Assembly (NCBI GenBank): GCA_022360555.1 | Contig: JAKSCQ010000234.1 | Coordinates: 1 to 32,389 of the forward strand | Direction of reading: 5' to 3' | Length of the DNA: 32,389 nucleotides | From: Pseudomonadales bacterium | Lineage (GTDB): Bacteria > Pseudomonadota > Gammaproteobacteria > Pseudomonadales > Alcanivoracaceae | Part shown: one piece after another, positions 1 through 32,389 of the stretch | Position numbering within the stretch: the first letter of the stretch is position 1 | How the letters are laid out: the number at the start of each line of letters is the position of its first letter | Position numbers and translations under genes: made by a program | Notes under the pieces: generated by a model | Database searches by the model: none | What the model was told of the DNA's origin: nothing | The model's input: only the letters and a program-made list of their open reading frames with translations

Positions 1-56
1 AAACACGAATGAACCGCTGAAAGACGTTTGTTGTTATTTTGTCTTTCTTTCCCCGC

Positions 57-84
57 GCTGCCCTGTATGGGCAGCCGCTTTTTT
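57..84 (+). terminator. Rho-independent terminator of an upstream gene
   Basis: A 7-bp stem GCTGCCC/GGGCAGC with a 5-nt loop (57-75) is followed by CGC and six T residues (79-84). This is the layout of an intrinsic terminator read on the plus strand, and would end transcription of a gene lying left of the window. No coding region is convincing between here and the response regulator. Confidence 0.75.
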
Positions 85-582
85 ATGGTGCTTCGTCAAT
101 CCGGGTGGAGGGAGGTTTTGTCTATTACGCTGACACGCAACACGCATCACGCTTGCACGCAAAAGGGCTCATCACGAATGAGAGGAACGGCACCTTTCTC
201 AGCGTGCTGGCGGTGTTGCAGGAGCTTGATTGCAAGCGAACATCGGCCTTGATGTGCCAAGCCGGTTCGCCTGCAAATCGCCTTCTACAATGAATCAGCA
301 TACAAGGAGCGTAGCGGAGTAACGCACGCAGTTACGTGCGACCCAAGAAGACTTGAGAGAAACAGGCAGGGCGAGCAGTGCACCCAGTTAATGAGCGACC
401 CAGCAACACGACAAAAACACCGCCGGCGTGCAGGCGTGGAGCGTGCCTGCGTGCAAGCCTGTTTTTCGCCCGCAATATCACGCCTCGCAATCCCCCGTTT
501 CCCTACAATTCTGCGAAGTGCCTTTTCTATAATCGGCCAGCAAAAGTACACACCATCCCACAGCCATGCTTTAATCGGTGCC
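85..582. other. Long non-coding stretch upstream of the response regulator
   Basis: About 500 bases without a convincing gene. It holds two inverted arrays of CACGC-type units (about 127-163 and 425-461, listed separately) and, between them, a long imperfect hairpin at 228-279 whose outer arms are GATTGCAAGCGAAC and GTTCGCCTGCAAATC and whose inner part pairs CGGCCTTG with CAAGCCG. A further short inverted repeat CGCACG/CGTGCG lies near 330-350. Open frames here have atypical composition and no recognisable domain. The promoter of the response regulator should lie in 462-582 but no clear -35/-10 pair stands out. Confidence 0.5.
127..461. repeat. Heptamer-array element G (CACGC family), inverted arms
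   Basis: The left arm (about 127-163) is built of CACGCAA, CACGCAT, CACGCTTG and CACGCAAA units in tandem. The right arm (about 425-461) is built of the complementary type: GCGTGCAG, GCGTGGA, GCGTGCCT, GCGTGCAA. The arms are thus in inverted orientation around about 260 bp of non-coding DNA with a long hairpin. The same unit family recurs at 25163-25226 and 26349-26430. Unit length is 7 with occasional 8. No target-site duplication is visible. Confidence 0.65.
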
Positions 583-1239
583 ATGACAACAATTCTAATT
601 GCCGATGATCACCCGCTTTTTCGCGCTGCCCTGAAACAGGCGGTGGAGGCCAGCTTTGCCGAAGCGGATATCCATGAAGCCGATTCCCTGGCCACACTGG
701 AAACCGTGGGCCAGCAGGGCATCCCCTTCGATGTGATTCTGCTGGATCTGCACATGCCCGGCACTCACGGTTTTTCCGGCCTCATCTACCTCCGCGATCA
801 ATACAGGAAAGTCCCGCTGGTGGTGATTTCCGCCACCGAAGACGTAGACGTGATTCAGCGCGCCATTCATTTCGGCGCCGATGGTTTCATCCCCAAATCC
901 GCCTCGGTGGACACCATGACCGACGCCATGCGCAAGATCATGGATGGCGAACGCTGGCTACCCGAATACGCCCGCCGCGCCATGCCCCCCACCCTGCCCG
1001 ACCATTCTGCCATGACCGAACGCATCACCAGCCTGACCCCGCAACAGTTCCGGGTTATGGGCATGCTGATGGAAGGCATGCAAAACAAGGTCATCGCCTA
1101 CGAACTGGATGTCTCCGAAGCCACCGTCAAAGCCCACATGACCGCCATCTTCCGCAAACTGGGCGTACGTAATCGTACCCAGGCGGTGCTGGCGCTGAAG
1201 GATCTGGCGATTGAGGCGCCGGGGGTGGAAGGCAATTAA
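583..1239 (+). CDS. crbR: LuxR/NarL-family response regulator, CrbR/ErdR type
   Basis: A 218-residue two-component response regulator expected to bind DNA when phosphorylated. The receiver domain (about 1-120) has the acidic pair D8-D9, the phospho-acceptor D55 in LLDLHMPG, S83 and K105. A LuxR-type helix-turn-helix follows (about 148-212), with the recognition region VSEATVKAHM. The start at 583 is chosen because MTTILIADDHPLF begins exactly at the first strand of the receiver fold; the open frame upstream runs through non-coding repeat DNA. No strong ribosome binding site is seen. It converges on the hybrid kinase gene. In Vibrio (CrbS/CrbR) and Pseudomonas (MxtR/ErdR) such pairs turn on acetate use; that partnership is inferred from the neighbours. 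The stop codon TAA lies inside an AT-rich heptamer array. Confidence 0.85.
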   Translation: MTTILIADDHPLFRAALKQAVEASFAEADIHEADSLATLETVGQQGIPFDVILLDLHMPGTHGFSGLIYLRDQYRKVPLVVISATEDVDVIQRAIHFGADGFIPKSASVDTMTDAMRKIMDGERWLPEYARRAMPPTLPDHSAMTERITSLTPQQFRVMGMLMEGMQNKVIAYELDVSEATVKAHMTAIFRKLGVRNRTQAVLALKDLAIEAPGVEGN

Positions 1240-1392
1240 TAGTTAATAATGAATAATTAATAGTTGCGCGGGAAAGGCATTCGTAACTGAAACCCATGAG
1301 GCCGCGCTCACTGGCTGGGCGCGGCCTCATGGGTTTTGGAACACGAGATCTTTGATCGCGCGTTATTAATTATTCATTATTAACTATTAATT
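1234..1392. repeat. Heptamer-array element A (TTAATAG family) with perfect 29-bp inverted arms
   Basis: The arms at 1234-1262 and 1364-1392 are exact reverse complements over 29 bp. Each is a run of 7-bp units: AATTAAT, AGTTAAT, AATGAAT, AATTAAT. Both arms are followed inward by a CGCG-containing step (1265-1270 and 1357-1362). The arms run into the 3' ends of both convergent genes: the response regulator ends in its first unit and the kinase takes its last codons and TAA stop from the other arm. A strong terminator hairpin sits in the centre. Confidence 0.85.
1290..1337. terminator. Bidirectional terminator between convergent genes
   Basis: A perfect 18-bp stem (1290-1307 with 1319-1336) and an 11-nt loop. 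The stem begins with AAA and ends with TTTT, so it can work as an intrinsic terminator on either strand. It lies between the 3' ends of the response regulator (+) and the hybrid kinase (-), inside heptamer element A. Confidence 0.85.
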
Positions 1393-4300
1393 TGCTCAAG
1401 CTCCCGCCGCAACATCCCCTCACTCAACGGTTTCTGCAAAAACCCCACCCCCTGTTCTTCGGCGCGTTGGCGGACTTCGGGGCGGCGGTCGGCGGTCATG
1501 AGGACGGCGGGGACTACGTCGTCCCAGCAACTGTCCAGGGCTTCGATCACGGCGAAGCCGTCTTCTTCATCCAGTTGATAATCCACCAGCAACAGGTCCG
1601 GCGCTGCCGTCGTGGCGGCTTTGGCTACCGCCTGTTCCCGTCCATTGGCGGCAATCACCTGGCAGCCCAGGGTTTCCAGCGCCGCCACCAGGCTGGCCAG
1701 CAGGGCGCTGTCGTTGTCCACGCAGAATACCCGCATGCCCTGGATATCCTTGCTGCCCGCTTCCGGTTCCGTGCTCAATACCGGTGGCAGGTCGGCGTCG
1801 GCGAGCGGCACGGTGACGCAGAACACCGTGCCCTTGCCCGGCCAGGATTGCACCGTCAGGCGGTGACCCAGTAACCGGCAGATACGATCGGCGATGGCCA
1901 GCCCCAGGCCCAGTCCTTTCACCTGGCGACGCCCCTGCTGGGGCAGGCGCTGGAATTCCTGGAAAATCTGTTCGTGCTGGTCATCCGGAATCCCCGGACC
2001 GGTATCCCAGACCTGGATGCGCAGGGCACCGGGCAGGCGACGGCAACCAAACAGGATGCGCCCCTGCTCGGTGTAACGAATGGCATTGGACAACAGGTTC
2101 TGCAGCACCCGCCGTAACAGGGCCTCATCGCTTTCCACCACCGCATCGCTGGGCACCATTTTCAGGTCCAGCCCCTGGGCCCGGGCCAGGGCCGAAAACT
2201 CCTGCCCCAGTGGCGCCATCAGGCTGGACAGGCGTAGCGGATGGACATGGGACGGCATGGCGCCGGTATCCAGCTTGCTGATTTCCAGCAGGGCGGAAAT
2301 GATCTGCTCCGCTGCTTGCAGGGAACTGTCGATGTGACCGAGCACATCCACTTCGTGGGCGAATTCCGTTTCATCCTTGTTGCGCAATTTCTGCCGCAGG
2401 GACGAGGCAAACAATTGAGCCGCATTGAGCGGTTGCATCAGGTCGTGGCCGGCGGCGGCCAGAAAGCGGGTCTTGCCTTCATTGGCCTGGGCCAGACGCG
2501 CATTCAGCTCCGTCAGCTTGCGGGTGCGCTCGGCCACCATGTTTTCCAGGTTTTCATTGATCTGCCGTAGCGCCTGTTCGTCACGTTTGCGCTCGGTAAT
2601 ATCCATGTAGGTACTGACAAACCCACCTCCCACCATGGGGGTGCCGCGCACTTCCACCACGATGCCGTTGGGCAGCTCCCGTTCGAACTTGTGGGCATGC
2701 CCTTCGCGTAACAACTGCACCCGTTTTTGTACGTCCTGGTCGATATCTTCCCCGTCATAGAAACCGCGTTCGGCATTGAAACGGTAGACATCCTCGATGG
2801 AGCGGCCCAGACGTATCAGCCCGTCCGGGTAGTCGAACAGCTTCACATAGGCCTGGTTCCAGGCCACCACCTGCATGTTGCGATCCACCACACAGATGCC
2901 CTGGCTGATGGTTTCGATGGTGGTGCGCAGCAACTGGTGGTTGAACTGGATCAGCTCGGAGGCCTCGTCCATCATCCGCACCACGTCGTCATGGCGGCTG
3001 TTCTGCTTGCGCAGCAGCGAACTCATCACGATGCGCGCGGTGGACGCCCCCATGGTCCCCGCCAACAGGCGCTCCACATAGCGCACCAGATGCAACGGTG
3101 CCGGCAGATCCAGATCCTCGGATACCGTGCGCCGGCGCATGTAATCAAAAAACAACGGCTCCGCCCGGGGATTCCCCAGCCCGCGCTTGCATACCTCCAG
3201 CAATTCGGCGGTGGTAATGGAAGGATGGCCCATGCCTTCGCGCCACCAGTCCGTGGGCATATCCACGAAGCGGGCCGCCTGGGCCTCGTCCAGGGCATCA
3301 TGGGTGGCGCGCCGGGAGAAGTAGATAAAGGCGGCCAGGTTCACCGACAAGGACCAGAACACCCCATGGGTCAGCGGCTCCAGGCCCTCGATCCCGAACA
3401 GGGCGTTGGGACGTAGCAGCCCCAGCCCCAACAGGCCGTGCTGATTGAGCAGCACCACCCAGGATTCCGGCAGGATGACCGGCACCAGCAGGCAATAGAA
3501 CCACAGCACGAACCCCAGGATCAGCCCGGCAAAGGCACCCTGCTTGTGACCATTACGCCAGTACAGCGCCCCGATCAGGGACGGCGCAAACTGGGCCACC
3601 GCCGCAAAGGAAAGCAGCCCGATACTGGCCAGCCCGTCGAACCGGTCGATCAGGGTGTGAAAGGCAAAGGCCAGCCCCAGCAGCACCAGGATGCTGGCCC
3701 GGCGCAGAAAGCGTAGCTGGCCGGTCAGATCGGACAACTGCTCTTTTTCGTGCAGGCGGGACTGCAACCACATGGGCAGCAGCACCTCATTGGTGAGCAT
3801 GATGGCCAACGCCATGGTGGACACGATGACCATGCCGGTGGCGGCGGCAATCCCGCCAATAAACGACACCAGCAACATGAAGGAGCTGTCCTGGGCCATG
3901 GGCAACGACAGCATGTAGGTATCCGCCTGGCCGATCAGGTAGGGCTGGGTCACCACCCCGGTGATCACGATCGGCAAGACAAAAACGGCGAACAGCATCA
4001 GATAAGCAGGGAACAGCCAGCGCGTGGTACGCAAGTGGCGCAGGTCATTGTTTTCCACGATGCCGGCATGGAACTGTCGGGGCAGGCAGAGGATGGCCAC
4101 CATGGACAGCAGCAAGGCGGTGACAAAACTCTGCGAGAACAGGGTGGGTTCGAAGGTTTCCATCACATCCCGGCGTGCCGCCAGTTGCTGCCACAGATCC
4201 ATGGGTCCGTCGAAAATGCTGTACAGGCAGTACAGGCCCAGCAGGACAAAGGCCACCACCTTGATAAAGGATTCAAAACTGACCGCCAGCATCAGCCCCG

Positions 4301-4850
4301 ACTGGTGCTCGGTGGTATCAATATGGCGGGTGCCGAACAGCAGGGTGAACAACGCCATCAGTGCCGCCACCACCAGGGCCGTGTCCACCTGCCCCGGGGT
4401 ACCGTCCTTGAGCACATAGTCGAACGACAGGGTCACGGCCTTCAGTTGCAGGGCGATATAGGGCAACACCCCGATAATGGCCACCAGGGTGACCAGCACC
4501 GCCAGCCGCCGGGACTTGCCGTAGCGGGCGGCAAGAAAGTCCGCAATGGAAGTAATGTGATGCTGCTGGGCCACGGACACCATCTTGTAGATCAGGGCGC
4601 CACCGAGCAGCACGGTGATGATGGGGCCCAGGTAGATGGGCAGGTAGTTCCAGCCGTTCTGGGCCGCCTCGCCCACCGCCCCGTAAAAAGTCCAGGAGGT
4701 GCAGTACACGCCGAGACCCAGACTGTAGACCCAGGCGTTCTGGAAGGTCTTTCTGCCCTGGCGGGCGGCCCTGTCGCCCCACCAGGCGATCACGAAAAGC
4801 ACCAGCACATAGGCCAGTGCCAGGCCACTCAATTCCCAGAGAGAAAACAC
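1380..4850 (-). CDS. crbS: Transporter-fused hybrid sensor histidine kinase (CrbS/MxtR type)
   Basis: An inner-membrane hybrid kinase of 1156 residues. Residues 1-515 form a sodium/solute-symporter-like membrane domain of about 13 hydrophobic segments. A PAS domain follows (about 640-755, ending in DITERKR), then a coiled linker, a HisKA domain with H802 in AGHDLMQPLNAA, and an HATPase domain with N-box NLLSNAIRY (918-926), G1 DTGPGIP (949-955) and G2 GLGLGLA (979-985). The C-terminal receiver (about 1038-1155) has D1090 in LLLVDYQLD and K1140. The start is GTG at 4850, preceded by a GGGGG ribosome binding site. It is last in the acetate-locus run. CrbS/MxtR proteins control acs and acetate uptake; that role is inferred from domain order and neighbours. 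The last codons and stop come from heptamer element A. Confidence 0.88.
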   Translation of the reverse strand: MFSLWELSGLALAYVLVLFVIAWWGDRAARQGRKTFQNAWVYSLGLGVYCTSWTFYGAVGEAAQNGWNYLPIYLGPIITVLLGGALIYKMVSVAQQHHITSIADFLAARYGKSRRLAVLVTLVAIIGVLPYIALQLKAVTLSFDYVLKDGTPGQVDTALVVAALMALFTLLFGTRHIDTTEHQSGLMLAVSFESFIKVVAFVLLGLYCLYSIFDGPMDLWQQLAARRDVMETFEPTLFSQSFVTALLLSMVAILCLPRQFHAGIVENNDLRHLRTTRWLFPAYLMLFAVFVLPIVITGVVTQPYLIGQADTYMLSLPMAQDSSFMLLVSFIGGIAAATGMVIVSTMALAIMLTNEVLLPMWLQSRLHEKEQLSDLTGQLRFLRRASILVLLGLAFAFHTLIDRFDGLASIGLLSFAAVAQFAPSLIGALYWRNGHKQGAFAGLILGFVLWFYCLLVPVILPESWVVLLNQHGLLGLGLLRPNALFGIEGLEPLTHGVFWSLSVNLAAFIYFSRRATHDALDEAQAARFVDMPTDWWREGMGHPSITTAELLEVCKRGLGNPRAEPLFFDYMRRRTVSEDLDLPAPLHLVRYVERLLAGTMGASTARIVMSSLLRKQNSRHDDVVRMMDEASELIQFNHQLLRTTIETISQGICVVDRNMQVVAWNQAYVKLFDYPDGLIRLGRSIEDVYRFNAERGFYDGEDIDQDVQKRVQLLREGHAHKFERELPNGIVVEVRGTPMVGGGFVSTYMDITERKRDEQALRQINENLENMVAERTRKLTELNARLAQANEGKTRFLAAAGHDLMQPLNAAQLFASSLRQKLRNKDETEFAHEVDVLGHIDSSLQAAEQIISALLEISKLDTGAMPSHVHPLRLSSLMAPLGQEFSALARAQGLDLKMVPSDAVVESDEALLRRVLQNLLSNAIRYTEQGRILFGCRRLPGALRIQVWDTGPGIPDDQHEQIFQEFQRLPQQGRRQVKGLGLGLAIADRICRLLGHRLTVQSWPGKGTVFCVTVPLADADLPPVLSTEPEAGSKDIQGMRVFCVDNDSALLASLVAALETLGCQVIAANGREQAVAKAATTAAPDLLLVDYQLDEEDGFAVIEALDSCWDDVVPAVLMTADRRPEVRQRAEEQGVGFLQKPLSEGMLRRELEQINS

Positions 4851-4882
4851 GTCAGCCCCCGACTATCAACGATCCCTCGAGC

Positions 4883-5101
4883 TTATATCAGGGCCTGGAC
4901 AAAGCGTAGTGCCACGGCCACCAGCAACAGGGTGATACCGGCTCGCTGCCACTTGAACTCGGACACGGACAGGGCCATTTCCCGGCGCCAGAACACCAGC
5001 AGCCCGCGGGTATCGCCAGTGCGTTGCCAGTAGCGGGCATAGGTGATCAACACCACCATCAGCCCGGAGATCAGGGCAATCTTTTCTGCATAGAACATCA
5101 T
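4883..5101 (-). CDS. Small conserved-looking membrane protein of the acetate locus
   Basis: A 72-residue protein that I cannot assign to a named family. It has an N-terminal hydrophobic segment (about 7-22, ALISGLMVVLITYARY), a basic and polar middle (WRREMALSVSEFKWQRAG) and a second hydrophobic stretch near the C-terminus, so it probably crosses the inner membrane twice. Two adjacent ATG codons (5101 and 5098) follow a GGAG ribosome binding site; the second has the better spacing. It sits 32 nt upstream of the hybrid kinase on the same strand and downstream of the exonuclease. The position suggests a role with the kinase, but this is only inference. Real coding is supported by the ribosome binding site, the operon position and the membrane-like sequence. 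Confidence 0.65.
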   Translation of the reverse strand: MMFYAEKIALISGLMVVLITYARYWQRTGDTRGLLVFWRREMALSVSEFKWQRAGITLLLVAVALRFVQALI

Positions 5102-5122
5102 TGTCTCCACTCTCTCTTCCCC

Positions 5123-5154
5123 AACCCTTCGCCTTGCTCGCAAGGCGAAGGGTT
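5123..5154. repeat. Perfect 14-bp hairpin in the exonuclease / small-protein spacer
   Basis: The arms 5123-5136 and 5141-5154 pair perfectly over 14 bp around a CTCG loop. A second, shorter hairpin (GCTTTG, loop CGAG, CAAAGC) lies at 5183-5198. Both loops carry the TTGCTCGCAA / TTGCGAGCAA core. Neither is followed by a T run on the minus strand, so a full terminator is unlikely; an operon-internal processing hairpin or a dispersed palindromic repeat fits better. Confidence 0.6.
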
Positions 5155-5207
5155 GTCGTTTATACCCGGGCCGAAAGCTTTCGCTTTGCGAGCAAAGCTC
5201 CAACGGG

Positions 5208-5843
5208 TTAATTCAGCACCGGCTTTTGCAGTTGCAGGTACATGAGTGCGGTGGTGATGGCATCACCACGGGCCGTATGGCGGCCCATGACCGGTACCTG
5301 CAAGGCCTCGGCCATGGCATCGAAATGCAGGTCAGGGGTCAGGTCCGGTTGCTGGTGGCGCATTCTTTTCTGGTAGAGCGTGGACAGTTCGATGGTGCGA
5401 TTGGGTAAATCGAAACCCAGCAGGGGACGCAGATAACGGTTAATCATGGCCACGTCAAAATCCACGCACCAGCCCACCAGCGGGCGGTTATCAATAAACT
5501 CCAGTAGCCGGATCAAGGCGTCCGCCACGTTTTCGCCCTCTTCCAGGTCCACCGGGCGCAGCCGGTGAATACGAATGGAATCGGCCTGCAGGCTGGCCGG
5601 CGCCACCATCTGGATGGCCAGGGTCTCACTGCTGACCACGCGCCCCTGCCGAACGGGCACGGCGGCAACGGACACCAGCTCCGAGTGCCGGCGATCCAGC
5701 CCGGTGGTTTCGCAATCGATGGCCATCACTTCGTCCCCCTCGCTGGGCAGGAAAAGGTGCGCAAAGGGGCCATGGCCGTGGCGTTGTCTGTCGGTAAAAC
5801 GTCGCCATTGTTTCAGCATGGTTTTCCAGCTCCAGCCTGTCAT
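5208..5843 (-). CDS. DnaQ-family 3'-5' exonuclease-like protein
   Basis: A 211-residue protein of the DEDD exonuclease superfamily (DnaQ / DNA polymerase III epsilon-like). The Exo I motif AIDCETTGLD begins near residue 40, a VGWCVDFDV segment in the middle corresponds to Exo II, and HTARGDAITTALMYL near the C-terminus is Exo III with the HxxxxxD arrangement. ATG at 5843 starts 4 nt after the stop of the DUF294 gene; an internal ATG at 5819 has a better ribosome binding site (GGAG/GGAA) and would give 203 residues. A gene of this kind sits next to the DUF294 protein and acetyl-CoA synthetase in the Vibrio crbS region. Whether it acts on DNA, RNA or a nucleotide here is unknown. Confidence 0.85.
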   Translation of the reverse strand: MTGWSWKTMLKQWRRFTDRQRHGHGPFAHLFLPSEGDEVMAIDCETTGLDRRHSELVSVAAVPVRQGRVVSSETLAIQMVAPASLQADSIRIHRLRPVDLEEGENVADALIRLLEFIDNRPLVGWCVDFDVAMINRYLRPLLGFDLPNRTIELSTLYQKRMRHQQPDLTPDLHFDAMAEALQVPVMGRHTARGDAITTALMYLQLQKPVLN

Positions 5844-5847
5844 GGTG

Positions 5848-7659
5848 TCAATATTCCAGATGGAAACGTCGGGACAGGCGCTGTTTGAAATCACTGACCA
5901 GGTGCAGGGCATCGCGCAACAGGTCACGCTCCAGTGAGGACAGAGCCTGCACCACGATATGATTGTCGGGGACATTCATGGCATCCCCGTGCAAGCGCTC
6001 CAGTTGGTGGTTCAACCGCAACTCGCTGAACAATTCCATGGCTTCGCCCAGGTCCTCGGCGAAGGGTGGCTCCATGGCCCCCACCGTCACCAGCTTCTGT
6101 AAACGCGACAGCGTAGAGGTTTCACGAATCCGGCATTGCAGTGCCATGGCGCGGACACCGTGTACCAGCGGAAACAGGGCGCCCTTCTTGATATCGATTC
6201 CGTGTTGCGGTTTTTTCAGCGAACCGAACAGGTTCAGGGGGGTGGCGAATTGCAGTACGGGCCGGGCGAAATGGGCCAGAAGCAGGTCATCGCCACTGCA
6301 ACGATCGAACAGTTCGTCGCGCAGTTTTTCCAGCAGGCGGCTGTCGCCAGCCACACAGTGGGCATCCACCAGGGTAGTCAGGTGAATCAGCCCTTCCCCT
6401 CCCACATCGCCAGCCCAGTCATGAATGCGCTGGCGCCATTCACTGCTGGTACCCACCCATTGCGGATTGGAGACCATGATCTTGCCCGGACAGGGTGGGT
6501 ATCCCAGGGTCAGCAGGGTTTCGGTAAGGCGGCGGGCATCGGTATGGCAACGGGGCCAGTCCTGGCCGTCCTCCAGAATCAGGCCGTTGTCCTGGTCGGT
6601 CTTGAGAATCTGCTCACCACGGCCTTCGCTGCCCAGCACCATCAGGCAGGCCTGCTGTTGCTCGGCGGGCATGACCATTTCATAGGCCTTGGCCATGATG
6701 CGTCCATTGAGTGCTGCCAGCAGGTCCATGGCAAAACGCATCTTGACCCCCTGGGCCATCAGCGCTTCCACCAGTTCCGGCAGACGTTCACTGGCCAGGC
6801 GCAGGGCATCCAGATCGTCGGCCTTTTCGATTTCCAGGCCAACCACATAGGAACGACTGGAAAAGAAACTCAGCACGTCGGTGAGTTCCACCACCCCCAC
6901 CACCTGCTCCCCGGCTATCACCACCACCCGCGCCACCTTGTGGCGGGTCATCCGGGTCAGGGCGGTAAACAGGTAATCGTCCGGGCGGGCGGTGACCAAA
7001 TGGGGTTCCGCCGCCGCGGACAGGGCACTGTCCGCGCCCTGGCCCTGGATGACCAGCGCGGTCAGCAGGTCGGTCTTGGTGACAATGGCATAGTGGCCAT
7101 CCTGTTCAATCAGGACACTGTCCACCCCATGCTGTTTCAGGGCCTGCACCGCATCACGCAGGCTGGCGCTGGCCGGCATCACCAAGGGCTCACGCATGCA
7201 CTGATCCACCCGGGCGAGCATGAACCCGGCCAGGGTCACGCCGCCTTCCCGCCGTTCCGCCAGACGTTGCGTCTTTTCCGCCAGGGTCTGGCGGAAATAG
7301 CGGCCGAATTCCTCCTCCTGTTCACACAGGGACAGAAACAGCGCGGCGGGAATCAGGTAACACAGGGTCTGCTGTTCGGCCCGAAACCGGTAACGGCTTT
7401 TGCCGTTGAGCACGCTGATGGCACCGAACAGATCCCCGGCGGCATAGACACCCACTTGGCTGCGCCCATCCGGCGCATTCACATCCAGCTCTGCGACACT
7501 GCCCTTATGCACCACGAAAACATATTCACTGGTACTGGCCGCATCCAGAATAATGTCATCAGGCTCGAAGTACGCCAGATCCGTGCCCTGATGAAGCCGC
7601 TGTTGCCCGGCCTCACTGAGCAGGCTGAACGGATACTGATGCAGTTCCTGTTCGATCAT
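5848..7659 (-). CDS. cNMP-binding / CBS / DUF294 putative nucleotidyltransferase
   Basis: A 603-residue cytoplasmic regulator-like protein. Residues about 5-120 form a cyclic-nucleotide-binding fold (AAGDLFGAISVLNG), about 155-265 a pair of CBS domains, and about 300-430 a DUF294 nucleotidyltransferase domain with GSEGRGEQ (343-350) and TDQDN (354-358), the metal-binding strand seen in GlnD-like enzymes. A helical DUF294 C-terminal domain follows. The start is ATG at 7659, with GAAGG 8 nt upstream; an in-frame TTG at 7680 lies in the repeat region and is less likely. It is nearly coupled to the exonuclease gene (4 nt gap). This pair is a standard companion of the symporter and acs genes in acetate-switch loci. 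The substrate of the nucleotidyltransferase is not known. Confidence 0.88.
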   Translation of the reverse strand: MIEQELHQYPFSLLSEAGQQRLHQGTDLAYFEPDDIILDAASTSEYVFVVHKGSVAELDVNAPDGRSQVGVYAAGDLFGAISVLNGKSRYRFRAEQQTLCYLIPAALFLSLCEQEEEFGRYFRQTLAEKTQRLAERREGGVTLAGFMLARVDQCMREPLVMPASASLRDAVQALKQHGVDSVLIEQDGHYAIVTKTDLLTALVIQGQGADSALSAAAEPHLVTARPDDYLFTALTRMTRHKVARVVVIAGEQVVGVVELTDVLSFFSSRSYVVGLEIEKADDLDALRLASERLPELVEALMAQGVKMRFAMDLLAALNGRIMAKAYEMVMPAEQQQACLMVLGSEGRGEQILKTDQDNGLILEDGQDWPRCHTDARRLTETLLTLGYPPCPGKIMVSNPQWVGTSSEWRQRIHDWAGDVGGEGLIHLTTLVDAHCVAGDSRLLEKLRDELFDRCSGDDLLLAHFARPVLQFATPLNLFGSLKKPQHGIDIKKGALFPLVHGVRAMALQCRIRETSTLSRLQKLVTVGAMEPPFAEDLGEAMELFSELRLNHQLERLHGDAMNVPDNHIVVQALSSLERDLLRDALHLVSDFKQRLSRRFHLEY

Positions 7660-7677
7660 GACAACGGCCTTCAGGAG

Positions 7678-7841
7678 CAAGTGGCAAGTTTCAAGTTACA
7701 ACGCGGGTCACTGACATTGCCAGCCGCAAGGCAACGGCTACGCGCAGTATTCAGGGTGGTTACGGCGGGTATACTCGCGGCCACCTGCGTCAAAGCCGTC
7801 TTCAAACTCTCTCGCGTTGCAACTTGAAACTTGTCGCTTGT
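7678..7841. repeat. Heptamer-array element C (CAAGTTT family), inverted arms
   Basis: The left arm (7678-7705) consists of CAAGTGG, CAAGTTT, CAAGTTA, CAACGCG. The right arm (7813-7841), read on the minus strand, consists of CAAGCGA, CAAGTTT, CAAGTTG, CAACGCG. Both arms finish in CGCG on the inner side, around about 107 bp of unassigned DNA. The element fills the gap between the symporter and DUF294 genes. The same unit family and the same CGCG edge occur 19 kb away at 27108-27264. Confidence 0.8.
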
Positions 7842-7902
7842 CACTCAGCGAAGAAAGCCGGCATGGATCCATCAACCCATGCCGACCCATCCTCAGCTTG
7901 CT

Positions 7903-9699
7903 TCAGTGTGCTACGGCTCCAGCAGCACCACGGGGAACCCGGATATCCTCCACAATGTGCTGGATGTGATCCGGCGGCGGTGCGGTTACCCGGGAGACCG
8001 CAAAGGCCACCGCGAAGTTGAGCACCATGCCCAGGGTACCGATCCCCTCCGGCGACACACCCAGCAGCCAGTGCTCGGCGTTGTTCAGCTCCGGCGACAC
8101 AAACTTGAAGAAGACGATGTAGCAGAAGGTGAAGGTCAGCCCCACCAACATGCCGGCAATCGCACCCTCCTTGTTCATGCGCTTGTAGAAGATGCCCATG
8201 AGAATCACCGGGAAGAAGCTGGCCGCAGCAAGCCCGAAGGCAAATGCCACCACCTGGGCCACAAAGCCGGGTGGATTGATCCCGAAGTAACCGGCGATGC
8301 AGATCGCCACCACTGCCGCGCCACGTGCCGCCAGCAGTTCCTGCTTCTCGGTAATATCCGGCTTGATGGTTTTCTTCAGCAAGTCATGGGAGATGGCACT
8401 GGAAATCACCAGCAACAGCCCCGCTGCCGTGGACAGGGCCGCTGCCACACCGCCCGCCGCCACCAGGGCGATCACCCAGGCCGGCAGGTTGCCGATTTCC
8501 GGGTTGGCCAGCACGATGATGTCGCGGTCGATATACACTTCGGACGCATTGTCGGTGGGCGCATTGGTCACCACACGCTCGCCCTGGGTACCCTTCGCCT
8601 CGTCGCGGCTGCCGGCAAAGGTGGGCTTGCCCTCGAACGGCGCCCCCGCACGCATCTGGACTGCACCATCGCCATTCTTGTCCACCCAGCCAATCAAACC
8701 GGAATTCTCCCAGTTGTAGAACCACTCGGGCAGTTCGGTGTACTGGGTTTCATTGACGGTATCGATCAAGTTGAGGCGGGCAAAGGCACCCACCGCCGGG
8801 GCAGAGGTGTACAGCAGGGCAATGAAGAACAGGGCCCAGCCGGCACTGATTCGGGCATCGCGCACCCGCGGCACGGTAAAGAAGCGTACGATGACGTGAG
8901 GCAGGCCAGCGGTACCGCACATCAGGGCCGCGGCAATAAAGAACACGTCGATGGTGGACTTGGAACCTTCGGTGTATTCGGTGAAGCCCAGGTCCGTCAC
9001 CACCTGGTCCAGCTTGTGCAGCAGGTAGACGCCGGAATCATTGCCGGCGGCATCCAGCACCGTGCCCCCGAAACCGGTCTGCGGCAGGACGTGGCCGGTC
9101 ATCATGATGGACAGGAATACCGCAGGTACCAGGAAGGCGAAGATCAGTACGCAGTACTGGGCCACCTGGGTATAGGTAATGCCTTTCATGCCACCCAGTA
9201 CGGCATAGAAGAACACAATGGCCATGCCAATGATCACGCCCACATTCACATCCACTTCCAGGAAGCGGGCAAACACGATACCGGTACCGCGCATCTGGCC
9301 GGCTACATAGGTGAACGACACAAAGATCACGCAGATCACCGCCACCGTTCTTGCCACATTGGAGTAGTAACGGTCACCGATGAAATCCGGCACGGTGAAC
9401 TTGCCGAACTTGCGCAGGTAAGGCGCCAGCAGCATGGCCAGCAACACATACCCCCCGGTCCACCCCATCAGGTATACCGAGGCGTCATAACCGGCGTAGG
9501 CAATGATCCCGGCCATGGAAATAAAAGAGGCCGCGGACATCCAGTCCGCCGCCGTAGCCGCGCCGTTGGCGACGGGAGACACGCCACCACCAGCCACGTA
9601 AAAGTCCTTGGTCGAGCCAGCGCGCGACCAGATCGCTATCCCGATGTAGAGCGCAAAGGAGCCGCCCACAAAGAGATAGGTCAGAGTTTGAATATCCAT
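7903..9699 (-). CDS. Sodium/solute symporter, VC_2705 family (acetate permease-like)
   Basis: A 598-residue inner-membrane transporter of the SSS family, of the type that pairs with a DUF4212 subunit. About 13 hydrophobic segments are visible. The N-terminal core has DFYVAGGGVSPVANGAATAADWMSA-like text, the usual SSS signature start, followed by SFISMAG. A large hydrophilic loop (about residues 330-395), rich in acidic and polar residues (WVDKNGDGAVQ), is typical of this subfamily. ATG at 9699 has a GAGGG ribosome binding site 7-8 nt upstream. It lies 15 nt after the DUF4212 gene. Sodium-coupled uptake of acetate or another short carboxylate is the likely role, inferred from the CrbS-type kinase and locus layout; substrate identity is not shown by sequence. 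Confidence 0.9.
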   Translation of the reverse strand: MDIQTLTYLFVGGSFALYIGIAIWSRAGSTKDFYVAGGGVSPVANGAATAADWMSAASFISMAGIIAYAGYDASVYLMGWTGGYVLLAMLLAPYLRKFGKFTVPDFIGDRYYSNVARTVAVICVIFVSFTYVAGQMRGTGIVFARFLEVDVNVGVIIGMAIVFFYAVLGGMKGITYTQVAQYCVLIFAFLVPAVFLSIMMTGHVLPQTGFGGTVLDAAGNDSGVYLLHKLDQVVTDLGFTEYTEGSKSTIDVFFIAAALMCGTAGLPHVIVRFFTVPRVRDARISAGWALFFIALLYTSAPAVGAFARLNLIDTVNETQYTELPEWFYNWENSGLIGWVDKNGDGAVQMRAGAPFEGKPTFAGSRDEAKGTQGERVVTNAPTDNASEVYIDRDIIVLANPEIGNLPAWVIALVAAGGVAAALSTAAGLLLVISSAISHDLLKKTIKPDITEKQELLAARGAAVVAICIAGYFGINPPGFVAQVVAFAFGLAAASFFPVILMGIFYKRMNKEGAIAGMLVGLTFTFCYIVFFKFVSPELNNAEHWLLGVSPEGIGTLGMVLNFAVAFAVSRVTAPPPDHIQHIVEDIRVPRGAAGAVAH

Positions 9700-9714
9700 G
9701 ATGCTTCCCTCTCT

Positions 9715-9972
9715 TTATTCTTCGTGGACGTCGAATTTGCGATCCAGCTTGTTCATGGAATGCGCATACATGACGATCAACACCAGGAACACATAGATGG
9801 CTCCCTGCTGCGCAAACCAGAAACCCAGCTTGAATCCGAACAGTTGAATCTGATTGAGCTCATCCACCAGCAAAATGCCGCAGCCGTAGGAGACGGCGAA
9901 CCAGATTGCCAGGTAGGTAAGAATCAATCGCAGGTTGGCGGCCCAGTAGGCGCGGGCATTTTCTTCTTTCAT
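9715..9972 (-). CDS. DUF4212 small subunit of the sodium/solute symporter
   Basis: An 85-residue membrane protein with two hydrophobic segments (about 14-35 and 51-72) and charged ends, beginning MKEENARAYWAANLRL. This is the DUF4212 layout: YjcH-like small subunits found directly upstream of VC_2705-type symporters. ATG at 9972 is chosen because a GAGGG ribosome binding site lies 8 nt upstream. It is the first gene of the minus-strand acetate-locus run, so the operon promoter should lie in 9973-10200. Confidence 0.88.
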   Translation of the reverse strand: MKEENARAYWAANLRLILTYLAIWFAVSYGCGILLVDELNQIQLFGFKLGFWFAQQGAIYVFLVLIVMYAHSMNKLDRKFDVHEE

Positions 9973-10070
9973 TACTCGTCCCTCTGCGTCCTCGTGATTA
10001 CAGGCCATCCTCCCTGTCGGGGATCAGGCTCGATACCAAGACTAGCCAAAGGGGTGGGGGGGCACAGTAT

Positions 10071-10080
10071 GACTTTAGTC
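10071..10080. promoter_or_regulatory. Candidate operator upstream of the symporter operon
   Basis: GACTTTAGTC is an inverted GACT...AGTC pair about 100 nt upstream of the DUF4212 start. Position and symmetry fit a regulator site for the CrbR-type protein encoded nearby, but I know no consensus that proves this and see only one perfect copy. Confidence 0.25.
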
Positions 10081-10205
10081 GAACCTGCCACGGCAGGCGG
10101 CGTCAGAATCTCACGCCAAAAACGGACAGATGCCCTGTCGCCATCCGTGTTTTCCGCTAGAATGCGGCGCTTGACCTGGCTGTTTTACCAAATGGTGTGC
10201 AGTAG

Positions 10206-10302
10206 GCGAGTGGGAAGCCCTTCCAGTGTGTTCAGGCTGCGCCGTGTCAGGCCGGGCGCCTTTTCAAGCAGCATGGGCGTACTGGAAAGGCTTCCCGCTC
10301 GC
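10206..10302. repeat. Long imperfect inverted repeat / stem-loop
   Basis: The arms 10206-10227 and 10281-10302 (22 bp each) pair with 20 Watson-Crick pairs, one G-T pair and one mismatch, around a 53-nt loop. No T run follows on either strand. A TAGAAT box 43 nt upstream on the plus strand could start a transcript through it. It could be a structured leader, a small RNA or a palindromic repeat. Confidence 0.65.
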
Positions 10303-10457
10303 ATAATGCATAGCAAGCGTAACCCCCGACAGAATGCTTCTTGCCTGAATAGTCGTATTCGTCCCTGGCAGTACCAACGGCGGCTTCAGGAGCGCTTTGG
10401 TGAAACAGCCAGGTCCGGCCTGGGGGAGGCCTACACCACAACGACAACGGACGATCT

Positions 10458-11456
10458 ATGAAATTCGCACGATGGATACTGTGCGCCCTGTTGATTCTTA
10501 TCCTGGCCGCGTCACTGTCACTGCAATTTGCACCCACCCTGGGAGACTGGCCACGCGCCGCCAAACAGCCGCCACCCGAACCCGGCCAGGTATCCCTGAC
10601 CTTCCTGGGCACCAGCACCGTCCTGATCTCTGATGGCACCACGCATCTGCTCACCGACGGCTATTTCTCCCGGGTCAGCATTCCCGAGCTGTTTACCCGT
10701 ATCGCCCCGAACCGGGAGCGCATCCAGCAGGCTCTGGACCAGGCCGGGATCGACACCCTGGATGCCATTGCTGTGCTGCATTCGCATTTCGACCATGTGA
10801 TGGATTCCGGCATTGTCGCCGAGATGACCGGGGCGCAGATGCTCGGCTCGTCGTCTTCGGCCATGGTGGGGCGAGGCAGTGGCCTGGCCGAGGAAAGAAT
10901 CACCACCGTGCAGACGCACCACCCTTATCGCTTCGGGGATTTCACCCTGTACTTTGTGCCGGCAGGCCATGTCCCGCTGCCAGACATCATCGAAAACTGG
11001 ACCGGCAAAGGGGAAATCACCGAGCCGGTGACGCCCCCTGCGCCACTGGGCGCCTGGGAAGAAGGGCAAAGCTACGGGCTGGTCATTACCCACCCCGCCG
11101 GCAACTTGCTGATTCAGGGGAGTGCCGGCATGCAACCGGGAGAGCTTGACCGCTACCAGGCGGACTATGCCCTGCTGGCCAGTGCCAGCCTGGGCAAGCA
11201 GAGTGAGGCCTATCAACAGGGGTTCATGGAGGAAACCGCCGGGGCGGTGGGAGCACACACCGTCATTCCGGTGCACTGGGATAATTTCTTTGTCGAGCTG
11301 ACGGCAGAGGTGCCCCCCCTGCCCTGGGTGCTGGATAACCTGGACGCCTCTTTCCACGCCATGGCCGATCGGCATGATGGAGACTTTCTGGTCTTGCCCC
11401 CCTTCCAGCGTTTTACGCTGGAACCTCCGACTGCTGCGACAGATACGGCACCATAG
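10458..11456 (+). CDS. MBL-fold metallohydrolase, membrane-anchored or secreted
   Basis: A 332-residue protein beginning with a basic N-terminus and a hydrophobic segment (about 5-25), read as a signal peptide or membrane anchor, so the enzyme domain probably faces the periplasm. The metallo-beta-lactamase fold starts at VSLTFLGTSTVLIS. The metal-binding motif is HSHFDHVMD (about residue 110), followed by AGHVP and a late VHWDNF that can supply further metal ligands. The substrate is unknown. The ribosome binding site is weak (GGAC). Its last 44 nt overlap the dusC 3' end on the opposite strand. The family includes many hydrolases, so no closer name is justified. Confidence 0.85.
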   Translation: MKFARWILCALLILILAASLSLQFAPTLGDWPRAAKQPPPEPGQVSLTFLGTSTVLISDGTTHLLTDGYFSRVSIPELFTRIAPNRERIQQALDQAGIDTLDAIAVLHSHFDHVMDSGIVAEMTGAQMLGSSSSAMVGRGSGLAEERITTVQTHHPYRFGDFTLYFVPAGHVPLPDIIENWTGKGEITEPVTPPAPLGAWEEGQSYGLVITHPAGNLLIQGSAGMQPGELDRYQADYALLASASLGKQSEAYQQGFMEETAGAVGAHTVIPVHWDNFFVELTAEVPPLPWVLDNLDASFHAMADRHDGDFLVLPPFQRFTLEPPTAATDTAP

Positions 11457-12354
11457 CCGCCGGCGACTGGATACGCTTGACCTGCTCCAGCAGAACACCG
11501 GCCTCCGGCCAGCGCCGACGCAGGTAGCTGAGCCATTGCTTGACGCGACCGGCCACCTGGGCATCCGTCCCGGTGCCGGTGACATCCGCCAGAAACGCCT
11601 GCAATACCGGCAGGATTTCCTGCCAGTGGGTGGGCCTGCCGGTACGCAGGGCTCGGACCAGCCAGGGGTTGGCCACGGCCCCCCGCCCCAACATCAGGTC
11701 CTGGCAACCGCTTTCGGCCTGACAGCGGCGAGCATCTTCCGGTGTCCAGATTTCGCCGTTGGCGATCACCGGAATCGACACCGCCTCGCGCAACTGGCCG
11801 ATACGGTCCCACCAGGCCGGAGGGCGATACCCCTGGCGCTTGGTGCGGCCATGCACGGTCAGCCAGGCGGCACCGGCGGATTCCACTGCCCTGGCGTTCT
11901 CAATAGCCAGGTGATCTTCTTCATTGCCCAGACGCATCTTCACCGACACGGTGATGGCCGCCGGCACAGCTCGACGGACGGCAGCCGTCACCGCGTGCAC
12001 CAGCTCCGGCTCATCCAGAAGCACCGCCCCGCCACGGTGACGATTCACCGTTTTGGCCGGGCAACCGAAATTCAGATCGATAGCCGGCGCTCCCAGTTCC
12101 ACCGCACGCACGGCGTTTTCCGCCATGCACACCGGATCAGACCCCAGCAGTTGTAGGTGCACGGGAATACCCGCCCGGGTGCGCGCGCCATGCTTCAGCT
12201 CGGGGCACCAGCGATAGAACACCCTGGGCGGCAGCAACTGCCCACTAACGCGGACAAACTCACTGACACACCAATCGTAATCCCCCACATCGGTCAGCGC
12301 CTGCCGGACCCAGAAGTCCGCCAGGCCTTCCATCGGGGCCAAAATCAGTTTCAT
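11413..12354 (-). CDS. dusC: tRNA-dihydrouridine synthase, DusC-like
   Basis: A 313-residue FMN enzyme that reduces uridine in tRNA. It starts MKLILAPMEGLAD, the usual Dus opening. NFGCPAKTVNRHRGGA carries the catalytic Cys98; KMRLG, HGRTKRQGY and PVIANGEIWTPEDA are FMN/phosphate-binding strands; MLGRGAVANPWL is the conserved late motif. Length and the GCPAKTVNRHRGG form fit DusC (U16 in E. coli) better than DusA or DusB. ATG at 12354 is preceded by TAGAAT with only 7 nt between, suggesting a leaderless transcript; a second ATG at 12363 is possible. The gene overlaps the MBL gene by 44 nt tail to tail. Confidence 0.9.
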   Translation of the reverse strand: MKLILAPMEGLADFWVRQALTDVGDYDWCVSEFVRVSGQLLPPRVFYRWCPELKHGARTRAGIPVHLQLLGSDPVCMAENAVRAVELGAPAIDLNFGCPAKTVNRHRGGAVLLDEPELVHAVTAAVRRAVPAAITVSVKMRLGNEEDHLAIENARAVESAGAAWLTVHGRTKRQGYRPPAWWDRIGQLREAVSIPVIANGEIWTPEDARRCQAESGCQDLMLGRGAVANPWLVRALRTGRPTHWQEILPVLQAFLADVTGTGTDAQVAGRVKQWLSYLRRRWPEAGVLLEQVKRIQSPAAMVPYLSQQSEVPA

Positions 12355-12361
12355 GGCGCGC

Positions 12362-12367
12362 ATTCTA
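12362..12367 (-). promoter_or_regulatory. Candidate -10 box of dusC (leaderless start)
   Basis: TAGAAT on the minus strand, followed by 7 nt (GCGCGCC) and then the dusC ATG. With normal -10 to start-site spacing, transcription would begin at or next to the ATG. ribD has the same arrangement (TAGAAT, GCCCGCC, ATG). The -35 region is weak. Confidence 0.45.
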
Positions 12368-12694
12368 GCAGAAACGGACTTCTCGCGACCTTGCGCGCAG
12401 TCAGAATCCAATGGTGGCCAAGCCGACAAGAACGGTCTCTTCCATTTTCCGCACATACATTTTGCGCACAATAAGCGCATGGGATGCGGTGAAAAATCAC
12501 CGCCGCTATTCTCTGTTTTCCACGGGTTTTCGCCGTCGTTCCCAATGTTTACAAGAATTGGGAATAGTTCCAAAATTTCTGATGTTTCCTTGCAATCATC
12601 TCTGCCATTTGCCAACGTGAACAACAATGCCCATGAATAATGGAAGCATGATGGGCGCGGAATTGACGTCAACCAGGCAATGTGAGGATAGACA
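12368..12694. promoter_or_regulatory. Regulatory region upstream of dctP with several palindromes
   Basis: About 330 bases without a gene, between divergent dusC and dctP. Inverted repeats: TGCGC/GCGCA at 12463-12479; GCGGTGA/TCACCGC with a 4-nt loop at 12486-12503; TTCCCAAT/ATTGGGAA with a 10-nt spacer at 12539-12564; and a perfect palindrome TTGACGTCAA at 12663-12672, just upstream of the dctP ribosome binding site (GAGG, 7 nt before ATG). The last two look like regulator binding sites. I see no sigma-54 box. Confidence 0.45.
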
Positions 12695-13756
12695 ATGACC
12701 ATTCGATCATTCCCAGGCGCCATCGTCGCCGCTGTAATGATGGCCGCTCTGGCAGCATGCAGCGACAACGGCGGAGACAACGGCAGCAAGCAGGCCAGCG
12801 CCGAGGCAGAAGGACAGAACTGGCGCTACGCCCACGAGGAATACGAAGGTGATGTGCAGGACGTCTTTGCCTACAAATTCAAGGAATATGTAGAAGACAA
12901 TTCACCGCACACCGTACAGATCCACCGTTTTGGCGAGCTGGGCGAATCCGATGACATCATGGAACTCACCCAGGCCGGCGTGCTGCAGTTCGTCAACCAG
13001 TCCCCGGGCTTTACCGGCTCGTTGATTCCCGAAGCCCAGATTTTCTTCATCCCCTATCTGCTTCCCGTTGAAGACAAAAAGATTGTCCAGTTCTTCAAGG
13101 AAAGTACAGCCATTAACGAGATGTTCCCGAAACTGTACGAAGAACAGGGGCTGGAACTGCTGGCCATGTACCCGGAAGGGGAAGTAGTCGTAACCGCCGA
13201 CGAGAAGGTCACCTCGCCGGAAGATTTCCACGGCAAGAACATCCGGGTAATGACCAACCCGCTGCTGTCCGAAACCTACGAGGCCTTCGGTGCCACCCCC
13301 ACTCCCCTGCCCTGGGGCGAAGTGTATGGCGCCCTGCAGACCAACATCATCCAGGGGCAGGAAAACCCCATCTTCTGGATTCAGTCCGGTGGTCTGTACG
13401 AAGTCTCGCCCAATCTGATCTTTACCGGCCATAGCCAGTTCGTCACCGCCATGATGGCCAACCAGGAGTTCTATAACGGCCTGTCCGAGGAGGACAAGAA
13501 GCTGGTGCAAGAGGCCACCGACTACGCCAGAAAGCATATCTTCGACTACGTCCCCGGACTCGGCGAGGAAATGCTGGAAAAAATCCTGGCAGACAGTGAC
13601 GAGGTTACCGTGACCCGCCTCACCGAAGAACAGCGCCAGGCCTTCCGGGACAAGGCGCCACAGGTAGAGGAAAAGTTCGTTGAAATGACCGGCGATCGTG
13701 GCGAAAAACTGCTCAAGCAGTTCAAGGCCGACCTCGAGCAGGTCACCGCTGAATAA
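12695..13756 (+). CDS. dctP: TRAP transporter solute-binding lipoprotein DctP
   Basis: A 353-residue periplasmic receptor for a TRAP transporter of the DctP family. The N-terminus is a lipoprotein signal with lipobox LAAC, Cys22 being the lipidation site, followed by a flexible Gly/Asn/Ser/Ala-rich linker. The mature part has the DctP hallmarks: GDVQDVFAYKFKE early, VMTNPLLSETYEAFGATPTPLPWGEVYGALQ in the middle (arginine and the PLPWGEVY strand contact the carboxylate), then GQENPIFWI. Family members usually bind C4-dicarboxylates or related organic acids; the exact ligand cannot be read here. It starts at ATG 12695 with a GAGG ribosome binding site. A terminator separates it from dctQ and dctM. 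Confidence 0.9.
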   Translation: MTIRSFPGAIVAAVMMAALAACSDNGGDNGSKQASAEAEGQNWRYAHEEYEGDVQDVFAYKFKEYVEDNSPHTVQIHRFGELGESDDIMELTQAGVLQFVNQSPGFTGSLIPEAQIFFIPYLLPVEDKKIVQFFKESTAINEMFPKLYEEQGLELLAMYPEGEVVVTADEKVTSPEDFHGKNIRVMTNPLLSETYEAFGATPTPLPWGEVYGALQTNIIQGQENPIFWIQSGGLYEVSPNLIFTGHSQFVTAMMANQEFYNGLSEEDKKLVQEATDYARKHIFDYVPGLGEEMLEKILADSDEVTVTRLTEEQRQAFRDKAPQVEEKFVEMTGDRGEKLLKQFKADLEQVTAE

Positions 13757-13773
13757 ATCGTTTCGATGAACCC

Positions 13774-13795
13774 CGGGGGCAGAACCCTGCCCCCG
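13774..13795 (+). other. GC-rich hairpin after dctP
   Basis: A perfect 9-bp stem CGGGGGCAG/CTGCCCCCG with an AACC loop, 18 nt after the dctP stop codon and without a T run. It could protect the dctP message from 3' exonucleases ahead of the terminator that follows. Confidence 0.6.
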
Positions 13796-13821
13796 CATGT
13801 TCAGAAGAATGAGTCGCAGCC

Positions 13822-13853
13822 AGGCAGTCGCGAATCAGGCACTGCCTTTTTTT
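13822..13853 (+). terminator. Intrinsic terminator between dctP and dctQ
   Basis: Stem AGGCAGT/ACTGCCT with a 12-nt loop, followed by seven T residues (13847-13853). It lies between the solute receptor gene and the two membrane subunit genes and probably acts as a partial terminator that makes receptor message exceed permease message. Confidence 0.75.
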
Positions 13854-13923
13854 ATTCCTGGCAGCGCACAAGGCGATCCGGCCCGAAGGATCCGTTCCGG
13901 CACAATGAAAGAAGGGAACACGT

Positions 13924-14499
13924 ATGAGTGATGACGATACATCACACCACGACTCCAGCCTCCCCGGTTTTCTCGGCACCATCGATAACGGCATCGCCCG
14001 AATCGAGGCCATCATACTGGCTCTCGGCGTTCTGCTGATGGCCGTCAATACCGTGGCCAACGTGGTAGGCCGCTTTATCTTCGGTGAAAGCCTGCATTTT
14101 TCTGAAGAGGTCAACCGCATCCTGATTGTCCTGATCACCTTTGCCGGGCTTGGCTACGCCGCCCGCCATGGCCGACATATCCGTATGTCCGCCCTTTATG
14201 ACGTCTTTCCCGCCCAGGTGCGGCGGGTGATGATGATTCTGATCAGTTTCGTCACCGCAATCGTCATGTTTTTCCTGTGTTGGTACTCGGTCAGTTATAT
14301 CCACTCGGTCTACGAGACCGGACGCGTACTGCCCACACTCGGCTTTCCCATTTACATCATTTATCTCTGGGTACCTGTGGGCCTGGCTATCACCGGTATT
14401 CAATACACCATGACCGGCATCAAGAATATCGTTTCCCGGGATGTCTACCTGTCCACCTCGGTGCTAGACGGTTATGACGAGAAAGAGACGGAGGTCTGA
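13924..14499 (+). CDS. dctQ: TRAP transporter small permease DctQ
   Basis: A 191-residue inner-membrane protein with four hydrophobic segments (about 30-50, 63-82, 101-122, 143-163), the DctQ arrangement. The sequence after the first segment, VANVVGRFIFGESLHFSEEVNR, matches the conserved N-V-x-x-R-x-x-F and S-E-E pattern of the family. It forms the permease with DctM, driven by an ion gradient. ATG at 13924 has an AAGGG ribosome binding site. The gene ends 3 nt before dctM, so the two are translated together. Confidence 0.9.
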   Translation: MSDDDTSHHDSSLPGFLGTIDNGIARIEAIILALGVLLMAVNTVANVVGRFIFGESLHFSEEVNRILIVLITFAGLGYAARHGRHIRMSALYDVFPAQVRRVMMILISFVTAIVMFFLCWYSVSYIHSVYETGRVLPTLGFPIYIIYLWVPVGLAITGIQYTMTGIKNIVSRDVYLSTSVLDGYDEKETEV

Positions 14500-14502
14500 A
14501 TA

Positions 14503-15786
14503 ATGGCTTGGATCATGTTTCTCGTCATGCTGGCGCTGTTGTTGTTCGGGTTTCCCATGAAGATTCCGTTGATCATCGGTGCCGTTGTCGGCTTCGTGAT
14601 GATGTTCGACGGTTTCGACCGCATGGATTTCTTTATCCAGCAGATGCTGGCCGGCATCCGCCCCACCGCCCTGATCGCGGTGCCCATGTTTATTCTAGCC
14701 GCCGATATCATGACGCGCGGGCAATCCGCCGACCGGTTAGTGAAGATGGTGATGGCCTTTATCGGCCATATCAAAGGCGGGCTGGCAGTGAGTACCGCCA
14801 CCTCCTGCACCTTGTTTGGTGCCGTCTCCGGCTCCACCCAGGCCACCGTGGTGGCCGTGGGCTCACCACTGCGCCCGAAGATGCTGGAATCCGGCTATAA
14901 GGACTCCTTTACCCTGGCGCTGATCCTCAACGCCAGTGACATCGCCCTCCTGATCCCGCCCAGCATCGGCATGATCATCTACGGCGTCATCTCCGGCACC
15001 TCCATCGCCGAGCTTTTTATTGCCGGGATCGGGCCCGGACTGCTGATCCTGGCCATGTTTTCCGCCTATTGCGTGTTTTATGCCTGGCGCATGGATGTAC
15101 CCACCGAGGAAAAGGCGAGCTGGCGCGAACGGTTTATCTCCGTGCGCGAAGCCCTGTGGCCGCTGGGCTTCCCCGTCATCATCGTCGGCGGTATCTACGG
15201 AGGCATTTTCAGCCCCACCGAAGCGGCCGCCGCCTGCGTGCTTTATGCCGTGATCCTGGAGTTCGGTATCTTCCGGTCCCTGAAAGCCATGGATATCTAT
15301 GCCATCGCCAAGTCCACCGGCCTGATCACCGCCGTGGTCTTTATTCTGGTGGCGGTGGGCAATGGCTTTTCCTGGATCATCTCCTTCGCCCAGATTCCAC
15401 AAAGCGTGCTGGGTGCCGTCGGCATCAGCGAAGCCGGGCCCACCGGCGTGCTTGTCGCCATCGCCGTGGCTTTCTTTATTGCCTGCATGTTCGTCGACCC
15501 GATTGTGGTCATTCTGGTGCTGACACCGATCTTCGCCCCGGCCGTGGCCGCCACCGGACTGGACCCGGTGCATGTGGGCATCCTGATTACCATGATGGTG
15601 GCGGTCGGTTCGGCCACGCCCCCGTTTGGCTGCGATATTTTCACAGCCATCGCCATCTTCAAACGCCCCTACTGGGAAGTCATCCGGGGGACACCACCTT
15701 TTGTGTTGATGCTGTTGCTGGCCACGCTGCTGGTCATCCTGTTCCCACAAATCGCCCTGTGCCTGCGGGACCTGTTCTTTCAATAA
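14503..15786 (+). CDS. dctM: TRAP transporter large permease DctM
   Basis: A 427-residue inner-membrane protein with about 12-13 hydrophobic segments, the usual DctM length. Conserved stretches include FILAADIMTRG, AVSTATSCTLFGAVSGSTQATVVAVG (first re-entrant motif), LIPPSIGMIIYGVISGTSIAELFIAGIGPG, and the mirrored second half ending VGSATPPFGCDIF. It is the transport subunit that works with DctQ and takes substrate from DctP. ATG at 14503 has a GGAGG ribosome binding site that overlaps the end of dctQ. The universal stress protein gene follows 44 nt downstream. Confidence 0.92.
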   Translation: MAWIMFLVMLALLLFGFPMKIPLIIGAVVGFVMMFDGFDRMDFFIQQMLAGIRPTALIAVPMFILAADIMTRGQSADRLVKMVMAFIGHIKGGLAVSTATSCTLFGAVSGSTQATVVAVGSPLRPKMLESGYKDSFTLALILNASDIALLIPPSIGMIIYGVISGTSIAELFIAGIGPGLLILAMFSAYCVFYAWRMDVPTEEKASWRERFISVREALWPLGFPVIIVGGIYGGIFSPTEAAAACVLYAVILEFGIFRSLKAMDIYAIAKSTGLITAVVFILVAVGNGFSWIISFAQIPQSVLGAVGISEAGPTGVLVAIAVAFFIACMFVDPIVVILVLTPIFAPAVAATGLDPVHVGILITMMVAVGSATPPFGCDIFTAIAIFKRPYWEVIRGTPPFVLMLLLATLLVILFPQIALCLRDLFFQ

Positions 15787-15830
15787 TGGATTGAGCAGAC
15801 CTCAAGGCCCGATACAGCAAGGAGGCAGGT

Positions 15831-16271
15831 ATGTACAAAAAGATTCTGGTTCCCGTGGATGGCTCCCAGCAGGCCCTGATTGCTCTGGACCATGCGGCCC
15901 ATCTTCAACAGGACAATGACGCCGAGCTGTATCTGCTGTGCATTTTCAAGCACCACAGCCTGTTCGAAGCCTCTTTGTCCATGGTGCGCCCCAATGAGGT
16001 ACAGATCCCCGACGATGCCCTGCGGGAGTACGCCACCAGCGTGGCAGACCATGCCAAGCAGAAGGCCATGGAAGCTGGCGCCAAACAGGTGCGGGCTTTT
16101 GTCAAAGGAGGGCGGCCTTCACGGGCCATTGTTCGTTTTGCCAAGGATAACGGCGTCGACCTGATCGTTATGGGCGCCCGGGGCACCAGCAGTGATGTGG
16201 ACGGTTACTTTCTTGGCAGCGTATCCCAACGCGTGGCCAGTCTCGCGCCATGCCCGGTACTCATTGTCTGA
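15831..16271 (+). CDS. UspA-family ATP-binding protein linked to the TRAP transporter (TeaD-like)
   Basis: A 146-residue universal stress protein. It opens [15 protein letters not shown] and carries the ATP-binding G-2x-G-9x-G-S pattern in [16 protein letters not shown] near the C-terminus. In Halomonas elongata a similar gene, teaD, lies beside the TRAP genes teaABC and tunes uptake; the same gene order here suggests a like role, by inference. The ribosome binding site is AAGGAGG. It is followed 24 nt later by the porin, so the five genes may form one unit from dctQ on. Confidence 0.85.
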
Positions 16272-16295
16272 TTACACTTGCAGAGGGAGAAAACC

Positions 16296-17354
16296 ATGAA
16301 CTATCAACGCACTCTTGGGCTGTCGTCGGCATTACTGGCCGGCCTTGCCACCCTGCCCGCGCACGCGGATCTGGAGGTAACCCCTTACGGGTCCCTGCGC
16401 ATCCAGACGGAAGCGGTTTCCGTCGATGAAGCCCAGCCAGGGGAGGATGATTCCTATACCGCACTGCGCGATGCCTATTCTCGGTTGGGCGTCACCGCCG
16501 TCTATAACGATTTTGATGCGGTAGACATTACCGCCACGGTGGAATTCCCCATCAACTCGGCGCTGCTGCGCGCGGAAGACCCGACCTTCTTCCAGGCCAG
16601 CTACAAGGGCAACAACAAGCCCCGCGTGGCGGATATCAACATTGCCCATGACAGCTTCGGCAGCTTGCGGGTGGGCACCCAGTGGCTTGCCTACTACAAC
16701 ACCGTGGCCTATCCGGTGGATTTCTTCAGCACCTTCTACTCCGGCTACGCCACCCAGGCCACCTTCCGCCGGGATGCCGCCACCTACACTACCCCATCGC
16801 TGGGCGGCCTGACCGCCACGGTATCCGCCGTGGACCAGACCGATGAGGCCGGCACCAGTTACCTGGACACCATGCAGTACGCCCTGAGCTACGGCATCAA
16901 CGACCTGACGCTGGGTCTGGCCTACCAGGATACCGAGGACGATACCGGTGATAATGCGGACCAGGCCGGGGTGTCACTGGTTTATGTCCTGGGTGGCTGG
17001 CGATTTGCCGCCAAGGCGGAACAACTGCTGACCAACAGTGATGCGGTGCAGGACGACGACCCGGTCACCTACAACCTTTACGGTTCCTACAGCTGGAACA
17101 AGTACACCGTGAAAGCCATGTTCGCCAACGGCGAAGAGACTGACGAACCCGCAGCCTTCTTCCAGGGCGACTCCTATCAGGTCGGGCTGGACTATCAGTA
17201 CAGCGAAGCCCTGAAGCTGTTTGCGGAGTACTTCTATGAAGAGAAGAGCTATGCCATCTACACTCCCAACTCCCGCAGCTTCAACCCGCTGGCGCCGTAT
17301 CACACGGACAGTGACGGCCAGGTGTTTGCCGTTGGTCTGCGCTACGACTTTTAA
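16296..17354 (+). CDS. Gram-negative outer-membrane porin
   Basis: A 352-residue trimeric-porin-like beta barrel. The first 24 or so residues are a Sec signal peptide ending AHA, and the mature protein begins DLEVTPYGSLR. Alternating hydrophobic/polar beta strands run throughout, with acidic loops (DTEDDTGDNADQ), and the C-terminus is YDF, the expected terminal phenylalanine for barrel assembly. The start is ATG at 16296 after a GAGGGAG ribosome binding site; the frame is open further upstream without support. Placed after the TRAP genes, it probably lets the TRAP substrate cross the outer membrane. Confidence 0.85.
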   Translation: MNYQRTLGLSSALLAGLATLPAHADLEVTPYGSLRIQTEAVSVDEAQPGEDDSYTALRDAYSRLGVTAVYNDFDAVDITATVEFPINSALLRAEDPTFFQASYKGNNKPRVADINIAHDSFGSLRVGTQWLAYYNTVAYPVDFFSTFYSGYATQATFRRDAATYTTPSLGGLTATVSAVDQTDEAGTSYLDTMQYALSYGINDLTLGLAYQDTEDDTGDNADQAGVSLVYVLGGWRFAAKAEQLLTNSDAVQDDDPVTYNLYGSYSWNKYTVKAMFANGEETDEPAAFFQGDSYQVGLDYQYSEALKLFAEYFYEEKSYAIYTPNSRSFNPLAPYHTDSDGQVFAVGLRYDF

Positions 17355-17392
17355 AGGTCGCTGACACCCATCACGCATTCTGGCGTGGTGCA

Positions 17393-17431
17393 GAAAAAAC
17401 AGGCCGCACCCGGCATCCGGGTGCGGCCTGT
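17393..17431 (-). terminator. Strong hairpin after the porin gene
   Basis: A perfect 15-bp stem (17399-17413 with 17417-17431) around a 3-nt loop. Six A residues (17393-17398, plus the first stem base) lie on the left, giving a T run on the minus strand. The best intrinsic terminator is thus read on the minus strand, although the stem is strong enough to stop or protect the plus-strand porin transcript too. Confidence 0.7.
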
Positions 17432-17795
17432 TGCGTGTTACTCAGTATAGAACCCCGCCGGCGCCGCAGACGAAACGCCATAGATTAGGAGATCAGAGGA
17501 AGAAGCAGCCTGCGATGTCCGGCGGGCCTTTCACTATAAGCAGGCGAAGCCGCGATGCGGAAGCCCCTGGTTAGAACCATTTGGAATCAATCTCTCGCCA
17601 CGGCCAAAAAGGACTTATAAAAACATTAAAATCAACAAGTTATGATACCTCAAGCCTTTCCCTGCCGTTCCTGCCAAGCCGCCTGAAAGCCACAGACACG
17701 GATTGATTCACCCGCCCCCGTGCATTACTGTTGCCGCCGGAGACGCCGGCCCGGAGCGGGAGACCGCCCCCACGGCATAAAGACGGAGATGTTTC
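17432..17795. other. Spacer upstream of xseB
   Basis: About 360 bases without a convincing gene. An AT-rich patch lies near 17610-17650. A weak promoter-like pair, TTGATT (17703-17708) and TACTGT (17726-17731) with 17 nt between, lies 65 nt upstream of the xseB start. GC-rich short inverted repeats (GCCGG/CCGGC) occur near 17734-17752. The xseB ribosome binding site GGAG is 8 nt before its ATG. Confidence 0.4.
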
Positions 17796-18038
17796 ATGGC
17801 CAAAAAGGCAGCCCCTGCACTGGAAACCGCCCTGGACAACCTGGAATCCCTGGTGGAACGCATGGAATCCGGCGAGTTGACCCTGGAGGAATCCCTCAAG
17901 GCCTTTGAAGAAGGGGTGCGCCTGTCCCGCGAGTGCCAACAGGCCCTTGTACAGGCAGAACAGAAGGTCCGCATCCTGCTGGAACAGAATACGGATGCCG
18001 AGCCGGCGCCCTTTGCCGGTGACAGCGATGACCAGTAA
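17796..18038 (+). CDS. xseB: Exodeoxyribonuclease VII small subunit
   Basis: An 80-residue subunit of exonuclease VII, which degrades single-stranded DNA. The family core is complete: FE-type opening (LETALDNLESLVERMESGELTLEES), then LKAFEEGVRLSRECQQALVQAEQKV, ending in an acidic tail. It is mostly helical and wraps the large subunit XseA (not in the window). It starts at ATG 17796 with GGAG 8 nt upstream. Its last 11 nt overlap the ispA start, so ispA is translationally coupled to it; this xseB-ispA-dxs order is common in gammaproteobacteria. Confidence 0.93.
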   Translation: MAKKAAPALETALDNLESLVERMESGELTLEESLKAFEEGVRLSRECQQALVQAEQKVRILLEQNTDAEPAPFAGDSDDQ

Positions 18039-18924
18039 CTTCCCCGCCCTGGACACCCTGGGCCAGACCACGCGCACCCGGCTGGAGCAGGCCCTGGACC
18101 AGTTCCTGCCTACCGATACCGCCGCTACCCGGCTCAGTCAGGCCATGCGCTATGCAGCGCTGGGCGGTGGCAAGCGAATTCGCCCCATGCTGGTCTATGG
18201 GGCTACCCAGTTGGCCGGTGGAGACCCCGCGCAGGCGGATGTACCGGCCACGGCGGTGGAACTGATCCATGCCTATTCACTGGTCCACGACGATCTGCCG
18301 GCCATGGATGACGATGACCTTCGCCGGGGCCAGCCCACTTGCCACAAGGCCTTTGACGAAGCCACCGCCATCCTCGCCGGCGACACCCTGCATACCCGTG
18401 CCTTTGAGCTGTTGGCCACCCGGGGCAACTACCGCAGCGACACCCGAATCGCCATGATCCGCCACCTTTGCCAGGCTGCCGGCGTGGATGGCATGGCTGC
18501 CGGGCAGATGCAGGACATGCTGGCCCAGGGCCAGCAGCAGACGGTGGCGGCGCTGGAAGAAATGCACTACCTGAAGACCGGGCGTCTGATTACCGCCAGC
18601 CTGCAGCTCGGGTATTTCGCGGCCGAGCAGGATAACCCTGCCCTGCTGTCGGACCTGGCCCGCTTCGGCGATGCCATCGGTCTCGCCTTCCAGATTCAGG
18701 ACGACATTCTCGATGTGACCGTCGGCACCGAACAGCTGGGTAAGCCCTCCGGGTCCGACGAAAAGCTGCAGAAAAGCACCTTCCCGTCCCTGCTGGGCCT
18801 GGAGCAAAGCCGCCAGCGGGCCGAGCAGCTATGCGACCAGGCCCGGCAGTCACTGGCCGGCTACGGCGAGCGCGCCCAACCATTGCAACAATTGGCACAA
18901 TACATCATCTCCCGCGATCACTGA
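18028..18924 (+). CDS. ispA: Farnesyl diphosphate synthase (geranyltranstransferase)
   Basis: A 298-residue soluble prenyltransferase that adds isopentenyl diphosphate to DMAPP and GPP to give farnesyl diphosphate for quinones and undecaprenyl lipids. GGGKRIRP (about 46-53) binds the diphosphate. The first aspartate-rich motif [10 protein letters not shown] spans 88-97 and the second, QDDILD, is near 227. Two small residues before the first motif and the six-residue insertion-type DDxxxxD fit bacterial FPP synthases. ATG at 18028 lies inside the end of xseB (11-nt overlap), which fits the length of known IspA proteins. Confidence 0.93.
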
Positions 18925-18950
18925 CGAACGTCACCCCGGACAGGTATACT
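18921..18950 (+). promoter_or_regulatory. Candidate promoter of dxs
   Basis: CTGACG (18921-18926) and TATACT (18945-18950) are separated by 18 nt. They match the sigma-70 -35 in 4 of 6 bases and -10 in 5 of 6. The -35 overlaps the ispA stop region. Transcription would start near 18957, 36 nt before the dxs ATG, adding an internal promoter to the xseB-ispA-dxs unit. Confidence 0.5.
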
Positions 18951-18992
18951 AACCCTCTCAATCGCCTCGCATTCTTCAGGCAGCACAACCCT

Positions 18993-20909
18993 ATGCCCAA
19001 GACGTTTACCCAGATTCCGCTGACGCGCCCCGCCACACCGCTGCTGGATACCATCAGCAAGCCTGCCGACCTGCGGCGCCTGCCGGCCAGCCAGCTGGAA
19101 CGTGTGGTCGACGAGCTGCGGGAATACCTGCTGTACGCCGTGGGCCAGTGCGGCGGCCACTTCGGGGCTGGCCTGGGCGTGGTCGAACTGACCGTGGCCC
19201 TGCATTATCTGTACAACACCCCCTACGACCGGCTGGTCTGGGATGTGGGCCACCAGTGCTACCCCCACAAGATTCTCACCGGCCGTCGCGAGGCGCTCAC
19301 CTCCATCCGCCAGCAACATGGCCTGTCGGGGTTCCCCAAGCGCAGCGAGTCCGAATACGACACCTTTGGCGTGGGCCACTCTTCCACCTCCATCAGTGCG
19401 GCCCTGGGGATGGCCCTGGGGGCCGAGATGGCCGGCAGCGACCGCCGTGCGGTAGCCATTATCGGTGATGGAGCCATGACCGCCGGCCAGGCCTTCGAGG
19501 CCATGAGCCACGCGGCCCATACCCGCTCCAACCTGCTGGTGATTCTCAACGACAACAATATGTCGATCTCCCACAACGTGGGCGGGCTGTCCAATTACTT
19601 TGCCCGCATCTGGGCCAGCAAGAGTTACATCGCCCTGCGCGAGGGCGGCAAGAAAGTGCTGTCCACCATGCCGGCGGCCTGGGACTTTATCCGCCGCACC
19701 GAAGAGAGCATGAAGAACATGGTGAGCCCGGACATGCTGTTCGAGGCCATCGGCTTCAACTACATCGGCCCCATCGACGGCCACAACGTGGATGAACTGG
19801 TGCGCACCCTGGGCAACATGCGTGAGCTGGAAGGCCCCCAATTGCTGCATGTCTACACCACCAAGGGCAAGGGTTTCGCCCCGGCGGAAGCCGACCCGGT
19901 GGGCTATCACGCTATCAACAAGATCGAACCCAAACCCAAGGTCCAGGTGGCCGTGCCCAGCCAGCCGAAGAAACCCAAGTATCAGGAAGTGTTTGGCCAG
20001 TGGCTGTGTGACATGGCCGAGCAAGACCCGCGCCTGGTGGGCATTACCCCCGCCATGTGCGAAGGCTCCGGCATGGTGGAATTCAGTAAGCGCTTCCCGG
20101 ACCGCTACCACGATGTGGCCATCTGCGAGCAACACGCCGTAACCCTGGCTGGCGGCCTGGCCTGTGAAAACCAGAAACCGGTGGTGGCCATCTACTCCAC
20201 CTTCCTGCAGCGCGGCTACGACCAGTTGATCCATGACGTGGCCCTGCAGGATCTGGACGTGACCTTCGGCCTGGACCGGGCCGGTCTGGTGGGAGAAGAC
20301 GGCGCCACCCATGGCGGGGTCTTCGACCTGGCCTACCTGCGCACCGTCCCCAACATGATTGTTGCCGCCCCGTCCGACGAGAACGAGTGCCGGCAGCTAC
20401 TCTACACCGCCTACCAGCACGAAGGCCCGGCGGCGGTCCGTTACCCCCGTGGCACCGGTCCCGGTACGGCCATGGAAACCACCATGGAAGCCCTGCCCAT
20501 CGGCCAGTCACGGACGCTGCGCGATGGTCAGCAGGTGGCCATTCTTGCCTTCGGTGCGCTCACCCCGGCGGCACTGGAAGCCGGCAAGGCCCTCAACGCC
20601 ACCGTGCTCGACATGCGCTGGGTGAAGCCACTGGACCGCGATGCCATCCTCAAGGCCGCTGCCAGCCACAGCCTGCTGGTCACCGTGGAAGACCACCAGC
20701 GCATGGGCGGTGCCGGTTCCGCCGTGAACGAGCTGCTGCATGAAGAAGCCATCCTGATGGATGTGCTGAACCTGGCCCTGCCGGACCACTTCATCCACCA
20801 CGGCAAGCGGGATGTGCTACTGGCCGAGGCCGGCCTGGATGCCGAAGGCATCGAACGGCAAATCCGCGAACGCCTCAACGAACAGCAGCGCCTGCGCGAG
20901 GCTCGCTGA
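18993..20909 (+). CDS. dxs: 1-deoxy-D-xylulose-5-phosphate synthase
   Basis: A 638-residue thiamine-diphosphate enzyme that joins pyruvate and glyceraldehyde 3-phosphate, the first step of the MEP isoprenoid pathway. GGHFGAGLG with His56, GDGAMT (158-163) and NDNNMSIS (186-193) make the ThDP/magnesium site; E379 in CEQHAV is the cofactor-activating glutamate; [12 protein letters not shown] and RYPRGTG are in the transketolase-like middle and C-terminal domains. ATG at 18993 fits the family length; the ribosome binding site is weak. It supplies precursors used by IspA, its upstream neighbour. Confidence 0.95.
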
Positions 20910-21209
20910 CCGCAGCGTTATTGAAAAGGCCTGATCCAGCTCTTCTTATCATCATTCCGGGGTTATTCGCTGCGCTCCCCCCTGGCGGGGCCAGCCTCCT
21001 GCTGTTCTGGGCTTCACTTGTGCCCCGCCCCCCCCAAGGCTGGGAATACTGCTTATTTTAGCTGCCAACCCAGAAAACACTGGATCCCGGATAAGCGCTA
21101 CGCGCTTTCCGGGATGACGACGGCTTTAGGTGTTTTGTTTAGGGGGCTTCCTCCGCCCCTTTCGTCGTTCCGAAAGGCGCTATGCCCCTGTAAAGCGACA
21201 CCTCCATTG
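20910..21209. other. Spacer between convergent dxs and the diguanylate cyclase gene
   Basis: About 300 bases without a gene. It carries a palindromic repeat at 21084-21115 (listed separately) and, on its right side, overlapping GC-rich inverted repeats (GGGGC/GCCCC and CGCC..TTTC/GAAAGGGGCG, about 21145-21185) that may end the cyclase transcript. No clean T-tailed terminator for dxs is visible. Confidence 0.4.
21084..21115. repeat. Palindromic repeat of the ATCCCGGA type
   Basis: ATCCCGGA and TCCGGGAT with inner AAGCGC/GCGCTT and a TAC loop make a 14-bp hairpin with one bulged base (21092). It is followed by GACG. Short hairpins of this kind with a TGGATCCCGG edge are dispersed in several proteobacterial genomes, from general knowledge; here only one copy is seen. 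Confidence 0.55.
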
Positions 21210-22436
21210 CTACCCGCCCTTGTCATCCTTGACCAGCCGCACCCTGGGCTGGGGCTTGTACAGCCGCCAGTTGTCTCGCCCGCCCTGTTTGGCCTGATAC
21301 AGGGCCCGGTCGGCGGCATCCAGCAGTTGTTCGGCGGTGCCCCCCTTGCCCGGTGTCATCACCGCCGCCCCGACACTGACCGTGACCTCCCCGGCCTGCG
21401 GGTTCAGGGCATGGGGAATGGCCAGCGAGCGCACCGAACGACACAGGCGTGAGGCCAATTGCTCCGCCTCGCTTTCATCACTGCCCGGGTAGAGCATGAC
21501 AAACTCCTCGCCCCCGAAGCGAGCCACCAGGTCCCCGCCCCGGCGACTGTAGCGGCGCAGCTCGCCAGCCAGCAATTGCAAGCACTGGTCACCCTTGAGA
21601 TGGCCATAGTGATCGTTGTAGTCCTTGAAGTAGTCCACATCCACCAACATCACCGTCAACGGCTGGCCATCGCGCTGGCAGCGCCGCCATTCCCGGTCCA
21701 GCGCCTCGTCGAAGAAACGGCGATTGGCCAGCGCGGTGAGGCTGTCTTCCCGGCTGAGCCGGTGCAGTCGCTGCGCCAGTGCCTGGGTGCGTTGCTGCTG
21801 GCGCAGCAATTGCCGCTGGTTGAAGAACAGCAAGCGCTCACGAACCTCCGAGGTGTAACACAGGAACATACCCAGCAGGCTGACCCCGGTGTAGGTGCGG
21901 TGCGCCATCTGCCAGTCCACCCCCTGGCCAACCGCTTCCGCCACCAGCCAGCCCACCAGCCCGCCACCCCAGCAGGCCAGCATTGCGACCGGGAAACGCA
22001 GGCCGACCATGGCGTAGACAATCACCAGGGCATAGATCACGGACACATGGGCCAGTTGGATAGCCACCGTCCCGTCGAGAAAACCGGGAATGGCCATGGA
22101 CAGGGCCACGGCCAGAAAGCTTCCAATACCCGCATACAGAGGGAAATAGCGGTCCAGGGCACGTATCTGGGCCATGCCGCCAGCCGCCAGTACGATCACT
22201 CCGACCCAGATATAGGTAGCCAGCCAGCGCCCACGCACCGCTTCCGGAGCCAGCGCATAAATACCGGTAATCAGCAGGATATAGAGGAGGAGAATATAGA
22301 AGGCATTGACCCGGAAACCCTCAACAGCTTCCTGGCACTGGAATTCACGGTATTCGGCTTCGAGCCGCCGAGGGAAACGCAGCCACCGCACCCCCGGCAC
22401 CACCACCCGTCGGGAACGGGGATCAGTATCCGACAT
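21210..22436 (-). CDS. Membrane diguanylate cyclase (GGDEF domain)
   Basis: A 408-residue protein that should make cyclic di-GMP. The N-terminal half (about 43-195) holds six or so hydrophobic segments, a membrane sensor region without a named domain that I recognise. A coiled stretch (200-228) leads into the GGDEF domain, with the active-site motif GGEEF at 308-312. RGGD (299-302) five residues before it is the RxxD inhibitory site, so product inhibition is expected. The ATG at 22436 has AAGGA 6 nt upstream; a TTG at 22442 is less likely. It lies 142 nt downstream of pgpA on the same strand. Confidence 0.9.
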   Translation of the reverse strand: MSDTDPRSRRVVVPGVRWLRFPRRLEAEYREFQCQEAVEGFRVNAFYILLLYILLITGIYALAPEAVRGRWLATYIWVGVIVLAAGGMAQIRALDRYFPLYAGIGSFLAVALSMAIPGFLDGTVAIQLAHVSVIYALVIVYAMVGLRFPVAMLACWGGGLVGWLVAEAVGQGVDWQMAHRTYTGVSLLGMFLCYTSEVRERLLFFNQRQLLRQQQRTQALAQRLHRLSREDSLTALANRRFFDEALDREWRRCQRDGQPLTVMLVDVDYFKDYNDHYGHLKGDQCLQLLAGELRRYSRRGGDLVARFGGEEFVMLYPGSDESEAEQLASRLCRSVRSLAIPHALNPQAGEVTVSVGAAVMTPGKGGTAEQLLDAADRALYQAKQGGRDNWRLYKPQPRVRLVKDDKGG

Positions 22437-22578
22437 GGCCAATCCTTTGCGCCTGTAATTGCCTGTTTTTTCTCTGAAGACGTTGCGACTCCAGCGTATG
22501 CAGTCAGGCTAAAAGTTAACCGGCTGATGGCGCCATCCTTTTTGCGCCAGCGGTAGCATCAAAACGACATAAGGGCCG

Positions 22579-23070
22579 CTACGAGAACAGCCGGGGCAGA
22601 AAAATTACCAGTAACTGCATCACAACCGCGGCATACACCCCGGCCAGCAGATCATCCACCATGATGCCCAACCCGCCTTCCACCCGGCGGTCCAGCCAGC
22701 CGATGGGCCAGGGCTTGATGATGTCGAATACCCGGAACGCCACAAAACCGGCCAGCGCGCCCCAAGGGGTCACCGGCACGGCGATCATGGTTACCAGCAG
22801 GCCGGCAATCTCGTCCCAGACGATACCGGGGTGATCATGCACATTCATGTCATGGGAGGTCTTGCCGCACAGATAGGGGCCGACGGCAATCACCAGCGCG
22901 GTTACCAGCAGATACCCCCACATGGGCAACTGGGCACACAGCCACCAGATGGGCATGGCCGCCACCGTGCCGAAGGTCCCCGGTGCGATGGGCGCCAGCC
23001 CGGAACCGAAGCCGAAGGCCAGAAAGTGCACCGGGTTTGTCATTTTGGGGCGCTTCAGTTCCATCGACAT
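22579..23070 (-). CDS. pgpA: Phosphatidylglycerophosphatase A
   Basis: A 163-residue inner-membrane enzyme that removes phosphate from phosphatidylglycerophosphate to give phosphatidylglycerol. FGSGLAPIAPGTFGTVAA, VHDHPGIVWDEIAGL and DRRVEGGLGIMVDD are the conserved blocks, with the Asp and Glu residues expected at the magnesium site; three or four membrane segments are visible. ATG at 23070 is used; ATG at 23064 is equally good, with AGAGAG upstream. It follows thiL with a 64-nt gap that holds a 12-bp inverted repeat. Confidence 0.93.
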   Translation of the reverse strand: MSMELKRPKMTNPVHFLAFGFGSGLAPIAPGTFGTVAAMPIWWLCAQLPMWGYLLVTALVIAVGPYLCGKTSHDMNVHDHPGIVWDEIAGLLVTMIAVPVTPWGALAGFVAFRVFDIIKPWPIGWLDRRVEGGLGIMVDDLLAGVYAAVVMQLLVIFLPRLFS

Positions 23071-23090
23071 CTCTCTTGCACGTAATTATG

Positions 23091-23131
23091 ACGCAGGGTG
23101 CACTGAGCCTCTGGCGAATTGCACCCTGCGT
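23091..23131. repeat. Perfect 12-bp inverted repeat in the thiL-pgpA spacer
   Basis: ACGCAGGGTGCA (23091-23102) and TGCACCCTGCGT (23120-23131) are exact reverse complements, 17 nt apart. They fill the short gap between thiL and pgpA. No T run follows, so it may be an operon-internal stem or a protein site. Confidence 0.7.
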
Positions 23132-23134
23132 TAA

Positions 23135-24079
23135 TCAAAAATGCTGCCAACCAGAGGCCTGCAACGTTGTTATTCTTCCGTCCGAATCTGCCAGCCGCAG
23201 GCCCGCCTGCTCTTCCACCGTGCCCAGCCGGTAGCATCCCGGCGGCACCGGCAGATGCGCCGATTGCGTGAACAGCAACAGATAATCATCGCCGCCCTGC
23301 AATTGCAGCCGTCGCTGCTCGTCCACCGGGCAGCCTGCCAGAGTCTCGCTGCCCAGGGGCAGAGCCGCCTCCTCCAGACGGGCTCCCAGTCCGCCGGAGG
23401 CCGCCAGAATATGCCCCAGGTCCGACAATAGCCCATCGGAGATATCGATACAGGCCGTGGCCTGCCCGCGCAGCGCCCTGCCCAGCGCCAATTGCGGTTG
23501 CGGGCGGCGAAAATGGTCGATGGCCGGCCCGTTGCGCAGGCCCTGCTGCCACTGCTGCAGCCCCAGCACCCCGGCACCGGTGACGCCACCGACACAGATC
23601 GCATCGCCCACACGGGCACCAGAACGGCGCAGGGCCTGCCCCGTCGGTACGCTTGCGGTGGCCTGGATGGAAACGGCCAGGGGCCCGCGGGTGATATCCC
23701 CGCCCACCAGGGCAATACTGGCCTCATCGGCCAGTGCAAACAGGCCTTTCGAGAACCCTTCCAGCCAGGCTTCATCCACCGCCGGCAGGGTCAGTGACAG
23801 CAGGAACCAGAGAGGCTCGCCGCCCATGGCGGCCAGATCAGACAGGTTAACGGCCAGACAGCGGTAACCCACGTCCGACGCGTCCATGTCTGCGGGGAAA
23901 TGCCGATCCGCCAGACAGGTATCCTGGGTCATGACCAGTTGCTGCCCGGCAGGCGGTGAAAGGATCGCCGCGTCATCGCCGGGGCCCAGCTCAACGCCCG
24001 GTCCGGCAAAGTGTGCGTCACGATGAAAGTAACGCCGGATCAGCGAAAATTCATCCAGCGCCTTGTCTGTATCCGTCAT
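23135..24079 (-). CDS. thiL: Thiamine-monophosphate kinase
   Basis: A 314-residue kinase that converts thiamine monophosphate to the diphosphate cofactor, which Dxs needs. PGDDAA (33-38), TQDT (51-54), NLSDLAAMGG (about 78-87), GGDITRG (about 126-132) and DISDGLLSDL are the conserved metal and nucleotide motifs. GGDDYLLLFT near the C-terminus differs from the common GDDYELLF in having Leu for Glu. It starts at ATG 24079, 23 nt after the nusB stop. The nusB-thiL-pgpA order is standard in gammaproteobacteria. Confidence 0.93.
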   Translation of the reverse strand: MTDTDKALDEFSLIRRYFHRDAHFAGPGVELGPGDDAAILSPPAGQQLVMTQDTCLADRHFPADMDASDVGYRCLAVNLSDLAAMGGEPLWFLLSLTLPAVDEAWLEGFSKGLFALADEASIALVGGDITRGPLAVSIQATASVPTGQALRRSGARVGDAICVGGVTGAGVLGLQQWQQGLRNGPAIDHFRRPQPQLALGRALRGQATACIDISDGLLSDLGHILAASGGLGARLEEAALPLGSETLAGCPVDEQRRLQLQGGDDYLLLFTQSAHLPVPPGCYRLGTVEEQAGLRLADSDGRITTLQASGWQHF

Positions 24080-24102
24080 TCGACAAGCATACGCGACCGC
24101 TG

Positions 24103-24561
24103 TCAGTCGCGGGAGGGGCGCTCGGAGGCTTCGGCGTAGCGCAGTTTGCGCGCCAGCTTGTCGAGCACACCGTTGACGTACTTGAAGGAATCTTCGGCAC
24201 CGAACACCTTGGCCAGTTCGATGCCTTCATTGATGACCACCCGATAGGGTACATCCAGGCGTTCCTTCAACTCGAAGGCGCCCAGCCGCAGGATGGCTTT
24301 CTCCACCTGGGACAGCTCTTCTACCCGGCGATCCAGAAACGGCGTCAGCAGCTCATCCAGCTCGCTCACCTGGGCAGGGACGCCGTGGAGCAGGTCATGG
24401 AAATACTCGCGATCTGCCTTGGCAAAATCCTGGTTGGCCAGGAACTGGGCTTCGATGTCGGTCACCGAGGCGCCGGCCATCTGCCACTGATACAGGGCCT
24501 GCATGGTAAAGCGACGCGCCTTGCGGCGGGCAGCGGGTGTTGCGGAAGGTGTAGTTGCCAT
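24103..24561 (-). CDS. nusB: Transcription antitermination factor NusB
   Basis: A 152-residue all-helical RNA-binding protein that joins NusE (S10) on the boxA of rRNA leaders. [18 protein letters not shown] is the arginine-rich RNA-binding start; [12 protein letters not shown] and [29 protein letters not shown] form the C-terminal helices, all close to family consensus. It starts at ATG 24561 and lies between ribH and thiL in the usual order. The spacer to ribH holds heptamer element D. Confidence 0.95.
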
Positions 24562-24603
24562 AATTCTCTGCCAGACATCACGGGCATGGGGTTAAGGGGT
24601 TTC

Positions 24604-24637
24604 AGCGTCGGACATCTGACGTCGGACGTCCGACGCT
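24604..24637. repeat. Heptamer-array element D (GTCGGAC family)
   Basis: Four 7-bp units in a row: GTCGGAC, ATCTGAC, GTCGGAC, GTCCGAC. The ends AGCGTCGGAC (24604-24613) and GTCCGACGCT (24628-24637) are exact 10-bp reverse complements, so the array also folds. It lies between ribH and nusB, with no T run. The unit length equals that of the other arrays in the window although the sequence is unlike them. Confidence 0.7.
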
Positions 24638-24677
24638 TCAATCAAAACCCTAACGCTTGAACGTCTTGATACGTGGC

Positions 24678-25148
24678 TTACAACGCCTTGAACAGGGAAA
24701 CCATTTCCAGCGCGCTCATGGCTGCCTCGGCCCCCTTGTTGCCCGCCTTGGTACCGGAACGCTCGATGGCCTGCTCGATGGTATCCACGGTCAGCACACC
24801 GAACACCACCGGCACGCCGGTGGCATTCTGCACGGCGGCAATGCCCTTGGCGGCTTCGCCGGCCACATATTCGAAGTGGGCAGTGCCACCACGAATCACG
24901 GCACCCAGGGTGATCACCGCGTCATAGTCACGCTTTTCGATGATCTTCTTCACGGCCACCGGCAGTTCCCAGGCCCCCGGCACACGAATGATTTCGATAT
25001 CATCACGGCTGACACCGTGACGCACCAACGCATCCACCGCGCCTTCCAGCAGGGCTTCCACCACAAAGCTGTTAAACCGCGCCACCACGATGCCGTAGCG
25101 ACCGCCTACGTTGTTCAGGGTACCTTCAAGGGTCTTGATGTTTTGCAT
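24678..25148 (-). CDS. ribH: 6,7-dimethyl-8-ribityllumazine synthase
   Basis: A 156-residue subunit of the icosahedral or decameric lumazine synthase, joining the RibD product with dihydroxybutanone phosphate from Rib[17 protein letters not shown] contains the aromatic residue that stacks on the substrate; [21 protein letters not shown] (with the catalytic histidine region) and [23 protein letters not shown] are complete. It starts at ATG 25148 and lies between ribBX and nusB. Heptamer arrays border it on both sides. Confidence 0.95.
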
Positions 25149-25162
25149 GTTGATTCCTCGCT

Positions 25163-25226
25163 AACACGCTCCACGCTGGCACGCCACACGCGTGAAAGCG
25201 TGCAGCGTGTTGCGTGCAAGCGTTAA
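25163..25226. repeat. Heptamer-array element E (CACGC family), back-to-back arms
   Basis: The left half (25163-25192) repeats CACGCTC, CACGCTGG, CACGCCA, CACGCG. The right half (25190-25226) repeats GCGTGAAA, GCGTGCA, GCGTGTT, GCGTGCAA, GCGTTAA, the opposite orientation. The arms meet with no spacer. The element fills most of the gap between ribBX and ribH and ends one base from the ribBX stop codon. Confidence 0.75.
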
Positions 25227-25227
25227 T

Positions 25228-26337
25228 TTAACTATCTGCTTCCACGTACTCGGTGATCTCCAGATCGAAGCCACTGAGCGCATTGAATTTCATCGGCGAG
25301 CTGAGCAGGCGCATCTTGCGCACGCCCAGAGCCTTGAGAATCTGGGAGCCGGTACCGATGTTGCGATAGGCACGGGATTCCCCTTTCGGCTTGCCGGCGG
25401 TGCCGGTAAAGAAGGCATCCAGCCGCTCCACCGTGTCCTGGGACTCGTAATCCTGGCCCAGGATGATGACCACGCCGGCCTCCGCCTGGGAAACGGCATC
25501 CAGCACCCGGTGCATGTTCCAGCCGGTACGGCCGTTCATCTTGGCGCTCATCAGGTCGCGCAGCGGGTCCACCTGGTGTACCCGCACGGTCACTTCCTTG
25601 TCTTCGGAAATCTCGCCCTTGACCAGGGCCACATGGGTCAGGCCGTCCACGGTGTCGCGGAATGCCACCAGCCGGAAGTCGCCATACCAGGTATCCAGTT
25701 CGTTGTCGGACACCTGCTCGATGGTCTGCTCGTTCAGGGCGCGGTACTGGATCAGGTCGGCGATGGTGCCGATCTTCAGGTTGTGTTCCTTGGCGAACAC
25801 TTCCAGGTCTTCCCGGCGGGCCATGGAGCCATCTTCGTTCATGACTTCGCAGATCACCCCGGCCGGCTCACAACCGGCCAGTGCCGCCAGGTCACAGGAG
25901 GCTTCGGTATGACCGGCACGACGCAGCACGCCACCGGGCTCGGCCATCAGCGGAAAGATGTGGCCGGGCTGGACAATATCGTATGCCCGGGCATTGCGGG
26001 CCACGGCGGCCTGTACGGTGCGGGCCCGGTCGGCGGCGGAAATCCCGGTGGTCACCCCTTCGCGGGCCTCAATGGACACGGTGAACTTGGTGCCGAACCC
26101 GCTGCCGTTGCTCTGCACCATCAAAGGCAGTTCCAGCAGCTCGCAGCGCTCCCGTGACATGGGCATGCAGATCAGGCCACGGCCGTACCGGGCCATGAAA
26201 TTGATCGCCTCGGCGGTCACATGCTCGGCGGCCATCACCAGATCGCCTTCGTTTTCCCGATCCTCGTCATCCATCAGGATCACCATCTTGCCCTGGCGGA
26301 TGTCTTCGATCAGTTCTTCAATACTGTTGAGCTGCAT
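25228..26337 (-). CDS. ribBX: 3,4-dihydroxy-2-butanone-4-phosphate synthase with a degenerate RibA-like domain (RibBX)
   Basis: A 369-residue protein. Residues 1-200 are a complete DHBP synthase that makes the four-carbon riboflavin precursor from ribulose 5-phosphate: DDEDRENEGDLVMAAE (23-38), GHIFPLMA (125-132), AGHTEASCDLA and CEVMNEDG (163-170). Residues 205-369 align in length with GTP cyclohydrolase II but contain no cysteine at all, and the RQEGRGIGL loop is replaced by LGQDYESQDTVERL, so the zinc site and activity are missing. This is the RibBX type known from proteobacteria such as Shewanella. It starts at ATG 26337. GTP cyclohydrolase II must come from a ribA elsewhere. Confidence 0.92.
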   Translation of the reverse strand: MQLNSIEELIEDIRQGKMVILMDDEDRENEGDLVMAAEHVTAEAINFMARYGRGLICMPMSRERCELLELPLMVQSNGSGFGTKFTVSIEAREGVTTGISAADRARTVQAAVARNARAYDIVQPGHIFPLMAEPGGVLRRAGHTEASCDLAALAGCEPAGVICEVMNEDGSMARREDLEVFAKEHNLKIGTIADLIQYRALNEQTIEQVSDNELDTWYGDFRLVAFRDTVDGLTHVALVKGEISEDKEVTVRVHQVDPLRDLMSAKMNGRTGWNMHRVLDAVSQAEAGVVIILGQDYESQDTVERLDAFFTGTAGKPKGESRAYRNIGTGSQILKALGVRKMRLLSSPMKFNALSGFDLEITEYVEADS

Positions 26338-26348
26338 AAAAACGCCTT

Positions 26349-26430
26349 CACGCTAACACGCTGCACGCATACACGCTTCGCACCGACACGCTCCCGGCGT
26401 GTTGCGTGCAAGCGTGAAGCGTGCAAGCGT
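26349..26430. repeat. Heptamer-array element F (CACGC family), inverted arms
   Basis: The left arm (26349-26392) repeats CACGCTAA, CACGCTG, CACGCATA, CACGCTT and CACGCT. The right arm (26397-26430) repeats GCGTGTT, GCGTGCAA, GCGTGAA, GCGTGCAA, GCGT in the opposite orientation. Only 4 nt separate the arms. The array fills the ribE-ribBX gap and touches the ribE stop codon at 26430. The same family is seen at 127-461 and 25163-25226. Confidence 0.75.
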
Positions 26431-27089
26431 CATTTCAAAAACCCGTTCTCGGCCAGGAACGCCATGGAAATGCCTTCGGAAGTGGGCTCAGCGGCCTTCT
26501 CCCCCAGCAGCAGGCGCTCCAGGTAGCGGGCTATGATATCAACTTCCAGGTTCACTGGCGTCCCCACCTTCCACTGGCCGATGGTGGTCACCTCCTGGGT
26601 ATGGGGGATGATGTTCAGGGAGAACACCGCCCCGGCGACGCTGTTCACCGTCAGGCTGATGCCATCCACGGTGATCGAGCCCTTGTGAGCAATGTACCTG
26701 GCCAGTTCCGCCGGCGCTTCGATATCAATGCGCACGGAACGGGCATCCTGTTTCATTTCCACGATCTTGCCCAGGCCATCCACATGGCCGCTGACCAGGT
26801 GCCCCCCCAGCCGGGTGGTGGGCGTCAGGGCCTTTTCCAGGTTGACCTGGCTGCCCACGGTGATCTGTTTCAGGGAGGTCAGCGACAGGGTTTCCCCGGA
26901 AACATCCGCCTCGAAGCCTCCACCAGGCAGGGCGGTGGCGGTCAGGCAGACCCCATTCACGGCAATGGAATCCCCCAACTGCACATCACTGAAATCCAGC
27001 CCGTCGCTCTGGATCAGCAGGGTCACGTCGCCGCCCCTGGGGGTCATGGATGCCACCTTGCCCATGGCTTCGATAATGCCGGTAAACAT
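26430..27089 (-). CDS. ribE: Riboflavin synthase alpha chain
   Basis: A 219-residue enzyme that dismutates two ribityllumazine molecules to riboflavin. It starts MFTGIIEAMG, as nearly all family members do. Two lumazine-binding barrels follow: the first to about residue 97 (NGVCLTAT, GSQVNLEKAL), the second from GGHLVSGHVDG to about 190 (KGSITVDGISLTVN, IIPHT). ATG at 27089 is fixed by this start and by AAGAGG 6 nt upstream. It lies between ribD and ribBX; the stop codon touches heptamer element F. Confidence 0.95.
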   Translation of the reverse strand: MFTGIIEAMGKVASMTPRGGDVTLLIQSDGLDFSDVQLGDSIAVNGVCLTATALPGGGFEADVSGETLSLTSLKQITVGSQVNLEKALTPTTRLGGHLVSGHVDGLGKIVEMKQDARSVRIDIEAPAELARYIAHKGSITVDGISLTVNSVAGAVFSLNIIPHTQEVTTIGQWKVGTPVNLEVDIIARYLERLLLGEKAAEPTSEGISMAFLAENGFLK

Positions 27090-27107
27090 GGAAAACCTCT
27101 TGGAGAT

Positions 27108-27264
27108 GCAAGTTTCAAGTTGCAAATTTCAACGCGGTAAACGCCGTGCAATACGGCCAATGCCAAGCTACGCGCTCTTGCGACTGCAATAATCCGCGGG
27201 CACAGACTTTCCGCAACCAACACCCTCTTTCGCGCCTTGCAACTTTCAACTTGAAACTTGCAAC
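27108..27264. repeat. Heptamer-array element H (CAAGTTT family), inverted arms
   Basis: The left arm (27108-27136) repeats CAAGTTT, CAAGTTG, CAAATTT, CAACGCG. The right arm (27231-27264), read on the minus strand, repeats CAAGTTT, CAAGTTG, AAAGTTG and ends CAAGGCGCG. Both arms end inward in CGCG, as in element C, and the outer 16 bases of the arms are identical. The right arm encodes the last residues of RibD (LQVSS) and its TGA stop. About 94 bp of unassigned DNA lies between the arms. Confidence 0.8.
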
Positions 27265-28379
27265 TCGTTCGGAACCAGCGTCAGGCGCAGATCATTACCG
27301 ATTTGCCGCACATCCTGCCATTGCAGCGTCACCTTCTCGCTCATACTGGCCAACTGCGGCAGGCCCAGCAGCGGGCGGGCGGACGACCCCAGCAGGGCCG
27401 GTGCCATATAGACGATCAGCTCGTCGAACAGCCCCTCGCGAACAAAGGCCCCGGCCAGCGTGGCGCCACATTCTACCAGCACTTCATTGCATTCGCGCCG
27501 GTTCAATTCCTTGAGTAGCTGCTGCAGGTCAATACCGGAGCCAGAGGCCGGCAGGTGCATGACTTCCGCCCCGGCCGACTCCAGCGCATTCTGACGCCCA
27601 CGATGTTCTTCCCCGGCAATCACCAGGCAGTGCCCCGGAGCACTGACCACCGGCACATCCGGCGGCGTCTTCAGGGTCCGGTCCAGGATCACACGCAAGG
27701 GCTGGCGCACCCAGTCACTGCCGTAATCCGCACAGGTCCATTGTTCTGCCCTCACTGTGTAGGAAGGCCGATCCGCCAGCACCGTGCCCACCCCGGTAAT
27801 GACCGCAGAGCTGCGCGCCCGCAGGCGCTGCACATCTTCACGGGCCGCCGGGCCGGTGATCCACTGGGACTCACCACTGGCCATGGCGGTACGGCCATCC
27901 ACACTGGCGGCAATCTTGATACGGATAAAGGGGCGCTGGCGGGTCATGCGGGAAATGAACCCCGGGTTCAGGGCCCGTGCCTCGGCTTCCAGCAGGCCGC
28001 AGGCGGTGTCGATACCAGCATCGGCCAGCCGTTTCAGGCCCCGCCCCGCCACCTGCGGATTGGGGTCTTCCATGGCGGCAACCACCCTGGCTACCCCGGC
28101 CGCCACCAGCGCATCCGCGCAGGGGCCAGTGCGGCCAGTATGGGAACAGGGTTCCAAAGTCACATAGGCGGTCGCCCCCTGCGCCTTTTCTCCGGCAGCA
28201 GCCAGGGCATGTCGCTCGGCATGGGGGAGCCCGGCGCGGGCGTGGAAGCCTTCGCCAACGATGTCGCTATCGCGCACCAGCACACACCCCACCCTGGGAT
28301 TCGGGTCCGTGGTGTATAGCCCCTGCTCCGCCAGTCGCAGGGCGCGAGCCATGTATTGATGATCCAGCGAGGTGAACAT
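27246..28379 (-). CDS. ribD: Bifunctional riboflavin deaminase/reductase RibD
   Basis: A 377-residue enzyme for the second and third riboflavin steps. The N-terminal deaminase (1-145) has the zinc site HAERHAL (53-59) and PCSHTGRTGPC (77-87). The C-terminal reductase (about 150-370) has KIAASVDGRTAM, GVGTVLADRPS and ECGATLAGAFV for NADPH and substrate. ATG at 28379 has no Shine-Dalgarno but a TAGAAT box 7 nt upstream whose TAG is also the lysR stop codon. The last five residues and stop are supplied by heptamer element H. Confidence 0.93.
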   Translation of the reverse strand: MFTSLDHQYMARALRLAEQGLYTTDPNPRVGCVLVRDSDIVGEGFHARAGLPHAERHALAAAGEKAQGATAYVTLEPCSHTGRTGPCADALVAAGVARVVAAMEDPNPQVAGRGLKRLADAGIDTACGLLEAEARALNPGFISRMTRQRPFIRIKIAASVDGRTAMASGESQWITGPAAREDVQRLRARSSAVITGVGTVLADRPSYTVRAEQWTCADYGSDWVRQPLRVILDRTLKTPPDVPVVSAPGHCLVIAGEEHRGRQNALESAGAEVMHLPASGSGIDLQQLLKELNRRECNEVLVECGATLAGAFVREGLFDELIVYMAPALLGSSARPLLGLPQLASMSEKVTLQWQDVRQIGNDLRLTLVPNELQVSS

Positions 28380-28386
28380 GGCGGGC

Positions 28387-28392
28387 ATTCTA
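28387..28392 (-). promoter_or_regulatory. Candidate -10 box of ribD overlapping the lysR stop
   Basis: TAGAAT on the minus strand, then GCCCGCC and the ribD ATG. The TAG is the stop codon of lysR. The spacing to the ATG suggests a leaderless message, as at dusC. The -35 is weak. Confidence 0.4.
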
Positions 28393-29358
28393 CTGGATGC
28401 CGGGGGCCGGTGTCGCAACAAAGCGACCGGCATCTTCAACAAAATCGGCCAGCACGGCACGCCCTTCATCGTCCATGAACTGCTGGAACGCCCGGGCGAC
28501 CACTGACAACCGTTTTTTCGACGGGCGCACCAGGTACCACTGGGTAACAATGGGCAACCCCACCACTTTCAACGGCACCAACCCGACCCAGCCACCCAGA
28601 TTGAGGGTGTGGGCCGAGAGGATGGAAATCCCCAGCCCGGCCATCACCGAGTGCCGGATGGCCTCGTTGCTCTCCACGGTCATCTTCACATTCAGCGTCT
28701 GCCCCTGTTGCTGCAGGTACTGCTCAATGGCATGACGGGTACCGGAACCGGACTCGCGCATCAGAAACGGCTCCCGGGCAATGTCCGCCAGTGTCAGCGG
28801 CTGGCGGTGGGCCAGAGGATGGTTTTCGGCCGCAATGGCTACCAGCGGGTTATCCAGAAAGGCGCTGGACTCCAGCGGCAACCCACCGGGCACATGGCTG
28901 AACACATAAAAATCGTCCAGCCCCTGCTCCAGACGCTCGATGATCTGCTCCCGGTTGCCCACATGAAAGGAGACTTCCACGCCGGGATACAGCTCACAAA
29001 AGGGCCCCAGCAGGTGGGGGACAAAATACTTCGCCGTGGTCACCACCGACAGGCGCAGGGTCCCGGCCTTGAGGCCGCGCAGATCGGCCAGGGTCATGTC
29101 CAGGTGCTCGAATTCCTCCATGACCCGTCGGGCCGACGCCACCGCCGCCAGCCCCGCATCCGTGAAGCGCAGCTTGCGACCATGCTGCTCGTACAGGGGG
29201 ATGCCCATGGCCTCAGCCAGCTTGTGCAACTGCATGGAGACCGTGGGCTGTGTCAGGTGCAGGGCCTCCGCCGCCGCCGTGACCGTGCCGGTGTCATGAA
29301 CGGCAAGCAGTATCTCCAATTGTCTCAGGGTGCCCACCCGGGCATGTAATCGGCTCAC
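28390..29358 (-). CDS. LysR-family regulator, CbbR/CmpR type
   Basis: A 322-residue transcription regulator. The winged helix-turn-helix is at about 10-70 (LEILLAVHDTGTVTAAAEALHLTQPTVSMQLHKL). The effector domain follows from about 95 (GTLRLSVVTTAKYFVPHLLGPF), matching the CbbR/CmpR branch that senses carbon status, then GLGISILS and TQWYLVRPSKKRLS. The GTG start at 29358 has AAGG 7 nt upstream. It is divergent from the small-protein/sbtA-like pair and probably controls them through the AT-rich 29359-29455 region. It stands between nrdR and ribD, which are usually adjacent, so the locus looks inserted. Confidence 0.88.
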   Translation of the reverse strand: MSRLHARVGTLRQLEILLAVHDTGTVTAAAEALHLTQPTVSMQLHKLAEAMGIPLYEQHGRKLRFTDAGLAAVASARRVMEEFEHLDMTLADLRGLKAGTLRLSVVTTAKYFVPHLLGPFCELYPGVEVSFHVGNREQIIERLEQGLDDFYVFSHVPGGLPLESSAFLDNPLVAIAAENHPLAHRQPLTLADIAREPFLMRESGSGTRHAIEQYLQQQGQTLNVKMTVESNEAIRHSVMAGLGISILSAHTLNLGGWVGLVPLKVVGLPIVTQWYLVRPSKKRLSVVARAFQQFMDDEGRAVLADFVEDAGRFVATPAPGIQ

Positions 29359-29384
29359 AATTAGACCTTTATCTATACTTAATC

Positions 29385-29397
29385 TAGATAGTATCTA
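29385..29397. promoter_or_regulatory. Candidate LysR operator in the divergent promoter region
   Basis: TAGATAGTATCTA is a perfect palindrome around a central G. It lies in an AT-rich 97-bp gap with several further GATA/TATC steps (TTAGAC, TATCTATAC, TATCTAATC), which fits a LysR-type site (T-N11-A) serving both divergent genes. A GATAAT at 29422-29427 may be the -10 of the plus-strand pair. Confidence 0.5.
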
Positions 29398-29455
29398 TTT
29401 TTATCTAATCTTTCCTGTCTGGATAATGCCCCCCGTTTTCAACAACGGAGGCCCC

Positions 29456-29662
29456 ATGTCATTGTTCACGCGTCAACGTCTTTTCATTCTGTTCGTCGCC
29501 CTGACCAACCTGACTCTGGCGATTCTATTGACCCTGAACGGGCACCCGGGCATTCCTCTTGGCGTCATTGGTGTCGCACTGCTGCCCCTGGCATGGCTGG
29601 CAGGGCGCAATCCGGCCAAAGCCTCCCTGAGCCAGCATGACGGAGACAGCTATGCCGGTTGA
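29456..29662 (+). CDS. Small two-helix membrane protein coupled to the SbtA-like transporter
   Basis: A 68-residue protein of unknown family. Two hydrophobic segments are visible (about 8-27, RLFILFVALTNLTLAILLTL, and 33-49), with a polar C-terminal tail. ATG at 29456 has a clear GGAGG ribosome binding site 4 nt upstream. Its last 11 nt overlap the start of the transporter gene, so the two are translated together. Cyanobacterial SbtA is paired with SbtB, a PII-like protein; this protein is not PII-like, so it may be a different partner. That is inference. Confidence 0.7.
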   Translation: MSLFTRQRLFILFVALTNLTLAILLTLNGHPGIPLGVIGVALLPLAWLAGRNPAKASLSQHDGDSYAG

Positions 29663-30587
29663 TGCCGTCGTCCTGTTCTTTGTGCTGGGCCTGGCGGCCG
29701 GCATTCTGAAAGTGCGCCTGCCTTTTCCCGGTGGCCTTTATCAGAGCCTGACCCTGTTCCTGCTGCTGGCCATCGGCCTGAAGGGCGGAGCGGCCCTGGC
29801 CGAACACGCCAGCCTGCGCATCGTCTGGCAGTCACTGATGGTTGTCGGCTTCGGCATCACTCTCCCCCTGCTGGCGTTTCCCCTGCTGCGCCATGTGGGG
29901 GGCCTGGACAGGATCAATGCCGCCGCCATTGCCGCCCACTACGGCAGCGTCAGTGTGGCCACCTATGCCGTGGCCGTGGCGGTACTGGACGCCACGGGCG
30001 TGGCCTATGAGCCCTACTTCCCGTTGTTTGTGGTGCTGCTGGAAATCCCCGCCATCATTGTCGGGCTGGCGCTGGCCAAGGGGTTGTCCGCCGGGCTGGC
30101 CAGCCGTGAACTGGCCCATGAAACCCTGCTTAGCCCGGGTATCGTGCTAATGGTGGGCGGTCTGCTGATCGGCGCCTTTGCCGGTGACAGCCTGACCAAG
30201 ATCACCCCTTTCTTCATGGACCTGTTCCAGGGGGTGTTGGCCCTGTTCCTGCTGAAAATGGGGCTGATCACCACTGAACAGCTCAGCGCGCTCAAGCAAG
30301 ACGGCCCCTTCCTGGCCGCCTTTGGCGTCTTCATGCCGCTGCTGGCCGGCCTGCTGGGGGCACTGCTTGGCGATGGGCTTGGTCTGTCCGTGGGTGGCTG
30401 CACCCTGCTGGCCGTGCTGGGCGCCAGTGCCTCCTATATAGCCGTCCCTGCTGCCCTGCGAGTGGCCCTGCCCCAGGCCAACGCGACCCTGTCCATGGCC
30501 GCCTCACTGGGCATCACCTTCCCGTTCAATGTGCTGGCAGGCATCCCGGTTTATCTGCTGCTGGCACAGTGGCTGAGTAGCCACTGA
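29652..30587 (+). CDS. SbtA-like sodium-dependent bicarbonate transporter
   Basis: A 311-residue inner-membrane protein with about ten hydrophobic segments in two mirrored halves. LTLFLLLAIGLKGGAAL, AAHYGSVSVATYAVAVAVLD, YFPLFVVLLEIPAIIVGLALA and LFQGVLALFLLKMGL match the SbtA/DUF897 family (SbtA in cyanobacteria takes up bicarbonate with sodium). ATG at 29652 has GGAG 6 nt upstream and is preferred to the in-frame ATG at 29637. The CbbR/CmpR-like LysR gene beside it supports a carbon-supply role, for example feeding carboxylases in a heterotroph; substrate is inferred. Confidence 0.85.
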   Translation: MPVDAVVLFFVLGLAAGILKVRLPFPGGLYQSLTLFLLLAIGLKGGAALAEHASLRIVWQSLMVVGFGITLPLLAFPLLRHVGGLDRINAAAIAAHYGSVSVATYAVAVAVLDATGVAYEPYFPLFVVLLEIPAIIVGLALAKGLSAGLASRELAHETLLSPGIVLMVGGLLIGAFAGDSLTKITPFFMDLFQGVLALFLLKMGLITTEQLSALKQDGPFLAAFGVFMPLLAGLLGALLGDGLGLSVGGCTLLAVLGASASYIAVPAALRVALPQANATLSMAASLGITFPFNVLAGIPVYLLLAQWLSSH

Positions 30588-30617
30588 CCGAGCACGGCAC
30601 AACCAGGCAACCACAAT

Positions 30618-30653
30618 GAAAAAGCCACCGGTCACGCCGTGACCGGTGGCTTT
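30618..30653. terminator. Bidirectional terminator between sbtA-like gene and nrdR
   Basis: A perfect 15-bp stem (30621-30635 with 30639-30653) around a GCC loop. A run of A residues precedes the stem and TTT ends it, so it can stop transcription from both convergent genes; it is better on the minus strand. Confidence 0.8.
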
Positions 30654-30680
30654 GCCTGATGGTTCAACCTGTGACAAACG

Positions 30681-31151
30681 TCAATCGTCTTTCTTGTCAC
30701 TCCTGCCACGCAGGCGATCCACTTCCGCGGAAAACTCGGAAATATCCTGGAAGCTGCGATAAACGGAGGCGAAGCGCACATAGGCCACATCATCCAGTTG
30801 TTGCAGCTCTTCCATAACGAATTCACCCAGCTCCCTGGCCGGCAGCTCCCGCTCGCCGGTAGCCCGCAAGCGGTGACAGACCCGGCTGATCGCTGCCTCC
30901 AGATCCTCCATGCTCACCGGCCGCTTCTCCAGCGCCCGCAGCATACCCGCCCGCAGCTTGGCTTCATCAAACGGCTGACGCGTGCCATCGGATTTTACCA
31001 GCCGCGGCATCACCAGCTCGGCGGTTTCAAAGGTGGTGAAGCGCTCGTTACAACTCAAACACTCCCGCCGCCGACGCACCTGTCCACCGTCTGCCACCAG
31101 GCGGGAGTCGATGACTTTGGTGTCTTGGGCGCTGCAGAAAGGGCAATACAT
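30681..31151 (-). CDS. nrdR: Transcriptional repressor NrdR
   Basis: A 156-residue nucleotide-sensing repressor of ribonucleotide reductase genes. A zinc ribbon with CPFC (3-6) and CLSC (31-34) starts the protein, with the basic RRRREC stretch between; an ATP-cone domain (about 49-139) follows, from [22 protein letters not shown] to [11 protein letters not shown]. The ATG at 31151 is fixed by the invariant MYCPFC opening. The start is only 9 nt from the left arm of the four-helix-bundle element, so its upstream region has been replaced by repeat DNA. NrdR usually sits between glyA and ribD. Confidence 0.95.
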
Positions 31152-31160
31152 GGGGACCCC

Positions 31161-31626
31161 AATTGACAGTTGATAGTTGACAATTGACAGCTAAAACCTT
31201 CAAACCCGATTATCCGCGAGTTTTGGTGGTTTTGATAATTGCCGTCAATATCTTCAGTAATTCTTTGACGTCAGCCATAACTGACCGGCCCGCCAAAGGC
31301 TCCAGATAACCGGATTCTGTCAGCAGTTCCAGCCAATACTCCGTTTCATTGGCCTCTTTCAGAGCAATCGACAACTTATGCACGAAGTCTGCACGGCTTT
31401 CAGCCTGCTCAGCCTCTCTGACCAAGGCCCCAATTGCTGTACCGCTTCGCAGCAATTGCTTACTTAATATGTATTCCCGCTTTTGCTCTTGCAGATACTG
31501 ATAAACCTTTATCATCCGCAAAGCAAAAACGCGGGATTTCTCCCGCGCTGCATACCTTTTCGTCATCCGTGACTCTACGTATTGTTTGGCGTTTAGCTGT
31601 CAACTATCCACTGTCAACTGTCAACT
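31161..31626. mobile_element. Putative mobile unit: heptamer inverted arms around a four-helix-bundle gene (element I)
   Basis: Arms of 35 bp at 31161-31195 and 31592-31626 are inverted and match at 30 of 35 positions. Each is made of 7-bp units TTGACAG, TTGATAG, TTGACAA (or TGGATAG), and both end inward with GCTAAA. They enclose one gene, on the minus strand like its neighbours, of about 48% GC in a roughly 60% GC setting. The unit sits between glyA and nrdR, with its right arm 6 nt after the glyA stop. No transposase and no clear target duplication are visible. Confidence 0.65.
31210..31566 (-). CDS. Four-helix-bundle protein (S23 / 23S rRNA intervening-sequence family)
   Basis: A 118-residue, highly charged, all-helical protein. 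The pattern KSRVFALRMIKVYQYL, then LSKQLLRSGTAIGALVREAEQAES, then DFVHKLSIALKEANETEYWLELL is that of the S23/IVP family (TIGR02436, PF05635), whose members form pentamers and include proteins coded inside 23S rRNA intervening sequences; Avd of diversity-generating retroelements has the same fold. Helices run at about 8-30, 34-58, 60-85 and 95-114. The function is not established. ATG at 31566 has a weak GAG ribosome binding site. Lower GC than the neighbours and the flanking inverted heptamer arms suggest transfer as part of a mobile unit. Confidence 0.85.
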   Translation of the reverse strand: MTKRYAAREKSRVFALRMIKVYQYLQEQKREYILSKQLLRSGTAIGALVREAEQAESRADFVHKLSIALKEANETEYWLELLTESGYLEPLAGRSVMADVKELLKILTAIIKTTKTRG

Positions 31627-31632
31627 CACCTT

Positions 31633-32389
31633 CTAACGCTCGTAAACGGGAAGGCGTTTACAAATTTCCGCCACCTTCCCTTTCACACTCTCAATCACAG
31701 ACTCATCGCCCATGTTGTCGAGAATGTCGCAGATCCAGCCGGCCAGGGCCGAAGCGTCGGCTTCATTGAAGCCGCGGCGGGTGATGGAGGGGGAGCCGAT
31801 GCGCAGACCGGAGGTGACGAACGGGGAACGCGGATCGTTGGGCACGGCGTTCTTGTTCACGGTGATGTTGGCGCGGCCCAGGGCAGCGTCGGCATCCTTA
31901 CCGGTGATGTCCTGCTTGATCAGGCTGAGCAGGAACAGGTGGTTTTCGGTGCCGTTGGAGACCACGTCGAAACCGCGCTCGATGAACACGCTGGCCATGG
32001 CCTGGGCGTTCTTGACCACCTGCTGCTGGTAGTTCTTGAAGTCGGACTGCATGGCTTCCTTGAAGCAGATCGCCTTGGCGGCAATCACGTGCTCCAGCGG
32101 GCCACCCTGACCACCAGGGAAAACCGCAGAGTTGATCTTCTTCTGAATCTCTTCGTTGGCCTTGCCCATGATCAGACCACCACGGGGGCCGCCCAGGGTC
32201 TTGTGGGTGGTGGAGGTAACCACATCGGCGTAGGGCACCGGGTTGGGGTAGACACCGGCGGCAACCAGACCGGCCACGTGAGCCATATCCACCATCAGGT
32301 AGGCGCCCACCTTGTCGGCGATCTCGCGGAAGCGGGCCCAGTCCATAATCTGGGAGTAGGCGGAGAAACCGGCCACGATCATCTTCGGC
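31633..32389 (-). CDS. glyA: Serine hydroxymethyltransferase (5' part beyond the window)
   Basis: The C-terminal 250 or so residues of a PLP enzyme that interconverts serine and glycine with tetrahydrofolate. The visible part begins [12 protein letters not shown] and includes [13 protein letters not shown], the PLP-lysine motif [30 protein letters not shown] and [12 protein letters not shown], ending LPVYER. The full protein would have about 420 residues, so roughly 40% is missing beyond the right edge. The stop TAG lies 6 nt from the right arm of element I. Confidence 0.95.

Follow-up and report, generated by a model that had tools for sequence, protein, structure and literature searches.

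The cassette and its S23 gene

The window (the whole 32,389-nt stretch of DNA that was analysed) carries a cassette between nrdR and glyA, in which one S23 gene lies between two inverted arms built of 7-bp units (heptads). The features of the locus are as follows.

31161..31626, no strand: whole cassette (arm, S23 gene, arm), from an inverted-repeat search and direct reading
31592..31624, minus strand: upstream arm in the sense of the gene, heptads GTTGACA GTTGACA GTGGATA GTTGACA, inner end GCTAAA
31163..31195, plus strand: downstream arm, inverted, four heptads of the upstream-arm type, inner end GCTAAA
31210..31566, minus strand: S23 (four-helix-bundle) gene, 118 aa, from PF05635, TIGR02436, the structural model and Foldseek
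30681..31151, minus strand: nrdR, flanking gene with a history unlike that of the cassette, from profile search, trees and distance correlation
31633..32388, minus strand: 3' part of glyA, flanking gene with a history unlike that of the cassette, from the ORF list, trees and distance correlation

We take the ORF at 31633..32388 to be glyA, as it is named in the earlier note. The window arms are 33 nt each, 88% complementary and separated by 396 nt. When lengthened to 31161-31195 and 31592-31626, they were identical at 30/35 positions by eye. Each arm contains four heptads of the TTGACAG type, with GCTAAA at its inner end, and the inverted 35-bp arms of the earlier note were confirmed by reading and by shuffles. 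The inverted-match score of the arms was 23.0, compared with a maximum of 12.5 in 500 dinucleotide-preserving shuffles and 13.5 for the best of 210 sliding window positions. This indicates that the arms are not a product of chance. The arms pair in the predicted fold, both as RNA (z -7.5) and as ssDNA (z -7.4).

The gene product matched PF05635 (E 1.2e-24, 87 bits against a curated cut-off of 33.8) and TIGR02436 (E 1.2e-28, 99.5 bits against a cut-off of 24). The GC content of the gene is 0.476 versus 0.606 for the window, in agreement with the claim of a single 118-residue S23/IVP gene of lower GC. The AF2 model (pLDDT 94.7) aligned with 2RLD at a TM of 0.92, which places the protein among the four-helix bundles. 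The proposed relation in fold to Avd, a protein of diversity-generating retroelements, also held (4DWL, TM 0.74, Foldseek E 0.12), and the likeness of PF05635 and Avd is mentioned in the available part of PMC10053308. The solved S23 relatives 2RLD and 2GSC have five chains each, and a Xanthomonas relative is a toroidal homopentamer according to the accessible text of PMC4990558. Selection on the gene is purifying (median dN/dS 0.12 over 75 orthologue pairs with dS up to 2, a set in which dS is high, median 1.42). Among the matches listed, the nearest named relatives were those of Alcanivorax sp. DSM 26293 and A. jadensis. S23 proteins are described as being of unknown function in the accessible text of PMC4990558 and PMC11270868.

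Nothing else is coded between the arms, as had been stated before. The S23 gene was the sole ORF within the cassette by the ORF list and a profile search of the block, and the ORF list and profile searches of the PF05635/TIGR02436 type gave no catalytic domain and no transposase in it. Judged by the ORF list and the gene names of the earlier note, no RT was seen among the ORFs of the cassette and its flanks. Diversity-generating retroelements, the setting of Avd, carry an RT with TR/VR. The cassette is adjoined by two protein genes and therefore lies outside any rRNA gene, and seven 23S oligos gave 0 matches in any of the loci retrieved. The genome of the window (Alcanivorax) has three S23 genes, all within inverted period-7 arms, and the units at the three genes differ (TTGACAG, GTCGGAC and AGTTACG types).

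Inverted heptad arms at S23 genes across phyla

PF05635 was present in 16/17 genomes of the genus. The flanks of 46 S23 matches in the genus had a median inverted-match score of 19.5 versus 8.0 for control positions within those loci (at most 200 draws), and 42/46 exceeded the control maximum. The four below it were the degenerate rows L075 and L076, together with L062 and L063. When periods from 3 to 15 were scanned in the genus, only 7 and its multiple 14 stood out.

Outside the genus, the best 80 of at least 502 confirmed relatives were taken and 10 Alcanivorax records were set aside, leaving 70 loci. This sample spans Bacteroidota, Cyanobacteria, Anaerolineales, Planctomycetota, Nitrospira and others, and also includes two Alloalcanivorax and one MAG labelled Saccharospirillum. 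The median score was 18.25 versus 8.5 in 375 controls, 63 of the 70 loci exceeded the control maximum, and period 7 was found at 84% of the loci versus 6.9% of the controls. In other Pseudomonadota, S23 matches occurred in 52/299 genomes. The 29 loci tested, among the matches listed, had a median of 19.0 versus 8.5 in 282 controls; 24/29 were above the control 95% point and 18/29 above the control maximum. Their units vary widely (for example GTAGGCA, GAGGGAT and AATGGCG). The excess of flanking heptamer arrays at other S23 genes, which the earlier note had proposed as a check, is large in all three samples. An S23 gene within inverted heptad arms is a general layout that recurs across phyla.

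Three loci outside the genus had features of their own. The MAG labelled Saccharospirillum has two nrdR genes, one of them 90% identical to that of the window; this nrdR adjoins an Alcanivorax-like S23 block, and the contig is perhaps mis-binned. The S23 locus of a MAG titled Rickettsia typhi clusters with two Bacteroidetes loci, and the label may be wrong. At an Oscillatoria S23 locus, the flanks match in inverted orientation over more than 110 nt, far past the heptad arms.

The heptad follows the S23 protein

A tree was built from 42 S23 proteins of the genus; L036, L074, L075 and L076 (internal stop or partial) were left out, and unit labels were assigned by eye. The 11 unit labels need 10 changes on this tree, which is the minimum possible. 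Shuffled labels needed 29.6 changes on average, and 0/200 shuffles were as low as 10. One site, which we take from partial reading to be metK, carries S23 proteins of the GTCGGAC or the CACGCAA clade, each with its own unit. A second site, taken in the same way to be cys, carries AGTTACG, AGCTACA or AGTTGAA clades with their own units, and the glyA-nrdR site has four clade and unit variants across the genus. At 16 glyA-nrdR loci, Mantel correlations were 0.50 between S23 and the left arm, 0.55 between S23 and the right arm and 0.60 between the arms (p 0.002 each), compared with -0.09 to -0.02 between S23 and windows in the glyA and nrdR flanks. The heptad goes with the protein clade rather than with the site.

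Covariation was scanned between the variable heptad bases and the 118 residues at 89 loci of the S23 subclass of the window, after removal of seven near-duplicate loci and with the register A1 R2 T3 K4 R5 A6 Y7. The strongest covariation across phyla linked residue 69 to base 6 and residue 54 to base 5. T at base 6 went with Q69 in 7/7 loci and A with L69 in 80/82; the sole case of A with Q69 (L174) is a probable register error. An aromatic residue 54 was found in 15/22 loci with A at base 5 and in 0/66 with G; the loci that deviate have H or Q54 and arms that are rich in A and in part mixed. Of the 15 aromatic cases, nine are of the Alcanivoracaceae type and six come from elsewhere, one of which (L213) has an in-frame stop. 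On a tree built without the residue columns tested, the aromatic residue 54 needs 6 changes and Q69 needs 3; tree-independent contrasts agree with the residue-base links and are too few to reach 0.05. In the S23 model, helix 2 precedes residue 54, and helix 3 contains residues 66 and 69. This covariation suggests that S23 recognizes the heptads directly, and we consider it likely that S23 binds and reads its own heptads.

Exchange of the arms and the gene as one block

The glyA-nrdR spacer holds an S23 block in 16 of the 17 genomes of the genus, and S23 genes occupy the same few sites throughout it. The flank tree conflicts with the S23 tree: five sister pairs of the flank tree (supports 99/98 to 100/100) fall across the main S23 split (96/97). 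In these pairs glyA is 92-98% and nrdR 82-98% identical, S23 is 67-72% identical, and the arms switch with the gene. Between the glyA stop and the nrdR ATG, the two members of a pair differ at 28-33% of the bases. The 30-bp bins of the flanks differ by 0-10%, except for 13% in the first glyA bin; next to the swapped blocks, 10% is reached in glyA bin 2 and nrdR bin 1. The exchanged block in these relatives spans the glyA stop to just short of nrdR.

Fast local mutation was ruled out as the cause of the diverged blocks, because blocks of the same clade differ by only 2.9-4.6% in three non-sister pairs. The value was 0.2% in one sister pair, and divergence in the flank bins across all four pairs was 1-18%. 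L066 and L067 have S23 proteins that are 98% alike and nrdR genes that are 78% alike, and over 120 pairs S23 identity and flank identity had a Spearman correlation of -0.009. At this fixed slot between genes, exchange involves the arms and the S23 gene together as a unit.

Alleles of the slot without S23, which the earlier note had suggested looking for, also exist. In G209, a genome of another genus, the glyA-nrdR spacer holds a heptad pair without an S23 gene (score 19.5 versus a shuffle 99% point of 9.5). The 174-bp spacer of G001, without S23, has no significant heptad pair, and a decayed pair was rejected there, since the score of 7.5 lay below the 99% point of shuffles (9.0). In the more distant G019, G094 and G086 the spacers are 30, 54 and 64 bp and show no visible arrays. 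Among the remaining distant genomes, most had an ORF other than glyA called beside nrdR.

Block exchange could be ordinary recombination. The distances of glyA and nrdR are themselves weakly correlated (0.15-0.23 over 16 loci), so recombination is common at this locus anyway. The block may then be a passenger: natural transformation and homologous recombination would swap intergenic alleles, S23 would be kept for another cell function, and the arrays would be its binding or processing sites. The weak correlation of the flanking genes agrees with this, and so does the higher divergence next to the swapped blocks, over the nearest 60 bp of glyA and 30 bp of nrdR, as would be expected from short conversion tracts. 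The lack of a TSD and one slot exchanged for a REP-like element (both below) fit as well. However, a passenger alone accounts neither for the families of dispersed arrays, nor for break points near the edges of the arrays in all five pairs, nor for the tie between heptad and protein across sites. We hold this explanation to be a serious one, though on balance somewhat improbable.

Heptad pairs without an S23 gene

The window also contains three inverted heptad pairs without an S23 gene.

1234..1392, no strand: heptad pair without S23, TTAATAG type, arms 1234-1262 and 1364-1392, identical at 29/29
7678..7840, no strand: heptad pair without S23, AGTTTCA/AGTTACA type, arms 7678-7705 and 7813-7840, 107-bp loop
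27103..27266, no strand: heptad pair without S23, AGTTTCA/AGTTGCA type, arms 27103-27136 and 27233-27266, 96-bp loop

The first pair has a 101-bp loop with a GAGGCCGCGC..GCGCGGCCTC hairpin, and its arms extend to the ends of the ORFs at 391-1239 (plus strand) and 1380-4850 (minus strand). TTAATAG arms flank S23 genes in other species and not in the genome of the window, whose cassette is of the TTGACAG type. This perfect pair therefore indicates that the dispersed pairs are not all cognate to a resident S23. In G003, the dispersed pairs are likewise a mixture of units. At 24604-24637, the window has a single near-palindromic run of the GTCGGAC type without an adjoining S23 gene; its unit is that of the S23 gene L001 in the same genome.

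The exact pattern (TKRAYAR)x3 had 48-431 overlapping matches per genome in the 16 S23-bearing genomes of the genus and 2 in G001, the only S23-less genome of the genus, on which this comparison rests; the backward control gave 0-18. Other unit families are also dispersed in the genus, and G001 has 0-1 match of each. The exact degenerate pattern was used because an own-genome pattern with 3 mismatches was uninformative (90 matches versus 107 in the backward control). Family copy number was associated with the cognate S23 for three families (p 0.035, 0.005 and 0.015, nominal and without tree correction) and showed no association for AGTTGAA (p 0.13) and AGCTACA (p 0.52). The AGCTACA counts are inflated by long tandem runs, with a high backward control (G005 367, G007 143, G014 101). 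For CACGCNN, p was 0.015 without G008, 0.013 with G008, and 0.052 when genomes having degenerate rows only were counted too. In other phyla, heptads were found in 24/28 genomes, but the backward control was high, notably in Cyanobacteria, so dispersal is claimed firmly for Alcanivorax only. Within this genus, genomes that carry S23 contain dispersed families of gene-less inverted heptad pairs.

A unit-agnostic search of four 200-kb stretches gave 40 inverted pairs, of which 4 were S23 blocks. The arms were 28-37 nt in 29/40 and the loops 85-91 nt in 15/40, many TKRAYAR loops hold a GC hairpin, and 27/40 pairs lay at most 25 bp from ORF ends on both sides, by crude ORFs. Nothing was drawn from a convergent orientation of the genes around the pairs, as the crude ORF finder misreads strands, even at the S23 site. 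The gene-less pairs share their heptads with the coding blocks, and in the examples read also the inner ends GCKAAA/TTTAGC. Terminal inverted repeats are common to coding and non-coding members, as in TIR transposons and MITEs. The TSD of such elements was not in excess (k of at least 5 in 2/40 pairs versus 4% of controls). Simple tandem repeats made by slippage were rejected as the identity of the arrays, since the arms occur as inverted pairs and go with the protein clade.

Orthologous slots often hold different heptad families between species, including at least 5/14 G013 pairs compared with G014. Among the slots listed, one G013 slot had no pair in G014. The slot of the G016 AGTTGAA pair at 143491-143651 holds a REP-like element (TGTAGGAGCGGC..CCGCTCCTACA) in the 200-kb stretch of G003.

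The pairs may also act at the level of RNA. The stem formed by the arms would be trimmed by RNase III as in 23S intervening sequences (IVS), insulating transcripts; S23 would be an RNA-binding regulator or chaperone, and the gene-less pairs would be terminators or processing sites. The predicted fold of the window block (z -7.5), the position of most pairs close to ORF ends (27/40, crude ORFs) and the GC hairpins in many loops agree with this. The Coxiella IVS has heptameric GACAGAT repeats adjoining its S23p ORF, and its stem is cleaved by RNase III (PMC4990558, accessible text). The cassette resembles the 23S rRNA IVS in the S23 family, in the similar size of the block and in an ORF within a stem-closed loop, and its ends pair to a stem around the ORF in the predicted fold. 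It differs in that it sits between protein genes, its arms match the protein clade, and dispersed gene-less pairs accompany it. By itself, an action on RNA leaves the exchange of arms and gene as one block and the changing heptad unexplained, and we consider it unlikely as the whole explanation. It is compatible with the two-part element proposed below.

It is highly improbable that the arrays are operators or promoters, with S23 as a repressor on tandem operators and the dispersed arrays as its regulon: the -35 hexamer TTGACA lies within the unit of the window and many arrays adjoin gene ends, but other S23 clades use GTCGGAC, AGCTACA, CACGCAA and similar units without TTGACA, which rejects the promoter reading as a general one, and tandem operators would have no need of inverted pairs that enclose loops of a fixed size class.

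A proposed two-part element of S23 and cognate arrays

We believe that the cassette belongs to a general class of two-part elements, each pairing an S23 gene with cognate inverted 7-bp arrays, and give this reading a probability of roughly 60%. A pentameric ring of S23, as in the solved relatives, would bind roughly four cognate heptads in a row. Bases 5 and 6 of the heptad would be read by residues near positions 54, 66 and 69, in the turn between helices 2 and 3 and in helix 3. S23 might bind the arms in folded or single-stranded form, as RNA or DNA. Such binding could conceivably promote the copying or homing, by host enzymes, of anything between two cognate arms. The resident S23 gene would then maintain the gene-less pairs as a population, in the way proposed for RAYT and REPINs.

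The earlier note had proposed that the protein and the arrays form one mobile system. The part that stands is that the arms and the gene exchange as one block. Movement by the protein did not find the same support: there was no TSD excess in the pairs and no transposase in the cassette, S23 genes keep to the same few sites in the genus, and ordinary recombination is possible. S23 may move the heptads, and it is possible that it drives or protects the copying of what its cognate arms enclose. The gene and the repeats, being exchanged and changing together, suggest an undescribed kind of minimal genetic element.

The REPIN/RAYT system consists of a gene flanked by repeats that are dispersed as inverted hairpin-forming pairs, with one repeat family per gene, and the RAYT phylogeny is largely congruent with that of the species (PMC3116915, accessible text). 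Similarly, the repeats at the S23 gene are also dispersed as inverted pairs in the same genome. The differences are that S23 is a four-helix bundle and not a Y1/HUH transposase (PF05635 is the only domain in the gene), that its repeat is a heptad array whereas REP is a palindrome, and that the S23 gene is swapped between close species. S23 and its heptads would resemble the REPIN system but with a protein that lacks any recognisable nuclease.

S23 proteins are spread over many phyla, and cognate arrays would give them a direct role as sequence-specific readers of nucleic acid. The tie between S23 and heptads would link rRNA intervening sequences to chromosomal elements. In CPR bacteria, 23S_rRNA_IVP ORFs are spread over several rRNA insertion sites (PMC11270868, accessible text). 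The broadest form of the proposal is that S23 proteins are the sequence readers of transposase-less minimal mobile repeats. The pentamer would read four heptads (residue 54 with base 5, residue 69 with base 6), and host enzymes would copy or home the S23 gene, a terminator or nothing between the arms. The rRNA IVS, the Alcanivorax pairs and perhaps the heptamers of Cyanobacteria and Bacteroidetes would be one system, and Avd a relative recruited to an RT. We regard this form as rather doubtful.

The S23-heptad tie also suggests an origin for intergenic heptamer repeats, of which STRR are an example. The TAACTGA repeats are intergenic 7-bp repeats of Cyanobacteria, Beggiatoaceae and Bacteroidetes, described in the accessible text of PMC4679880 as direct repeats with one indirect case. 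They resemble the S23 arrays as intergenic 7-bp tandem repeats of similar phylum spread, and are unlike them in being described as direct repeats with no S23 link; the term S23 is absent from the main text of that paper. No description of heptad arms as a feature of S23 genes was found in the literature searched, whose reach excludes many subscription papers and preprints. A paper on the Microcystis mobilome was irrelevant as far as the accessible text of PMC11448079 goes.

One-sided tandem runs of more than 20 AGCTACG or CGAGTTT units were seen at G004:C1:3454-3614, G005:C5:260746-260909 and G003:C3:204960-205288. These long runs look as if they were made by slippage, as if the arms can expand.
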